A DNA stretch of 64,000 nucleotides from Lactobacillus johnsonii ATCC 33200 (GTDB lineage: Bacteria > Bacillota > Bacilli > Lactobacillales > Lactobacillaceae). The notes below the pieces were generated by a model, which saw only the letters and a program-made list of their open reading frames with translations, was not told where the DNA came from and made no database searches. Shown piece by piece: positions 1-64,000 of the stretch (positions within the stretch are counted from its first letter, which is position 1; every line of letters begins with the position of its first letter). Made by a program: the position numbers and the translations under genes. The DNA lies in the NCBI RefSeq assembly GCF_000159355.1, contig NZ_GG670120.1, positions 189,645-253,644 of the forward strand, written 5' to 3'.

Positions 1-53
1 TAAAACTAAAAATAAAAAGTTAACTTTAAACGTTAAAACAACGTAAATCTTTT

Positions 54-719
54 TTATTGTTCATGGAAATTTAAATTAGTAACAGGAATTTCATTAAATC
101 TTTGGTCTATTTTCTTGAAATCTACTTTTCCCGATAATAAATTAATTAGATCCTCTTCAACTTGAGTGATTTGATCTAGATCTAGGAAAATTTTGATTGT
201 TACATCAGTAGTATATATTTGATTATCAATGAGGATTTTATTTTCATTTAAATAGTGATTAACCTCATCAAGTCGATTATAAGGAATTGTAAATTCAATT
301 AATTGCTGCATGACGCATTTTACAACACCAATATTTTGAGCAGCTTCAGTTACAGAATTTGAATAAGCGCGGATTAATCCACCAGCTCCCAACTTAATGC
401 CGCCAAAATATCTTGTGACTACAGCAGTCACATCTTTTAATTTCATTAATTGCAGAGCTTTTAGTTCAGGGATACCTGCTGTTCCGGAAGGTTCACCATT
501 ATCACTGGCCTTAACTTGATTATCATTTAATCCTAAAGTATAAGCATATGTATTGTGAGTTGCATCATGATATTTTTTAGAAATTTGCTCAATAAATGTT
601 TGGGCTTCTTCCACTGTTTTAGTACGAGCTAACGAGCAGATAAATCTACTTTTTTTGATAACTATCTCATGTTGACCCGATTTACTGATTGTTAAATAGT
701 TTAGTTGTTTTGATGACAA
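54..719 (-). CDS. yigZ: YigZ/IMPACT family protein
   Basis: A 221-residue protein of the YigZ/IMPACT (UPF0029) family. The hallmark segment DNGEPSGTAG lies at about residues 73-82, followed by YFGGIKLGAGGL near 104-115; the C-terminal third is the small alpha/beta domain usual in bacterial members. In yeast and mammals the family antagonises Gcn2 kinase activation; the bacterial role is unclear, so none is assigned. The frame stays open upstream to an ATG at 842. I chose the TTG at 719 because a GGAGG sits just before it and the upstream 41 residues look like non-coding hydrophobic filler that would run to the comFA start. It is divergent from comFA, a common arrangement in lactobacilli. Confidence 0.9.
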   Translation of the reverse strand: MSSKQLNYLTISKSGQHEIVIKKSRFICSLARTKTVEEAQTFIEQISKKYHDATHNTYAYTLGLNDNQVKASDNGEPSGTAGIPELKALQLMKLKDVTAVVTRYFGGIKLGAGGLIRAYSNSVTEAAQNIGVVKCVMQQLIEFTIPYNRLDEVNHYLNENKILIDNQIYTTDVTIKIFLDLDQITQVEEDLINLLSGKVDFKKIDQRFNEIPVTNLNFHEQ

Positions 720-841
720 AAAATCGCCTCCAACTGCGTAATTAATATAGGGTGATATTGATGAGTGAATTAAAAGGACGCCAATGAATAGATAGTCAAA
801 ATAACCATAACATAAATAGTAAGACGACAAAAGTTCCTGCA

Positions 842-2029
842 ATGATAAATGGTTTATGCCAACGATGTAACACTAAAGCAGATGCAACATTACCTAATGG
901 ATATTTATATTGCCGAGAATGTATTGGTGTTGGAAGAATAAGTGAAGAGAAGAATTTAGAAAGAAACATTGAAAAAAGTACTTATCCTAAAATAGTTACT
1001 CCACTAAGTTGGCAGGGAAAATTAACTGATCAACAGGAGTTGATCTCTAATGAGTTAGTTAATTCCTTTAAAGAACGACGAAATCATTTAATTCATGCAG
1101 TAACTGGAGCCGGTAAGACAGAGATGCTTTTTAAAGTAGTAGAAGAAGTTTTAAAAAATGGTTTCCGAATAGCAATTGCTACGCCTCGAATTGACGTAGT
1201 TGATGAATTATTTCCCCGCTTTCAAGCAGCATTTGAAAATGTGGAAATTGGAAAATACCATGGACGTGAATATCATGATGCAAAAGACGAGCAATTTATC
1301 ATATGTACAACACATCAACTTTTAAAATTTTACCAGGCCTTTGATTTGATTGTGATTGATGAAGTAGACTCTTTTCCCTTTTATGAAAATAAAATGCTTC
1401 ATTTTGCAGCTGAAAATGCTGTAAAAGAAAAGGGATGTACATTTTTTCTAACTGCGACTCCAGATGAAAAATTGCTAAAACAGGCTAAAGGTAAGGCAAT
1501 TAATTATTCTTTGCTGAAGAGAAGATTTCATAAGGGATTACTACCTGTACCGAAAGAAAAATATTTCTTTAAACCTTTTATTTCTAATAAAGGAAAAGTT
1601 CATCCTGTTCTGATTAAGCAGATTAGGAGAATTATAAATCTGAACAAACCTCTTCTGGTATTTGTTCCGAGAATCAAAGATTTGCCCGTATATAAGAAAC
1701 ATTTGACTGCTGTTTTTAAAGAGAAAAAGATCGTGAGTGTATATGCGGGTGACAAAGAAAGGCAAAGTAAAGTCGCTAGATTTCGTAATCAAGAAATTGA
1801 TATTTTACTAACAACAACGATTTTAGAAAGAGGAGTAACTTTTAAACATGTTCAAGTAATTGTAATTGCGGCAGATGATCCAATTTACAATACTCCAAGT
1901 CTAGTTCAGATTGCAGGTCGAGTAGGAAGAAGTGCAGATGACAGAGATGGGCTAGTTTTATTTTGTTATCACAAATATACAAAAAATATCCGACAAGCGA
2001 TGAAACAGATTAGGATGATGAATAAGTGA
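842..2029 (+). CDS. comFA: ComFA, late competence DEAD-box DNA translocase
   Basis: Superfamily 2 ATPase thought to help pull single-stranded DNA through the membrane during transformation. Visible parts: a four-cysteine zinc site (C6, C9, C24, C27), Walker A TGAGKT at residues 88-93, Walker B box DEVD at about 173-176, TATP at about 204-207, and a C-terminal helicase domain ending in the arginine-finger type motif QIAGRVGR. At 395 residues it is near the short end of the family but no motif is missing. There is no in-frame start codon between the ATG at 842 and the upstream stop, so this start is firm although its ribosome binding site is weak. Its stop overlaps comFC by 4 bases. Confidence 0.93.
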   Translation: MINGLCQRCNTKADATLPNGYLYCRECIGVGRISEEKNLERNIEKSTYPKIVTPLSWQGKLTDQQELISNELVNSFKERRNHLIHAVTGAGKTEMLFKVVEEVLKNGFRIAIATPRIDVVDELFPRFQAAFENVEIGKYHGREYHDAKDEQFIICTTHQLLKFYQAFDLIVIDEVDSFPFYENKMLHFAAENAVKEKGCTFFLTATPDEKLLKQAKGKAINYSLLKRRFHKGLLPVPKEKYFFKPFISNKGKVHPVLIKQIRRIINLNKPLLVFVPRIKDLPVYKKHLTAVFKEKKIVSVYAGDKERQSKVARFRNQEIDILLTTTILERGVTFKHVQVIVIAADDPIYNTPSLVQIAGRVGRSADDRDGLVLFCYHKYTKNIRQAMKQIRMMNK

Positions 2030-2697
2030 ATAATTGTTTATTGTGTCACTCTTCTTTTTGCAGAGAGATAAACTATGAAAAATTGTTTTTATTTGTTAAG
2101 TACAAGGAAAGATATACTTGTTCTGAATGTCTAAAAAAGTTTGTTAAAAAGAAAGGAAAAATATGTTCAGGTTGTAATAAAGAAATAAATACAGAGGGAC
2201 TATGTAATGATTGTCTACAGTGGAAGCAGAAATATGTAGGCAATTTGTTAGACAATCGTTCTTTATATCAATATAATGATACTTTTCATGATGTTATGGT
2301 GCGGTACAAAAGATATGGAGATTATATTTTGTGTCATGTCTTAGCTGAATTAATTGATCAGTTGCCAGCAGCTGATTATTATGTTCCAGTTCCGAGTTCG
2401 CCCAGTCATCTAGAAAAGAGAGGATTTGATACAGTTTGCGCTATTTATCAAAAGTTAGTTCCTTTAACGAAATTATTAGTTAAGGCAGATACGGAGAAAG
2501 CCCAGGGAGAAAAGAATAGGGAGGAACGGTTATTAACTAAGCAAACATTTTCGGCTATCGATAATAAAAATGTTAGTGGAAAAATTTTATTGCTAGATGA
2601 TATTTATACGACCGGTAGAACCCTGTATCATGCACGAGATGCTCTTTTAGAAGTTTATCCTAATTGTAAAATAAATAGTTTTACAATTAGCAGATAA
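2026..2697 (+). CDS. comFC: ComFC, phosphoribosyltransferase-like competence protein
   Basis: ComF-family protein of 223 residues, the usual partner of ComFA in DNA uptake. The N-terminal 60 residues carry several CxxC pairs (CLLC, CSEC, CSGC, CNDC) that look like zinc sites. The C-terminal half is a PRPP-binding fold with the signature LLLDDIYTTGRT near residues 188-199. The start is GTG at 2026, overlapping the TGA of comFA (GTGA), so the two are translationally coupled. No terminator is seen after it; the next gene has its own promoter-like sequence 26 bases downstream. The molecular role in transformation is not settled for the family. Confidence 0.92.
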   Translation: MNNCLLCHSSFCREINYEKLFLFVKYKERYTCSECLKKFVKKKGKICSGCNKEINTEGLCNDCLQWKQKYVGNLLDNRSLYQYNDTFHDVMVRYKRYGDYILCHVLAELIDQLPAADYYVPVPSSPSHLEKRGFDTVCAIYQKLVPLTKLLVKADTEKAQGEKNREERLLTKQTFSAIDNKNVSGKILLLDDIYTTGRTLYHARDALLEVYPNCKINSFTISR

Positions 2698-2722
2698 ATC
2701 ATTAGTAAAACCGCTTACAATT

Positions 2723-2762
2723 TGCTATACTAAATGTGTAAGAAAAAACGTCATAAGACGTT
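2723..2762 (+). promoter_or_regulatory. extended -10 promoter and leader hairpin of hpf
   Basis: TGC-TATACT (2723-2731) is an extended -10 element; no convincing -35 is present. The predicted transcript begins with a leader that holds a perfect hairpin, AACGTC (2747-2752), ATAA loop, GACGTT (2757-2762), ending just before the ribosome binding site GGAAGGAG at 2763. The hairpin could tune ribosome access; that is inference. Confidence 0.55.
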
Positions 2763-2778
2763 GGAAGGAGAATCTACA

Positions 2779-3324
2779 ATGTTAAAATACAATGTTCGTG
2801 GAGAAAATGTCGAAGTTACTGATGCCTTAAGAGAGTATGTTCAAAAGAGATTAAATAAGCTCGAAAAGTACTTCGAAATTAATTCTGATGTAATTGCTCA
2901 TATCAATTTAAAGGTTTATCCAGATCACACGGCTAAGGTGGAAGTAACAATCCCACTTCCATACCTAGTTTTACGTGCAGAAGACACAACTGATGATATG
3001 TACAAGAGTATTGACTTTGTTTCTGAAAAACTAGAACGTCAAATCAGAAAATACAAGACTCGTATTAACAGAAAGAGTCGTGAGAAGGGCTTAAAAGATT
3101 TCTTCTATGAAGACTTAGAAGAAGAAAAGAAAGCACCTAAAGAATTTGATATTGTTCGTAACAAGCATTTGGATTTGAAACCAATGAGTGCAGAAGAAGC
3201 CGTTTTACAAATGGACTTGTTGGGCCATGATTTCTTTGTTTTTGAAGATGCAGATACAAATGGAACAAGTATTGTATATCGCAGAAATGATGGTCGTTAT
3301 GGCTTGATTGAAACTAACGAATAA
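2779..3324 (+). CDS. hpf: long ribosome hibernation-promoting factor (HPF)
   Basis: 181 residues, the long-form HPF of Firmicutes. Residues about 1-100 are the HPF/RaiA beta-alpha-beta domain that binds the 30S decoding region; a charged linker (EDLEEEKKAPKE) follows; residues about 125-181 are the HPF-C dimerisation domain that pairs two ribosomes as inactive 100S particles. The reading frame extends upstream to 2734, but the ATG at 2779 has a good AAGGAG site at the right distance and matches the family N-terminus (MLKYNVRGENVEVT). Monocistronic, between its own promoter and terminator. It is typically raised in stationary phase or stress. Confidence 0.94.
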   Translation: MLKYNVRGENVEVTDALREYVQKRLNKLEKYFEINSDVIAHINLKVYPDHTAKVEVTIPLPYLVLRAEDTTDDMYKSIDFVSEKLERQIRKYKTRINRKSREKGLKDFFYEDLEEEKKAPKEFDIVRNKHLDLKPMSAEEAVLQMDLLGHDFFVFEDADTNGTSIVYRRNDGRYGLIETNE

Positions 3325-3347
3325 TTAAAACAATCTTATAAATTAAG

Positions 3348-3384
3348 AGTCTCTTGAGCAGCGATAAGCTTAAGAGGCTTTTTC
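3348..3384 (+). terminator. terminator after hpf
   Basis: Stem AGTCTCTTGAGC (3348-3359) pairs with GCTTAAGAGGCT (3368-3379), with two wobble pairs, and is followed by a T run. Confidence 0.85.
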
Positions 3385-3481
3385 TTGCAATAGTAGATTT
3401 CTCATTTTTCCAAATTAATGTTAAAATTACATAGTATTATTTTAGATTTGTGCACAAAATTTAAATTTAAGGACCGATTAA

Positions 3482-5881
3482 ATGGCTAATATTCTTAAAA
3501 AAATTTACGATAACGATAGAAGAGAATTAAAGAAATTTGAAAAATTAGCAACTAAGGTAGAATCTTTAGGAGACGAGTACGAAAAATTATCTGATGAGCA
3601 ACTCCAAGCAAAGACACCAGAATTCCGTAAGCGTTTAGAAAATGGTGAAACGTTAGACGATATTCTACCAGAAGCATTTGCTACAGCACGTGAAGGTGCA
3701 AAAAGAGTTTTAGGATTATATCCTTTCCGTGTTCAAATTATTGGTGGTATTGCGCTTCATTACGGTAATATTGCCGAAATGATGACTGGGGAAGGTAAGA
3801 CCTTAACTGCTACTTTGCCAGTTTATTTAAATGCTTTAACGGGGAAAGGTGTTCATGTGGTAACAGTTAATGAATACCTATCTAGCCGTGATGAAAGTGA
3901 AATGGGGCAATTATATAAGTGGCTCGGTTTATCTGTAGGTTTAAACCTTAATTCGATGTCTGCAGATGAAAAAAGAGATGCTTATAATTGTGACGTTACT
4001 TATTCAACGAACTCAGAATTAGGATTTGATTATTTAAGAGACAATATGGTTGTCTACAAAGATCAAATGGTTCAACGTCCACTTAACTATGCAATTATCG
4101 ATGAGGTTGACTCAATCTTAATTGATGAAGCTAGAACACCATTAATTATTTCTGGACAAGCAGAACAAGCAAACAGTGAGTATATTCGTGCTGATCGTTT
4201 TGTTAAAACCTTAGTTGAGGATAAAAGTGATGACGATGTAGATGATGAAGAAGACCATGGTGACTACAAGATTGATTGGCCAACCAAAACAATTAATTTG
4301 ACCAATCAAGGAATTAAAAAAGCTTGTGAACACTTTGGTTTGAAGAATTTGTATGACATTGATAACCAAGTTTTAGTTCACCATATTGATCAAGCGTTAA
4401 GAGCTAACTACATTATGTTGAAAGACATTGATTATGTAGTTCAAAATGGCGAAGTTATGATTGTCGATTCTTTCACCGGACGTGTAATGGAAGGTCGTCG
4501 ATATTCTGATGGACTTCACCAAGCAATTGAGGCAAAAGAAGGGGTTAAGATTCAAGAAGAGTCTAAAACTCAAGCGACTATCACTTACCAGAACTTCTTT
4601 AGAATGTATAAAAAGCTCGCAGGCATGACAGGTACAGCTAAGACGGAAGAAGAAGAATTTCGTGAGATCTATAACATGGAAGTAATCACTATTCCAACTA
4701 ACCGTCCTATTGCTCGTAAAGACTTACCGGATATTTTATATCCAACCTTAGATTCTAAATTTGAAGCTGTAGTAAAGGAAATTAAGGAGCGTCACGCCAA
4801 AGGACAACCGGTATTGGTTGGTACTGTTGCTATTGAAAGTTCTGAACGTTTAAGCCAAATGCTTAACCAAGCAGGTATCCCACATGCAGTTTTGAATGCA
4901 AAAAACCATGCTAAAGAAGCAGAGATCATTATGAATGCTGGTCAAAGAGGAGCAGTTACAATTGCTACTAACATGGCTGGTCGTGGTACTGATATCAAAT
5001 TAGGGCCAGGTGTTAAAGAATTAGGCGGTCTAGCTGTTATTGGTACTGAGCGTCATGAATCTCGCCGTATTGATAATCAGCTTCGTGGTAGATCTGGTCG
5101 ACAGGGTGATCCTGGTGTAACAAGATTTTATCTATCTTTAGAAGATGATTTGATGAAGCGTTTTGGTGGAGATCGAGTAAAATTATTCCTTGATCGAATA
5201 TCTGATAATGATGACGACAAAGTCATTGAATCACGTATGATTACTAAGCAAGTTGAATCAGCTCAAAAGCGTGTTGAAGGTAACAACTACGATACTCGTA
5301 AGCAAACTTTGCAATACGATGATGTTATGCGTACGCAACGTGAAATTATTTACGGGGAAAGAATGCAGGTTATTTCTGAAGATAAATCATTGAAACCTGT
5401 TTTAATGCCAATGATTAAGCGGACTATTGATCATCAGATTGATATGTATACCCAAGGCGACAAAAAAGATTGGCGTAATGATCAATTAAGAGATTTTATT
5501 TCATCTGCTATTACCGATGAAGAAACTACGAAAAAGCTTAATATGAAGCACTTAAGTGCGGAAGAACTTAAGAAGCGCCTTTATCAGATTGCAGAAGATA
5601 ATTATGCTGAAAAAGAAAAACAACTTGCTGATCCTGAACAAATGTTAGAATTTGAGAAAGTTGTTATCTTACGTGTTGTAGATGAACGCTGGACTGATCA
5701 TATCGATGCGATGGATCAATTACGACAATCTATCAGTCTAAGAGGATATGGACAATTAAATCCATTAGTTGAATATCAAGAAGCGGGCTATAGAATGTTT
5801 GAAGAAATGATCAGTAATATCGAATTTGATGCCACCCGTCTATTTATGAAGGCTCAAATAAGACAAAACATTAGTCGATAA
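3482..5881 (+). CDS. secA: SecA preprotein translocase ATPase
   Basis: Motor of the Sec export system; couples ATP hydrolysis to pushing preproteins through SecYEG. Walker A GEGKT lies near residues 103-107, the DEAD-type box [12 protein letters not shown] near 208-219, the preprotein cross-linking insertion follows, and the second ATPase domain holds [13 protein letters not shown] and the [11 protein letters not shown] arginine-finger motif. The helical scaffold/wing region ends at IRQNISR. At 799 residues it lacks the usual C-terminal zinc-binding tail (CxCxSGxxxxxCH) that binds SecB or ribosomes in many bacteria, as in other lactobacilli as far as I recall. AAGGA before the ATG supports the start. 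Confidence 0.97.
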
Positions 5882-5886
5882 AAATA

Positions 5887-5916
5887 AAGGGAGGCAGATA
5901 ATGTCTCTCTTTTTTG
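5887..5916 (+). terminator. terminator after secA
   Basis: Stem AAGGGAGGCA (5887-5896) with TGTCTCTCTT (5902-5911), containing two G-U pairs, then six T. It lies between secA and prfB, so prfB probably has its own promoter or depends on read-through. Confidence 0.7.
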
Positions 5917-5962
5917 CTATTATTAAAGTAAAAATTAATTTTATAATGTGAGGAAAATAAAA

Positions 5963-7079
5963 ATGGAGATTAGTGAAATTCAAGCAGAATTAAATGATCT
6001 TAGTCCTAAGTTAGAGCATTTCAGGAGGTCTCTTTGACTTCGATTCATTAAATGAAGGTATTGCGATTAATGAGCAAAAAATGGCAGAGCCAGGTTTTTG
6101 GGATAATCAAGAACAAGCACAAAGCTTAATTAATGATACTAATCGAATGAAGGAAAAAAGTGAAAACTTTAAGCAACTTGAAGCAAAATTCGATGATGCT
6201 CAAACTGCTTTAGAATTACTTAAAGCAGATCCAGACCCTGAATTGAGTGAAGAATTATCTGAAGAAATGGTGTCATTATCACAAAGTTTTCATGATTATG
6301 AATTATCATTATTGTTATCAGATAAGTATGATCAACATAATGCTTTAATGGAAATCCATCCCGGTGCTGGTGGTACTGAGGCCATGGATTGGGCTGATAT
6401 GCTTTTAAGAATGTATCAACGCTATGCAGCTAGTCATGATTTGAAATTTGAAATTGAAGATTATGAACCTGGTGAAGAAGCTGGTGTTAAAAGTGTAAGC
6501 ATCCGGATTCAAGGAAAAAATGCTTTCGGATTACTTAAATCTGAAAATGGTGTTCATAGATTAGTAAGAATATCTCCTTTTGATTCGGCAAAAAGACGGC
6601 ATACATCTTTTGCTTCTGTAGAAGTAATACCAGAGATTGATCAAAGTATTGAGGTTGATATTAATCCAGATGATTTAAGAATTGACGTTTATCGTTCAAG
6701 TGGTGCTGGAGGTCAGCATATTAATAAGACTTCTAGTGCAGTTCGAATCACCCACTTACCTACTGGTATTGTTACCTCATCGCAGGCTCAGCGATCCCAA
6801 TTGCAAAATAGAGAAACTGCAATGAATATGTTACGGGCAAAGTTATTCCAGCTAGAAGAAGAGAAGAAAAGAAAGCAGACCGAAGAACTTAAAGGTAATC
6901 AAAAAGAAATTGGCTTTGGATCTCAAATTCGCTCTTATGTTTTTCATCCTTACAATATGGTAAAAGATCATCGGACTAATTTTGAAACCAGTGATGTAAA
7001 TGGTGTAATGGATGGAAAATTAGATAATTTTATTTATGCTTATTTACAGTGGCTATTGAGCCAAAAAAATCCGAATTAA
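5963..7079 (+). CDS. prfB: peptide chain release factor 2 (programmed +1 frameshift)
   Basis: RF2 recognises UGA and UAA stop codons and triggers peptidyl-tRNA hydrolysis. Translation starts at ATG 5963, reaches an in-frame TGA at 6035 after 24 codons, and must shift +1 onto GAC at 6036 to read the remaining 347 residues, giving 371 residues, the normal RF2 length. The codon-recognition tripeptide SPF (in RISPFDSAKR) and the catalytic GGQ (in SSGAGGQHINKTS) are present. The open frame from ATG 6081 alone would lack the N-terminal part of domain 1. AGGAAAATAAAA precedes the ATG. The gene is autoregulated: low RF2 stalls at TGA and favours the shift. Confidence 0.96.
6023..6038 (+). promoter_or_regulatory. 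prfB +1 frameshift signal
   Basis: AGGAGG (6023-6028), an internal Shine-Dalgarno, stands three bases before the slippery CTT-TGA-C (6032-6038). This is the classical RF2 frameshift cassette, all elements at canonical spacing. Confidence 0.97.
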
Positions 7080-7097
7080 AGTTTAAGGAAAAGATCT

Positions 7098-7376
7098 ATG
7101 GGATTTGTAACTATTTTAATATTGGTATTAGCTGCTTTAATGATTTTAAGTATTTTATTTTCAATATTTAAATTCTTTATTGGCTTGTTACCTGTTGCTA
7201 TAATTGTTGCTTTGATTATTTGGCTACTGGCTAAGTTTTCTGGTAACAAAAAAGATACAGAAAAAACTAATAGCCATAATCCAGTGCAGCCATCCACTAA
7301 TAATCAAAAGCGAAAGAAAGCACGAAATGTTTCAGTTAAAGATGTAGAAGATAAAGAGGATAACAAAAATGGTTGA
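7098..7376 (+). CDS. small membrane protein of unknown function
   Basis: 92 residues. Residues about 3-25 and 27-47 form two hydrophobic segments broken only by a short FKFF turn, then a highly charged, Lys/Asn-rich cytoplasmic tail of about 45 residues. No family signature recognised. A ribosome site AAGGAAAAG precedes ATG 7098. It overlaps hprK by 8 bases and follows prfB by 18, so it is cotranscribed with hprK-lgt. Other lactobacilli often have a small membrane protein (PspC- or phage-holin-annotated) beside hprK; this could be a diverged equivalent, which is speculation. Confidence 0.7.
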
Positions 7377-8328
7377 AGCAGTTAAAGTCAGTGAATTAGT
7401 AAAAGATCTCCCTTCACTTAGAGTGGTTGAAGGAAAGGAATATCTGGATCAAAAGTTAATTGATACTTCTGATATTTCACGTCCAGGTTTAGAATTAACA
7501 GGTTATTTTGATTTTTATCCTAAAAATAGAATTCAATTGCTAGGAAGAACAGAAATTTCTTATAGTGCACGACTAGATCATGATTTGCGTGAGCGAGTAT
7601 TTACCAAAATGGCAACTCCAGAAACTCCTTGTTTCGTTGTGTCACGAGGTTTACCAATTCCGTCAGAGATGCTTGAAGCAGCTGAGAAAGAAAATATACC
7701 TGTTCTCTCGAGTAATATGGCTACAACACATTTATCAAGTGTCATTACTCAATTTCTAGATGAAAAACTTGCACCTCGAAAGAGTATTCACGGTGTTTTA
7801 GTAGAAATCTATGGAATGGGTGTATTGATCATTGGAAATTCTGGTGTTGGTAAGTCAGAAACAGCCCTAGACTTAATTAAACGGGGACACCGTTTAATTG
7901 CGGATGATCGAGTTGATGTTTACCAAAAAGATGATAAGACGGTAGTGGGAGAAGCTCCTAAGATCTTAAAGCATTTAATGGAGATTCGCGGAATTGGAAT
8001 TATTGATGTGATGAATCTTTTTGGTGCTGGAGCAGTTAAAGAAAGTACTGAAATTAAATTGATAATTTGTTTGCAAAATTGGGATCCAAAAGCCAATTAT
8101 GATCGCCTAGGATTTAATGAAAAGACGCGTGAAATTTTTGAAGTAGATGTACCGCAAGTAACTGTTCCAGTTAAAGTGGGACGAAATCTGGCTATTATTA
8201 TTGAAGTAGCAGCTATGAATTTCAGAGCTAAGAAAATGGGCTATGATGCTAGCCAAAAATTTGAACAAAATCTAACTGAATTAATTTCAGACCATTCTAA
8301 AAAAGACGAGGGTGAAAGCAGGAAATGA
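7369..8328 (+). CDS. hprK: HPr kinase/phosphorylase
   Basis: Bifunctional enzyme that phosphorylates HPr on Ser46 using ATP or PPi and removes the phosphate again; HPr(Ser-P) is the corepressor of CcpA and blocks sugar uptake. Walker A GNSGVGKS at residues 156-163; the family signature [19 protein letters not shown] lies near 205-222. 319 residues, standard length. Overlaps lgt by 4 bases, the conserved hprK-lgt pairing of Firmicutes. It is functionally tied to the cre sites and the EIIA-tailed lactose permease elsewhere in this window. Confidence 0.97.
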
Positions 8329-9161
8329 GTTTAGCTTTAAATCCTGTAGCTTTTAATCTGGGCCCGCTTCAAGTTAAGTGGTACGGTATTTTAATGGCTA
8401 CGGGAGTTTTAGTAGCAACTTTAATGGCAATTAATGAAGGAAAGAAAAGTCATATTATGCCTGATGACTTCATTGACTTTCTCCTTTGGGCAGTTCCGAT
8501 TGGTTTTATTGGGGCTCGAATATATTATGTAGTTTTTGAATGGGGCTATTTTTCTCAACATCCCGACCAAATAATTGCTATTTGGAATGGTGGTATTGCT
8601 ATTTATGGTGGTTTGATCGCTGGACTAATAGTGTTGTTGATTTTTTGTCATCAACGAATGCTACCGCCATTTCTAATGCTTGATATCATAGCTCCAGGTG
8701 TAATGGCTGCGCAGGTAATTGCTCGGTGGGGTAATTTTATGAATCAAGAAGCGCATGGTGCTAAAACCACTTTATCCTTTCTAGAAAGTCTACATTTGCC
8801 ACATTTCATTATTCAGCAAATGTATATTAATGGTTCATATTACCAACCGACTTATTTGTATGAGTCGACATTAAATTTAATTGGCTTAATTTTAATTTTG
8901 AGTTTACGTCATAGAAAACATCTTTTTAAGCGTGGAGAAATATTTTTAAGTTATGTAATTTGGTATTCCGCTGTTCGTTTCTTTGTTGAAGGGATGAGAA
9001 CGGATAGTTTATACATTGCTAATACAATTAGAGTTTCACAAGCATTGAGCTTGATTTTGTTTTTTGGCGCAATTATTCTTTGGATTTATCGTCGTAAAGT
9101 TGTAAAGCCAAAGTGGTATTTAGCTGGCAGCGGTTTAAAATACCCGTATAATAGAGATTGA
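8325..9161 (+). CDS. lgt: prolipoprotein diacylglyceryl transferase
   Basis: Transfers diacylglycerol from phosphatidylglycerol to the lipobox cysteine of prolipoproteins in the membrane. 278 residues with about seven hydrophobic spans. The Lgt signature is visible as [13 protein letters not shown] near residues 132-144, and the conserved YGxLMATG-type N-terminus and GGIAIYGG loop are present. Starts inside the hprK stop region (ATGA overlap), so coupled to hprK. The C-terminal 30 residues are positively charged and hydrophilic, as usual. Confidence 0.96.
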
Positions 9162-9197
9162 AAGAAATAATTTTTTATAGAAAGTTTGAGTAAAAAA

Positions 9198-10217
9198 ATG
9201 GCAAAGATTGCAGTTTTAGGTAATGGTTCATGGGGTTCTGTTCTTGGTTCAATGTTAGCTGATAACGGAAATGATGTAGTATTATATGGAAACATTGATA
9301 GTGTTAACCAAGAAATTAATGAACATCATACTAATACTCACTACATGAAAGATTGGAAACTTAATCCGAATGTGCCCGCTACTGGAGATTTAGAAAAAGC
9401 ATTGGATGGTGCCGAAATTGTTTTATTTGTTTTACCAACTAAAGCAGTTCGTATTGTTGCTAAAAATGTACGTAAAATATTAGATAAAACTGGCGCTACT
9501 CCTTTATTGGTAACTGCAACTAAAGGAATTGAACCAGGAAGTAAAAAACTAATTTCAGATATTTTAACTGAGGAAGTTTATCCAAATGATAGTGAAAAAA
9601 TAGTAGCTATTTCAGGCCCTAGTCATGCTGAAAATGTTGCTCAAAAGGATTTAACTGCAATTGCTTGTGCATCTACTAGTGAAGAAAATGCTAAGAGAGT
9701 ACAAAAGATATTTTCAAATAACTATGTCCGTTTCTACACTAATGATGATTTAGTGGGAGTTGAAGTAGGTGGAGCAGTGAAAAATGTTATTGCAATCGCT
9801 GCAGGTATCTTAGTTGGTAAAGGATATGGTGATGATGCAAAAGCTGCTTTAATGACTAGAGGCTTAGCTGAAATTACTCGTTTAGGAGTTAAATACTTCG
9901 GCGCAAAACCAATGACTTTTTCAGGTCTTTCAGGAATTGGTGATTTAATTGTAACAGCAACTTCTCAAAATTCTCGTAATTGGCGTGCAGGTAAGCAAAT
10001 TGGAGAAGGAAAGAGCCTTGATTATGTTTTAGATCATATGGGCCAAGTTGTCGAAGGTGCTACGACTGTTAAGGCAGTACATGAATTAGCAGAAGAAAAG
10101 AATATTGATATGCCAATTAGTGAAGCTATTTATCGTGTTTTATATGAAAATGCCGATGTAGATCAAGAAATTAAGACAATGATGGGAAGAAATCCTAAGC
10201 CAGAAATTCAACTATAA
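9198..10217 (+). CDS. gpsA: NAD(P)H-dependent glycerol-3-phosphate dehydrogenase
   Basis: Reduces dihydroxyacetone phosphate to sn-glycerol-3-phosphate for phospholipid and teichoic-acid synthesis. Rossmann motif GNGSWGS at residues 8-14, catalytic lysine in the GVEVGGAVKNVIAIA segment near 192-206, and the GLSGIGDLIVTATS signature near 250. 339 residues from ATG 9198. An in-frame TTG at 9186 would add four residues (MSKK); neither start has a strong ribosome site, and I prefer the ATG because the Rossmann strand normally starts within a few residues of the N-terminus. Downstream of lgt by 36 bases. Confidence 0.95.
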   Translation: MAKIAVLGNGSWGSVLGSMLADNGNDVVLYGNIDSVNQEINEHHTNTHYMKDWKLNPNVPATGDLEKALDGAEIVLFVLPTKAVRIVAKNVRKILDKTGATPLLVTATKGIEPGSKKLISDILTEEVYPNDSEKIVAISGPSHAENVAQKDLTAIACASTSEENAKRVQKIFSNNYVRFYTNDDLVGVEVGGAVKNVIAIAAGILVGKGYGDDAKAALMTRGLAEITRLGVKYFGAKPMTFSGLSGIGDLIVTATSQNSRNWRAGKQIGEGKSLDYVLDHMGQVVEGATTVKAVHELAEEKNIDMPISEAIYRVLYENADVDQEIKTMMGRNPKPEIQL

Positions 10218-10288
10218 GCAAAAAGATTGCAATTTTTATTTGTTCATAGTAATATATACTTATAAAAAGTAAGAATAGAGGCTAGAAT

Positions 10289-11224
10289 ATGGCTGAGAAA
10301 AAAAATTACGATGTAATTGTAATTGGAGCAGGCCCTGGTGGTTTAACTGCTGCTTTATATGCCGCTCGAGCTAATTTGAAAGTAGTTATTTTGGATCGTG
10401 GTATTTATGGCGGCCAAATGAATAATACTGCTGGCATTGATAATTATCCTGGCTTTGTTGATATTCAAGGACCTGAATTAGGCGAAAAGATGTATCAAAC
10501 TGCTACAAATGCTGGAGCTGAATTTGCTTATGGCGATGTACAAAGTATTATCCAAGATGGCAATAAAAAGATCGTTAAAACTGATTCGGGTGAATACGAA
10601 GCTGGTGCGGTCGTTATTGCTACTGGTGCAGTTCATAAGCATCTTGGAGTTCTCGGTGAAGAAGAATATGCTGGAAAAGGTGTATCATATTGTGCTGTTT
10701 GTGATGCCGCTTTCTTTAGAGATGAAGATGTTGCTGTAGTTGGTGGCGGAGATTCAGCTATTCAAGAGGGGCTATATTTGGCACAGTCTGCTAAGTCAGT
10801 CACGGTTATCCATCGGCGTGATCAACTTCGTGCAAAAGCTGAATTACAAAAGAAAGCTTTCGAAAATGATAAGATGAAGTTTATCTGGAATGCTCAAACT
10901 GAAGAAATTGTCGGAGATGGCAATAAAGTAACTGGTGTGAAATATAAGGACAAAGAAACTGGTGAAGAAAAAGAAGTTAAAGTAGCTGGTGTATTTATTT
11001 ATGTTGGTATTCAACCACAAACGGATGCTTTTAGAGATTTAGGCATTACTGATGAACAAGGCTGGATCCTAACTGATGATCATATGCGTACTAAAGTTGT
11101 TGGGGTCTTTGCTTTGGGTGATGTTCGAGCAAAAGAACTTCGTCAAATTGCAACTGCTGTCGGTGAAGGAAGTATTGCTGGTCAGGAAGTCTACAACTAC
11201 TATCAAGGTTTGAGCGAAAAGTAA
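10289..11224 (+). CDS. trxB: thioredoxin reductase
   Basis: FAD/NADPH flavoenzyme that reduces thioredoxin. The FAD GAGPGGLTAA motif lies at residues 12-21, the redox pair is CAVC (in SYCAVCDAAFF, near 134-144), the NADPH site GGGDSAIQEG follows, and the C-terminal FAD motif is FALGDVR. 311 residues, standard low-molecular-weight type. Ribosome site is modest (GAGGC). A promoter TTGCAA-17-TAATAT may sit at 10227-10255. Closed by a strong terminator. Confidence 0.96.
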   Translation: MAEKKNYDVIVIGAGPGGLTAALYAARANLKVVILDRGIYGGQMNNTAGIDNYPGFVDIQGPELGEKMYQTATNAGAEFAYGDVQSIIQDGNKKIVKTDSGEYEAGAVVIATGAVHKHLGVLGEEEYAGKGVSYCAVCDAAFFRDEDVAVVGGGDSAIQEGLYLAQSAKSVTVIHRRDQLRAKAELQKKAFENDKMKFIWNAQTEEIVGDGNKVTGVKYKDKETGEEKEVKVAGVFIYVGIQPQTDAFRDLGITDEQGWILTDDHMRTKVVGVFALGDVRAKELRQIATAVGEGSIAGQEVYNYYQGLSEK

Positions 11225-11236
11225 ATTATCCAAATT

Positions 11237-11271
11237 AAAAGCTGTCTATCATGAGTTGGTAGACAGCTTTT
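11237..11271 (+). terminator. terminator after trxB (possibly bidirectional with galE)
   Basis: Perfect stem AAAAGCTGTCTA (11237-11248) with TAGACAGCTTTT (11260-11271). It lies between the convergent trxB and galE and has A and T runs on both sides. Confidence 0.9.
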
Positions 11272-11304
11272 GTTGTACGTGAAATTAAAATTATTATTTT
11301 GCTT

Positions 11305-12297
11305 TTACTTATCTTCATAGCCCTTTGGGTGACTCTTGTGCCAGTTCCAAGCAGTTGCGATAACGTCATCAACATTTTCATGCTTTGGCTTCCAGCCTAG
11401 AACTTTACGTGCCTTACTTGAATCGGCAACTAATGAGTCAGGATCTCCGCCTCTTCTTGGTCCAATAGTGTAAGGGATGTCAATGCTAGTAACTTTCTTA
11501 GCAGCTTCAAGAATTTCTAAGTTTGAGTAGCCTTGAGCAGTACCTAAGTTAAAGACATCAGACTTGTTAGTTTCCATTACGTGCTTAAGAGCTAAGATAT
11601 GGGCGTCAATTAAGTCTTCAACTTGAACGTAGTCACGGACATTAGTACCGTCTTTAGTGTCATAGTCGTCACCAAAAATAGTAAAGTTGCCATCACCAGA
11701 AATAGCACTCTTTAAGATATTTGGAATCAGGTGAGTTTCAGGACCGTGATCTTCACCAATTGAGCCGTCGCTTGAAGCACCAGCAACATTAAAGTAGCGA
11801 AGAGCGATAGACTTAATGCCGTCAGCGTTGTCAGCCCAGTGCATAATCTTTTCCATCATCATCTTGGTTTCGCCATAAGGATTGATTGGATCAAGTGGTG
11901 TATCTTCAGTAATCGGTAAAGTCTTTGGAATACCATAAGTAGCAGCGGATGAAGAAAATACTAGGTATTTAACTTTAGCGTCATCCATTGCTTGAAGAAG
12001 AGAAATCATACCTGAGACATTGTTGTCGTAGTATTTCAAAGGTTTCTTAACTGATTCAGGAACTAATGAGTAAGCGGCAAAGTGCATAACAGCATCAATG
12101 TTTTCGTCCCGTAAGATCTTGCTTACTAAATTAGTATCTTCGATGTCGCCTTGATAAAATGTAGCTCTCTTGTCAACAGCCTTTCTATGACCAGTGTAGA
12201 GAGAATCAAGGACAACAACATCGTTTCCCTCTTCAATTAATTTTCTAACAGCATGAGAGCCGATATAACCGGCACCACCAATAACTAATACTTTCAT
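11305..12297 (-). CDS. galE: UDP-glucose 4-epimerase
   Basis: Interconverts UDP-galactose and UDP-glucose, closing the Leloir pathway. NAD-binding GGAGYIGSH at residues 7-15, catalytic SSAATYG and YGETK (YxxxK) near 122-152. 330 residues. It lies 31 bases downstream of lacM on the same strand with no terminator or promoter between, so the minus-strand operon is lacL-lacM-galE. GGAG ribosome site 9 bases before the ATG. Confidence 0.97.
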   Translation of the reverse strand: MKVLVIGGAGYIGSHAVRKLIEEGNDVVVLDSLYTGHRKAVDKRATFYQGDIEDTNLVSKILRDENIDAVMHFAAYSLVPESVKKPLKYYDNNVSGMISLLQAMDDAKVKYLVFSSSAATYGIPKTLPITEDTPLDPINPYGETKMMMEKIMHWADNADGIKSIALRYFNVAGASSDGSIGEDHGPETHLIPNILKSAISGDGNFTIFGDDYDTKDGTNVRDYVQVEDLIDAHILALKHVMETNKSDVFNLGTAQGYSNLEILEAAKKVTSIDIPYTIGPRRGGDPDSLVADSSKARKVLGWKPKHENVDDVIATAWNWHKSHPKGYEDK

Positions 12298-12328
12298 ATT
12301 TATAATACTCCTTCTAAATTTATTATTT

Positions 12329-13282
12329 TTAACTTAATTTGAATGAAAATTCAAAATTTTTACTTGAATCTATTCTATATTTTTCTTCAACATCTGTCCC
12401 CCAACTGTCTATTCCCCCTACACCGCGTACTTTTCCAGCGATTACTAAAACTGTTCTGCGTGCTAGTGGAAGTTCTTCAATGTGTGTGGCATTTTCTAAT
12501 TCTTCAGCGGTATAGGGGAGGCAACTAAAGTTAAGTGGTTTATCAGTTTTATTAATTTCTAGTTGAAAATCATTTGTATCACGATCTGCATTATTCAGGC
12601 TAGTATTTCTAGTGATAATTAATTTATCTGTGTCCATATGCATGCCATTTTCTTGTGGAACCAAATATTTTGTGACAGGTAAACCTTTTACGTGAAATAC
12701 TCCTTTTTTTGCCCCTGCTTTACGATCAGGATAGGTTTCAGAAGAAAGTCCGTAATATTCAAATCCAGTTGCCATCGTAGGCATGATAAAACGTATTCCT
12801 AGGACTGGAAGAGATGGCAATCCTTCTTTTCCCATGTAACGTATTTTAATAGTTGCGTGTCCACTGGAATCAATAACATAGGTAATCGTGCATATAGTTG
12901 CCGGCGTAGTAGTAGTTTTATAATCAAAACTAATTTTTACGAGATTTGCATATTCATGGTTAGAAAATTGATTATTGAATGGAGCGATAGGTAGAGGATC
13001 AAATTTTTGATCATCAACTGTTAGATGAATTTTACTACATTGGCTGAACATATCCGCTCCTAACCATTGAGCAGCCTTAACGCTAAAGCCATTACCCCGA
13101 TCGTTATCAGTTGTGGCACGCCAAAATGTTGGAGTAGGGATACGATAGAGCCATTCTTTATTATTGATTTTTAGGGATTCAAGTCCGCCTTTTTCATAAC
13201 TAAAAATATATTGAAATTTTTTAGTTTGTACTCCTAACGCTGCATCTCCGTAAATAATGTGGAGTTTATTTGTGTAATCCAT
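12329..13282 (-). CDS. lacM: beta-galactosidase small subunit LacM
   Basis: Second subunit of the heteromeric GH2 beta-galactosidase LacLM; it corresponds to the C-terminal beta-sandwich domain (Bgal_small_N) of E. coli LacZ, needed for activity. 317 residues from ATG 13282 ([13 protein letters not shown]), preceded by GGAGG on the minus strand; the frame opens earlier at 13330 but that would extend deep into lacL without support. The 17-base overlap with the end of lacL is the arrangement known in lactobacilli. It contains the typical [13 protein letters not shown] segment. Confidence 0.95.
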
Positions 13283-15146
13283 AATAATATTTAACCTCCT
13301 GCATTGCTGGTTTTTCAGTTCGATCAGCAAACATTAGACCATCCCCAGAAAATTCATAATCTGAGTGTCGATCATCAAAGTCGCCCCCGTATCTGAGTGC
13401 TTTTTTACCGCTTATTGGATCATAGGTTAAAAGAGCTTGATCAATAAAGTCCCAAATAAATCCGCCTAAATATTGTGGATATTCATCAATTAATTTAATG
13501 TAAGATTTCATTCCACCATCTGAATTGCCCATATCATGCATATATTCGCATTCAAGAAATGGCTTTGAAGGATTATTTTTTAAATATTTTTCAGCTTCTT
13601 TAGGTGGGAGATACATGTAACTTTCTAAATCAGATATTTTATTTTTTAAGTCTGGTGTATGAACTACACCTTCATAATGCGTAAGGCGTGTATCATCGTG
13701 CGATTTATAGAATTGATTCATTGCTATTAAATTTTCACCAGCATATGATTCATTACCTAGCGACCAAAAGAGAATAGAAGTATGATTCTTTAAAGTTTCA
13801 TAATTACTTCTGGCACGATCAATAACTACATTACGCCATTCTGCTAAAGATCCTGGAACATTATACGAAGGCTCAACTTCTCCCATTTTTTGCCATGTTC
13901 CGTGAGATTCTAAATTATTCTCTGCCATAACGTAGATACCATTTTGATCACATAAGTAATACCACGGAATTTGATTAGGGTAATGGCAAGTACGTACCGC
14001 ATTGATATTGTTTTTTTTAAAGGTCTGAATATCGGCTTTCATATCCTGTTTAGTAATGGTACGTCCGCTATTCATATTCCATTCGTGTCGGTTGACTCCA
14101 TTTATAATTAGTCTCTTTCCATTGAGTAATACAACTTTATCGTCAGTTATTTTAATTTCTCGAAATCCAAATTTATAAGAATTTAACTCAATTAGATTTT
14201 TATTTGAATCGTGGACTTCAATAAATAACTGATATAAATAAGGGTGATGGTTATCCCAAAGATGAATGTTTTCCAGTAATTTATTTTCGATTGTAATTGT
14301 TGAAGTTAGATTATGTTCTTCATCCAGTAAAGTTTGCCCATTGATATCTTTTATTTTTAAACGTACATATCCATTTTTTGTACCAGTAAAGGATAATTTG
14401 GCATTGAAAATTCCATCATGATAGTCATTTGTAATTGTTGGTTTTAATGCAAGATCCATTAAATGTGTTTCTGGAAAAGCAAGTAGCTTTACTGAGCGGA
14501 AAATTCCAGAAAATCTAAACATATCCTGATCCTCTAAAAAAGAGGCAGTACTGTGTTTGAATACTTGTACAGCTAAAATATTGTTCTTTTCTTTAAGGTA
14601 GGGGGTAAGATCAAATTCAGATGGAGTAAAACTATCTTCACCATATCCAATAAAATGACCATTTAGCCAAACAAACATTGCTCGTTCTACTCCTTCAAAG
14701 AAAACATGAACGTGCTTTCCTTGAAAAGAATTATCTAGATCAAAATGTTTAATGTAAGAACCGACCGTATTATCTTCTCCTTCACTGAATGAACGATCTG
14801 TTTTCTGTCCTAGCGAATAAGCTGGTCTGCGAAAAATTTTTCCTTCCCAAGGATAGAGGGTATTTATATATTGATTTTGTGCATAATTATTTAATTCAAT
14901 TTCACTTGGAACAGGAATGAAATCAAAATCTGAAGCATCAAAATTAGTTTTGTAAAAACCAAGTGGTCTAGTTTGGGGATTATCAGAAAATTTAAATTGC
15001 CATTTTCCATCTAGACTTTGAATAAAACTGCTACGTTTTTGTTCCCATTCTTTATAATTTTTGAAATATAAATGATCACTGTGCGCTGCAATTTGATTAA
15101 CGCGGAAAGTTTCTGGATCATCTAGCCATCGAATATTTGCTTTCAT
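13266..15146 (-). CDS. lacL: beta-galactosidase large subunit LacL (GH2)
   Basis: Catalytic subunit of LacLM; hydrolyses lactose to glucose and galactose in the cytoplasm. 626 residues: GH2 sugar-binding domain, immunoglobulin-like domain, then TIM barrel. The acid/base glutamate is in WSLGNE near residue 465 and the nucleophile is in the [13 protein letters not shown] segment near 533. Standard LacL length. Expressed divergently from lacR, with a long palindrome between the two; see the operator and promoter entries. The next gene, lacM, starts inside its last codons. Confidence 0.96.
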
Positions 15147-15176
15147 GGTTCTACCTGATTTCTAAGAATATTATAT

Positions 15177-15190
15177 TGAAGACGCTTTTA
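15177..15190 (-). promoter_or_regulatory. candidate cre site in the lacL leader
   Basis: TGAAGACGCTTTTA departs from the CcpA-binding consensus TGWAANCGNTNWCA at two positions. It sits directly downstream of the predicted lacL -10, where bound CcpA would block transcription. The match is imperfect. Confidence 0.4.
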
Positions 15191-15218
15191 TTATATCACT
15201 TAAATAAATAATTTACTA
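15190..15218 (-). promoter_or_regulatory. lacL-lacM-galE promoter
   Basis: On the minus strand a perfect -10 TATAAT covers 15195-15190. The -35 zone (15213-15218) is poor and lies in the LacR palindrome, so a repressor bound there would exclude polymerase. A second TATAAT at 15175-15170 is an alternative. Confidence 0.5.
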
Positions 15219-15237
15219 AAAAATAGTAAATTATTTA
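15205..15237. promoter_or_regulatory. LacR operator, lacL/lacR intergenic palindrome
   Basis: Perfect inverted repeat with 14-base arms: TAAATAATTTACTA (15205-15218), spacer AAAAA, and its complement (15224-15237). The core TTTACTA/TAGTAAA recurs upstream of lacS and galK, so it is most likely the binding site of the LacI-family regulator encoded next to it. Confidence 0.75.
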
Positions 15238-15347
15238 CAAATAATATTTGTGTTTTATTGATTAGTTTTGAAAATGATCTTCTGAACTGATAATGTTATT
15301 TATAGAAGAAATAAAACTTTTGTTTAAACAGAGTAATTAAATTATAG

Positions 15348-16370
<1,023 letters not shown>

Positions 16371-16405
16371 TTTAATAAATAAAAATAATTTTTTCATAGA
16401 AAAAT

Positions 16406-16440
16406 AAAAAAGGAATGCTGATAGAGACATTCTTTTTTAT
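16406..16440 (+). terminator. terminator after lacR
   Basis: Stem of AAAAAAGGAATG (16406-16416) against CATTCTTTTTT (16428-16438), followed by T-rich sequence. Confidence 0.75.
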
Positions 16441-16446
16441 TTTGAT

Positions 16447-16488
16447 ATTTAGTAAATTATTTAGTAAATAAAAGTTATTTATTTACTA
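16447..16488. promoter_or_regulatory. LacR operator cluster upstream of lacS
   Basis: Two direct copies of ATTTAGTAAAT (16447-16457 and 16459-16469, 12 bases apart) and an inverted pair TAGTAAATAAA (16462-16472), 5-base spacer, TTTATTTACTA (16478-16488). The last arm overlaps the -35 of the lacS promoter. It shares its core with the lacL operator. Confidence 0.7.
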
Positions 16489-16529
16489 GGAATATAAATG
16501 CGAGTATTATATCAATGTAAGCGATTGCG
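16482..16529 (+). promoter_or_regulatory. lacS promoter and cre-like site
   Basis: TTTACT (16482-16487), 17 bases, TATTAT (16505-16510). ATGTAAGCGATTGCG (16515-16529) fits the alternative cre consensus WTGNAANCGNWNNCW except for its last base and begins just after the -10, suited to CcpA repression. Confidence 0.55.
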
Positions 16530-16555
16530 CAGTTTGCGATGAGGAGGAAATTTTT

Positions 16556-18520
16556 ATGAAATCTCATGGAAAGTCAGGAAAGCAAATTTTTTCCTACGCG
16601 TCATTTTGTTTGGGTAACTTAGGTCATTCAGCTTTCTATGGTGTAATGAGCACATACTTTGTTATTTTTATCACCAGTAGTATGTTCAGTGAAATGCAGG
16701 CATCTATTGCAGATAAGCTGATTGGATTAATTACTGGTTTAATGGTTGTCATCAGGATAGCTGAATTAGTAATTGATCCTATTTTAGGAAATATAGTCGA
16801 TAATACTAAAACAAAGTGGGGAAAGTTTAAACCTTGGATTTTAGTGGGTACACTAGTAAGTACACTACTTTTATTGGTATTGTTTACTGGAATTTTTGGT
16901 TTAGCTCAAAAAAGTTGGCTCTTATTTGCTGTATTATTTATCTTAATTTATATCGGTTTTGATATTTTTTATTCATTATCTGATGTTTCTTATTGGGGAA
17001 TGGTGCCAGCTTTAAGTGAAGATTCACATGCACGTGGAATTTATACATCATTGGGTGCTTTTTCAGGAACAATTGGCTGGAACGGATTAACAATTATCGT
17101 AGTACCGATTGTGACCAGTGTTACTTATATGGTAACTGGTAAGCACGAAGAAGGAGCAGCTGGATGGCTAGCTTTTGCAGCAGTAATTTCCGCTCTCGCC
17201 ATTGTCTGTGCTTTAATTGTTTGCTTTGGTACTAAGGAAAAGCACAATATTATTAGAAATTCGGCGAAGCAGAAGACAAGTTTGAAGCAAGTTTTTGGAG
17301 CAATATTTCATAATGATCAAATCTTATGGCCAAGTCTTGCTTACCTCTTATATTCATTAGCTTATATTATTACTAATGGTGTTTTGTTTTATATGTATAA
17401 ATTTGTAATTGGTAAGCCTAACGAATTCTGGGTAGTAGGTGTTATCGCAACTATTATTGGCTTTTGTATCAGTCCAAGTTTTCCAATTTTAAATAAATAT
17501 ATTCCAAGAAAATGGTTATTTGTTGCTGGTCAAACTTGTATGGTTTTAGCTTACGTTCTCTTCATTTTTGGACGTAATAATGTAATCCTAATGGATTTGG
17601 GATTAGTTTTACTAAATATCAATTTCGCTCAGTTGGTAACTGTATTGACTTTAACTGATGCTATTGAATATGGTCAGCTTAAGAATGGGCAAAGAAATGA
17701 AGCAGTTGTCTTAGCGGTTCGTCCAATGATTGATAAATTTACTGGGGCAGTTTCTAATGCTTTAGTTGGTTATGTTGCAATTGCGGCTGGAATGACTGGA
17801 ACAGCTACTGCTGCTGATATGACGGCTCATGATATTAATACTTTCAATATTATTGCCTTATATATTCCATTAATTTTAGCTGTTTTGTCAATCATTGTTT
17901 TTTTGACAAAAGTAACATTATCAGAAAAGAAACATGCGGCCGTTGTTGAAGAATTAAAAGATAAATTGGCGGAGGGCAAGATTGAAAATGATAAAGAAGA
18001 ATCTGATGCGAGTGTTACAAATGAAATTGTTTATGCACCAGCGGATGGTAAATTAATGAATTTAAGCGAAGTTATTGATGAGAATAATAAGCCATTTCCA
18101 GGTAAAGGATTTGCTATCAAGCCAAGTAGAGGAAGGATCTATGCCCCATTTAATGGGAAAATTAAATTTACCTTTGTTACTAAACATGCTTTCGAAATTA
18201 TTTCCGATGAAGGGTTACAAGTAGTGGTACATGTTGGTTTAGGAACGGTTAACTTACGTGGAAAAGGCTTTGAGACTTACTATGATGATGGCCAAAATGT
18301 GAGAAAAGGAGATTTATTACTTGGATTTGATCGAGACCTTGCTCTTGAAAATGGTTATCAAGACACAGTAATTGTTTTTTATACACAACCACGAAAAATT
18401 GTAAAAACCAGTGAAGTTGAAACTGGTAAGACTGTTAAGCATGGAGAAGAAGTTGTAAGCGTGGAATTTAGAGAAGCGCTAAAGAATTCAGAAAAAACAA
18501 TGAGATTACAAGCAGAATAA
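16556..18520 (+). CDS. lacS: lactose permease LacS with EIIA domain
   Basis: Lactose/galactoside transporter of the GPH family that works as a proton symporter or lactose-galactose exchanger. Residues about 1-460 form the 12-span carrier; after a charged linker, residues about 495-645 are a glucose-type PTS EIIA domain with the phosphorylatable histidine at residue 559 (in VVVHVGLGTVNLRGKG). In Streptococcus thermophilus HPr(His-P) phosphorylates this domain to adjust exchange. 654 residues, full length. Strong GAGGAGG site before the ATG. Cotranscribed with the GH42 enzyme 11 bases downstream. Confidence 0.96.
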   Translation: MKSHGKSGKQIFSYASFCLGNLGHSAFYGVMSTYFVIFITSSMFSEMQASIADKLIGLITGLMVVIRIAELVIDPILGNIVDNTKTKWGKFKPWILVGTLVSTLLLLVLFTGIFGLAQKSWLLFAVLFILIYIGFDIFYSLSDVSYWGMVPALSEDSHARGIYTSLGAFSGTIGWNGLTIIVVPIVTSVTYMVTGKHEEGAAGWLAFAAVISALAIVCALIVCFGTKEKHNIIRNSAKQKTSLKQVFGAIFHNDQILWPSLAYLLYSLAYIITNGVLFYMYKFVIGKPNEFWVVGVIATIIGFCISPSFPILNKYIPRKWLFVAGQTCMVLAYVLFIFGRNNVILMDLGLVLLNINFAQLVTVLTLTDAIEYGQLKNGQRNEAVVLAVRPMIDKFTGAVSNALVGYVAIAAGMTGTATAADMTAHDINTFNIIALYIPLILAVLSIIVFLTKVTLSEKKHAAVVEELKDKLAEGKIENDKEESDASVTNEIVYAPADGKLMNLSEVIDENNKPFPGKGFAIKPSRGRIYAPFNGKIKFTFVTKHAFEIISDEGLQVVVHVGLGTVNLRGKGFETYYDDGQNVRKGDLLLGFDRDLALENGYQDTVIVFYTQPRKIVKTSEVETGKTVKHGEEVVSVEFREALKNSEKTMRLQAE

Positions 18521-18531
18521 AGGAGAAAAAT

Positions 18532-20538
18532 ATGACACAATTATCACGCTTTTTATATGGTGGAGATTATAATCCTGAGCAATGGCCAGAAGATACTTGG
18601 GCAAATGATATACAAGTTTTTAAACAAGCACATTTAAACTCAGCTACTATTAATGTTTTTTCTTGGGCTTTATTAGAGCAAAAAGAAGGAGAATATGATT
18701 TTTCAAAATTAGACAAAATAGTTAAAGAATTATCTGATGCTAATTTTGATATCGTCCTTGCAACTGCAACTGCAGCTATGCCTGCTTGGATGTTTAAAAA
18801 ATATCCTGATGTGGCACGAGTAGATTATCAGGGAAGACGACATGTTTTTGGGCAAAGACATAATTTTTGCTCCAATAGTAAAAACTATCAAGTTCTTGCT
18901 AGTAAATTAGTTAAAAAAATAGTAAGCCGATATTATAAAAATCCTCATATTAAAGTTTGGCATGTTAATAATGAGTATGGGGGCAATTGCTACTGTGACA
19001 ATTGTCAAAATACTTTTAGAGACTGGCTAAAATATAAATATAAAAATTTAGAGACTTTAAATAAAGCATGGAATATGAATGTGTGGAGCCATAGGATTTA
19101 TGATTGGGATGAAATAGTAGTTCCAAATGAATTAGGAGATGCCTGGGGAGCAGAAGGCACTGAAACTATTGTTTCTGCATTATCGCTTGATTATTTGCGT
19201 TTTCAATCTGAGAGCTTATTGAAACTTTTTAAGATGGAGAAAGCTATTATAAAGAAATATGACCCAGTGGCTTTAGTAACAACTAATTTTCATGCTTTAC
19301 CTAATAAATTACTTGACTATCAAAAATGGGCAAAAGAACAAGACATTATTTCTTATGATAGTTATCCAAGTTATAGCATGCCAACTTATCAGTCAGCATT
19401 TTTATATGATTTGATGCGTTCGTTAAAACATCAACCCTTTATGCTGATGGAATCGACACCTGCTCAAGTAAATTGGCAACCATATAGTCCATTGAAGAGA
19501 CCGGGACAAATGGCAGCTACAGAATTGCAAGCAGTTGCTCATGGAGCAGATACAGTTCAATTTTTTCAATTAAAACAAGCCATTGGCGGATCGGAAAAAT
19601 TCCATAGTGCAGTAATTTCACATTCTCAAAGAACTGATACTAGAGTATTTAAGGAAGTAACAGAACTAGGAGAAAAACTAGAAAAAACTGGTTCGACAAT
19701 TTTAGGATCAAAGACAAAGGCAAAGGTAGGAATTGTTTTTGACTGGAATAACTTTTGGTCTTATGAATATATTGACGGAATTACGCAAGATCTTGATTAT
19801 GTAGAATCAATTTTGGATTATTATAAACAATTGTATAAGCGCAATATCCCAACGGATATCATTAGCGTTGACGACGATTTTAGTCAATATGACTTAGTTG
19901 TAGCTCCAGTTTTATATATGATAAAAAGCGGTTTGGCAGAAAAAATTGATCAATATGTAAAAAGGGGTGGTAATTTTGTTGCTAGCTATTTATCTGGAAT
20001 AGTAAATGAAAATGATAGCGTGTACCTTGGGGGATACCCTGGTCCTTTAAAAGATGTTTTAGGTATCTGGGTTGAGGAAAGCGATGCAGTAATTCCAGGA
20101 CAAAAAATTACTGTTTCCTTAGATAGTAACAATTATCAAGCTAACTTAATTTGTGATTTGTTGCATTTAGAAGGTGCACATGCTTTAGGAAACTATAATA
20201 GTGAATTTTATAAAGAAACACCAGCAGTTAGTGAGAACAAATGGGGGAAAGGTACTAGCTGGTATATTGGAACGCAATTAGATGAAGCGGGATTAAGTAA
20301 AATATTTGATCATCTTATTTCAATTGTGAATATAAAATCTTTAATAGAGACTAAAACGGATTTAGAAATAACTAAAAGAGTTACAAAAAGCGGAAAAGAA
20401 TTATACTTCGTCTTAAATATGAGTAATGATACAAAAGATTTGCCGTCTGAATTTGATGCATATAAGAATTTATTTACGGATAAAAGTGCAAATAAAAAGA
20501 TGAAGGCATGGGAAGTGCAATTATTGAGTAAGCTTTAG
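18532..20538 (+). CDS. beta-galactosidase, GH42 family
   Basis: 668 residues. GH42 TIM barrel with acid/base E148 (in HVNNEYGG) and nucleophile E307 (in LMESTPAQ), a Cys cluster CYCDNC near 153-158 that may bind zinc, then the trimerisation and C-terminal beta domains. GH42 enzymes cut terminal beta-galactosides; many prefer galacto-oligosaccharides or plant arabinogalactan fragments over lactose. Here it directly follows lacS behind GGAG, so it shares the lactose promoter although LacLM is encoded 3 kb away. This redundancy suggests a role on transported galacto-oligosaccharides, which is inference. Names used for such genes include bgaB, bga and lacA. Confidence 0.94.
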   Translation: MTQLSRFLYGGDYNPEQWPEDTWANDIQVFKQAHLNSATINVFSWALLEQKEGEYDFSKLDKIVKELSDANFDIVLATATAAMPAWMFKKYPDVARVDYQGRRHVFGQRHNFCSNSKNYQVLASKLVKKIVSRYYKNPHIKVWHVNNEYGGNCYCDNCQNTFRDWLKYKYKNLETLNKAWNMNVWSHRIYDWDEIVVPNELGDAWGAEGTETIVSALSLDYLRFQSESLLKLFKMEKAIIKKYDPVALVTTNFHALPNKLLDYQKWAKEQDIISYDSYPSYSMPTYQSAFLYDLMRSLKHQPFMLMESTPAQVNWQPYSPLKRPGQMAATELQAVAHGADTVQFFQLKQAIGGSEKFHSAVISHSQRTDTRVFKEVTELGEKLEKTGSTILGSKTKAKVGIVFDWNNFWSYEYIDGITQDLDYVESILDYYKQLYKRNIPTDIISVDDDFSQYDLVVAPVLYMIKSGLAEKIDQYVKRGGNFVASYLSGIVNENDSVYLGGYPGPLKDVLGIWVEESDAVIPGQKITVSLDSNNYQANLICDLLHLEGAHALGNYNSEFYKETPAVSENKWGKGTSWYIGTQLDEAGLSKIFDHLISIVNIKSLIETKTDLEITKRVTKSGKELYFVLNMSNDTKDLPSEFDAYKNLFTDKSANKKMKAWEVQLLSKL

Positions 20539-20548
20539 AAATAAGTTA

Positions 20549-20586
20549 GGTATAAAGGATTAATATTAACTTTATACCCTTTTTAT
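20549..20586 (+). terminator. terminator after lacS-GH42 operon
   Basis: Perfect stem GGTATAAAG (20549-20557) with CTTTATACC (20570-20578), then CTTTTTAT. Confidence 0.88.
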
Positions 20587-20590
20587 GAAA

Positions 20591-20644
20591 TTTAATAAAT
20601 TTATTTACTAAATAGTTTTATAATTAATTATGAAAACGATTACA
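20591..20644 (+). promoter_or_regulatory. galKTM control region: LacR half-sites, -10 and perfect cre
   Basis: TTTAATAAA (20591-20599) and TTTACTAAA (20604-20612) are LacR-type half-sites. TATAAT (20619-20624) is a consensus -10. TGAAAACGATTACA (20631-20644) matches the cre consensus TGWAANCGNTNWCA at all fixed positions and covers the expected start of transcription, so CcpA should repress the operon strongly. Confidence 0.75.
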
Positions 20645-20665
20645 AAAAATTAAGAGGTAAAAATT

Positions 20666-21835
20666 ATGAATAAAGATGAATTACTTAAAGATTATCAAGA
20701 AGTATTTAGTGAAAGTGGAAAAGATGTTTTCTTCTCACCTGGTCGAATTAATGTGATTGGAGAGCATACTGACTATAATGGAGGACATGTTTTTCCAGCA
20801 GCAATTAGTTTAGGTGTTTACGGCGTTTATGGACCAAGAGATGACAAAAAGGTTTGTCTTTATTCAGGTAATGTAGATGGTGAAATTGTCGAATTTGATT
20901 TAGATAATGATTCAGTAGAAAAAGATAAACGCTTTTGGACTAATTACTTTAAAGGAATGATTACTTATTTACGTCAAAGAGAAGACGGCGAAAAAATTAA
21001 CCATGGTTTTAATCTTTATATTAAGGCTGACTTACCATCAGGATCTGGTCTATCTTCAAGTGCAGCAATTGAAATGCTAATGGGAATGATTTTAAAAGAT
21101 GAATTTGATTTAGATGTTGATCGTCCAACTTTGGCAAGACTAGGACAAAAAACTGAAAATGATTTCGTTGGCCTAAATTCAGGAATCATGGATCAATTTG
21201 CTTGCATCATGGGTAAAAAAGATAGTGCTATTTTCCTTGATTGTAACACGATGGAATATGAATATAAGCCACTTAAACTGGGCGATTATGAAATTATTAT
21301 TATGTCTACTAATAAAGAGCATACTTTAGCAGATTCTGCTTATAACGATCGTGTTAGTGAATGTCACAAGGCCTTAGAAAAACTACAAACTAAGCTTGAT
21401 ATTAAAGCACTAGGTGAATTAGACGATAATACTTTTGATGAATATTCATACCTAATTAACGATGAAACGGAATTAAAACGTGCTCGTCATGCAGTTAGTG
21501 AAAACGGAAGAACAATCAGAGCAACTAAGGCCATGGAAGATAACGATCTTGAAAAATTGGGTCGATTGATTGATGCATCTCATATTTCCCTTCATTATGA
21601 CTATGAAGTAACGGGTAAGGAACTTGATACTTTAGCAGAAGCAGCTTGGAAACAAGACGGAGTTTTAGGGGCCAGAATGATTGGTGGCGGTTTTGGCGGT
21701 AGCGCAATTGCAATTGTGAAGAAGAACGAAGCTGAAAACTTTAAGAAAAATGTTGGCAAGATTTATCGAGATGCAATTGGTTATGACGCAAGTTTCTACG
21801 ATACAGAAATTGTAGATGGAACTAAGAGAATTTAA
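20666..21835 (+). CDS. galK: galactokinase
   Basis: Phosphorylates alpha-D-galactose to galactose-1-phosphate with ATP. GHMP-kinase fold: galactokinase signature GRINVIGEHTDYNGG near residues 25-39, the ATP loop PSGSGLSSSAA near 129-139, and the C-terminal GGGFGGSAIA motif. 389 residues, standard. GAGG ribosome site before ATG 20666. First gene of galK-galT-galM, under the cre and LacR-type sites just upstream. Confidence 0.97.
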   Translation: MNKDELLKDYQEVFSESGKDVFFSPGRINVIGEHTDYNGGHVFPAAISLGVYGVYGPRDDKKVCLYSGNVDGEIVEFDLDNDSVEKDKRFWTNYFKGMITYLRQREDGEKINHGFNLYIKADLPSGSGLSSSAAIEMLMGMILKDEFDLDVDRPTLARLGQKTENDFVGLNSGIMDQFACIMGKKDSAIFLDCNTMEYEYKPLKLGDYEIIIMSTNKEHTLADSAYNDRVSECHKALEKLQTKLDIKALGELDDNTFDEYSYLINDETELKRARHAVSENGRTIRATKAMEDNDLEKLGRLIDASHISLHYDYEVTGKELDTLAEAAWKQDGVLGARMIGGGFGGSAIAIVKKNEAENFKKNVGKIYRDAIGYDASFYDTEIVDGTKRI

Positions 21836-21853
21836 TATTAAGAGGCTACAGAA

Positions 21854-23323
21854 ATGAAAATTATTGAGAAATTTGCAGATGAAGTTATTGAAAGTGGAGC
21901 CTATCAAGAATTAGATCGTGTATACATAATTAACAAGATCAAAGCCTTAGTTGGTGATGAAGACCAAGAATGTGATGAAAAACAAACATCAGTACACCAA
22001 CTTGTGCAAATGGCTGTCGATCGTAAAATTATTCCAGATGACAATACTTCACGCGAAGTCTTGAATGATGAGTTATATGATTTGAAGACTCCAACACCTT
22101 CAAAAGTAAATGAAATTTTCTGGCAAAAGATGCAAAAGTCAGCTAATAGAGCAACTGATTGGTTTTATAAGCTTTGTGTTGATAATAATTATGTCAAAAA
22201 AGAAGCAATTGCTAAAAATATTGTTTTTTCAGGCAGGAGTTCTAAGAATCATGAATTAGAAATTACTATTAATCTTTCAAAGCCTGAAAAAGATCCTAAA
22301 GCCATTGCTGCCGCAGCTCACAATACTGGTAATAAATATCCTCAATGTGCTCTATGCTTAGAAAATGAAGGTTATGTTGGCGGATATGGAAAAAATGCCA
22401 GAAGTAATTTACGTGTAATTCGAATGACTATCGGTGGTCGTCCATGGGGCTTTCAATATTCACCATATGCTTACTTTAATGAGCATTGTATTTTCTTAGA
22501 TCAAAAGCATATTCCAATGATTATTAATCAACAAACCTTAATTAATTTGATTGATATTGAAAAACAACTCCCAGAATATTTTGTTGGTTCAAATGCAGAT
22601 TTGCCAATTGTCGGCGGTTCAATGCTGGCTCATGAACACTATCAAGGCGGACGTCACGTCTTTCCAATGATGAAGGCAAAGATTAAGAAAGAAGTTATTT
22701 TTGATAAATATCCGGATGTTAAGGTAGGAATAGTTGATTGGCCAATGAGTGATTTGCGGCTAATTAGTAAAAATTCACTAACTTTAATTAGTCTAGGTAG
22801 TAAGATTATTGATTTTTGGGATCGTTATAATGATCAAGATCGTCAAATTACGGCTTTTGATGGTAAGACTAGACGTCATACGGTTACTCCAATTATGCAT
22901 CGTGATGAAGAAAAATTTGTTCTAGATTTAGTTCTTCGCGATAACAATACTAGCGATAAGTATCCATTAGGAATTTTTCATCCACATTCTGAGCTTTGGC
23001 ATATTAAGAAAGAAAACATCGGTTTAATCGAAGTTATGGGGAGAGCAATTTTGCCTGGAAGACTTAAGAAAGAACTAGAAGAAGTAAAGAAATATTTACT
23101 CGATGAAAATAATGAGATAGCTGAAAGCCATCTTGCTTGGGCTCAAGAAATTAAAGCTAACCATCAAATTACTAGCGAAAATGTAGATAGCATCCTTCAA
23201 CAAGCTCTAGTTGAAGTGTTTGATCAAGTTCTTGAGTGTGCCGGGGTCTTCAAGAATAATGAAAATGGAGAAGCTGGCTGGCAAAAGTTTACCGAGGCTT
23301 TAGTTAGCGAGGTAGATAGATAA
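21854..23323 (+). CDS. galT: galactose-1-phosphate uridylyltransferase (class II)
   Basis: Exchanges UMP between UDP-glucose and galactose-1-phosphate. 489 residues, the long class II type typical of Firmicutes (the E. coli class I enzyme is about 350). The HEHYQGGRHVFPM segment near residues 260-272 carries conserved histidines; CALCLENEGYVGGYGKNARSN is the family N-terminal block. Eighteen bases after galK, with an AGAGG ribosome site; galM starts one base beyond its stop, so the three genes form one operon. Confidence 0.95.
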   Translation: MKIIEKFADEVIESGAYQELDRVYIINKIKALVGDEDQECDEKQTSVHQLVQMAVDRKIIPDDNTSREVLNDELYDLKTPTPSKVNEIFWQKMQKSANRATDWFYKLCVDNNYVKKEAIAKNIVFSGRSSKNHELEITINLSKPEKDPKAIAAAAHNTGNKYPQCALCLENEGYVGGYGKNARSNLRVIRMTIGGRPWGFQYSPYAYFNEHCIFLDQKHIPMIINQQTLINLIDIEKQLPEYFVGSNADLPIVGGSMLAHEHYQGGRHVFPMMKAKIKKEVIFDKYPDVKVGIVDWPMSDLRLISKNSLTLISLGSKIIDFWDRYNDQDRQITAFDGKTRRHTVTPIMHRDEEKFVLDLVLRDNNTSDKYPLGIFHPHSELWHIKKENIGLIEVMGRAILPGRLKKELEEVKKYLLDENNEIAESHLAWAQEIKANHQITSENVDSILQQALVEVFDQVLECAGVFKNNENGEAGWQKFTEALVSEVDR

Positions 23324-23324
23324 A

Positions 23325-24311
23325 ATGAAAACAAGTTTTAGAAAGTATAGTCGTAAAAATGGTCAGGACTTATGTGAAATTAGTCTTGAAAATAATCAAG
23401 GAATGAAGGTTAAGATTCTTAATTATGGAGCAACTTTAGAAAAAGTTCTACTTGATGGCGAAGATATGATTTTGTCATTAAATAGTCCAGAAGATTATTC
23501 AAAAGAAAGAAATTTTCTGGGTGGGACCGTTGGCAGAATTTGTGGACGCGTTCGGCTAGGTCAATGGAAACATGGCAACCAAATATATCAACTTCCTCAA
23601 AATGATGGAGAAAACCACATTCATGGTGGTATTGGAACTGATATGAAAATCTGGAACTTTAAATTAAAAAATTCAGAACAAGAGTCTCGAGTTGATCTCT
23701 TTCTTTTTGATCCAGATGGAGATAATGGCTATCCCGGCAACATGAAGTTATATGCCACTTATAAGCTTGATAATGAAAATAACTTGTCATACAAATTAGA
23801 AGCTGTTAGTGATCAGTTAACAATTTTTAATCCGGCTAATCATACATATTTCAACTTAGGTGAAAGAGCTACCGACTTAAAACTCCAACTTGCAGCGGAT
23901 TACTATTTGCCAGTAGGTACGGATGGATTGCCAAATCAAGGAATGAAAAATGTAGAGAATACAGTGTTTGATTTTAGACAAGGTAAGAAGATATCTGCTG
24001 CTTTAGATAGTGATGATAGTCAAATTAACTTGCGTAACGGTCTAGATCATCCTTTTATTTTGAATGGGATGCAGCCTGCAGCAGTGTTGTCATCTAATAA
24101 ATACAAAATGATTATGACCACTAATGCACCAGCAATTGTTACTTATACAGCTAACCATTTTAATCATACTGGTGTAGCAAACAATGTTGGACAATACGAT
24201 GGAATTACTTTAGAAGCACAATATCCACCAGCAGAAGGTATAGAATTAGGAGAAATTACTTTACTCCCTTTTGAAAAGTTTGAGCGTAAGATTAACTGGA
24301 ACTTTAGTTAA
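23325..24311 (+). CDS. galM: aldose 1-epimerase (galactose mutarotase)
   Basis: Interconverts beta- and alpha-galactose, supplying GalK with the alpha anomer after lactose hydrolysis. 328 residues with the galactose-mutarotase beta-sandwich; the catalytic histidine is in NHTYFNLG near residues 167-174 and the catalytic glutamate in GITLEAQYPP near 289. Last gene of the galKTM operon. No obvious terminator follows in the 146 bases before the phosphoglucomutase, so read-through into that gene is possible. Confidence 0.95.
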   Translation: MKTSFRKYSRKNGQDLCEISLENNQGMKVKILNYGATLEKVLLDGEDMILSLNSPEDYSKERNFLGGTVGRICGRVRLGQWKHGNQIYQLPQNDGENHIHGGIGTDMKIWNFKLKNSEQESRVDLFLFDPDGDNGYPGNMKLYATYKLDNENNLSYKLEAVSDQLTIFNPANHTYFNLGERATDLKLQLAADYYLPVGTDGLPNQGMKNVENTVFDFRQGKKISAALDSDDSQINLRNGLDHPFILNGMQPAAVLSSNKYKMIMTTNAPAIVTYTANHFNHTGVANNVGQYDGITLEAQYPPAEGIELGEITLLPFEKFERKINWNFS

Positions 24312-24457
24312 TTACATACAAACAGTAGTAAATTTTATAAAAGCGTTTAATATCTTTTGCAAACAGAATAATTTAATTGTTAATTATGATAGCAATTTCA
24401 CAATGAGTTGCGTTAAAATAGCAGATGAAACCATAAAATGTACGTAAAGAGGAAATT
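24312..24457 (+). other. galM-pgm intergenic stretch
   Basis: 146 bases with no hairpin. It holds one TAGTAAATTTTATAAA (24327-24342) that resembles a LacR half-site and AAAGCG after it, not enough for a cre call. GAGG stands before the next ATG. Confidence 0.3.
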
Positions 24458-26182
24458 ATGAACGCAAAAGAAATTTATAGTCAATGGACTAACGCAAATA
24501 ATTTGCCTGATTATTTAAAGGATCAATTAAGTGACCTAGGTAAAGATGAAAAGTGGATTGAAGATGCTTTCGGACAAGATATTAATTTTGGTACTGCCGG
24601 AATGAGAGGTAGACTTGAACCTGGTACAAACAGAATTAATTTGTTTACTGTGGGAAGAGTAACCGAAGGTCTTGCAAGACTAATTGACGAAAATGGTGAA
24701 GAGGCTAAGAAACGGGGCGTTGCAATTTCTTTTGATTCGCGTTATCACTCAAGAGAATTTGCCGAACATGCAGCTCGTATTTTAGGTGCACATGGAATTC
24801 ATGTATACCTATTTGATGATTTAAGACCAACTCCTGAATTATCATTTGCTGTTCGTCATTTAAATACCTTTGCCGGAATTAACATTACCGCATCACATAA
24901 TGCTAAACAATATAATGGTTATAAGGTTTATGGCGAAGACGGTGCTCAAATGGCGCCAGAAAATGCAGATCGTTTGTTTGCTTATGCTCAAAAAGTTGAT
25001 GACATTTTTAGCATTAAAGCTGCTCCTGTGGAAGAACTACGCGCTAATGGCACCCTACAATTAATTGGTGAAGATGTAGATAAAGCATACTTAGCTCATT
25101 TAAAGGATGTTACTGTTGATCCTGAAATGGTTAAGGCTAATGCTGATAAATTAAAAATTATCTACACTCCATTACATGGTACTGGAAAGATGCTATATGA
25201 TCGTGCCTTCAGACAAGGTGGCTTTGACAATGTGATTCCAGTTCCAAGTCAATCTATCATTGATCCAGAATTCCCTACAACTATCAAACCTAACCCAGAA
25301 TACCGTGATGTATTTGAACCAGGATTTAAGCTTGCTAATGAAGTAGATGCAAATGTTATTATCGCAACTGACCCAGATGCAGATAGAATGGGTGCAGCTG
25401 TTAGAAAATCAGATGGTGATTTCCAAGTTTTAACTGGTAATCAAATTGCTACATTAATGGCATACTACTTATTAGTTCATATGAAAGAAAATGGAACTCT
25501 TTCGTCAGATTATGAATTAGTAACTTCAGTAGTTTCAAGTGCACTTCCATTTAAGATTGCTGATGATTTTGGTATTAAAACTAAGCATGTGCTAACTGGA
25601 TTCAAGTACATTGGTGAAGAAGTTGACCGTATGAATAAAGAAAATGACGGTAAATTTTTGATGGGATTTGAAGAAAGTTACGGTTACTTATTTAAGCCAT
25701 TCGCTAGAGATAAGGATGCTATGCAAGGTGCATTAATGTTTGCAGAAGTAGCAAGTTACTATGCATCTAAGGGAATGACTGTTTTTGATGGATTACAAGA
25801 GATCTGGCAAAAATATGGTGTAGCTTACGAAATTACTAAGGCTATCGAAATGCCTGGTATTGGTGGTCAAAAGAAGATGGCTGAATTAATGAGTAAGTTG
25901 CGTAAAGAACATTTAACTGAAATTAATGGGGCAAAAGTTGTTAAGATTCAAGACTTCGAAACCCAAGAAACCATTGAAGATGGAAAGAAAACTCCATTAA
26001 CTGGTTTCCCTAAGTCTAACGTTTTGAAGTATTTCTTAGATGATGAAACTTGGGTTGCTCTTCGTCCGTCAGGAACTGAACCTGTAATTAAGGCTTATGT
26101 TGGAGTAAATAAGAAAGATATTGAAACTGCAGAAAAAGCTGCAGAAGAGTATCAAGATGCATTAGCTAATTTGTTAAAGTAA
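24458..26182 (+). CDS. pgm: phospho-sugar mutase, probable alpha-phosphoglucomutase
   Basis: Converts glucose-1-phosphate to glucose-6-phosphate, linking the Leloir pathway to glycolysis and supplying UDP-glucose synthesis. 574 residues in four alpha-D-phosphohexomutase domains. The phosphoserine loop is ITASHNAKQYNGYK near residues 143-156, metal site DPDADRMG near 306-313, and the sugar-phosphate loop RPSGTEPVIK near the C-terminus. It is the Firmicutes PgcA-type rather than the phosphomannomutase or GlmM type (GlmM is encoded separately at 58528). Position right after galKTM supports the glucose assignment. Confidence 0.92.
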   Translation: MNAKEIYSQWTNANNLPDYLKDQLSDLGKDEKWIEDAFGQDINFGTAGMRGRLEPGTNRINLFTVGRVTEGLARLIDENGEEAKKRGVAISFDSRYHSREFAEHAARILGAHGIHVYLFDDLRPTPELSFAVRHLNTFAGINITASHNAKQYNGYKVYGEDGAQMAPENADRLFAYAQKVDDIFSIKAAPVEELRANGTLQLIGEDVDKAYLAHLKDVTVDPEMVKANADKLKIIYTPLHGTGKMLYDRAFRQGGFDNVIPVPSQSIIDPEFPTTIKPNPEYRDVFEPGFKLANEVDANVIIATDPDADRMGAAVRKSDGDFQVLTGNQIATLMAYYLLVHMKENGTLSSDYELVTSVVSSALPFKIADDFGIKTKHVLTGFKYIGEEVDRMNKENDGKFLMGFEESYGYLFKPFARDKDAMQGALMFAEVASYYASKGMTVFDGLQEIWQKYGVAYEITKAIEMPGIGGQKKMAELMSKLRKEHLTEINGAKVVKIQDFETQETIEDGKKTPLTGFPKSNVLKYFLDDETWVALRPSGTEPVIKAYVGVNKKDIETAEKAAEEYQDALANLLK

Positions 26183-26195
26183 TGCAAAAATAGTG

Positions 26196-26220
26196 CGAAA
26201 ATACGTTCGCTGTAGTAAAA
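26196..26220 (+). promoter_or_regulatory. LexA (SOS) box and -10 upstream of uvrB
   Basis: CGAAAATACGTTCG (26196-26209) matches the Gram-positive LexA box core CGAACATATGTTCG at 12 of 14 positions and is nearly palindromic. TAAAAT (26215-26220) is a possible -10 directly after it. uvrB is a known SOS gene in Bacillus. Confidence 0.75.
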
Positions 26221-26236
26221 TGAATACGTTATATAG

Positions 26237-26267
26237 AAGTTGGGCTATTTTAGTCCAACTTTTTTTG
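26237..26267 (+). terminator. intrinsic-terminator hairpin between the SOS promoter and uvrB
   Basis: AAGTTGG (26237-26243) pairs with CCAACTT (26255-26261), extended inward by CTA/TAG, and is followed by seven T. It could end pgm transcripts, but it also lies downstream of the LexA box and predicted -10, so uvrB transcripts would cross it. Confidence 0.85.
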
Positions 26268-26280
26268 CGGAGGATGAAAA

Positions 26281-28296
26281 ATGATTAGACGACAAAAAAA
26301 TAAAAAATTTGAACTTGTCTCTAAATTTCAACCAGCAGGAGATCAAGAGCAAGCAATTAAAAAGTTGACTGATGGATTTGAGCAAGGAGAAAAAGCACAA
26401 ATCCTAGAAGGTGCTACTGGAACCGGTAAGACTTTTACTATGGCAAATGTAATAGCTAAGTTAAATAAGCCAACTTTAGTAATTTCTCATAATAAAACTT
26501 TGGTTGGCCAACTGTATGGTGAATTTAAAGAGTTTTTCCCTAAGAATGCCGTTGATTATTTTGTGTCTTATTATGATTACTATCAACCAGAAGCTTACGT
26601 ACCACAATCTGATACTTATATTGAGAAAGATTCATCAATTAATGATGAAATTGATCAATTACGGCATAAGACCACTAGTGATTTAATGTCGAGAAATGAT
26701 GTAATTGTTGTGGCGTCAGTATCATGTATTTATGGTTTAGGTGATCCAAGAGAGTATGCGGCTAGTGTAGTTTCTTTATCTGAAGGCCAAGAGTTTAGCC
26801 GGGATGTGTTATTACGAGATTTAGTAAATATTCAATATGATCGTAATGATATTGATTTTCAGCGTGGACGCTTTAGAGTACGCGGTGATGTAGTAGAAAT
26901 TTTTCCAGCAGGATATTCTGATCATGCATTTAGAGTTGAATTTTTTGGTGATGAGATTGACCGAATTGTTGAAGTGGATTCTTTGACCGGTGAAGTAATT
27001 GGAGAGCGAGAACAAGTTTCTATTTTCCCAGCAACTCACTTTGTTACTAATGAACAAATTATGGAAAGAGCTTTGGCCTCAATTAAAGATGAAATGAATA
27101 TTCAGGTGAAAAAGTTCGAAGGGGAAGGAAAACTTTTAGAAGCTCAACGAATTAAACAAAGAACCACGTATGATATGGAAATGATGAGTGAAGTTGGCTA
27201 CACTAATGGAATTGAAAACTACTCTAGACACATGGAAGGACGAAAAGCTGGACAGCCACCACATACCTTGTTAGATTTCTTTCCTGATGACTTCTTAATT
27301 TTAATTGATGAATCGCATGCCACAATGCCAGAACTAAAGGCAATGTACAATGGAGATAGGGCACGTAAGCAAACCTTAATTGATTATGGTTTTAGACTTC
27401 CATCTGCTTTAGATAACCGACCTTTAAAATTAGAAGAGTTTGAAAAACATGTAAATCAAATCATGTACGTATCAGCAACTCCAGGTGATTATGAGCTTAA
27501 TCAAACTGATCACAAGGTTGAGCAAATTATTCGTCCTACTGGATTACTTGATCCTGAAATTGAGGTTAGACCAATTAAGGGACAAATCGATGATTTAGTT
27601 GGTGAAGTTAATAAGCGTATTGAACGTAATGAGCGCGTTTTTGTTACAACTTTAACTAAAAAAATGGCTGAAGACTTAACCGACTATTTAAAGGATTTGG
27701 GGATAAAAGTACGATATCTACATTCTGATATCAAAACTTTAGAGCGTCTTGAAATTATTAGAGATTTAAGACTAGGAAAATTTGATGTACTAATAGGGAT
27801 TAATCTTTTAAGGGAAGGTATCGATGTTCCTGAAGTGTCTCTAGTTGCAATTCTAGATGCTGATAAAGAAGGTTTTCTTCGTTCTACCAGACCTTTGGTT
27901 CAAACAATTGGGCGTGCTGCTCGAAATTCAAATGGTAAGGTAATTATGTATGCTGATTCAATTACTGATTCGATGCGTGAAGCAATTGACGCTACGGAGA
28001 GAAGACGTAGTCTACAAATGAAATTCAACAAAGAACACGGCATTACTCCTAAAACTATCGTTAAGCCAATTAGAGATGTAATTTCTATCACTAAGGATAG
28101 TGATGATAAAGAGAATAAAGAAAGTTTTGCTGACCTAAACTTTGATGAATTGACTAAGAAGCAAAAACAAAATATGATTAAGACTTTAACTGCACAAATG
28201 CAGGAAGCTGCTAAAAAGTTGGACTTTGAAGAAGCAGCTAACTTGCGTGATGCAATTATGGACTTAAAAAAACAGGTGCATGAAAAGAAAAAGTAG
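26281..28296 (+). CDS. uvrB: excinuclease ABC subunit B
   Basis: Damage-verification helicase of nucleotide excision repair; receives DNA from UvrA and recruits UvrC. Walker A GATGTGKT at residues 44-51, the beta-hairpin region [24 protein letters not shown]-like DESH, helicase motif [11 protein letters not shown], and a C-terminal UVR domain (about 630-665) for UvrC contact. 671 residues, full length. GCGGAGGA ribosome site. uvrA follows 14 bases later; a LexA box lies upstream. Confidence 0.98.
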
Positions 28297-28310
28297 AGGA
28301 GGATAGTTAA

Positions 28311-31166
28311 ATGGTAAATGATAAAATTGTTATTCACGGAGCACGGGAACACAATTTAAAAGATATAAGTTTATCAATTCCAAAAGATAAATTAGTAGTT
28401 ATTACTGGTTTATCGGGCTCTGGAAAAAGTTCACTGGCATTTGATACCTTATATGCTGAAGGTAGAAGACGATATGTAGAATCGTTGTCAAGCTATGCTA
28501 GACAATTTTTAGGGCAAATGGATAAAGCTGATGTTGACTCAATTGATGGATTAAATCCCGCAATCTCAATTGATCAAAAGACGACATCACATAATCCACG
28601 CTCAACGGTCGGAACCGTAACAGAAATTAACGATTATTTACGTTTATTGTGGGCTCGTGTAGGTCATCCGATTTGTCCCAATGATGGAACTTTAATTGAA
28701 AGACAAAGCGTAGATCAAATGGTGGATCGAGTAATGGATTTGCCTGAAAGAAGTAGAATTCAAATTTTGGCTCCAGTTATCCGTTCTAAAAGAGGAGAAC
28801 ATAAAGAGGTATTTAAGCGAATTCAGCGTGCGGGGTATGTACGGGTAATTGTAGATGGCGAAATGCATGAAATTACTGATGAGTTTGAGCTAGATAAAAA
28901 CAAGAGACACAGTATTGATATTGTTGTGGATCGTTTAATTGTTAAAGAAAATATTCGTAGTCGGTTATTTGATTCAGTAGAAGCAGCTCTTCGTTTAGCA
29001 GATGGGTACATGGATGTTGATGTAATTAAGGGCGAACGCATCAATTTTTCGGAATACTATGCATGCCCTATTTGTGGTTTTACTGTTGGTGAAATGGAAC
29101 CACGGTTATTTTCATTTAATGCACCTTTTGGAGCTTGTCCTGATTGTGATGGACTAGGTATGAAGCTTTCAGTAGATGAAGATTTAGTAATTCCTGATAA
29201 GGATAAGTCATTAGGTGAAGGAGCCTTAGTTCCTTGGGCTAACTCTAAATACTATACAGCGATGTTAGAACAAGCATGTACAGCCATGAAAATACCCTTA
29301 GATAAACCATATAAAAAATTAACTAAAAGACAAAAGGATTTAATTTTAAATGGATCTAAGGGAAAGAAAATAAAATTCCATCTCGAAGGAGACTTTGGTG
29401 TAAACGATACAGTTCAAGAATTTGAAGGAATTTTAAATAATATCAATCGTCGATACCACCATCCAATGTCTAAATTCATGCGTGATGCAATGGGTAAGTA
29501 TATGACTGAACTGACTTGTTCAACTTGTCATGGTAAAAGATTGAATGAAAAGGCTTTAGCCGTGAAAGTAAATGGTAAAGATATTGCTGAAGCATCTGAT
29601 CTTTCGATTGCAAAAGCATTAGAATTTTTCAATTCAGTTAAATTAAGTGAACAAGAAGAAATGATTGCTAAGCCAATTTTGAAAGAAGTGCGGGATCGTT
29701 TGACATTTTTAATTAATGTTGGATTAGACTATCTTACTTTATCTCGTTCTGCTGGCACTCTATCTGGTGGAGAAGCGCAAAGAATTAGACTAGCAACTCA
29801 AATTGGTTCTAACTTGTCAGGCGTTATGTATATTCTAGATGAACCATCAATTGGTCTTCATCAGCGTGACAATGATCGTCTTATTTCTTCCCTTAAGAAA
29901 ATGAGAGATCTTGGAAATTCTCTAATTGTAGTAGAACATGATGATGAAACCATGAAGCAAGCCGATTACTTAGTTGATATGGGACCGGGAGCAGGAGTAT
30001 ACGGCGGAAAAGTGATGGCTGCAGGTACGCCTGAAGAAGTAATGAAGAATCCCCATTCTTTAACTGGGGAGTACTTGTCAGGTAAAAAGATTGTTCCAGT
30101 TCCATTAGAGCGAAGAAAAGGTAACGGTAAGAAAATAACTGTTACTGGTGCAAAAGAAAATAATTTAAAAGATGTTTCTGTTGATTTTCCTTTAGGTAAA
30201 TTAATTGTTGTAACCGGAGTATCAGGTTCCGGGAAATCAACATTAGTTAACTTGATTTTGAAACGTGCTCTGGCACAGAAGTTGAATAATAACTCTGCAA
30301 AGCCCGGTAAGTATGAATCAATTGAGGGATATAAAAATATCGAAAAAATTATAGATATTGATCAAAGTCCTATTGGACGAACTCCGCGTAGTAATCCAGC
30401 CACATATACTAGTGTATTTGATGATATTCGTACTTTATTTGCCCAGACTAATGAAGCAAAAATGCGTGGCTATACTAAGGCTAGGTTTTCTTTTAACGTT
30501 AAGGGAGGTCGTTGTGAAGCATGTCATGGAGATGGAATTATTAAGATAGAAATGAATTTCTTGCCTGATGTGTATGTCCCTTGCGAAGTTTGTCACGGAA
30601 CAAGATATAACTCAGAAACTTTGGAAGTAACCTACCGTGAAAAAAATATTTCTCAAATTTTAAACATGACAATTAACGAAGCATGCAAATTCTTTGAAAA
30701 TATTCCTAAAATTCATCGTAAATTACAAACAATTGTTGATGTAGGATTAGGATATGTAAAGTTAGGACAATCAGCAACTACTTTGTCTGGTGGAGAAGCA
30801 CAAAGAATGAAATTAGCTTCTGAATTACAAAAACTTTCTACTGGAAATAACTTCTATATCTTGGATGAACCTACAACTGGGTTGCACACTGATGACATTA
30901 AACGTCTGTTAGAGGTATTGCAGCGCTTAGTTGATGAAGGAAATACAGTTTTAATTATTGAACATAACTTAGACGTCATTAAAAATGCAGATTGGCTAAT
31001 TGATCTAGGCCCTGAAGGAGGAGATGGTGGTGGACAAATTGTGGCTACTGGTACTCCAGAAGAAGTTGCTCAAGTCAAAGAAAGCTATACTGGTCAATAT
31101 TTAAAACCTGTTCTTAAAAGAGATACTGAATTAACTAAGCAAATGATAAATAATAAAAAAGAGTAA
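28311..31166 (+). CDS. uvrA: excinuclease ABC subunit A
   Basis: DNA-damage sensor, dimeric ABC ATPase. Two ATP-binding modules: first Walker A GLSGSGKSS near residues 32-40, second GVSGSGKST near 639-647; two ABC signatures LSGGEAQRI and LSGGEAQRM; zinc modules CPICG/CPDC and CEACHGDG/CEVCHG. 951 residues, standard. Strong GGAGGA site. Cotranscribed with uvrB. No terminator is evident before the next gene, 61 bases downstream. Confidence 0.98.
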   Translation: MVNDKIVIHGAREHNLKDISLSIPKDKLVVITGLSGSGKSSLAFDTLYAEGRRRYVESLSSYARQFLGQMDKADVDSIDGLNPAISIDQKTTSHNPRSTVGTVTEINDYLRLLWARVGHPICPNDGTLIERQSVDQMVDRVMDLPERSRIQILAPVIRSKRGEHKEVFKRIQRAGYVRVIVDGEMHEITDEFELDKNKRHSIDIVVDRLIVKENIRSRLFDSVEAALRLADGYMDVDVIKGERINFSEYYACPICGFTVGEMEPRLFSFNAPFGACPDCDGLGMKLSVDEDLVIPDKDKSLGEGALVPWANSKYYTAMLEQACTAMKIPLDKPYKKLTKRQKDLILNGSKGKKIKFHLEGDFGVNDTVQEFEGILNNINRRYHHPMSKFMRDAMGKYMTELTCSTCHGKRLNEKALAVKVNGKDIAEASDLSIAKALEFFNSVKLSEQEEMIAKPILKEVRDRLTFLINVGLDYLTLSRSAGTLSGGEAQRIRLATQIGSNLSGVMYILDEPSIGLHQRDNDRLISSLKKMRDLGNSLIVVEHDDETMKQADYLVDMGPGAGVYGGKVMAAGTPEEVMKNPHSLTGEYLSGKKIVPVPLERRKGNGKKITVTGAKENNLKDVSVDFPLGKLIVVTGVSGSGKSTLVNLILKRALAQKLNNNSAKPGKYESIEGYKNIEKIIDIDQSPIGRTPRSNPATYTSVFDDIRTLFAQTNEAKMRGYTKARFSFNVKGGRCEACHGDGIIKIEMNFLPDVYVPCEVCHGTRYNSETLEVTYREKNISQILNMTINEACKFFENIPKIHRKLQTIVDVGLGYVKLGQSATTLSGGEAQRMKLASELQKLSTGNNFYILDEPTTGLHTDDIKRLLEVLQRLVDEGNTVLIIEHNLDVIKNADWLIDLGPEGGDGGGQIVATGTPEEVAQVKESYTGQYLKPVLKRDTELTKQMINNKKE

Positions 31167-31227
31167 GAAGAAAGTTAATGGTGTTTTAGGAAATTAAGTG
31201 TAGAATATTATCTGGGAGGATATAAAA

Positions 31228-31767
31228 ATGAACGACATTTATAATTCTAGACATCAAGGCTTTGATTGGGGCTCATTTATAGCAGGGATTTTGTTTGTTA
31301 TAGCATCATTCTTGTTATTACGCTACCCTGGTCGTGGTTTACAAGCATTTGTATTTGTATTCGGTATTTTATCAATTTTACAAGGCCTAATTTGGATTTC
31401 AGCATATGTTAAATTTCATAATATTTTTGATTTGAGCTGGGTAACAATAATTTCTGCAATTATTGATATTGTAATTGGTGTTTTGTTCCTATGCTCACGT
31501 GAAATTGGGGGATTAACTTTAGCTATTTTATTTGCTATCTGGTTCTTAGCTGATTCGATTATTGGGATCATTTTCTCATGGCACTTACGTGAATATTCAA
31601 CTGGATACTTTGTTCTTTGCTTAATTTTAAACATCATTAGTTTAATTATTGCTTTTGCTTTACTATTTAACCCAATGTTAGCCGCTATTACTTTAGTTTA
31701 CTTAGTAGCATTTTGGTTAATGGTATTTGGAATTAATGAAATTTTTGTTTCATGGATGCATAGATAA
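31228..31767 (+). CDS. DUF308 (HdeD-like) membrane protein
   Basis: 179 residues with about six predicted membrane spans in three pairs, a short polar N-terminus, and repeated small-residue patterns characteristic of DUF308/HdeD. HdeD in E. coli contributes to acid resistance at high cell density; in lactobacilli the function is unknown, so an acid role is only a guess. GGGAGG ribosome site before ATG 31228. Closed by a terminator. Confidence 0.8.
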   Translation: MNDIYNSRHQGFDWGSFIAGILFVIASFLLLRYPGRGLQAFVFVFGILSILQGLIWISAYVKFHNIFDLSWVTIISAIIDIVIGVLFLCSREIGGLTLAILFAIWFLADSIIGIIFSWHLREYSTGYFVLCLILNIISLIIAFALLFNPMLAAITLVYLVAFWLMVFGINEIFVSWMHR

Positions 31768-31770
31768 AAT

Positions 31771-31820
31771 AAAAAGTCGTATATCGTTGGAAAACTACCA
31801 AAGATAACGACTTTTTATTT
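31771..31820 (+). terminator. terminator after DUF308 gene
   Basis: AAAAAGTCGT (31771-31780) pairs with ACGACTTTTT (31807-31816); inner TTGG/CCAA extends the stem. Confidence 0.85.
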
Positions 31821-31845
31821 TATTTAAAAAATGGAACACCCGGTA

Positions 31846-31854
31846 TGTTATAAT
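31846..31854 (+). promoter_or_regulatory. extended -10 promoter of rapZ-yvcK-whiA
   Basis: TGT-TATAAT at 31846-31854 is a consensus extended -10 sitting 22 bases before the start codon; no clear -35. Confidence 0.6.
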
Positions 31855-31875
31855 GTCGATTAAGGAGGGATAATT

Positions 31876-32751
31876 ATGGCTGAACAAAAGAAACAATTAT
31901 TGATTGTTACTGGTATGAGTGGTGCAGGTAAAACTGTGGCAATTAAAGCATTAGAAGATATGGGATATTTCGTGGTAGATAATTTACCACCGGAATTATT
32001 GGGAAGTTTCTGGGAATTAATTAACAATTCTTCGGATTTTAGTAAGGCAGCAGTAGTTGTTGACTTGAGAGTAAAGAGTTTTTATAAAGATTTGGTTGAC
32101 GAAATCAAGTCTTTAGAGGATAGTCAAAATGTTCAGTCAACAGTTTTATTTTTAGATGCTTCAGATGATGTCTTAGTGTCTCGGTATAAAGAAACAAGAC
32201 GTTTGCCTCCTTTGGCTCATACAGGTAGATTGCTTGATGGAATTCAAGAAGAAAGAAATATTTTATCAAGAACAAAAAATATTTCAAATATAATTATTGA
32301 TACTTCTCACCTTTCTACTAAAGAATTAAAGGCAAAATTAGTAGATAAGTTTGGAGATAATCGAACTCGGACGTTTTCAATTGAAGTAATGAGTTTTGGA
32401 TTTAAATATGGTATTCCAATTGATGCAGATATTGTAATGGATGTAAGATTTTTGCCAAATCCATTCTATATTCCCCAACTTAAGCCATTTACTGGTTTAG
32501 ATCGTCGAGTTTTTGATTATGTAATGAGCAAGAAAGAAACTAAAGAGTTTTATGCTAAGTTTTTAGATATGTTGGAGACGGCTATTCCAGGATATATTGC
32601 TGAAGGAAAAGAAAAATTAACTATTGCAATTGGTTGTACAGGTGGTCAGCACAGAAGCGTTTCAATTGCACGCCAATTAGCGGTTGATTTAGCTAAAAAA
32701 TATCCTGTTGATATTTCTCACCGAGAGATTAGTCGTTATATTGGACAATAA
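31876..32751 (+). CDS. rapZ: RapZ/YvcJ nucleotide-binding protein
   Basis: P-loop protein; in E. coli RapZ is the RNase adaptor controlling GlmS through small RNAs, in Bacillus YvcJ affects competence. Walker A GMSGAGKT at residues 13-20, and the conserved C-terminal [10 protein letters not shown] near 254-263. 291 residues. Strong AAGGAGG site. First gene of the conserved rapZ-yvcK-whiA cluster; the small-RNA role of the enteric protein should not be carried over. Confidence 0.93.
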
Positions 32752-32761
32752 AGGAGCGGAG

Positions 32762-33799
32762 ATGGCGTACGGAGAAAATAAAATTGTACATGTCATTCGT
32801 GGACGTCGCCCTAAAATTGTTGTTATTGGCGGAGGGACAGGTTTACCTGTTATTTTAAATGCTCTAAAGGAGCAAAACGCTGATATAACAGCTATTGTTA
32901 CTGTGGCTGATGATGGCGGATCGTCCGGTGCAATTAGAGATTATATTAATGTGGTGCCACCAGGGGATATAAGAAATGTATTGGTTTCTTTATCTGATTT
33001 ACCACAAGAAGAAAAAGATATTTTTCAATATCGATTTAATTCATCTGACTCATTTTTTGCAGGTCATGCAATTGGAAATCTAATTATTGCTGCCTTAGAT
33101 GAAATGCAGGGAAATATTTTTGACGCTGTTCAATCCCTATCTAGAATGATGCGAATTGATGGAAGAATCTTTCCTGCTTCGAATGAGCCTTTGACTTTAA
33201 ATGCGGAATTTGTCGATGGAACAACTGAATCAGGAGAAACAGAAATCACATCAAAAGACAAGAGGATTAAACGTGTCTGGGTTACCGATACTGACTCAGA
33301 TGAAGAACCTAAAGCTGTGTTGCCAGTTTTAGCAGCTATTATGCAAGCAGACGCAGTAGTTTTAGGACCGGGTAGTTTATTTACATCGATTTTACCTAAT
33401 TTGATGATTTCTAATTTAGGGGATGCTGTAAGACAAACTAAAGCTGAGGTAATTTATATTTGTAATATTATGACCCAGCAAGGTGAAACAGATCATTTTA
33501 CAGCAGCTGAGCATGTGCAAGTTATTAATGACCACTTAGGAGGCCATTATATTAATACAGCTTTGGTTAACGGCGCTAAGATTGATATGACTAAATTTAA
33601 CCCAGCCGATTACGATGCTTATCTTGAACCAGTAAGGAATGATTTTGCCGGATTGAGGGCTCAAGATTGTCGAGTAATTACAGCTGACTTTATCGATCAA
33701 CATAGTGGATTGGTTTTTCATGATGGAAAAAAAGTGGCTGATGAAATTTTGAATTTAGCTTTTGAAGCATATTGTCGAAGACAGAAGGAACAGGACTAG
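32762..33799 (+). CDS. yvcK: YvcK/GlmR, gluconeogenesis factor (CofD-like)
   Basis: 345-residue member of the UPF0052/CofD family. The N-terminal [10 protein letters not shown] motif (residues about 22-31) is the nucleotide-sugar binding loop; VADDGGSSG follows. In Bacillus this protein binds UDP-GlcNAc and directs carbon into cell-wall synthesis by stimulating GlmS. I start it at ATG 32762, after AAGGAGCGGAG; the frame is open from 32708 but that would overlap rapZ by 44 bases. It stops 3 bases before whiA. Confidence 0.92.
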
Positions 33800-33802
33800 T
33801 TA

Positions 33803-34744
33803 ATGGTTTCATACGCAAGTGATGTAAAAAAAGAACTTACAAGTCTGCCAGTTCATCCCGAACACGCTAAGGCAGAATTAGCAGCTTTTTTGCGAATGAA
33901 CGGAGTACTTAGCCTGCACGATCATCAATTTAGTTTGGATATTACAACTGAAAATCCAGCGATTGCAAGGAGAATATTTTCTCTTATTAAGACTGCTTAT
34001 GGAATTGAACCTCTATTAATTGTTTCTAAGAAGATGAAATTAAAGAAAAATTATCAGTATTTAGTTAGACTTCAAAAACAAGTTCATGAAATTCTAACTG
34101 ACTTAGAAATTTTTGATAGTAATAATGGTCTTATTACGGGAATTCCCGAAAAGATTATGTCTTCGGAACAAAGAGCAATGTCCTATTTAAGAGGAGCTTT
34201 TTTAGCATCTGGAAGTGTAAATAATCCAGAAACTAGTCGCTATCATTTAGAGATTTATTCTCTTTATGAAGATCATAATCAAGATCTATTAAAGTTAATG
34301 AACAATTTCTTTTATTTAAATGCAAAAGAAACTAGGAGACGAAGTGGCTATATCGTCTATTTAAAAGAAGCAGAAAAAATTGGTGATTTTCTCCATATAG
34401 TTGGTGCAGTGAACGCGATGCTAGCTTTTGAAGATTTAAGAATTATGCGTGATATGCGTAATTCGGTGAATCGTTTAGTGAATTGCGATACAGCGAATCT
34501 AAAAAAGACTGCAAATGCAGCAGCTAAGCAAGTTGAAGATATTCAATTGATTGAAGAAAAATTTGGTTTAGAAAACTTACCTGAAAAATTGACTGTGCTA
34601 GCTCGTTTTAGGTTAACGCATCCAGAACTTTCTCTTAAGGAAGTTGCAGCACAAGTACCAGATGGTCCAATCTCAAAGTCAGGGGTTAACCATCGTTTTC
34701 AAAAAATTCGTGAAATAGCGAAGCAATTAAAAGAAGAAAATTAG
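33803..34744 (+). CDS. whiA: WhiA, sporulation-regulator-like DNA-binding protein
   Basis: 313 residues: N-terminal degenerate LAGLIDADG homing-endonuclease-like domain (about 1-190) and C-terminal helix-turn-helix ([23 protein letters not shown] near 274-296). In Bacillus WhiA affects cell division and chromosome segregation; Actinobacteria use it in sporulation. Always beside rapZ-yvcK in Firmicutes. The ribosome site is AAGGAACAGGA in the end of yvcK. Confidence 0.94.
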
Positions 34745-34747
34745 ATA

Positions 34748-34781
34748 AAAAAATAGAGCTCACATCGTGAGCTCTATTTTT
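34748..34781. terminator. bidirectional terminator between whiA and clpP
   Basis: Perfect 14-bp stem AAAATAGAGCTCAC (34750-34763), ATC loop, complement at 34767-34780; A/T runs on both sides serve the convergent genes. Confidence 0.92.
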
Positions 34782-34792
34782 GTCTAAATAAA

Positions 34793-35380
34793 TTAGTCTT
34801 TCTTTTGGTTTACCAAAATTTCATCGATTAAACCATAGTCTTTAGCTTCTTCAGCAGACAAGTAATTGTCGCGTTCAGTATCCTTAAGGATCTTATCAAG
34901 AGGTTGACCAGTGGTTTCATGTAAAATTTGGTTAAGTTTTTTACGACTCTTTAAAATTTCATTAGCTGCAATTTGAATGTCAGTTTGTTGACCTTGTGCA
35001 CCACCTAATGGTTGGTGGATAAGAACTGTTGAGTTTGGTAATGCAAAACGTTTACCCTTAGTTCCACTAGTTAAAAGAATGGAAGCCATAGAAGCAGCCA
35101 TACCAATGGCAATTGTAGATACGTCTGATTTGATAAAGTTCATTGTATCCATAATTGCTAATCCAGAGGTAATAACACCACCTGGAGAATTAATGTAAAG
35201 AGAAATGTCTTTAGTGTTATCTTGTGCATCTAAGAATAAAAGTTGAGCAATGATGGAATTAGCCATTTGGTCATTAATTTCACCACTAAGCATAATGATT
35301 CTATCTTTTAATAATCTTGAATAAATATCGTAAGCACGTTCACCACGTGCAGTTTGTTCAATAACTGTAGGTACGAGCAT
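34793..35380 (-). CDS. clpP: ATP-dependent Clp protease proteolytic subunit
   Basis: Serine protease forming the 14-mer core used by ClpC, ClpE and ClpX. 195 residues; the catalytic serine is near residue 98 in [11 protein letters not shown], histidine in LIHQPLGG near 123, aspartate near 172. GGAGG before ATG 35380. Monocistronic, under a promoter with a CIRCE element and ended by the bidirectional hairpin shared with whiA. Confidence 0.97.
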
Positions 35381-35402
35381 TAATTTTACCTCCTAAACAA
35401 AA

Positions 35403-35457
35403 TTAGCACTCTAATAAGTACAGTGCTAATTAAATCACTTACTTTTAATCATGTCAA
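35403..35457 (-). promoter_or_regulatory. clpP promoter with CIRCE (HrcA operator)
   Basis: On the minus strand: -35 TTGACA (35457-35452), 17 bases, -10 TTTAAT (35434-35429). TTAGCACTC (35403-35411), 9-base spacer, CAGTGCTAA (35421-35429) is a CIRCE element with 17 of 18 arm positions correct, overlapping the transcription start. No CtsR heptad repeat (GGTCAAA) was found. Confidence 0.88.
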
Positions 35458-35483
35458 CTGATCAAGCTTAATTTTATGTAGAA

Positions 35484-35517
35484 AAAATGACCGATATATT
35501 TTTTATATCGGCCATTT
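35484..35517 (-). terminator. terminator of the amino-acid permease gene
   Basis: AAATGACCGATATA (35485-35498) pairs with TATATCGGCCATTT (35504-35517); read on the minus strand it is followed by a T run. Confidence 0.88.
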
Positions 35518-35521
35518 GTAA

Positions 35522-36970
35522 TTAATCCATTAGTGGATTATTACCATCTTCTTTTTTCTTGATTGCTGGTAAAATCAATCCTAAAGCGATCAAGATAATT
35601 GGAGTAATAATATTAAGGAAAAGTGTAAATGGATCAGGAGAGTAAATTCCTAAAATACAACATGCAGCTGTTACAATGAAACACCAAATTCCAGCAGTAT
35701 ACGCAAGACCTTGATTTTTTGTCATTTGATAAGAAGTATCAAATTTTGTTTGATGCTTTCTAAGAGCAATATAAGCTGCAAATACCCATAAATAGCGCAT
35801 TGGCATTGTAGTAGAATTTAATTTAACTAATTGTGCCATAACAGCTTGTGCATCTGGTAGTAAAGCTTGAGCTGCAATTAAACCACCGGAAAGGATAACA
35901 ACCATCCAAATACCGTTGATATATGCTCCATGTTTATTAACTTTAAGGAGTTTCTTAGGGATGAATTTTTTAGCTTCTTTACTACCTAATAACATTCTAA
36001 GTGGAGCATCGATACTAATAACTAAGGTAGAAAATTGTCCAATAACGTTACACCATGAATAGATATACATAAACAAGCCACCAACATGGTAATAATCACC
36101 TAAACGCTGGAATGCCATATAAGCACCGTTTGAAATATATTCATTTAAATTATTATTAACGACCTTAGGATCAAACATCAAAGCCATGGCAAATGTTCCT
36201 AAAATAGCAGAAATCATAACCATAATAGCAAGAGCCATCATTGCTTTCGGGAAGTTTTTTGAAGGGTCTTTAACTTTATTTACATAGGGAGATATTTTTT
36301 CACATCCACCAACAGCAAAAACTAGAATTGAAAGAGAAGTTAAATACTTAAGATTGAATGTTGGCATTAAACTTTTCCAATTAAAGTTAATTGAATAATA
36401 TCCTGCGTGAGGGTTAATTGCTGGAGCAGCAAACATCATAATGATAAACAAAATAGACATGATAAACATTGATGATCCAGCAATAGTGGCTAAACTTTTA
36501 AGAACAGGAATTCCTTTACTAGTGACCCAGCAGAAAAATAGGAAAACAACTAAAGTAGCAAGTTGAGTCCACGCTGTTGGAAGACCATCGTACCATTTGG
36601 TATTTCCAAAAATTCCCCAAGCCATCGCTCTTAAGCCACCGGTACCTTTACTGGAAATATAAACGACGTGACAAGCCCAATACGTCCATCCGGCATAATA
36701 TGCCCATTTTGCACCCATGGTCGCATTAACCCAAGATGAGACACCACCGTTGGCATTTTTAAATGTAGCGCCTAATTCTCCAACCATTAATGCATAGGGA
36801 ACAAAATAGAGTAAAAACATTAGAACCCAACTGAAAACGACCTTAGTACCATCGAAGTAAACATAACCATTTACAACATTGCCAAAGCCCCAAACGGTTG
36901 AAAATGCCATCATTGCCAGTGTAGGCCAAAGCATTTTTTTGGCGTCAGACTTTTTTTCTTCTTCGATCAT
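35522..36970 (-). CDS. APC-family amino acid permease
   Basis: 482 residues with about 12 hydrophobic spans and the APC fold; the first span carries the GFGNVVNG segment equivalent to the substrate-binding unwound helix. It resembles the YjeM/glutamate-GABA antiporter-like branch, but the substrate cannot be told from sequence. Single-gene unit with its own terminator and a -10 TATAAT (minus strand 37019-37014). AAAGG ribosome site before the ATG. A cre-like sequence lies next to the -10. Confidence 0.85.
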   Translation of the reverse strand: MIEEEKKSDAKKMLWPTLAMMAFSTVWGFGNVVNGYVYFDGTKVVFSWVLMFLLYFVPYALMVGELGATFKNANGGVSSWVNATMGAKWAYYAGWTYWACHVVYISSKGTGGLRAMAWGIFGNTKWYDGLPTAWTQLATLVVFLFFCWVTSKGIPVLKSLATIAGSSMFIMSILFIIMMFAAPAINPHAGYYSINFNWKSLMPTFNLKYLTSLSILVFAVGGCEKISPYVNKVKDPSKNFPKAMMALAIMVMISAILGTFAMALMFDPKVVNNNLNEYISNGAYMAFQRLGDYYHVGGLFMYIYSWCNVIGQFSTLVISIDAPLRMLLGSKEAKKFIPKKLLKVNKHGAYINGIWMVVILSGGLIAAQALLPDAQAVMAQLVKLNSTTMPMRYLWVFAAYIALRKHQTKFDTSYQMTKNQGLAYTAGIWCFIVTAACCILGIYSPDPFTLFLNIITPIILIALGLILPAIKKKEDGNNPLMD

Positions 36971-37013
36971 AAAATAACCTTTCTGTCTATGTACATAATT
37001 AACACCAAATTTA

Positions 37014-37034
37014 ATTATAACGAAAATGCTTACA
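37014..37034 (-). promoter_or_regulatory. permease -10 and cre-like site
   Basis: TATAAT on the minus strand (37019-37014) and CGAAAATGCTTACA (37021-37034), which departs from the cre consensus at two positions. Weak evidence for catabolite control. Confidence 0.35.
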
Positions 37035-37077
37035 AATGATAGGCTATTTCTAAATAAACCGAGTAATTAAATGATAC

Positions 37078-37110
37078 AAAAAAGCAGCCATCATACGCTG
37101 GCTGCTTTTA
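37078..37110 (-). terminator. terminator of tRNA-Arg
   Basis: AAAAGCAGCCA (37080-37090) pairs perfectly with TGGCTGCTTTT (37099-37109); on the minus strand it directly follows the tRNA and ends in six T. Confidence 0.9.
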
Positions 37111-37182
37111 TGCGCCCCCTGAGAGTCGAACTCAGATTTTAAGAACCGGAATCTTACGTGCGATCCATTACACTAAGGGCAC
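37111..37182 (-). tRNA. tRNA-Arg (anticodon CCG)
   Basis: 72 bases folding as a cloverleaf on the minus strand: acceptor GTGCCCT/GGGGCGC with G-U pairs, D arm GTGT/GCAC, anticodon stem TAAGA/TCTTA with loop TTCCGGT, T arm CTGAG-TTCGACT-CTCAG, discriminator A. The anticodon CCG reads CGG, a rare arginine codon in such an AT-rich genome. The terminal CCA is not encoded; TAAAAG follows the discriminator. Confidence 0.95.
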
Positions 37183-37248
37183 GACAAACTAAAATAAGTA
37201 TATCAGAAAATGTAGAAAGTACAAATTAATTATTCTGAATGATATATC

Positions 37249-37277
37249 TTGAATTTAAAAAAAGATATTGCTATACT
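37249..37277 (+). promoter_or_regulatory. cggR-gap promoter
   Basis: TTGAAT (37249-37254), 17 bases, TATACT (37272-37277) with an extended TGC directly before it. Predicted transcription start is near 37284, giving a leader of about 120 bases. Confidence 0.7.
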
Positions 37278-37288
37278 AAAGACTGTCG

Positions 37289-37340
37289 AGAGAGAAATGT
37301 GAATTGAAATATAGTTAATTCACGTCTCTCTAATATTTTT
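37289..37340 (+). promoter_or_regulatory. leader hairpin at the 5' end of the cggR transcript
   Basis: Two-part stem: AGAGAGA (37289-37295) with TCTCTCT (37325-37331), and GTGAATT (37299-37305) with AATTCAC (37317-37323), 11-base loop. TAATATTTTT follows. It could be a 5' stabilising hairpin or an attenuator. Confidence 0.6.
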
Positions 37341-37347
37341 AAGCTTT

Positions 37348-37390
37348 TTGGGTCGCTTACCGTCATATGGTGGTATCATTTTTGACCCAA
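37348..37390 (+). promoter_or_regulatory. candidate CggR operator
   Basis: TGGGTC-N6-CGTC-N4-GGTGGT-N6-TTTG (37349-37384) has exactly the spacing of the Bacillus CggR operator (CGGGAC-N6-TGTC twice, 4 apart); the first half fits well, the second poorly. TTGGGTC (37348-37354) and GACCCAA (37384-37390) also form an outer inverted repeat. Confidence 0.45.
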
Positions 37391-37405
37391 TAGAGGGAGC
37401 GAGCA

Positions 37406-38437
37406 ATGGACTCGGATTTAACCTTGTTGCAAAGCTTAGTTCCTGATGTTTTAAAAATAATTCGGCAACGTTTTCTTGTTCTTGAACAGATTTCGCTGTT
37501 AGCTCCAGTTGGGCGAAGAGTTGTTGCTGAAAAATTAGGATTAAGCGAGCGCAATGTGCGAACTGAAACTGATTATTTACGGCAGTTAGGACTCATTAAT
37601 ATCCAGAGCTACGGTATGGAATTAACTGATAAAGGAAAGAGAACTTTAAAAGAAGCTGCTCCTTTAATCGATCGCTTGTTTAACGCTAGTCAAACTGAGA
37701 TTGAATTGGCACAAAAATTAGGGATCGATCGAGCCATTATTGTTCCTGGTGATATGGATCGACAAGAGCGCGTTGTTGACTTAATGGGTGAACAACTTAA
37801 CTCGGCACTTGATTTACTTTTACCATTAGGAAAAAGTATTATTACCGTTTTAGGTGGTACTACTGTGGCGGGAGTGGCACATCATCTTTCTCCTAAATTA
37901 AGCCGCTATCGGGATTTGTTATTTGTTCCCGGAAGAGGAGCAGTTGGAGAAAGCGTTGAAATCCAGAGTAATACTGTTGCTCAGATGATGGCTTCTGAGA
38001 CAGGTGGAAAGCATAAAGGGCTATATTTACCTGAAAATGTTTCATCTGAGGCTTTGACTTTGTTGCTTCAAGACACAGATATTGCGAATGCGATTTCAAA
38101 CATTTATAATAGTGATATGGTGATACATGGAATTGGGAGAGCAGATGTCATGTCAAAGAGACGTGGCTTAGATGTAATGACTAGTTCCAAGCTTCGAAAT
38201 GATGGAGCTGTGGCCGAATGTTTTGGGTATTTCTTTGACCAACAAGGTAGACTTGTAAAACGTATCCCACGGATCGGTCTTCAATTAGAAGACTTAGATA
38301 AAATACCTCATGTATTTGCAATTGCTGCTGGGGCTAGTAAAGCCTCTGCAATTGTAGCTTACATGCATCATGCTCCTAAACAAACGTGGTTAATCACGGA
38401 TGAAGGAGCCTCAAACTTGGTTTTAAAGGGGAAGTAA
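37406..38437 (+). CDS. cggR: CggR, central glycolytic genes regulator
   Basis: SorC-family repressor of 343 residues. N-terminal winged helix-turn-helix (about residues 30-75, GRRVVAEKLGLSERNVRTETDYLRQ) and a C-terminal sugar-phosphate-binding domain that senses fructose-1,6-bisphosphate in Bacillus. The conserved GGTTV and PGRGAVGE loops of the effector site are visible. It precedes gap, the universal arrangement, and probably represses its own operon. GAGGGAGCGAG before ATG 37406. Confidence 0.94.
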   Translation: MDSDLTLLQSLVPDVLKIIRQRFLVLEQISLLAPVGRRVVAEKLGLSERNVRTETDYLRQLGLINIQSYGMELTDKGKRTLKEAAPLIDRLFNASQTEIELAQKLGIDRAIIVPGDMDRQERVVDLMGEQLNSALDLLLPLGKSIITVLGGTTVAGVAHHLSPKLSRYRDLLFVPGRGAVGESVEIQSNTVAQMMASETGGKHKGLYLPENVSSEALTLLLQDTDIANAISNIYNSDMVIHGIGRADVMSKRRGLDVMTSSKLRNDGAVAECFGYFFDQQGRLVKRIPRIGLQLEDLDKIPHVFAIAAGASKASAIVAYMHHAPKQTWLITDEGASNLVLKGK

Positions 38438-38491
38438 TTCCCGTTTAAAATAAATTGTTACTTACATATTTCCTAAGGAGGAATATAAGAT

Positions 38492-39508
38492 ATGACAGTT
38501 AAAATTGGTATTAACGGTTTCGGCCGTATTGGTCGTTTAGCATTCCGTCGTATTATGGATTTAGGCGAAAAGTCTTCAGATATTGAAGTTGTTGCAATCA
38601 ACGACTTGACTACTCCAGCACTTTTAGCTCACTTACTTAAGTACGACTCAACTCATGGTACTTTCAACCACGAAGTTTCAGCAACTGATGACTCAATCGT
38701 AGTTGACGGTAAGAAGTACCGTGTTTACGCTGAACCACAAGCACAAAACATTCCTTGGGTTAAGAACGATGGCGTTGACTTTGTTCTTGAATGTACTGGT
38801 TTCTACACTAGCAAAGCTAAGTCAGAAGCTCACCTTAAGGCTGGTGCAAAGCGTGTATTAATTTCTGCACCTGCAGGTTCAGACTTGAAGACCATTGTTT
38901 ACGGCGTAAACGATGATACTTTGACTGCTGATGACAAGATTGTTTCAGCTGGTTCATGTACTACTAACTCATTAGCACCAATGGTTAATGCCTTACAAAA
39001 AGAATTCGGCATTGAAGTTGGTACTATGACTACTATCCACGCTTACACTTCAACTCAAATGCTTTTAGATGGTCCTGTACGTGGTGGTAACTTACGTTCT
39101 GCACGTGCTGCAGCTATCAACATTATTCCTCACTCAACTGGTGCTGCTAAGGCTATTGGTCTTGTTGTTCCAGAATTGAACGGTAAGTTGAACGGTCACG
39201 CACAACGTGTTCCAGTTCCAGATGGTTCTGTAACTGAATTAGTTTCAATCTTAAGCAAGGATGTAACTGCTGACGAAGTTAACGAAGCAGTTAAGAAGTA
39301 CGAAAGTCCTTCATTTGCATACAACGACCACAATATCGTTTCTAGCGACGTTTTAGGTATGACTGCTGGTTCAATCTTTGACCCAACTCAAACTATGGTA
39401 ACTACTGCAGGTGACAAGCAATTAGTTAAGACTGTTGCTTGGTACGACAACGAATACTCATTCACTTGCCAAATGGTTCGTACTTTATTGAAATTTGCTA
39501 CTCTTTAA
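38492..39508 (+). CDS. gap: glyceraldehyde-3-phosphate dehydrogenase
   Basis: NAD-dependent glycolytic dehydrogenase. Rossmann motif INGFGRIGR at residues 6-14, catalytic cysteine C156 in AGSCTTNS, and [15 protein letters not shown] at the C-terminus. 338 residues. Strong AAGGAGGA site 54 bases after cggR. Codon choice is strongly biased (GGT, GAA, CTT/TTA, AAC) compared with accessory neighbours, as expected for a very highly expressed gene. Followed by a terminator that separates it from pgk. Confidence 0.98.
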
Positions 39509-39549
39509 TCATTAATTGTTTATTACTGATTTTAAGTAAGCAGACGAGA

Positions 39550-39583
39550 GAAGGCGGAGGGAATTACTTCCTCCGCCTTTTTT
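39550..39583 (+). terminator. terminator between gap and pgk
   Basis: AAGGCGGAGG (39551-39560) pairs with CCTCCGCCTT (39570-39579), then TTTTTTC. GC-rich and strong for this genome. Only 31 bases remain before pgk, too few for a full promoter plus leader that I can see. Confidence 0.93.
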
Positions 39584-39614
39584 CAAATAATCTATCGGAG
39601 GTAAATTAGTTTAA

Positions 39615-40826
39615 ATGGCTAAATTAATCGTTTCAGACCTTGATCTTAAAGGTAAAAAAGTTTTAGTTCGTGTTGACTTCAATGTTCCAATTAAGAATGG
39701 TGTTATTGGTGACGACAACCGTATTGTTGCTGCATTACCAACTATTAAATACATCATTGATCACGGTGGTAAAGCAATTTTGCTTAGCCACTTGGGTCGT
39801 GTTAAGTCAGATGCTGACAAGAAAGAATTGTCATTACGTCCAGTAGCAGAACGTTTAAGTGAATTATTAGAAAAGCCTGTAACTTTTGTACCAGAAAACG
39901 AAGGTAAAGAAGTAGAAGAAGCTATCGACAACATGAAGGATGGCGACGTTGTCGTTCTTGAAAACACTAGATTCCAAGATATTGACAACGACTTTGGTAA
40001 GCGTGAATCTAAGAACGATCCAAAGCTTGGCGAATACTGGGCAAGTCTTGGTGATGTATTTGTAAACGATGCATTTGGTACTGCTCACAGAAGTCACGCT
40101 TCAAACGTTGGTATTGCAACTGCTATGAAGAAGGCTGGTAAGCCTGCAGCAGCTGGTTACTTACTTGAAAAGGAAATTAAGTTCTTAGGTGATGCTGTTG
40201 AAAACCCAGTTCACCCATTTGTAACTATTCTTGGTGGTGCAAAAGTATCAGATAAGATTGGTGTCATTGAAAACTTAATTCCTAAGTCAGATCACATTTT
40301 AATCGGTGGTGGTATGGCTTATACTTTCTTAGCTGCACAAGGTCACAAGATTGGTAAATCATTGTTTGAATCTGACAAGGTAGAACTTGCTAAGAGCTTG
40401 CTTGAAAAGGCTGGCGACAAGATTGTTCTTCCAGTTGATAACGTTGCAGCTACTGAATTCTCAAATGATGCTCCTCACGAAGTTGTTGGTGACGATATTC
40501 CTGACAACGAAATGGGTCTTGACATCGGTCCTAAGACTGTTGAAAAATTCAGAGATATCTTAAAAGATGCTAAGACTGTTGTATGGAACGGACCTATGGG
40601 TGCATTCGAAATGCCAAATTACGCAGAAGGTACTTTGGAAGTTGGTCGTGCATTAGCTGACTTAAAGGATGCTGTAACTATTATTGGTGGTGGTGACTCA
40701 ACTGCTGCTGCTAAGCAATTAGGAATCGCTCCTAAGATCAGTCACATTTCTACTGGTGGTGGTGCTTCACTTAACTACCTTGAAGGTAAAGAATTACCAG
40801 GAATCGCTTGTGTTTCTGACAAGTAA
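39615..40826 (+). CDS. pgk: phosphoglycerate kinase
   Basis: Makes ATP from 1,3-bisphosphoglycerate. 403 residues; signature [12 protein letters not shown] near 18-29, LENTRF, and the nucleotide-loop GGGDSTAAA near 371-379. GGAGG lies 13 bases before ATG 39615. Highly biased codon use like gap. Transcription probably comes from read-through of the gap terminator, which would tune Pgk below Gap. Confidence 0.98.
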
Positions 40827-40844
40827 AATTAGGAGGAATTTTTA

Positions 40845-41600
40845 ATGCGTACACCAATTATTGCTGGTAACTGGAAATTACACATGAACCCTGAACAAAC
40901 CATTGAATTTGTTAATGCAGTTAAGGGTAAGCTGCCAGATCCAAGTAAAGTTGAATCAGTTATTGCTGCACCTGCAGTTGATCTTTATGTTTTAAAGAAG
41001 ACTGCTGAAGGCTCAAACTTACATACTGGTGCAGAAAATGCATACTTTGAAGTTGAAGGTGCCTTTACTGGTGAAACTTCACCTAAAGTTTTGAATGAAA
41101 TGGGTATTGACTACTGTATTATTGGTCACTCAGAACGTCGCGGTTACTTCCACGAAACTGATGAAGACATTAACAAGAAAGCTAAGGCTTTATTTGCTAA
41201 TGGCGTAACTCCAATTATTTGCTGTGGTGAATCTCTTGAAACTCGTGAAGCTAACAAGCAAGATGAATGGGTAGTAGCTCAAATTAAAGCTGCTTTAGAT
41301 GGCTTAACTGCAGAGCAAGTTTCTAAACTTGTTATTGCTTACGAACCAATTTGGGCTATCGGTACTGGTAAGACTGCTTCTGCTGATCAAGCTGAAGAAA
41401 TGTGCAAGACTATTCGTGAAACTGTAAAAGACTTGTACAATGAAGAAACTGCTGAAAATGTTCGTATCCAATACGGTGGTTCAGTAAAACCAGCTAACGT
41501 AAAAGAATTAATGTCTAAGCCTGACATTGATGGTGGTTTAGTTGGTGGTGCTTCTCTTGATCCAGAATCATTCTTAGCATTAGTAAACTACCAAGATTAA
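40845..41600 (+). CDS. tpiA: triosephosphate isomerase
   Basis: Interconverts dihydroxyacetone phosphate and glyceraldehyde-3-phosphate. 251 residues; N-terminal GNWKLHMN (catalytic lysine), IIGHSERR (catalytic histidine), [10 protein letters not shown] (catalytic glutamate). AGGAGG site. Eighteen bases after pgk. Confidence 0.98.
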
Positions 41601-41616
41601 TTAACAATTTATTTAA

Positions 41617-42945
<1,329 letters not shown>

Positions 42946-42959
42946 TTAATAGTTGAAAT

Positions 42960-43003
42960 AAAAGAAAAAGGGACGTTGCTTTAGGTGACTCCCTTTTTCT
43001 TTT
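42960..43003 (+). terminator. terminator after eno
   Basis: Perfect 14-bp stem AAAAGAAAAAGGGA (42960-42973) with its complement at 42990-43003. Confidence 0.9.
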
Positions 43004-43068
43004 AGCATTCATTAGCTAAATATGGTAAAATCAGTACAGTAAGAAATTTAGGTAATGGAGGCAGCGCT

Positions 43069-43302
43069 TTGTATAATATCGTCATGACGCTACTCATCAT
43101 TGTTAGCTTTTTAATTATTATTGCTACGTTGATGCAGCCGCAAAAGCAACAAGATGCCTTAAACGCATTGTCCGGCGGTGCAGTATTTAGCGGCCAGACA
43201 AAGAAGCGTGGATTTGAAGCATTAATGGAAAGGATTACCGCTGTATTATTGGTTCTCTTTTTTGCTCTTGCTTTGATCTTGGCAGTACTTTCATCCAAGT
43301 AA
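43069..43302 (+). CDS. secG: SecG preprotein translocase subunit
   Basis: Accessory subunit of the SecYEG channel. 77 residues with two membrane spans (about 4-22 and 55-74) and the family loop NALSGGAVFSGQTKKRG between them. The start is TTG at 43069, preceded by ATGGAGGCAG at good spacing; no ATG of proper context exists in frame. It heads the conserved secG-rnr-smpB cluster. Confidence 0.93.
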   Translation: MYNIVMTLLIIVSFLIIIATLMQPQKQQDALNALSGGAVFSGQTKKRGFEALMERITAVLLVLFFALALILAVLSSK

Positions 43303-43335
43303 AAAAAACCTTCCGGTCACAGGAGGGCTTTTTTA
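43303..43335 (+). terminator. weak terminator between secG and rnr
   Basis: AAAAACCTTCC pairs imperfectly with GGAGGGCTTTTT around 43304-43334, followed by T. The stem is short, so partial read-through into rnr is likely. Confidence 0.65.
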
Positions 43336-43385
43336 ATTTCTTTTAACTTAACTTATTTTATAAAGAAATTGAGGCAATTTATATA

Positions 43386-45728
43386 ATGACACAGAATGAA
43401 CGAGTTTTAGCTGATGTTTATGAAACATTTAGACATAATCCTCAAGAACAATATGACGTGGATCAACTTGAAGATGATCTTAGTCGTAGCCAAAGATTGA
43501 ATTTTCCTGATTTGGTTAAAGCTTTAACTTTTTTAGAGCATAGTAAAAAGATTGTAACTGATGGTCAGGGAAAGTACCAGTTGAATCAATTAAACACCGT
43601 TGCTGAAGGTACCTTTAAGGCAAATGATAAAGGATTTGGTTTTGTCAGATTTGATGATGAAAGCATGGAAGATGCCTTTATTGATAAACATAATACTAAA
43701 TTTGCTATTGATCGGGACCGCGTTAAAGTAAAAATTATTGCTGGTGCTAATCCATGGAATGGCAAAGGTCCAGAAGGTAAAATCGAAGAAATTACTGAAC
43801 GTGGTGTAGAAACTTTAGTTGGAGAATTTCATCCATACTCTGATGAAGTAGTAAAATCAAGTGGATTTTACGGTTATGTTGTTAGTGAAAATAGAAAATT
43901 AAAGAAATATAAAATTAATATCACTGATAATGGTGTTAAGCCACAAATAGGTGATATGGTGAAAATTTCTATTACTAAATATCCTGATGAAGATCAACCA
44001 GATGAAATGCAGGGTGTAGCACTTCTCACAATCGGTAATAAGAATGATCCTGGTGTTGATATCATGTCAATTGTTGTTGATAATGATATTCGGACTGATT
44101 GGCCTGAAGAAGCAATGGATCAAGCAAATAACATTCTTGATCATGTAACTGAAGAAGAAAAAAGTAAACGGGTTGATATTATCGATCAACCAGCTGTAAC
44201 AATTGACGGTGACGATTCTAAAGACTTTGATGATGCAGTCGTAGTTTGGAAACTCCCTAATGGTAACTATCACTTAGGAGTACATATAGCTGATGTATCT
44301 CATTATGTAAAAGAAGGCACACCGCTAGATAAAGAAGCTTTTGCTCGTGGTAACAGTACATATTTAGTTGATCGTGTTATCCCAATGCTTCCATTTAGAT
44401 TATCAAATGGTATTTGTTCTCTTAATGAAGGTGTAGAACGTTTAGTTCTATCATGTGATATGGAAATCACTCCAGAAGGTAAACGTGTTGGATATAGAAT
44501 TTATCCATCAGTTATGAAGTCACATGGACGTTTAACCTACAATAATGTTAATAAAGTTCTTGATCCAAATAATCATGAAAAGCTAGAGCAAAAGTACGCA
44601 GATGCAGCACCAATGCTTCATGAAATGGCCGATTTACATAATATTTTGTATAAAAAACGTCACCAACGTGGGGCTATTGATTTTGAAGAACCAGAAGCAA
44701 AAATTGTAGTTGATGATAAGGGTAAGCCAACAGATATTGTTCTTCATGAACGTGGAACTGCTGAAAAGATGATTGAATCCTTTATGTTGATGGCAAATGA
44801 AACTGTTGCCGAAGACTACTATAAGAAACATACACCTTTCCTTTATCGTGTACATGAAACTCCAGATCAAGAAAAAATGCAATCATTCTTTGAGTTTGTA
44901 AGTGCATTTGGACTAAACGTAAAGGCTGATCCAAGTGATGTAAAGTCAAAAGATTTGCAAAAGATTGTAGCTAAAACTGAGGGTACACCTGAAGAAGCTG
45001 TTGTTCAAATGATGATGCTTCGTAGCTTAAAGCAAGCACATTATTCTCCTGAAGCACTGGGTCACTTTGGTTTAGCAGCTAAGTACTATACTCACTTTAC
45101 TTCACCAATTCGTCGCTATTCTGATTTAATGGTCCACCGTATGATTCATGAATATGCAAATAAAAATATGGATCAAGACATTCAAAAACACTTTAAGGCT
45201 CAACTTCCAGATGTTGCTGAACAAACTTCAACACAAGAACGAAAATCAATTGATACTGAACGAAGTGTAAACGATCTTAAGATGACTGAGTTTATGGCTG
45301 ATAAAGTTGGTCAAACATTTGATGCAATAGTTTCTTCAGTAACAAGTTTTGGAATATTTATTCAATTACCAAATACTGTTGAAGGTTTAATTCATATTTC
45401 TAATTTAAACGATGACTACTATAATTTTGATGAAAAATCATTAACTTTAACTGGACGTAATTCACATAAGCAGTTTAAGATTGGGATGCCAATAAAAGTT
45501 AAGTTGATTAGAGCTGATGTGGAGCAACATCAATTAGACTTTGAAATTTATGATCCGAATGCACCAAAGCGTCCTCAAAGAAGTAATAATCATGGAAAAC
45601 GTAGCTTTGATAAAAGACGTAAAAATAATGTAAACAAGAGAAATAGCAATACTTCTCATGTAAACAATGGTCATAATTTCAAGATTCGTCATCGTAAAAC
45701 AACAGCTGTTAAGTCTAATAAAAAATAA
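43386..45728 (+). CDS. rnr: ribonuclease R
   Basis: Processive 3'-5' exoribonuclease able to degrade structured RNA; works with SmpB/tmRNA. 780 residues: N-terminal winged helix (about 1-65), two cold-shock domains, RNB catalytic domain with [12 protein letters not shown] near 277-288 and [14 protein letters not shown]1 domain near 640-725, and a basic Asn/Arg/Lys-rich tail. GAGG before the ATG. smpB follows 14 bases later. Confidence 0.97.
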
Positions 45729-45742
45729 TTAGGAAGAAAACG

Positions 45743-46198
45743 ATGAAACAAAAAGTAGATAATTTGATTGCTCAAAATAAAAAAGCAAGTCATGATTATT
45801 TTATTAAAGAAACTCTTGAAGCCGGAATTGCGTTAACTGGGACGGAGATTAAATCAATTCGTGCACGTAGAATTAATTTACGGGATGGATATGTTCAAAT
45901 TGTTAATGGATCTGCTTTTTTAGAAAATGTTCATATTAGTGAATATAAAGAAGGTAATCGCTATAATCATGATCCTTTACGATCACGGCGCTTGTTGCTT
46001 CATAAAAAAGAAATTGCTCGCTTAGCTGGAATTCAAGCTCAACAAGGAATGGCTATTATTCCTTTAAAAGTCTACTTAAAACATGGATTTGCTAAAGTTT
46101 TAATTGGTGTGGGACAAGGTAAGAAGCAATATGATAAACGTCAAACTATTAAAAAGCGTGATCAAGACCGTGAAATTCATCGTAAGTATGGGATTTAG
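45743..46198 (+). CDS. smpB: SmpB, tmRNA-binding protein
   Basis: Partner of tmRNA in trans-translation rescue of stalled ribosomes. 151 residues; beta-barrel with [20 protein letters not shown] near residues 29-48, and the basic C-terminal tail [20 protein letters not shown] that enters the mRNA channel. AGGAAG ribosome site. The tmRNA gene itself is not in the window. Confidence 0.97.
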
Positions 46199-46210
46199 TA
46201 GGTGAATTAA

Positions 46211-46780
46211 ATGATTAGAAAGGCAAAATTAACTGATTTTCCTTTAGTTTATCCAATTTTAAAACAAATCTTTGACGAGATGGATATGGATACTATTAAA
46301 GCTCTTCCAGAGAGTCAGTTTTATGATTTAATGAAACATGGCTTTTATTCTCCTCATTATCGTTACTCACATAATCGAATGTGGGTAGAAACAGATGATT
46401 TAGATCGACCAATTGGTCTCATAGTAATGTATGGCTATGACGATCAAGATTTAATCGATATTTCATTAAAAAGTTCTTATCCGAAAGTTGGCTTGCCTCT
46501 GGATGCAGTTATTTTTTCAGATAAAGAGGCACTCCCGCATGAATGGTATTTAGATGCTATTGCTGTTTCTCCAAAACACTGGGGAAAAGGAATTGGACAG
46601 AAATTAATTAAAATCGCCCCTGAGATAGCACGACAAAATGGATATAAAAAGATAAGCTTGAATGTTGATCAAGATAATCCTAGAGCTGCTCGTTTGTACG
46701 ATTATGTGGGCTTTAAAACTACTTCTACCATGACGATTGGAGATCGGATGTATAACCATATGGTTAAAAAAGTTAATTAA
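46211..46780 (+). CDS. GNAT-family N-acetyltransferase
   Basis: 189 residues. Acetyl-CoA loop VSPKHWGKGIGQKLI near residues 117-131 and the C-terminal NVDQDNPRAARLYDYVGF motif are typical GNAT features. Substrate unknown. It starts 12 bases after smpB with a weak ribosome site (AGGTGA) and ends in a terminator, so it is the last gene of the secG-rnr-smpB transcript. Confidence 0.9.
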   Translation: MIRKAKLTDFPLVYPILKQIFDEMDMDTIKALPESQFYDLMKHGFYSPHYRYSHNRMWVETDDLDRPIGLIVMYGYDDQDLIDISLKSSYPKVGLPLDAVIFSDKEALPHEWYLDAIAVSPKHWGKGIGQKLIKIAPEIARQNGYKKISLNVDQDNPRAARLYDYVGFKTTSTMTIGDRMYNHMVKKVN

Positions 46781-46784
46781 AATA

Positions 46785-46824
46785 AAAGAGAATCAATCAT
46801 TAAAGAAAGATTGATTCTCTTTGT
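46785..46824 (+). terminator. terminator after acetyltransferase gene
   Basis: Perfect stem AAAGAGAATCAATC (46785-46798) with GATTGATTCTCTTT (46809-46822). Confidence 0.9.
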
Positions 46825-46876
46825 GTTATTAAATTTAAAGAAATATTTAAAAATAACACTAATTACATTATTGATA

Positions 46877-46948
46877 TTGCACACAACTTAAAAAACTGTT
46901 AAACTAATAAAACTATGTAAGATTGGAGAGTGATCATAGTTTTATTAG
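46877..46948 (+). promoter_or_regulatory. promoter and perfect inverted repeat of the TetR-like gene
   Basis: TTGCAC (46877-46882), 17 bases, TAAACT (46900-46905) with extended TGT. CTAATAAAACTATG (46904-46917) and its exact complement (46935-46948) flank 17 bases; the left arm covers the predicted start of transcription. The likely role is an autoregulatory operator, or a 5' hairpin in the RNA. Confidence 0.65.
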
Positions 46949-46966
46949 AAAGGAAATTAGAATGAA

Positions 46967-47536
46967 ATGCTGGATGAATTACAACGAGTTCAAATAGCTT
47001 TACATGATATGTTATCTCAACCAGACTTAAAGAAAATAAATATTTCTAAACTTTGTATTGAAGCCGGAATTAGTAGAAGAACTTTCTATTTACGATATGG
47101 AAAAATAAATAACTGTATTGAAGCTTGTATTTTGTTGGAGCTAAAAACAGAGTTACGTAAAAATGAAAAAAATAACTTAAGACAAATTCTTAATAGTTTA
47201 TGTAGCTATATTCAAAAACATAAACAATATTTCTATAATGCATATAATTTCAGTGAAGAAAACTGTATGTGTGAAAAGATGAGGGAACATTTTTTTCAAT
47301 ATATTCGCTCATATGTTTACAAGCGAGGAAGTTTTTCAGAGCTCATCCTTAAACAATTGACTAATATCCTCTATGATCGAATTTGTTTTTGGATTAGTCA
47401 TAGCTGCAATAAAAGTTATAGTTATTTATTGGAAGATTTAGCAATCATTATTGAATTAATTGATTTTCAAAAGCACGTTTGTTCTCATCAATATCAAGTG
47501 TTTAATTTCTCACATTATTATTTAAACTGTGATTAA
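46967..47536 (+). CDS. TetR/AcrR-like transcriptional regulator
   Basis: 189 residues. The N-terminal 55 residues form a TetR helix-turn-helix (KINISKLCIEAGISRRTFYLRYG); the C-terminal ligand domain is rich in Cys, Tyr and Phe and not recognisable further. Target and ligand unknown; the inverted repeat at its own promoter suggests autoregulation. The AGGA site is 12 bases from ATG 46967; a closer ATG at 46962 opens an 11-codon frame that overlaps the start. Convergent with the next gene, the stops overlapping by 4 bases. Confidence 0.82.
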   Translation: MLDELQRVQIALHDMLSQPDLKKINISKLCIEAGISRRTFYLRYGKINNCIEACILLELKTELRKNEKNNLRQILNSLCSYIQKHKQYFYNAYNFSEENCMCEKMREHFFQYIRSYVYKRGSFSELILKQLTNILYDRICFWISHSCNKSYSYLLEDLAIIIELIDFQKHVCSHQYQVFNFSHYYLNCD

Positions 47537-48048
47537 GAAAGTGCATTAATTTGATTTTGAAAATTAAAAGTTGGCAAAAATAGTGGTTTAGTATGCCACT
47601 GTGTAAAAAGCAAACTAATTAAAATAATAAAGGGGACGTCTTCAGGGCGTGAGATATCACAGCTCCAGGTAAGCCCCATGTCAGTGACTAGTGAAGAAAC
47701 GCTAGCCACTTTTTTAATACCTGAGTAAAATCCGTATCTTCCTTGTTTTAAACTTCCTTTGATCCAATAATTTAACCGAGTAATGTAGAATAAATTAGTA
47801 AAACGACTATTAAGTTTTTTTACTTTGATTAGAGAATGATTAACCACATCAACACTATAACTTGCTAAAAGATGGTTAGAGTCTAAATAAAGTCGACCAA
47901 TTTCATTATGGTTAATATCAGTTAAAATGATTGGTTGGTTAAATTCATTAAGATTGCCTTTTAAGATATAAACTATTTCACCCTGATCATTTTTTACTGG
48001 AATTTGACCACAAGTTTGACCATGTGTAAGTTGGACAGTATAACGCAT
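47533..48048 (-). CDS. LURP-one-like / tubby-fold protein of unknown function
   Basis: 171 residues. The pattern of short beta strands (VYILKGNL, PIILTDINHNEIGRL, FYITRLNYWIKGSL) resembles the LURP-one-related/scramblase beta barrel seen in many lactobacilli; this assignment is from pattern only. A hydrophobic stretch (VPFIILISLLF) near the C-terminus might pack against the membrane. Ends convergently with the TetR-like gene; upstream is a HAD phosphatase 29 bases away on the same strand, so they may share a transcript. Confidence 0.65.
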   Translation of the reverse strand: MRYTVQLTHGQTCGQIPVKNDQGEIVYILKGNLNEFNQPIILTDINHNEIGRLYLDSNHLLASYSVDVVNHSLIKVKKLNSRFTNLFYITRLNYWIKGSLKQGRYGFYSGIKKVASVSSLVTDMGLTWSCDISRPEDVPFIILISLLFTQWHTKPLFLPTFNFQNQINALS

Positions 48049-48077
48049 AATTTCATCTGCCTTTAGGAAAATTATGT

Positions 48078-48938
48078 TTATTTACAAAAATGACGAATTG
48101 CGTATGCAACTCCATTATCATTGTTACTTTTAGTAATAAAGTTAGCAATTTTCTTGATTTCAGGTGCAGCATTTTCCATTGCTACACCTACGCCAGCCAT
48201 GCGAATCATTGATTCATCATTAAGATTGTCGCCAATGGCCATTACTTCATTTGGTTGGTAGCCTTGCAAGCGAGCATAATCCATTAAAGCAATCCCTTTT
48301 TGAGCTTTAATATTGTTAATTTCGATATTAGTAGAAGAACTCGCAGTGACAATTAAATCACCCATTTTTCCGATTTCTTCACGAATATGTTTAAATACTT
48401 TAGGGCCATCAGGATGAAAAGCAACAAATTTCATGGCTTCAAAGTCTGGTTTTTCAAGCAAATCTTTAAAATCAGAAACATATTTAATTCTCATGATTTC
48501 ATCTGAGCCAGCAGCAAAAGAAACTGCCTTTTTAAAAGTTAATTTTTTGTTGAGATCAACTAATAGATCAGAAAAGTTAGCAATTCTGCGCAAACGAGAA
48601 TCTGAATAAACATTATCTGCAGCAACTATTTCAAAGTAAAAACCAGAATCTTTGAGTAATTTATTGATCTTAATGCTTTGGTCTTTAGGAATTGGTTCAT
48701 TTACAATTAGTTTGCCAGCAGTATTAAAGACCATGGCGCCATTCAAATTAATGAATCCGGTATGAAGTCCGGCTTTAGCAAGTATGCCCTGAGATTCGGA
48801 AGGCGCCCGACCTGTTGCAACTAAAAATTCAACGCCTTTTGCTTGTGCTTCTTTTATAGCAGCAATATTTTCAGATGAAATTTGCATTTGTTTATTTAAC
48901 AACGTGCCGTCCATGTCACTTGCAATAAGTTTAATCAT
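48078..48938 (-). CDS. HAD hydrolase, Cof subfamily (sugar-phosphatase-like)
   Basis: 286 residues. Motif I DMDGTL with nucleophile D8, motif II TGRAP, lysine motif, and motif [12 protein letters not shown] near residues 233-242 with the C2B cap typical of Cof/YidA phosphatases. These act on sugar phosphates and related metabolites; the substrate is not predictable. Strong GGAGGA site before ATG 48938. Divergent from ung. Confidence 0.9.
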
Positions 48939-49014
48939 TTTAAGTCCTCCAATCTTTTATCTATATGATATCATGAACTTGGATTTCTTAGAGAGACAAG
49001 AGGATAGAATAAGT

Positions 49015-49710
49015 ATGAAAAAATTAATTGGAAATGATTGGGATGAAGTTTTAGCACCAGCTTTTGAAAGTGAAAAGTATCAAGAATTACGTGATTTTTT
49101 AAAGGAAGAATATCAAACGAAACAGATATTTCCCGATATGTATCATATTTTTACTGCTTTTAAATTAACAAGTTTTGCAGATACGAAAGTTGTAATTTTA
49201 GGACAAGATCCATATCATAATCCAGGTCAAGCTACTGGGATGAGCTTTAGTGTTAATCCAGGAGTTCCATTGCCTCCATCTTTAAAAAATATTTATAAAG
49301 AACTATATGATGATGTGGGTGCAGTCCCAGTAAATCATGGCTACCTCAAAAAATGGGCAGATCAAGGGGTATTACTTTTAAATGCAGTTTTGACTGTACC
49401 ATATGGAAATGCTAATGGGCACCGAGGTAAAGGATGGGAACTAATTACGGACACAGCTATTAAGGCGCTAAGTGACCGAGGAAAAGTTGTCTTCATTTTG
49501 TGGGGAAAATTTGCACAAAATAAAATTCCTTTAATTGATGAGGGAAAGAATGTAATTATCAAATCTCCTCACCCTAGTCCTTTTTCAGCAGATCGTGGCT
49601 TTTTCGGTTCACGTCCGTTTTCTAGATGTAATGATGCTTTGATTAAATTTGGTGAAAGTCCAATTGATTGGCAATTACCACAAGAAGTAAACCCAGCAGA
49701 TATGGCATAG
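49015..49710 (+). CDS. ung: uracil-DNA glycosylase
   Basis: Removes uracil from DNA. Family 1 signature [18 protein letters not shown] near residues 62-79 with the catalytic Asp, and the [11 protein letters not shown] loop near 186-196. 231 residues from ATG 49015 ([13 protein letters not shown]) after GAGG; the frame is open back to 48904, but that part overlaps the divergent HAD gene and looks non-coding. Confidence 0.96.
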
Positions 49711-49718
49711 TTTTTGTT

Positions 49719-49746
49719 TTGAGAAAAAGCTTTGAAATTGTAAAAT
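49719..49746 (+). promoter_or_regulatory. possible pta promoter
   Basis: TTGAGA (49719-49724), 16 bases, TAAAAT (49741-49746), 38 bases before the pta start. Confidence 0.5.
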
Positions 49747-49783
49747 ATTATCTATAAATAAAAAAAGAAAGGCTTAATTTGTT

Positions 49784-50761
49784 ATGAAAGTATTTGACTC
49801 ACTTAAGAAAAAGGCAGAAGAATCAAAGAAAGTAATTGTTTTTCCGGAAGGAAACGATGACAGAATAATAAAAGCTGCTGTTCGTCTCGAAAAAGAAGGT
49901 ATTGTTAAACCACTTTTACTGGGAAAGCCTGATGAGGTAATAAAGACTGCTCAAAGCTTGAATGTTGATCTAGGCTCAATTGAAATTATTAATCCAGCAG
50001 TTTATCCAGATTTTGAAAAAATGTGTCAAGACTTTGTTGAGCTAAGAAAGGGAAAGAATACTTTAGCCGAAGCAAAGGAAATTTTACAAGATGTTTCTTA
50101 CTTTGGCACAATGTTAGTATATGAAGGAAAAGCCGACGGGATGGTTTCAGGAGCTACTCATTCTACTGCTAATACTGTGCGTCCAGCTCTTCAAATTATT
50201 AAGACTAAAAAAGGTATGAGCCGTGTTTCAGGAGCTATGATCATGGAACGCGAAGATGAAAAGTATATTTTTGCTGATTGTGCTATTAATATTGATCCAG
50301 ATAGTGAAACTCTAGCTGAAATTGCTTATCAATCAAGTAAAACCGCTGAAATGATTGGCCTTGAGCCTAAAATTGCAATGCTTAGCTTTTCAACTAAGGG
50401 ATCAGCAAAGGGCCCAATGGTAACTAAGGTGCAAGAAGCGGCTGAGTTAGTACACCAAAAATATCCAGACTTAATTTGTGATGGAGAATTACAATTTGAT
50501 GCCGCAATTGTTCCTCGGGTTGGAGAAGCAAAAGCCCCAGGTTCTGCAGTTGCCGGACATGCAAATGTGTTTATTTTCCCAGAACTACAATCTGGTAATA
50601 TTTCTTATAAAGTGGCAGAACGTTTAGGTGGATTCAGCGCAATTGGTCCTGTATTGCAAGGTCTTGCTGCTCCAATTAACGATTTGTCACGTGGATGCAA
50701 GACGGAAGATGTGTATTTATTAGCTATTTTAACTGCTGCTCAAGCTAATATGGAGAAATAA
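49784..50761 (+). CDS. pta: phosphate acetyltransferase
   Basis: Interconverts acetyl-CoA and acetyl-phosphate. 325 residues; PTA/PTB fold with EGNDDRI near 22-28, SGATHSTANTVRPALQ and GFSAIGPVLQGL near the C-terminus. No N-terminal DRTGG domain, as in Firmicutes. AAAGG site. In homofermentative lactobacilli it supplies acetyl-CoA or balances acetyl-phosphate. One base separates it from tsaE. Confidence 0.95.
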   Translation: MKVFDSLKKKAEESKKVIVFPEGNDDRIIKAAVRLEKEGIVKPLLLGKPDEVIKTAQSLNVDLGSIEIINPAVYPDFEKMCQDFVELRKGKNTLAEAKEILQDVSYFGTMLVYEGKADGMVSGATHSTANTVRPALQIIKTKKGMSRVSGAMIMEREDEKYIFADCAINIDPDSETLAEIAYQSSKTAEMIGLEPKIAMLSFSTKGSAKGPMVTKVQEAAELVHQKYPDLICDGELQFDAAIVPRVGEAKAPGSAVAGHANVFIFPELQSGNISYKVAERLGGFSAIGPVLQGLAAPINDLSRGCKTEDVYLLAILTAAQANMEK

Positions 50762-50762
50762 A

Positions 50763-51239
50763 ATGAACTCATTAGAAATAAATTCTGATGAACAGATGCA
50801 AAAGTTAGGCAACGCAATTGGTAAAAGTAGTAAGGGTCATGATTTATTGCTCTTATCTGGTGATTTGGGTGCCGGAAAAACTACATTAACTAAAGGAATT
50901 GCAAGAGCTTTAGGAATTAAACGTCCTGTTAAAAGTCCCACTTTTACAATTGTTAGAGAATATCGGGAAGGTAAGAGACCACTTTTCCACATGGATATGT
51001 ACCGGCTAGAAGATGGAGACTTATCAAGTATTGATATGCCTGGATATCTAGCTGAAGATGGGTTGGTCGTAATCGAATGGCCGCAATTTATTATTGAAGA
51101 CCTACCTAACGATTATCTTGAATTATCGATTAAGCGTGTAGATGATTCATGGGATTCTACCAAGCGAATAGTTGAATTTAAAGCTGTCGGAGAAAGAAAC
51201 AAGCTTTGGTTGTCAGAAATAAAAAAATATTTTGAATAA
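50763..51239 (+). CDS. tsaE: TsaE, tRNA threonylcarbamoyladenosine biosynthesis ATPase
   Basis: P-loop ATPase that drives the TsaB-TsaD complex making t6A37 in ANN-decoding tRNAs. Walker A GDLGAGKTT at residues 33-41; IVREYREG and the VVIEWP motif near 101-106 are typical. 158 residues, normal. Follows pta directly, as in many lactobacilli, and is closed by a strong hairpin. Confidence 0.95.
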   Translation: MNSLEINSDEQMQKLGNAIGKSSKGHDLLLLSGDLGAGKTTLTKGIARALGIKRPVKSPTFTIVREYREGKRPLFHMDMYRLEDGDLSSIDMPGYLAEDGLVVIEWPQFIIEDLPNDYLELSIKRVDDSWDSTKRIVEFKAVGERNKLWLSEIKKYFE

Positions 51240-51240
51240 T

Positions 51241-51279
51241 AAAAAATGGTTAAGCTTAGATAGGCTTAACCATTTTTTT
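51241..51279. terminator. bidirectional terminator between tsaE and the exonuclease
   Basis: AATGGTTAAGC (51245-51255) pairs with GCTTAACCATT (51264-51274), with A and T runs outside. The right arm lies inside the last codons of the convergent gene. Confidence 0.88.
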
Positions 51280-51789
51280 GATTGGATCATCTCCAACACG
51301 TTTATTTTCCTCAATTAAAATACCTGCACAAGCTTCGCTATCGCTTAAAGCATTATGGTGGTGCCATAAATTGATATTTAAAGCTTCTGAGACTGTATCT
51401 AGTTTATGATTAGGAAGATAGGGTTCAAAGGCTTTACTAGTTGCTAAAGTATCAATTGCAAAGTAATGGGGTGCCGGAATATTATAGCGAGCCAGCGATT
51501 TCTCCATTACGCGGCAATCAAATCGAGCGTTATGGGCAGCTACTAACATTCCTGGTTGATATAATTTTTTTATTTTTGGCCAGACTTCAGCCATTGTTGG
51601 AGCATTTTTTATGTCTTCAGCTGTAATGCCATGAATTCTTATATTTCTTCCATCAAAAGGCATTTGTGGATTGATAACTGTATAAAAACGATCCACAATT
51701 TCATTATTTCTAACCATAACTAAAGCAAGAGAACAGGCACTTTCCGGATGACTGTTTGCCGTTTCAAAATCCATTGCAGTAAAGTTCAT
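51256..51789 (-). CDS. DnaQ-like 3'-5' exonuclease
   Basis: 177 residues, DEDDh exonuclease fold. Exo I DFETAN (D7, E9), Exo II HNARFDC near residues 83-89, Exo III HHNALSDSEA with the catalytic His. It resembles the proofreading epsilon-type domain but is free-standing; in Firmicutes replication proofreading is in PolC, so this is likely a repair or nucleotide-processing enzyme. Its terminator hairpin overlaps its own 3' end. Confidence 0.88.
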   Translation of the reverse strand: MNFTAMDFETANSHPESACSLALVMVRNNEIVDRFYTVINPQMPFDGRNIRIHGITAEDIKNAPTMAEVWPKIKKLYQPGMLVAAHNARFDCRVMEKSLARYNIPAPHYFAIDTLATSKAFEPYLPNHKLDTVSEALNINLWHHHNALSDSEACAGILIEENKRVGDDPIKKMVKPI

Positions 51790-51906
51790 TTTTATCCTCT
51801 AAATAAAACATTATTTTTCTTTTTAGTATAACACTTAAGGTAGAAAACTATCCATTTAATGCGGTATGATTAAAGAGATGATTATTTAAGGAAAAGAGAG
51901 ATAAAA

Positions 51907-52812
51907 ATGCAACTGATGGATTTAAAAAAACAGGGGATTGACATTCAAGAAAATATTCCATTGAGCCGTTTTACTTTTACTAAGACGGGAGGACCTGCGC
52001 AGTATCTTGCTTTTCCTAAAAATTTAAATGAGCTCGAACTATTAGTAGATACGGTTAAAGAAAATAATATTCCTTTAACTGTTATTGGAAATGCTTCTAA
52101 CTTGATCATTAGAGATGGTGGTATTTCTGGTTTAGTTTTGATTTTGACAAAAATGGACACAATTGTTGCAAATAAAGATGAGGCAACTGTTACAGCGGAT
52201 GCTGGGGCAAGAATTATTGATACATCTGAAGCAGCATGTGAAGCTGGTCTAAGTGGACTAGAATTTGCGGCTGGTATTCCTGGTAGTGTAGGAGGAGCCG
52301 TCTTTATGAATGCGGGCGCCTATGGCGGTGAAACGGAGTTTGTTATTAAGTCTGTTCGTGTCTTAACTCGTGCTGGTGAATTTAAGACTTACACACATGA
52401 TGAAATGGAATTTGGCTATCGCCACTCCTTGGTTCAAGAAACTGGAGATATTGTTGTGAGTGCTACTTTTGGTCTTGAGCCCGGAGATAAATGGGCTATC
52501 AAAGCAAAGATGGAATATTTTAATGGTTTACGCAGAGCAAAACAACCACTAGAATATCCTTCTTGTGGAAGTGTTTTTAAACGTCCAGCAGGACATTTCG
52601 TAGGACCAATGATTATTAAAGCAGGTCTGCAAGGTAAAAGAATTGGTGGAGCAGAAGATTCAATGAAGCATGCAGGCTTTATTGTTAATGTTGGCGATGC
52701 TACAGCTACTGATTATTTAGATTTAATTCATTTAATTCAAAAAACAATAAAAAAAGACTTTGGTATTGATTTACAAACTGAAGTAAGAATTATTGGAAAA
52801 GAAAAAGATTAG
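51907..52812 (+). CDS. murB: UDP-N-acetylenolpyruvoylglucosamine reductase
   Basis: FAD enzyme forming UDP-MurNAc in peptidoglycan synthesis. 301 residues, type II (short) MurB. FAD-binding segment [13 protein letters not shown] near residues 60-72, [29 protein letters not shown] near 111-139, catalytic Ser/Glu region [21 protein letters not shown] precedes the ATG. Single gene with its own terminator. Confidence 0.97.
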
Positions 52813-52822
52813 ATACTAGTAC

Positions 52823-52854
52823 AAAGCTACAAGTAACGGCTTGTAGCTTTTTTT
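52823..52854 (+). terminator. terminator after murB
   Basis: AAAGCTACAAG (52823-52833) pairs with CTTGTAGCTTT (52840-52850), then TTTT. Confidence 0.9.
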
Positions 52855-52877
52855 ATGAGATAGATGGTGAGAAAAAA

Positions 52878-53969
52878 TTGAGCGATATTATTAAATTAAA
52901 GCATGTTCGTAAGGAATATGATGATGGTTTTGTAGCACTAAAGGACATTAATTTAACGATTGAATCAGGAAAATTTTATTCTTTATTAGGTCCATCGGGT
53001 TCTGGGAAAACTACTATTTTAAGAATAATTGCTGGATTTAGCGAACCGACGAGTGGACAAGTTTTTTTTGATGGGAAAGATATTACTAATTTAGATGCTG
53101 CTAAAAGGAAAATTAATACTGTTTTTCAAAATTATGCTTTGTTTCCTAATATGAATGTTTTTGAAAATGTAGCATTTGGTTTACAAATTAAGAAAAAGGA
53201 TAAGCAAGAAATAAAATTAGCTGTTAAAGAAGCTTTACACATGGTTCAATTAGATGGTTTTGCAAATCGAGAAATTTCTGAATTAAGTGGTGGACAGCAG
53301 CAGCGAGTTGCAATTGCTAGAGCAATTGTTAATCAGCCAAAGGTACTACTTTTAGATGAATCTTTATCTGCTTTAGATAAACGTTTAAGAAAAGATATGC
53401 AATTTGAATTACGTGAAATTCAAAAAAAGCTGGGGATTACTTTTATTTTTGTTACTCATGATCAAGAGGAAGCTCTAGCAATGAGTGATGAAATTTTTGT
53501 TTTAAATGAAGGGAAAATTCAACAAAGTGGTAGTCCGGTTGATATTTATGATGAACCAGTTAATGACTTTGTTGCTCGCTTTATTGGCGATTCTAATATC
53601 TTAAGTGGACGAATGATTAAGGATTATGAAGTAGAATTTGGAAATCATCGTTTTGAATGTGCTGATGCAGGTATTAAACCTGGTGAAAAGGTAGAGGTCG
53701 TTTTAAGACCAGAAGATTTAGATATCACTGATATTGAACATGGAAAACTAAGAGTTGTGGTTGAAAGTCAGCTCTTTTTAGGAGATCATTTTGAAATTAA
53801 GGCCATTGATAGTGACGAAAATGAATGGTTAATTCACTCAACTAATCCAACTAAAATTGGTAAGAAAGTAGGAGTATATTTTGATCCTGAAGATATTCAT
53901 GTTATGCGTTTTGGCGAAAGTGAAGCTGAATTTGATAAGCGTTTAGAGGCATATGAAGGAGAGGAGTAA
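52878..53969 (+). CDS. potA: spermidine/putrescine ABC transporter ATPase
   Basis: 363 residues. ABC domain with Walker A GPSGSGKT near 39-46, signature [14 protein letters not shown] near 136-149, Walker B VLLLDES, H-loop THDQEEA; C-terminal TOBE domain from about 280. Start is TTG at 52878 ([10 protein letters not shown]) after GGTGAG; no ATG is available upstream in context. First gene of potABCD. The polyamine specificity is inferred from the whole set. Confidence 0.94.
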
Positions 53970-53972
53970 GAT

Positions 53973-54785
53973 ATGAAAAAAAGTAAATTGTTTTTTCTCA
54001 TTCCTTATATTCTATGGCTTGGCTTATTTGTTATCGCCCCTATTATTTTGATTACAATTAATGCATTTAAAGGGGATGATGGCTTTACCTTAAAGAATTT
54101 TCAGCAATTTTTTGTTAATGGTACTTTTTTAAGAATGACTCTAAATTCATTTTGGTATGCATTCTTAATTACCTTAATTACGCTGCTAATTTCTTATCCA
54201 ATTGCCTATATTTTAAGCCAAATGAAAAACCAACAATTTTGGCTGTTATTGATTATTTTGCCTACTTGGATTAATTTGCTTTTGAAAGCTTACGCATTTA
54301 TTGGCATTTTTAGTAAGCATGGACTATTGAATAATTTTCTACGCCTTTTTGGAATAGCACCTGCAAATATTTTGTTTACTGATTTTGCCTTTATTTTTGT
54401 TGCAGCTTATATCGAAATTCCATTTATGATTTTGCCAATTTATAATGCAATTTGTGATATTAATCCTGCTGTAATTCAAGCGGCTTACGATTTGGGTGCA
54501 AGTAAATGGCAAACATTTATTAAAGTTTTATGGCCACTTTCAAAATCTGGAGTTGAGTCAGGAATTCAAGCAGTATTCATACCTTCACTTTCTTTATTTA
54601 TGCTAACTAGGTTAATTGGAGGAAATCGAGTAATTACACTTGGTACTGCAATTGAAGAATACTTTATGACGACTATGAATTGGTCAATGGGTTCGACAAT
54701 TGGTGTGGTATTAATAGTGTTAATGGTGATTGTTATGCTCTTTACCTCATCAGATCATCATCATAAAAAGGAGATCAAACTATGA
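53973..54785 (+). CDS. potB: spermidine/putrescine ABC permease PotB
   Basis: 270 residues, six membrane spans, with the EAA loop (AAYDLGASKWQTFIKVLWP near residues 169-187) that docks to PotA. GGAGAGG before the ATG. It overlaps potC by 4 bases. Confidence 0.93.
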   Translation: MKKSKLFFLIPYILWLGLFVIAPIILITINAFKGDDGFTLKNFQQFFVNGTFLRMTLNSFWYAFLITLITLLISYPIAYILSQMKNQQFWLLLIILPTWINLLLKAYAFIGIFSKHGLLNNFLRLFGIAPANILFTDFAFIFVAAYIEIPFMILPIYNAICDINPAVIQAAYDLGASKWQTFIKVLWPLSKSGVESGIQAVFIPSLSLFMLTRLIGGNRVITLGTAIEEYFMTTMNWSMGSTIGVVLIVLMVIVMLFTSSDHHHKKEIKL

Positions 54786-55579
54786 AAAAAATAAAATGGT
54801 CCCGAATCTATTTTGCTTTTGTTCTGGTTTTGATGTATTTACCCATTTTTTATTTAATATTTTATTCTTTCTCAAGTGGTCATAATATGGATCATTTTGA
54901 AAAGTTTACTTTAAGTCATTATCAGGATCTTTTTAATGATAATAGGCTATTAGCCATCTTTCTAGAAACAATTTTACTAGCACTCTTATCTAGTTTGATT
55001 GCCACTATAATTGGTACTTTTGGAGCAATTGCAATTAGTCAGACTAAAAATAAAAAAGGACGAAAAACTTTGCTAGCCTTAAATAATGTTTTGATGGTAT
55101 CGCCGGATGTAATTATCGGAGCGAGTTTTTTAATCTTCTTTACTTTTTTAGGGATTGGCTTAGGTTTTGGATCTGTTTTATTAAGCCACATTGCTTTTTC
55201 AATTCCAATTGTTGTATTAATGGTTTTGCCCCGCTTAAAAGAATTTGATTATTCTTTAGTAGATGCTGCTCGAGATTTAGGTGCATCCACTTGGCAAGTT
55301 TATAGCAAGGTAATGATTCCGGCTATTACACCAGGGATTTTAGCTGGCTTTTTTATGGCTTTGACTTATTCCTTAGATGATTTTGCAGTTACATTTTTTG
55401 TGACAGGAAATGGTTTTTCAACATTGTCAGTAGAAATTTATTCACGTGCGCGCCAAGGAATTAACCTAGAAATCAATGCCTTGAGTACTGTAATGTTTAT
55501 TTTTGTAATGATTTTAGTACTTATTTATTATGTAATTACTAATCATAAAACCCATATTGGTAAGGGGCGTGCACAATGA
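54782..55579 (+). CDS. potC: spermidine/putrescine ABC permease PotC
   Basis: 265 residues, six spans, EAA loop AARDLGASTWQVYSKVMIP near residues 161-179. Pairs with PotB as a heterodimeric channel. AAAGGAGATC precedes the ATG; the 4-base overlaps with potB and potD indicate coupled translation. Confidence 0.93.
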   Translation: MKKIKWSRIYFAFVLVLMYLPIFYLIFYSFSSGHNMDHFEKFTLSHYQDLFNDNRLLAIFLETILLALLSSLIATIIGTFGAIAISQTKNKKGRKTLLALNNVLMVSPDVIIGASFLIFFTFLGIGLGFGSVLLSHIAFSIPIVVLMVLPRLKEFDYSLVDAARDLGASTWQVYSKVMIPAITPGILAGFFMALTYSLDDFAVTFFVTGNGFSTLSVEIYSRARQGINLEINALSTVMFIFVMILVLIYYVITNHKTHIGKGRAQ

Positions 55580-56649
55580 AGAAACTATTAATTGGAATAG
55601 TAACTATTTTATTAGTCTGCTTTGGCTTAGAAGTTGGGGCCAAACAATTAAATAATAATGGTGTTAGCGCTAATAACAAAAATTTGATTATCTATAATTG
55701 GGGTGATTATATTGACCCCAAGCTAATCAATAAATTTGAAAAACAAACTGGATATCATGTAATTTATGAAACATTTGATTCTAATGAAGCCATGTACACG
55801 AAGATAAAACAAGGTGGTACTGCATACGATATTTGCGTCCCTTCAGACTACATGATTTCAAAAATGCGTAAAGCTAACTTACTTGATAAAATTGACACTA
55901 AGAAAATTCCAAATTACAAAAATATTGGGAGTGAGTTTTTACATCACTCTTTTGATCCAAAAAATACCTACTCTGTTCCGTATTTTTGGGGAACGTTAGG
56001 GATTGTATATAATGATAAATTTGTAAAACCTGGGCAAATAAAGCATTGGAATGATCTCTGGTCCAAGGATTATCGGCATAATATTTTATTAGTTGATTCT
56101 GCTAGAGATATTATGGGACTTTCTTTAGCGTCTATGGGAAAGTCTTTGAATACTACTAATTCCTTAGATCTGAAATTAGCAAAAACAAAATTGGACGGTC
56201 TCGGACCAAATGTAAAAGCAATTATTTCAGATGAATTAAAAATGTATATGATTCAAAATGAAGCTGCTGTTGGAGTAACGTGGTCTGGAGAGGCTCGTAC
56301 AATGCTAAACGATAATAAACACTTACATTATGTAGTGCCACCTGAGGGCTCAAACTTATGGTTTGATAATTTTGTCATTCCTAGGACCGTAAAGAATAAA
56401 AAAGGTGCTTATGCTTTTATTAATTTTATGCTTGATCCTAAAAATGCTGCTCAGAATGCAGAGTATATCGGGTATGCAACTCCTAATGTAAAAGCTCAAG
56501 AATTATTGCCAAAGGAAATAAAAAACGATAAACAATTTTATCCAAGTAAACAAGCAATGAACAATTTACAAGTTTATCAAGACTTAGGTCCAAAGAAAAT
56601 TCAAGAATATAATGATCTATTTCTCGAATTTAAAATGTATGGTCGATAA
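55576..56649 (+). CDS. potD: spermidine/putrescine-binding protein PotD
   Basis: 357 residues. Extracellular solute-binding protein, PotD/PotF type: INYN-like start LIIYNWGDYIDPK at about 38-50, then two alpha/beta lobes. The N-terminal hydrophobic segment (about 4-20) contains a cysteine in LLVCFG, but valine at -1 is unlike a normal lipobox, so it may be a lipoprotein with an odd site or an uncleaved membrane anchor. Last gene of potABCD; no terminator seen in the 40 bases before cdaA. Confidence 0.92.
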   Translation: MKKLLIGIVTILLVCFGLEVGAKQLNNNGVSANNKNLIIYNWGDYIDPKLINKFEKQTGYHVIYETFDSNEAMYTKIKQGGTAYDICVPSDYMISKMRKANLLDKIDTKKIPNYKNIGSEFLHHSFDPKNTYSVPYFWGTLGIVYNDKFVKPGQIKHWNDLWSKDYRHNILLVDSARDIMGLSLASMGKSLNTTNSLDLKLAKTKLDGLGPNVKAIISDELKMYMIQNEAAVGVTWSGEARTMLNDNKHLHYVVPPEGSNLWFDNFVIPRTVKNKKGAYAFINFMLDPKNAAQNAEYIGYATPNVKAQELLPKEIKNDKQFYPSKQAMNNLQVYQDLGPKKIQEYNDLFLEFKMYGR

Positions 56650-56689
56650 GAGCTTGGTTTAGGTATAATTGAATTTTAGGAGGGTGGCA

Positions 56690-57538
56690 ATGAAGTTTAA
56701 TATTGAGCAGATATTTACCTGGCAAAATCTGATGAATATTATTGATATTTTAATTGTATGGTACATTATCTACCGTTTAATTATGTTGGTAAGAGGGACT
56801 AAAGCAGTTCAATTAGCTAAAGGGATATCATTAATTATTCTGGTTAGAATTGTAGCTGGGTTGTTACATTTACATACTTTAACGTATTTTGTCGATCAAA
56901 TTCTTTCTTGGTCAGTAATTGGAATAATTGTTATTTTCCAGCCAGAAATTAGGCGTGGCTTAGAGCATTTAGGTAGATCACCAATTTTTGGTGGGACTAC
57001 AATGACTGAAAAGCAAGCTGCTGAAAAGATGATTGGAGAATTAGATAAAGCAATTCAGTATATGTCAAAAAGAAGAATTGGTGCTTTGATCACGATTCAA
57101 CAAAATACAGGACTAGAGGACTATATTGAAACCGGTATTCCAATTGATGCTGATATCACCGGCGAATTATTAATCAACATTTTTATACCTAATACGCCAT
57201 TGCACGATGGTGCCGTAATTATTCGCAATAATCGAATAGCAGTTGCTGCAGCTTATTTACCTCTTTCTGATAATAGTATGATTCCTAAAAAGCTTGGGAC
57301 ACGTCACCGTGCAGCTGTTGGCATCTCAGAAGTTACTGATGCAATTACTATCGTTGTTTCAGAGGAAACAGGTGGGGTAACTATTACTCGTAATAGCCAG
57401 TTTATACTTGATCTAACTAGAGAAGAATATTTGAAATATTTAAATGCTCAATTAGTTCCAAAAGAGGAAGAAGAAAAGCCAAAGTGGTATCAAAGAATTG
57501 TAAATCATGTTTGGAATTGGGGGTCAAATAAAAAATGA
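56690..57538 (+). CDS. cdaA: diadenylate cyclase CdaA
   Basis: Makes cyclic di-AMP from two ATP; controls potassium uptake, turgor and wall synthesis. 282 residues: three N-terminal membrane spans (about 15-80), then the DAC domain with DGA at 173-175 and RHR at 205-207, both catalytic. Start at ATG 56690 after TAGGAGGGTGG; the frame is open from 56669, before the ribosome site. A -10-like GTATAAT at 56663-56669 may be its promoter. Overlaps cdaR by 4 bases. Confidence 0.96.
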   Translation: MKFNIEQIFTWQNLMNIIDILIVWYIIYRLIMLVRGTKAVQLAKGISLIILVRIVAGLLHLHTLTYFVDQILSWSVIGIIVIFQPEIRRGLEHLGRSPIFGGTTMTEKQAAEKMIGELDKAIQYMSKRRIGALITIQQNTGLEDYIETGIPIDADITGELLINIFIPNTPLHDGAVIIRNNRIAVAAAYLPLSDNSMIPKKLGTRHRAAVGISEVTDAITIVVSEETGGVTITRNSQFILDLTREEYLKYLNAQLVPKEEEEKPKWYQRIVNHVWNWGSNKK

Positions 57539-58503
57539 AAAAGTTTTTTGATAAACCTTGGTTCTATCGAATTATTGCTTTGATTTTGGCTATTTTATTA
57601 GCTGTTTATGTAGCATCTAATCAGCAAGGTTATGTTACTCAAGGCCGACGTGAAGAAACATTAAAAACTGCAACTAAAACTCAGGTAATTAAGGCGCCCT
57701 TACAAGTTTCGGTTAATACGGATAAGTACTATGTAACGGGATATCCTGAAAAAATAAATTTAACTTTAGAAGGATCGAATGCTTTAGTTACATCTACTAT
57801 TAATACTCAAAACTTCCGTGTCTACATTGATTTAAGTCATTTAAAAACAGGAGAGCATACTGTACCAATTAAGGTAAATGGTTTAAGTAGTCAATTAACT
57901 TATAATATTAGCCCAAGTAAAGTACGCGTAAATATTCAAAAGAGAAAATCTCGTACTCTTCCTGTACAAATAGAGTATAATAAGAATGCTGTAGCTCGTG
58001 GATATAATCTTGGAACTGCTAAAAGTGATCCAGAAGTAGTTAATATTACTGGAGCTAAAAGCGAAGTTAACCAAGTTGATCGAGTAGTAGCTCGGGCAAA
58101 TTTACCAAAGGGAATAGACAGCACATTTGAACGTGAAGAAATGCTGGTAGCACTTGATAAAGATGGACATCAGCTTAATGTCGTTATGGATCCAGTAACG
58201 GCATATATTACTATCCCAATTAACTTATCTAAAAAGAAGGTTAAGATAAATGTAACTTCGAAGAATGAATCTTCGACTCATGTTTATTCTTTAACTGCAA
58301 AGAAAGAAAATATTGAGATATATGGTGATGAAAATACGCTCAAGAAAATAACGTCTCTTCCTTTAAAGGTTGATTTAAGCGGTATTGATCATGATGTTAC
58401 AAAAAATATCACACTTAAATTGCCAGATGGCGTTGTTAAGGCATCACCATCAGTAATATCAGTTCATATAAAAGTAACTGATACTACTGTTAAAAAAGAA
58501 TAA
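57535..58503 (+). CDS. cdaR: CdaR (YbbR-domain regulator of CdaA)
   Basis: 322 residues: one N-terminal membrane segment (about 10-27), then three extracytoplasmic YbbR repeats of about 85-90 residues. CdaR binds CdaA in the membrane and regulates c-di-AMP synthesis. In the conserved cdaA-cdaR-glmM order, 24 bases before the glmM ATG. Confidence 0.93.
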   Translation: MKKFFDKPWFYRIIALILAILLAVYVASNQQGYVTQGRREETLKTATKTQVIKAPLQVSVNTDKYYVTGYPEKINLTLEGSNALVTSTINTQNFRVYIDLSHLKTGEHTVPIKVNGLSSQLTYNISPSKVRVNIQKRKSRTLPVQIEYNKNAVARGYNLGTAKSDPEVVNITGAKSEVNQVDRVVARANLPKGIDSTFEREEMLVALDKDGHQLNVVMDPVTAYITIPINLSKKKVKINVTSKNESSTHVYSLTAKKENIEIYGDENTLKKITSLPLKVDLSGIDHDVTKNITLKLPDGVVKASPSVISVHIKVTDTTVKKE

Positions 58504-58527
58504 AACAAGGAAAGGTTGTTAAAAATT

Positions 58528-59883
58528 ATGCTTAAATATTTTGGAACAGATGGTGTACGGGGGGTTGCTAATGCTGGCTTAACTCCAGAGATGGCTTTTA
58601 AATTAGGTCGTGATGGAGGATACGTTCTTACTAAGGATAAAAAGGATGGAGAAAGAGCTAAGGTATTAGTTTCTCGTGATACACGTATTTCTGGACAAAT
58701 GTTAGAGTATGCATTGATTTCGGGTTTGCTTTCCGTCGGAATTGAAGTTTTAGAAGTTGGTGTAATTACTACTCCTGGTCTTTCTTACTTAGTACGTGCA
58801 CAAGGTGCAGATGCTGGTGTTCAAATTTCAGCTTCACATAATCCAGTTGAAGATAATGGAATTAAATTCTTCGGCAGTGATGGCTTGAAGCTATCTGATG
58901 CTAAGGAAGAAGAAATTGAAAAATTAATTGATGCACCTGAAGATAAGCTTCCACGTCCTTCCGCAGAAGGTTTAGGAACTGTAACGAATTATCATGAAGG
59001 TGCATCTAAGTACTTACAATTTATTGAAAATACTTTACCAGAAGAATTAAGTGGAATTAAAGTTGTTGTAGATGGCGCTAATGGTGCTGCTAGCGCATTG
59101 ATTTCAAGATTATTTGCTGATATGGGAGTTGACTTTACTACCATTGCAACTCATCCAGACGGTTTAAACATTAATGATCATGTGGGTGCAACCCATACTA
59201 AGAAATTACAAGAAGAAGTTGTAAAAGAAGGTGCTCAATTAGGTTTAGCATTTGATGGGGATGCTGATCGTTGTATTGCTGTCGATGAAAATGGTAACGA
59301 AGTTGACGGTGATCACATTATGTACGTTATTGGCTCATATCTTGCTGATCATGGTCGCTTAAAGAAAGATACAATTGTTACAACTGTAATGAGTAACCTT
59401 GGTTTTACAAAGGCTTTAGAAAGACGTGGCCTTAAAAATATAAGAACACAAGTTGGTGACCGTTATGTTTCAGAAGAAATGAGAGCTAATGGTTATAATC
59501 TTGGTGGAGAACAATCCGGTCACGTTATTATCAGCGACTACCACAACACCGGTGATGGGATGCTTACGGGATTACATTTATTATATGTAATGAAGGATAC
59601 CGGTAAATCCCTCAGTGAATTATTGAGTGACTTTAAAGAATACCCACAACGTTTAATTAATGTTCCTGTTGAAAATAAAAAAGACTGGAAAGAACATAAA
59701 CGCATTACTGAAGCCATTGAAAAGGTTGAAAAAGAATTAAGTGATGAAGGACGTATTTTTGTTCGTCCATCTGGAACTCAAAGTTTGCTTCGTGTAATGA
59801 CTGAAGCTCCAACACAAGAATTAGCTGACAAGTACTGTGAAGAAGTTGCTAAGGTTGTTGAAGAAGAAATGGGTTCAAACTAA
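58528..59883 (+). CDS. glmM: phosphoglucosamine mutase
   Basis: Converts glucosamine-6-phosphate to glucosamine-1-phosphate for UDP-GlcNAc; also binds and inhibits CdaA in other Firmicutes. 451 residues; [10 protein letters not shown] at the N-terminus, phosphoserine loop ISASHNP with S103, metal site FDGDADRC near 240-247, and [12 protein letters not shown] near the C-terminus. ATG 58528 follows AAGGAAAGG; a TTG at 58516 in the same frame is less likely. Its 3' end runs straight into the fluoride riboswitch. Confidence 0.96.
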
Positions 59884-59913
59884 TTATTTTTGGCTTTATT
59901 TAAAATTTAATAT

Positions 59914-59961
59914 GGTGATGGTGTTCACCAATTTAACCGATTAATATCTGACGACGCCTAC
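59914..59961 (+). ncRNA. fluoride riboswitch (crcB motif) aptamer
   Basis: GGTGATGGTGTTCACC (59914-59929), TTTAACCG (59932-59939), a short P3 hairpin near 59938-59950, and CTGACGACGCCTAC (59948-59961) reproduce the conserved crcB motif order (GGxGAUGG...CxCC...UUAACCG...UGAUGACGCCUAC). The P1 stem is GGTGA/TCACC and the pseudoknot GGTG/CGCC can form. It precedes two fluoride-channel genes, as expected. One consensus base differs (GACGACGCC for GATGACGCC). Confidence 0.9.
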
Positions 59962-59998
59962 TTCTTGTATCAACAGGGAGGTAGTGTCGTCTTTTTTT
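59950..59998 (+). terminator. riboswitch expression platform (terminator)
   Basis: GACGAC (59950-59955) pairs with GTCGTC (59986-59991) and CCTAC with GGTAG, followed by eight T or T-rich bases. It uses the CGCC strand of the aptamer pseudoknot, so fluoride binding should prevent it: an ON switch. It also ends upstream glmM transcripts. Confidence 0.85.
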
Positions 59999-60053
59999 AT
60001 GCATTTTTGTATAATAGAAAGGAGAGTAACCGATTACATAAGGAGAAAAACTA

Positions 60054-60869
60054 ATGAATATAAAATTAATTGCTGTAGATCTTGATGGAACATTATTAAA
60101 TGATAAACAAGAAATAAGTGTTAAAACCAAGCAAGCACTTCAAAAGGCATCAAAGATGGGAATAAAAATAGTTCCTTGCTCAGGTAGACCATTTCCAGGT
60201 ATTAAGGACTATCTTAATGAATTGGACTTAAAGGATTCTACTCAGTATGTGGTTGCATTTAATGGAGCTTTAGTGTTAAATTCTCAAGGAAAAGCAATCG
60301 TTGAAGAACTGTTAAGCTATAATGATTTTATCTTTTTTGAAAAGATTGCTGATAAATTACAAGCAAATTTTCATATTGAAGTAAGAGATAAGTTTATTAC
60401 ATTAGATCATTTTATTAACTATTATCTATCACGTGAAAGTTGGTTAACAAGAATGCCAATAGAGGTTTCTGAACTAAAAGATATTTCGGAAGATATTAAA
60501 TTTACTAAGGCAATGTTTTCAGGATCTCCAGCTGAAATGAAGAATATTTATGGGAATTTATCAGAGGAAGTATTTGAAAGATATAATGTCTCAACTTCAG
60601 ATGAAACTTTGATTGAGATTAATTCTAAGCATGCATCTAAAGGAAATGCGTTAAAAGAGTTAGCTAAAAAACTAAATTTAAAAGAAGATGAAGTAATGAT
60701 TTTTGGTGATCAAACTAATGATATTTCTATGTTTGATGTGCCGGGATTCTATAAAGTAGCTATGGGAAACGCGGTTTCTGAGATAAAAAAGCGTGCTAAT
60801 TTTATAACTAAAACAAATAATGAAGACGGAATAGCGTATGCATTAAGAAGGCTGGTTTTTAATGAATAG
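60054..60869 (+). CDS. HAD hydrolase (Cof subfamily) in the fluoride-responsive operon
   Basis: 271 residues. Motif I DLDGTLL with nucleophile D9, motif II CSGRP near 40-44, motif IV GDQTNDISMF near 214-223, C2B cap: Cof-type phosphatase. The substrate is unknown. It lies between the fluoride riboswitch and the two channel genes, with its stop overlapping the first of them by 8 bases, so it should be induced by fluoride. GGAGA ribosome site. A -10-like TATAAT at 60010-60015 could give basal expression independent of the riboswitch. It is 35-40% like the Cof gene at 48078 by eye, so a paralogue rather than a copy; this estimate is rough. Confidence 0.9.
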   Translation: MNIKLIAVDLDGTLLNDKQEISVKTKQALQKASKMGIKIVPCSGRPFPGIKDYLNELDLKDSTQYVVAFNGALVLNSQGKAIVEELLSYNDFIFFEKIADKLQANFHIEVRDKFITLDHFINYYLSRESWLTRMPIEVSELKDISEDIKFTKAMFSGSPAEMKNIYGNLSEEVFERYNVSTSDETLIEINSKHASKGNALKELAKKLNLKEDEVMIFGDQTNDISMFDVPGFYKVAMGNAVSEIKKRANFITKTNNEDGIAYALRRLVFNE

Positions 60870-61242
60870 ACGATTGAAAAATTATTTAAGTGTAGGGATT
60901 TTTGCTTTTTTTGGAGGTGGACTGCGAGCCTATTTAAATTTAATCTGGTCACAGATTGGAACTTTGACTGCTAATATTATCGGCTGCTTTTTATTGGCAT
61001 TTTTTACTTATTTTTTTGTTGAATACCGAGAAGGAAGAGATTGGCTAGTTACTGGATTAAGTACAGGATTTGTTGGTTCCTTTACTACTTTTTCAAGTTT
61101 TAATTTAGATACGCTTAAGCAATTAGAAAGTGGGATGAATAGTCAAGCAACTATTTATTTCTTTAGTTCGATCTTTATTGGTTTTTTATTTGCTTATTTG
61201 GGAATGTTAGTAGGTAAAAGAACAGGTAGAAAGTTGGCATAA
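60862..61242 (+). CDS. crcB1: fluoride channel subunit Fluc/CrcB, first copy
   Basis: 126 residues, four spans. Conserved FGGGLRAYLN (residues about 17-26), membrane asparagine in TANIIGC, and GFVGSFTTFSSFNLD near 69-83, the polar track and phenylalanine box. Passive fluoride exporter; small Flucs assemble as antiparallel pairs. The sequence is more basic at its C-terminus than the second copy. Starts inside the HAD gene, without a clear ribosome site of its own, so coupled translation is likely. Confidence 0.93.
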   Translation: MNRRLKNYLSVGIFAFFGGGLRAYLNLIWSQIGTLTANIIGCFLLAFFTYFFVEYREGRDWLVTGLSTGFVGSFTTFSSFNLDTLKQLESGMNSQATIYFFSSIFIGFLFAYLGMLVGKRTGRKLA

Positions 61243-61247
61243 AAAGC

Positions 61248-61607
61248 ATGATAACAGTTTTAACAGCCGGATTCGGAGCTATTTGGGGAGCAATTTTAAG
61301 ATATGGCATTACTAACTATGGTAAAAAACATTGGTCTGAGAAGTTTCCGTACGCAACGCTATTAATAAATCTTACAGGAGCATTTTTATTGGGATTTATT
61401 TTTTCTCGTAAATTCTCACCCTTTATCTATGCTTTGATTGGAACAGGAGTATTAGGCGGTTATACAACATTTTCAACGTTAAACGTTGAATTGCTGTCTC
61501 ATTGGCGAGATCGTAATTACAGTGTATTCACCCCATATGCATTGCTATCATATGGTGGTGGCTTAATTTTAATATTTCTAGGATATAAAATAGGTACTTT
61601 GATTTAG
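61248..61607 (+). CDS. crcB2: fluoride channel subunit Fluc/CrcB, second copy
   Basis: 119 residues, four spans. GFGAIWGAILRYG near the N-terminus, NLTGAF with the conserved asparagine, and GVLGGYTTFSTLNVE near 66-80. The two copies differ at the Phe-box: this one has TTFSTL, the first TTFSSF. Gene pairs in Firmicutes usually encode heterodimers with opposite membrane topologies. Five bases after crcB1, weak ribosome site, ending in a strong terminator. Confidence 0.93.
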   Translation: MITVLTAGFGAIWGAILRYGITNYGKKHWSEKFPYATLLINLTGAFLLGFIFSRKFSPFIYALIGTGVLGGYTTFSTLNVELLSHWRDRNYSVFTPYALLSYGGGLILIFLGYKIGTLI

Positions 61608-61612
61608 ATTTC

Positions 61613-61651
61613 AAAAAAAAGAATGTATCAGATTCCGATACATTCTTTTTT
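61613..61651. terminator. bidirectional terminator after crcB2
   Basis: Perfect stem GAATGTATC (61621-61629) with GATACATTC (61637-61645), extended by A8 and T6 on the two sides; serves the convergent crcB2 and DUF4097 genes. Confidence 0.92.
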
Positions 61652-61659
61652 GATAGTTA

Positions 61660-62877
61660 TTAATTTTGATTTTTAATCGAAACTTTTCCTACTTTGCTTG
61701 AAATATCAATTAAATTAGTTGAATCTTCTTTACCAACATAGCCTTCAATTTTATCGTAATCATCGTTTCCGTAAATAATGGCATCAAGAGGAAAATCAGT
61801 TGGACCAATTTTTTTGGTATTAATTTTGAATTTGAAAAATATTGCCGGTGGGACATTAACCGATATATTACCAACTTTACTTTGAATTGATAAATTAAAT
61901 TTAGACTTTTCAGCCAGTGATAAGTTAATTTTTCCCACATCAGATTTAATATTACCACTTCCAGTAAGATTATTTAGGAGCATTAATCCGGTATCGGTTA
62001 CTAAATCTATATTCTCACTTGTAAGCCTATTTACAACAATCTTGCCACTTTTAGTATCCACAAAAAAGTTTTTAGTATTAATATTTTCTAATTCCATATT
62101 CCCACTAATTGTGTGATAAGATATTTCTTCTTTTGCATCCACATCATTACTGTTCAGCATTCCTGAGTGACCATTAACATGAAAGACATTAGCGAAAGTA
62201 TTAGAAATGACAATATCTCCGGATTTTAAGTCTGCTTGTACTCGTTTAAGAGTAGAGTGAGCTAATAGAAAATCTCCTGAAACCGCAGTTACATCTACCA
62301 TACAATAATTAGAAATTTTATTAATATAGACATCCCCACTTTGACTACGAATAGTTAGAAAACCGGTGAACTCTTTAGGTAAAAATAGCAAAGTTTTATT
62401 TTTAAAAATACCAACTAGTTTGCGAGGGCCTTGGGTAATTTTTAAAACATTTCCAACTTTTTCAACCGTTGAGTGTAGGTTTTCAATATCGCGAGACATA
62501 AAGTCATGTACGATTAGTTGGGAAGAATTAGTTGGTAAAACTAAAATATCACCCAAGCGGTAGTTAAGATGAATTTCATCAATTTGATTTAATTTTATCT
62601 TTAGTTCATTGACTAGTTTTGAATCGAAAATTTTGGCGAAAAAATCATTATATTTTACATAGTCATTTTCTTCTAAACTTTTTAGTTGAGAAAGCATGGT
62701 ATCAAGATCTGTTAAGTTTAAAAGTGCTTTTTGCTCTGCTTCAACTTGACTAGCACCATGCTGAATTTCTTTTTTTATTAAGTTTTTAATTTTTTTACTT
62801 AAAGTATTTTGTAAAGGTTTATTTTCTTTAATATGAGGAAATTTATTGAAAAATTCTTTTAGTTTTTCATCAATCAT
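61660..62877 (-). CDS. DUF4097 beta-repeat protein with helical N-terminal domain
   Basis: 405 residues. Residues about 1-75 are charged and helical (resembling the N-terminus of DUF1700 proteins); residues about 95-400 are short repeated beta strands with regular hydrophobic/polar alternation and GD or SG turns (such as SGDVYINKIS, SGKIVVN, VGKINLSL, VGNISVNV, VGKVSIKN), typical of DUF4097, probably a beta-helix. No signal peptide or membrane span, so cytoplasmic or peripheral. Such genes often accompany a PadR regulator, absent here. A TATAAT-type element lies about 35 bases before the ATG on the minus strand. Function unknown. Confidence 0.8.
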   Translation of the reverse strand: MIDEKLKEFFNKFPHIKENKPLQNTLSKKIKNLIKKEIQHGASQVEAEQKALLNLTDLDTMLSQLKSLEENDYVKYNDFFAKIFDSKLVNELKIKLNQIDEIHLNYRLGDILVLPTNSSQLIVHDFMSRDIENLHSTVEKVGNVLKITQGPRKLVGIFKNKTLLFLPKEFTGFLTIRSQSGDVYINKISNYCMVDVTAVSGDFLLAHSTLKRVQADLKSGDIVISNTFANVFHVNGHSGMLNSNDVDAKEEISYHTISGNMELENINTKNFFVDTKSGKIVVNRLTSENIDLVTDTGLMLLNNLTGSGNIKSDVGKINLSLAEKSKFNLSIQSKVGNISVNVPPAIFFKFKINTKKIGPTDFPLDAIIYGNDDYDKIEGYVGKEDSTNLIDISSKVGKVSIKNQN

Positions 62878-62988
62878 GCTGAACTCCTTTGATATTTGTT
62901 ACACTTTTATTATATAGCACTAAAAAATCTATGGATTTACTTTATTAAGTGTAAAAAATAATCTTAAAATTTTCATTAGGAGAAAAAA

Positions 62989-63696
62989 TTGAAATTTGTA
63001 AAATGGATTTGGAGATTGGTTGTAGTTGGGCTCATCTATATATCATTAAGTTTAACTTTAACCAGTCCCGTAGAATTAAAAGTAGACAGCACAGCCGGCT
63101 TAGTAAAAAGTTCTATTAATAAGGTTGTTGATCAAGCAAATAATAGTGATTTACAAATGGGTGTTAGTTTTCTGCAAGATTCAGGTATTGAAGATACACT
63201 CTTGTCGCAGCTGCCTAAAAATATCGAATTAAAGACGTCTTATCAAGGCTTAAATCAATTAAGCACCAATTATTTGGATAATGATAAGTTAACGGATGCT
63301 GATCTGAATTTAAAGAATGATACGCAGCAGGAGCAAGTTTTTAATCAAGTCATATTACAATTGGTAAATGAACAGTTGAGGCAAAATTCTGATTCAGTAA
63401 AACAGGCTGCTGAGATTTATCATTTAATTTACTTCTTGTTGATTGGACTGTATATTTTAGCAATGGCTTTAGCTTTGTTTGGAAAAAAAGTAGCCCTTAT
63501 TCCACTTTTAATTGCTGCTATTGGATCATATGGTGTTTTATCTTATGCAGCCCAGATTGCCACGAGTTCGCTGCATGAAAGTGTGTATAGCGGAATTAAT
63601 GTAAGCCTAAGCAGTGGATTAACACAAGCTTTAATTACCGCAATTATTGCGGCTGTAGGCTGTCTATTTATTAAAATTAAGCAGAAGCGGGAATAA
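62989..63696 (+). CDS. membrane protein of unknown function
   Basis: 235 residues. One N-terminal membrane segment (about 5-25), an extracellular region of about 115 polar residues with many Asn, Gln and Leu, then three spans (about 145-163, 167-188, 210-228) and a basic tail IKIKQKRE. No family recognised. Start is TTG at 62989, preceded by TAGGAGA at good distance. It ends one base before the following alpha/beta hydrolase gene, so the two form a transcription unit. Confidence 0.75.
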   Translation: MKFVKWIWRLVVVGLIYISLSLTLTSPVELKVDSTAGLVKSSINKVVDQANNSDLQMGVSFLQDSGIEDTLLSQLPKNIELKTSYQGLNQLSTNYLDNDKLTDADLNLKNDTQQEQVFNQVILQLVNEQLRQNSDSVKQAAEIYHLIYFLLIGLYILAMALALFGKKVALIPLLIAAIGSYGVLSYAAQIATSSLHESVYSGINVSLSSGLTQALITAIIAAVGCLFIKIKQKRE

Positions 63697-63697
63697 A

Positions 63698-64000
63698 ATG
63701 CTATTTAAGACAAGTGATAATGTAGAAATTAATTACCAGTTAACCGGAAAAGGAAAAATAATTGTTTTAGTTAATGGTTTTGGAGCCTATCAAGAAATAT
63801 GGTCAGCACAAGTACCATTTTTAAATAAACTAGAGTATCAAGTTTTAACCTATGATCACAGAAATATGGGAAAAAGCCAACGAACAGAAAAAGGCCATAC
63901 TATTGAGCGTTTGACACAAGATTTGAATGAACTGACATCATTTTTGAAAATTAAACAAGCTATTTTTATAGGACATTCAATGGGGGCTTCTATCATCTTT
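63698..64000 (+). CDS. alpha/beta hydrolase (5' part; runs off the window)
   Basis: 101 residues are visible. LVNGFGAYQEIW is the oxyanion-hole region near residues 24-35, DHRNMGKS near 57-64, and GHSMGA near 92-97 is the nucleophile elbow with the catalytic serine. The order matches a small esterase/lipase-like alpha/beta hydrolase. ATG 63698 follows GCGGGA. Catalytic Asp and His, and the substrate, lie beyond the window. Confidence 0.85.
   Translation, partial: MLFKTSDNVEINYQLTGKGKIIVLVNGFGAYQEIWSAQVPFLNKLEYQVLTYDHRNMGKSQRTEKGHTIERLTQDLNELTSFLKIKQAIFIGHSMGASIIF

Follow-up and report, generated by a model that had tools for sequence, protein, structure and literature searches.

The stretch of DNA analysed here (the window; 64,000 nucleotides of Lactobacillus johnsonii ATCC 33200, contig NZ_GG670120.1) carries the gene cggR (37406–38437, + strand), encoding a SorC-family central glycolytic repressor of 343 amino acids, followed in the same direction by the regulated glycolytic genes gap, pgk, tpi and eno (38492–42945, + strand), so that the operon order is cggR-gap-pgk-tpi-eno. 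The product of the first gene combines a CggR N-terminal domain (PF21715 CggR_N, 6e-22) with a SorC sugar-binding domain (PF04198 Sugar-bind, 2.7e-61), both above cut-off, matches the structures 2o0m (6.3e-93) and 8r3g (6e-69), and is 97% identical to CggR of L. taiwanensis DSM 21401; pgk is called only from a match below cut-off, to a bifunctional model. Judged by the CggR domains, the gene order and the operator described below, the locus is a CggR-regulated central glycolytic operon, for which relief of repression by fructose-1,6-bisphosphate (FBP) is predicted. CggR has also been used as a biosensor of glycolytic flux (PMC6920703). Inspection by eye placed the Shine-Dalgarno sequence of cggR (GAGGGAG) at 37393–37399 (+ strand), a palindrome, TTCCTaaggAGGAA, at 38470–38485 over the Shine-Dalgarno sequence of gap, where it could mask or expose the ribosome site, and a terminator-like inverted repeat at about 37078–37110, past the 3' end of a tRNA-Arg(CCG) gene (37111–37182, − strand) that lies upstream of the cggR promoter. 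A first-pass annotation of this DNA had described the leader of the cggR-gap operon, including a hairpin at its 5' end and an operator arrangement of the CggR type, and all the elements that it named are present.

The predicted promoter (37249–37277, + strand) comprises a −35 box TTGAAT (37249–37254), a 17-nt spacer and an extended −10 box TGcTATACT (hexamer 37272–37277), from which the start of the cggR leader is called at 37284/37285. Folding and covariation delimit a 5' leader hairpin (37289–37331, + strand) with an outer stem of 7 bp (37289–37295/37325–37331), a 2-nt bulge, and an inner stem of 10 bp (37298–37307/37315–37324) around a 7-nt loop. The two-step hairpin noticed in the first pass is thus real, although it has 17 bp rather than the 14 paired bases then counted, and the T-rich stretch reported after it is likewise there, at 37331–37340. 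The segment 37284–37342 folds at −17.9 kcal/mol (z −4.61; equal stability in 0 of 200 shuffles), and the operator part folds less remarkably (37343–37405, z −1.42; 37348–37390, z −2.42). A stable hairpin ending directly before a U-rich tract is the layout of an intrinsic terminator, and a transcript end is predicted there; a simple terminator scan did not call the leader hairpin, and the U-tract (TAATATTTTT) is interrupted in this genome.

With Rfam 15 at gathering thresholds, the only matches in the whole window were tRNA and a fluoride riboswitch (RF01734, 59905–59967, 48.1 bits), both outside the leader. A riboswitch in the cggR leader was rejected on that ground, in agreement with the first-pass remark that no known class matched by eye. 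More generally, hairpin and T-tract might form an independent attenuator or riboswitch for another signal, and theirs is the usual layout of an attenuator; we nonetheless consider this extremely improbable, given the missing Rfam match, the lack of a conserved aptamer in a stem that varies freely outside a short genus-level core, and a position that is tied to the operator.

The CggR operator (37350–37388, + strand) was delimited by sequence comparison and by the layout known from B. subtilis (PMC11229326). Its four quarter-sites are GGGTC (37350–37354), CGTC (37361–37364), a degenerate GGTAT (37372–37376) and TGACC (37383–37387, with the next C at 37388), corresponding to GGGWC, TGWC (11 bases on), GGGWC and TGWCC in the aligned leaders. 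It begins at +67 from the predicted start, within the transcribed region and too far downstream to cover the promoter. A search for GGGWC/GWC/GWCCC with at most one mismatch gave a single site in the window, a perfect match (0 mismatches), where 0.02 would be expected by chance; the same search of the whole genome gave this site alone, and a reversed control pattern also gives one. Our operator finder allowed half-site spacings of 18–23 bp and favoured 20 in its scoring. The third quarter-site scored best at 22 bp after the first, not 20, in 65/65 distinct Lactobacillus leaders, and a spacing of 20 bp was found in 62/65 leaders of other Lactobacillaceae, 27/33 of other Lactobacillales and 23/23 of Bacillus. 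The CggR tetramer would therefore bind a differently phased site in Lactobacillus. The degenerate third quarter-site GGTAT occurs in 7 of the 65 Lactobacillus leaders, those of the species group of the window. Taken at the level of sequence, 37350–37388 is a genuine CggR-type operator, although in this species group it has a degenerate right half.

The string TGGGTC-N6-CGTC-N4-GGTGGT-N6-TTTG, previously noted as mimicking the spacing of a CggR operator, is present, but the right half of the operator lies 2 bp further on than was then assumed; because the third quarter-site scores best at 22 bp in Lactobacillus, we read the right half as GGTAT...TGACC. The outer TTGGGTC/GACCCAA dyad also exists, not as a separate frame but as quarter-sites 1 and 4 of the operator. 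The idea that the dyad forms an RNA hairpin of its own ahead of the Shine-Dalgarno sequence was dropped, since the operator consensus GGGAC...GTCCC alone would give the pairing. When the fourth base of quarter-site 1 was compared with the third base of quarter-site 4, the two were complementary in 59/65 Lactobacillus, 23/23 Bacillus and 47/61 other Bacilli leaders, and were T and T in 51/65 leaders of other Lactobacillaceae and 17/33 of other Lactobacillales; as the operator consensus suffices for the pair kept in Lactobacillus, a separate RNA role of the dyad is unneeded, though the dyad could have one. The operator interior (37358–37375) also contains a small hairpin with a T-run (TACCGTCATATGGTGGTA TCATTTTT), which the simple terminator scan did call and which we discounted as a probable by-product of the degenerate right operator half.

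For the comparison across Bacilli, CggR was searched in overlapping sets of 75 genus, 151 family, 148 order, 200 class and 26 Bacillus genomes, and part of the hits were taken (a subset of those from the order and class sets), yielding 276 upstream regions (numbered L010–L285; L001–L009, several of which duplicate contigs sampled elsewhere, were left out of the counts), of which 263 were distinct and 247 had a recognised operator. The 16 distinct leaders below the operator score cut were counted neither way; among them, L143–L146 show a GGGCG-type site with a T-tract upstream. In five Lactobacillus leaders the start-to-operator call was 7, which we attribute to a false −10 call within the leader; these five were omitted from the folding and from the table of T frequency and promoter distance. 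Starts are predicted in all leaders, and the leaders are related by descent, so that counts are not independent.

In L. johnsonii, the T-rich tract TAATATTTTT (37331–37340, + strand) ends in TTTTT (37336–37340), its last T being followed by a 9-nt spacer (37341–37349, + strand) that closes with a second TTTTT (37345–37349) immediately before the operator. Of the 247 distinct Bacilli leaders whose operator was recognised, 206 have a T-run of at least 5, sought over 35 nt upstream, that ends 8–10 nt before the first GGGWC. It is present in 65/65 Lactobacillus and 23/23 Bacillus leaders, in 55/65 from other Lactobacillaceae, in 25/33 from other Lactobacillales and in 38/61 from other Bacilli. Across the 86 genera in which the operator starts at +20 or beyond, T frequency is 0.79–0.94 at positions −16 to −10 from the operator and 0.14 at −9. 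Distances were computed from T-runs of at least 4 ending 6–14 nt from the operator, and on that basis the spacer is 9 nt in 186/218 leaders counted. Its length is constant and its sequence variable across leaders (137 distinct of 195), nearly free except for T beside the operator; length is therefore what is kept. Among genus medians, the distance from tract to operator has a standard deviation of 0.6 nt (for runs ending 6–14 nt away), as against 20.8 nt from predicted start to tract and 12.8 nt from operator to approximate ATG. By these positional statistics, the tract is a companion of the operator, not of the promoter or the gene. It is also one-sided and strand-specific, with T in the non-template strand: T5 lies within 24 nt upstream of the operator in 204/228 leaders, compared with 3 for A5 upstream, 5 for T5 downstream and 22 for A5 downstream.

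Presence of the tract follows the position of the operator. In 14 leaders, all outside Lactobacillus, the operator begins less than 20 bases from the predicted start, close enough for CggR to cover the promoter directly. At least 5 T among the 8 positions −17 to −10 were found in 2/14 of these against 218/228 of leaders with the operator further downstream; counted by genus, the figures are 2/10 and 80/86, and 8.3% of background windows reach the same T content. The tract is missing in 10/228 leaders with the operator at +20 or beyond. Three leaders of one genus (L174–L176) have a hairpin at the usual operator distance with an A-rich stretch in place of the T-tract.

Two other explanations of the tract have to be weighed here. 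It could be part of the CggR binding site itself, as an extended contact or a DNA-shape element, and the constant spacing between tract and operator in the sampled leaders agrees with that; we consider this very unlikely, as the tract is one-sided, yet the CggR tetramer on DNA is C2-symmetric, the 45-bp operator of the cryo-EM complex excludes the T-tract (both PMC11229326), and leaders with promoter-proximal operators mostly lack it. Alternatively, tract and hairpin could together make polymerase pause, timing it at the operator or keeping it from backtracking, without release. In B. subtilis, TTNTTT is recognised by NusG, which works together with hairpins, T-rich non-template DNA is a NusG pause motif, and pro-pausing NusG is reportedly widespread (PMC8060035, PMC12288461), and the restriction of T to the non-template strand suits such a role. 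A pause alone, however, predicts neither the fixed operator distance nor the loss of the tract at promoter-proximal operators, the Lactobacillus form of the tract, TATATTTTTA, fits TTNTTT poorly by eye, and the main text of PMC8060035 names neither cggR nor gapA; we regard pausing without release as distinctly unlikely.

The hairpin is confined to part of the class. A stem of −6 kcal/mol or lower ending at most 3 nt from the tract was found in 60/60 Lactobacillus leaders (17.1 expected from shuffles), 61/65 leaders of other Lactobacillaceae (13.5 expected) and 21/31 of other Lactobacillales (5.1 expected). When stem arms were exchanged between leaders, cognate arms paired better than permuted ones in Lactobacillus (−12.31 vs −10.30, sd 0.24, n = 65), other Lactobacillaceae (−8.64 vs −5.76, sd 0.30, n = 65) and other Lactobacillales (−7.03 vs −4.85, sd 0.37, n = 33), a lead of about 6–10 permutation standard deviations that includes shared ancestry. 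The covariation comparison suggested in the first pass thus came out in favour of the stems. In Lactobacillus, the outer stem hardly varies, whereas the inner one shows covariation; GTCGA is present in 65/65 leaders and ATATTTTT in 57/59 distinct hairpin segments, and between genera the stem sequence changes freely. A strict pattern of the Lactobacillus hairpin and tract, too strict to match the window itself, was found in 19/75 genus genomes, once in each and next to cggR by coordinates, with 0 control matches. A repeated element was rejected, the pattern being single-copy and adjoining cggR in each matching genome.

Outside Lactobacillales, a transcribed hairpin at the tract was found in 0/23 Bacillus leaders, and a short one in 10/49 leaders of other Bacilli (for example L178, L259, L274 and L280, with L275 and L279 weaker). 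In nine leaders from other Bacilli, several of them Bacillales (L183, L187, L192, L193, L194, L195, L199, L270 and L281), the arms of a dyad flank or overlap the predicted −10 box, with T6–T8 after it; L200 resembles these, although the best promoter call there falls at a more upstream position. With its arms around the −10 box, such a dyad would be formed only by transcripts arriving from upstream. In several Bacillales, the promoter is in this sense nested in a would-be terminator for transcripts from upstream. For Bacillus proper, a dyad straddling the −10 box was unsupported and was dropped (cognate −7.74 vs permuted −7.96); in the group of other Bacillales, cognate arms gave −6.15 against −4.54 for permuted arms (sd 0.32) but won only 0.58 of pairings, and the dyad is supported in some of these other Bacillales.

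As descriptions of sequence, the layout and conservation of hairpin, T-tract and operator are firm. The function of the hairpin allows more than one account. Stabilising 5' hairpins are well known in Gram-positives, and the stem, which is strongly folded, starts about 5–7 nt after the predicted 5' end of those Lactobacillus leaders that were inspected, so the hairpin could serve mainly to shield an abundant mRNA from 5'-end-dependent decay, the T-tract being incidental or a weak spacer. We think this unlikely, as it leaves unexplained why the stem abuts the tract, why the tract keeps its 9-nt distance from the operator and why it is present even without a transcribed hairpin. The first-pass annotation had offered stabilisation, attenuation or sensing as roles of the hairpin. 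Attenuation fits best, because the hairpin abuts the T-tract at a fixed distance from the operator, stabilisation could apply but does not explain that distance, and a sensor is unsupported, since the leader holds no Rfam family and the stem changes freely between genera.

The interpretation that we prefer, with confidence somewhat short of even, is that CggR acts as a roadblock to elongating polymerase and that the leader sets the stalled polymerase on a weak terminator. The leader would be a composite of a weak intrinsic terminator (hairpin and T-tract) and, nine bases on, the CggR operator. At low FBP, CggR bound to 37350–37388 would block the path of polymerase, and the stalled enzyme would have the 3' end of its RNA on the U-tract, the place of the weakest RNA–DNA hybrid. 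The hairpin immediately upstream would then, in Lactobacillales, free the transcript. At high FBP, CggR would leave, and polymerase would cross the weak tract unhalted, so that the operon could be strongly expressed. In Bacillus and most other Bacilli sampled outside Lactobacillales, the U-tract alone, without a transcribed hairpin, would ease release. That CggR represses across Bacilli by such roadblock-triggered intrinsic termination, at a terminator too weak for a moving polymerase, we put forward more tentatively, as a possibility; the terminator would include a hairpin in Lactobacillales and certain other lineages, and would work solely during occupation of the operator by CggR.

The front edge of elongating polymerase lies about 15 bp ahead of the RNA 3' end. 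Together with the approximately 30 bp that the elongating enzyme covers (PMC4132739), this would put the 3' end of a polymerase stopped by CggR on the tract. Intrinsic termination falls 7–9 nt after the hairpin (PMC8060035), which in this leader corresponds to 37338–37340. A strong terminator in the leader of a very highly expressed operon would be costly, which counts against termination. Work on LacI roadblocks bears on the need for a release signal: weaker promoters gave more readthrough with the roadblock at 60 bp (a small effect) and 30 bp (a large one) from the start, one possible cause being retained sigma and the resistance of the stalled polymerase to Mfd, and the sequence upstream of a roadblock could affect the probability of termination (PMC4132739). 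The same study reports no promoter clogging at 30-bp spacing, with faster dislodgement a better fit than reduced termination (PMC4132739), and this weakens the need for a release signal near the start. For CggR operators at such distances (median operator starts, +33 in Bacillus and +67 in Lactobacillus), a built-in release signal could help, but the LacI data do not demand one.

The closest known system is CggR-gapA of B. subtilis, which has the same repressor family and a two-half-site operator downstream of the promoter, at +32 to +77 (PMC11229326). One Bacillus leader, L215, has an operator equal to the published one, and in this leader, as in the other Bacillus leaders, a tract of T8 or T9 precedes the operator by nine bases. 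Lactobacillus differs in the 5' hairpin that precedes the tract, in an operator that starts further from the promoter (by the medians above) and in half-sites 22 bp apart, where Bacillus has 20. In roadblocks by LacI, CcpA, CodY and C.Kpn2I, too, the binding site lies beyond the start, where polymerase has to pass. Polymerase stalled at the LacI roadblock is removed mainly by Mfd (PMC4132739), and mutation of mfd weakens the roadblocks formed by CcpA and CodY (PMC10310618); the CggR leader, in contrast, seems to have its release element built into the DNA before the block. Gram-positive attenuators based on intrinsic terminators also have, upstream of the gene, a hairpin that runs straight into a U-rich tract, whereas the regulating element in the model proposed here would be a DNA-bound repressor at a fixed distance.

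In the parts of the literature covered, which include a primer-extension study of L. plantarum cggR (PMC2654425) and exclude Doan and Aymerich 2003, we found no description of a roadblock or premature termination by CggR, of a T-tract or hairpin before its operator, or of how polymerase is cleared at a downstream CggR operator. Repressor and operator are already known; the hairpin and T-tract at a fixed distance are an element that we have not seen described in that literature. If roadblock-triggered termination by CggR is true, the manner in which a stalled polymerase is released can be written into the DNA immediately upstream of the roadblock. The T-tract at a fixed distance, present in most leaders sampled across the class, amounts to a simple and directly testable rule, and the same signature could be sought before other downstream operators.
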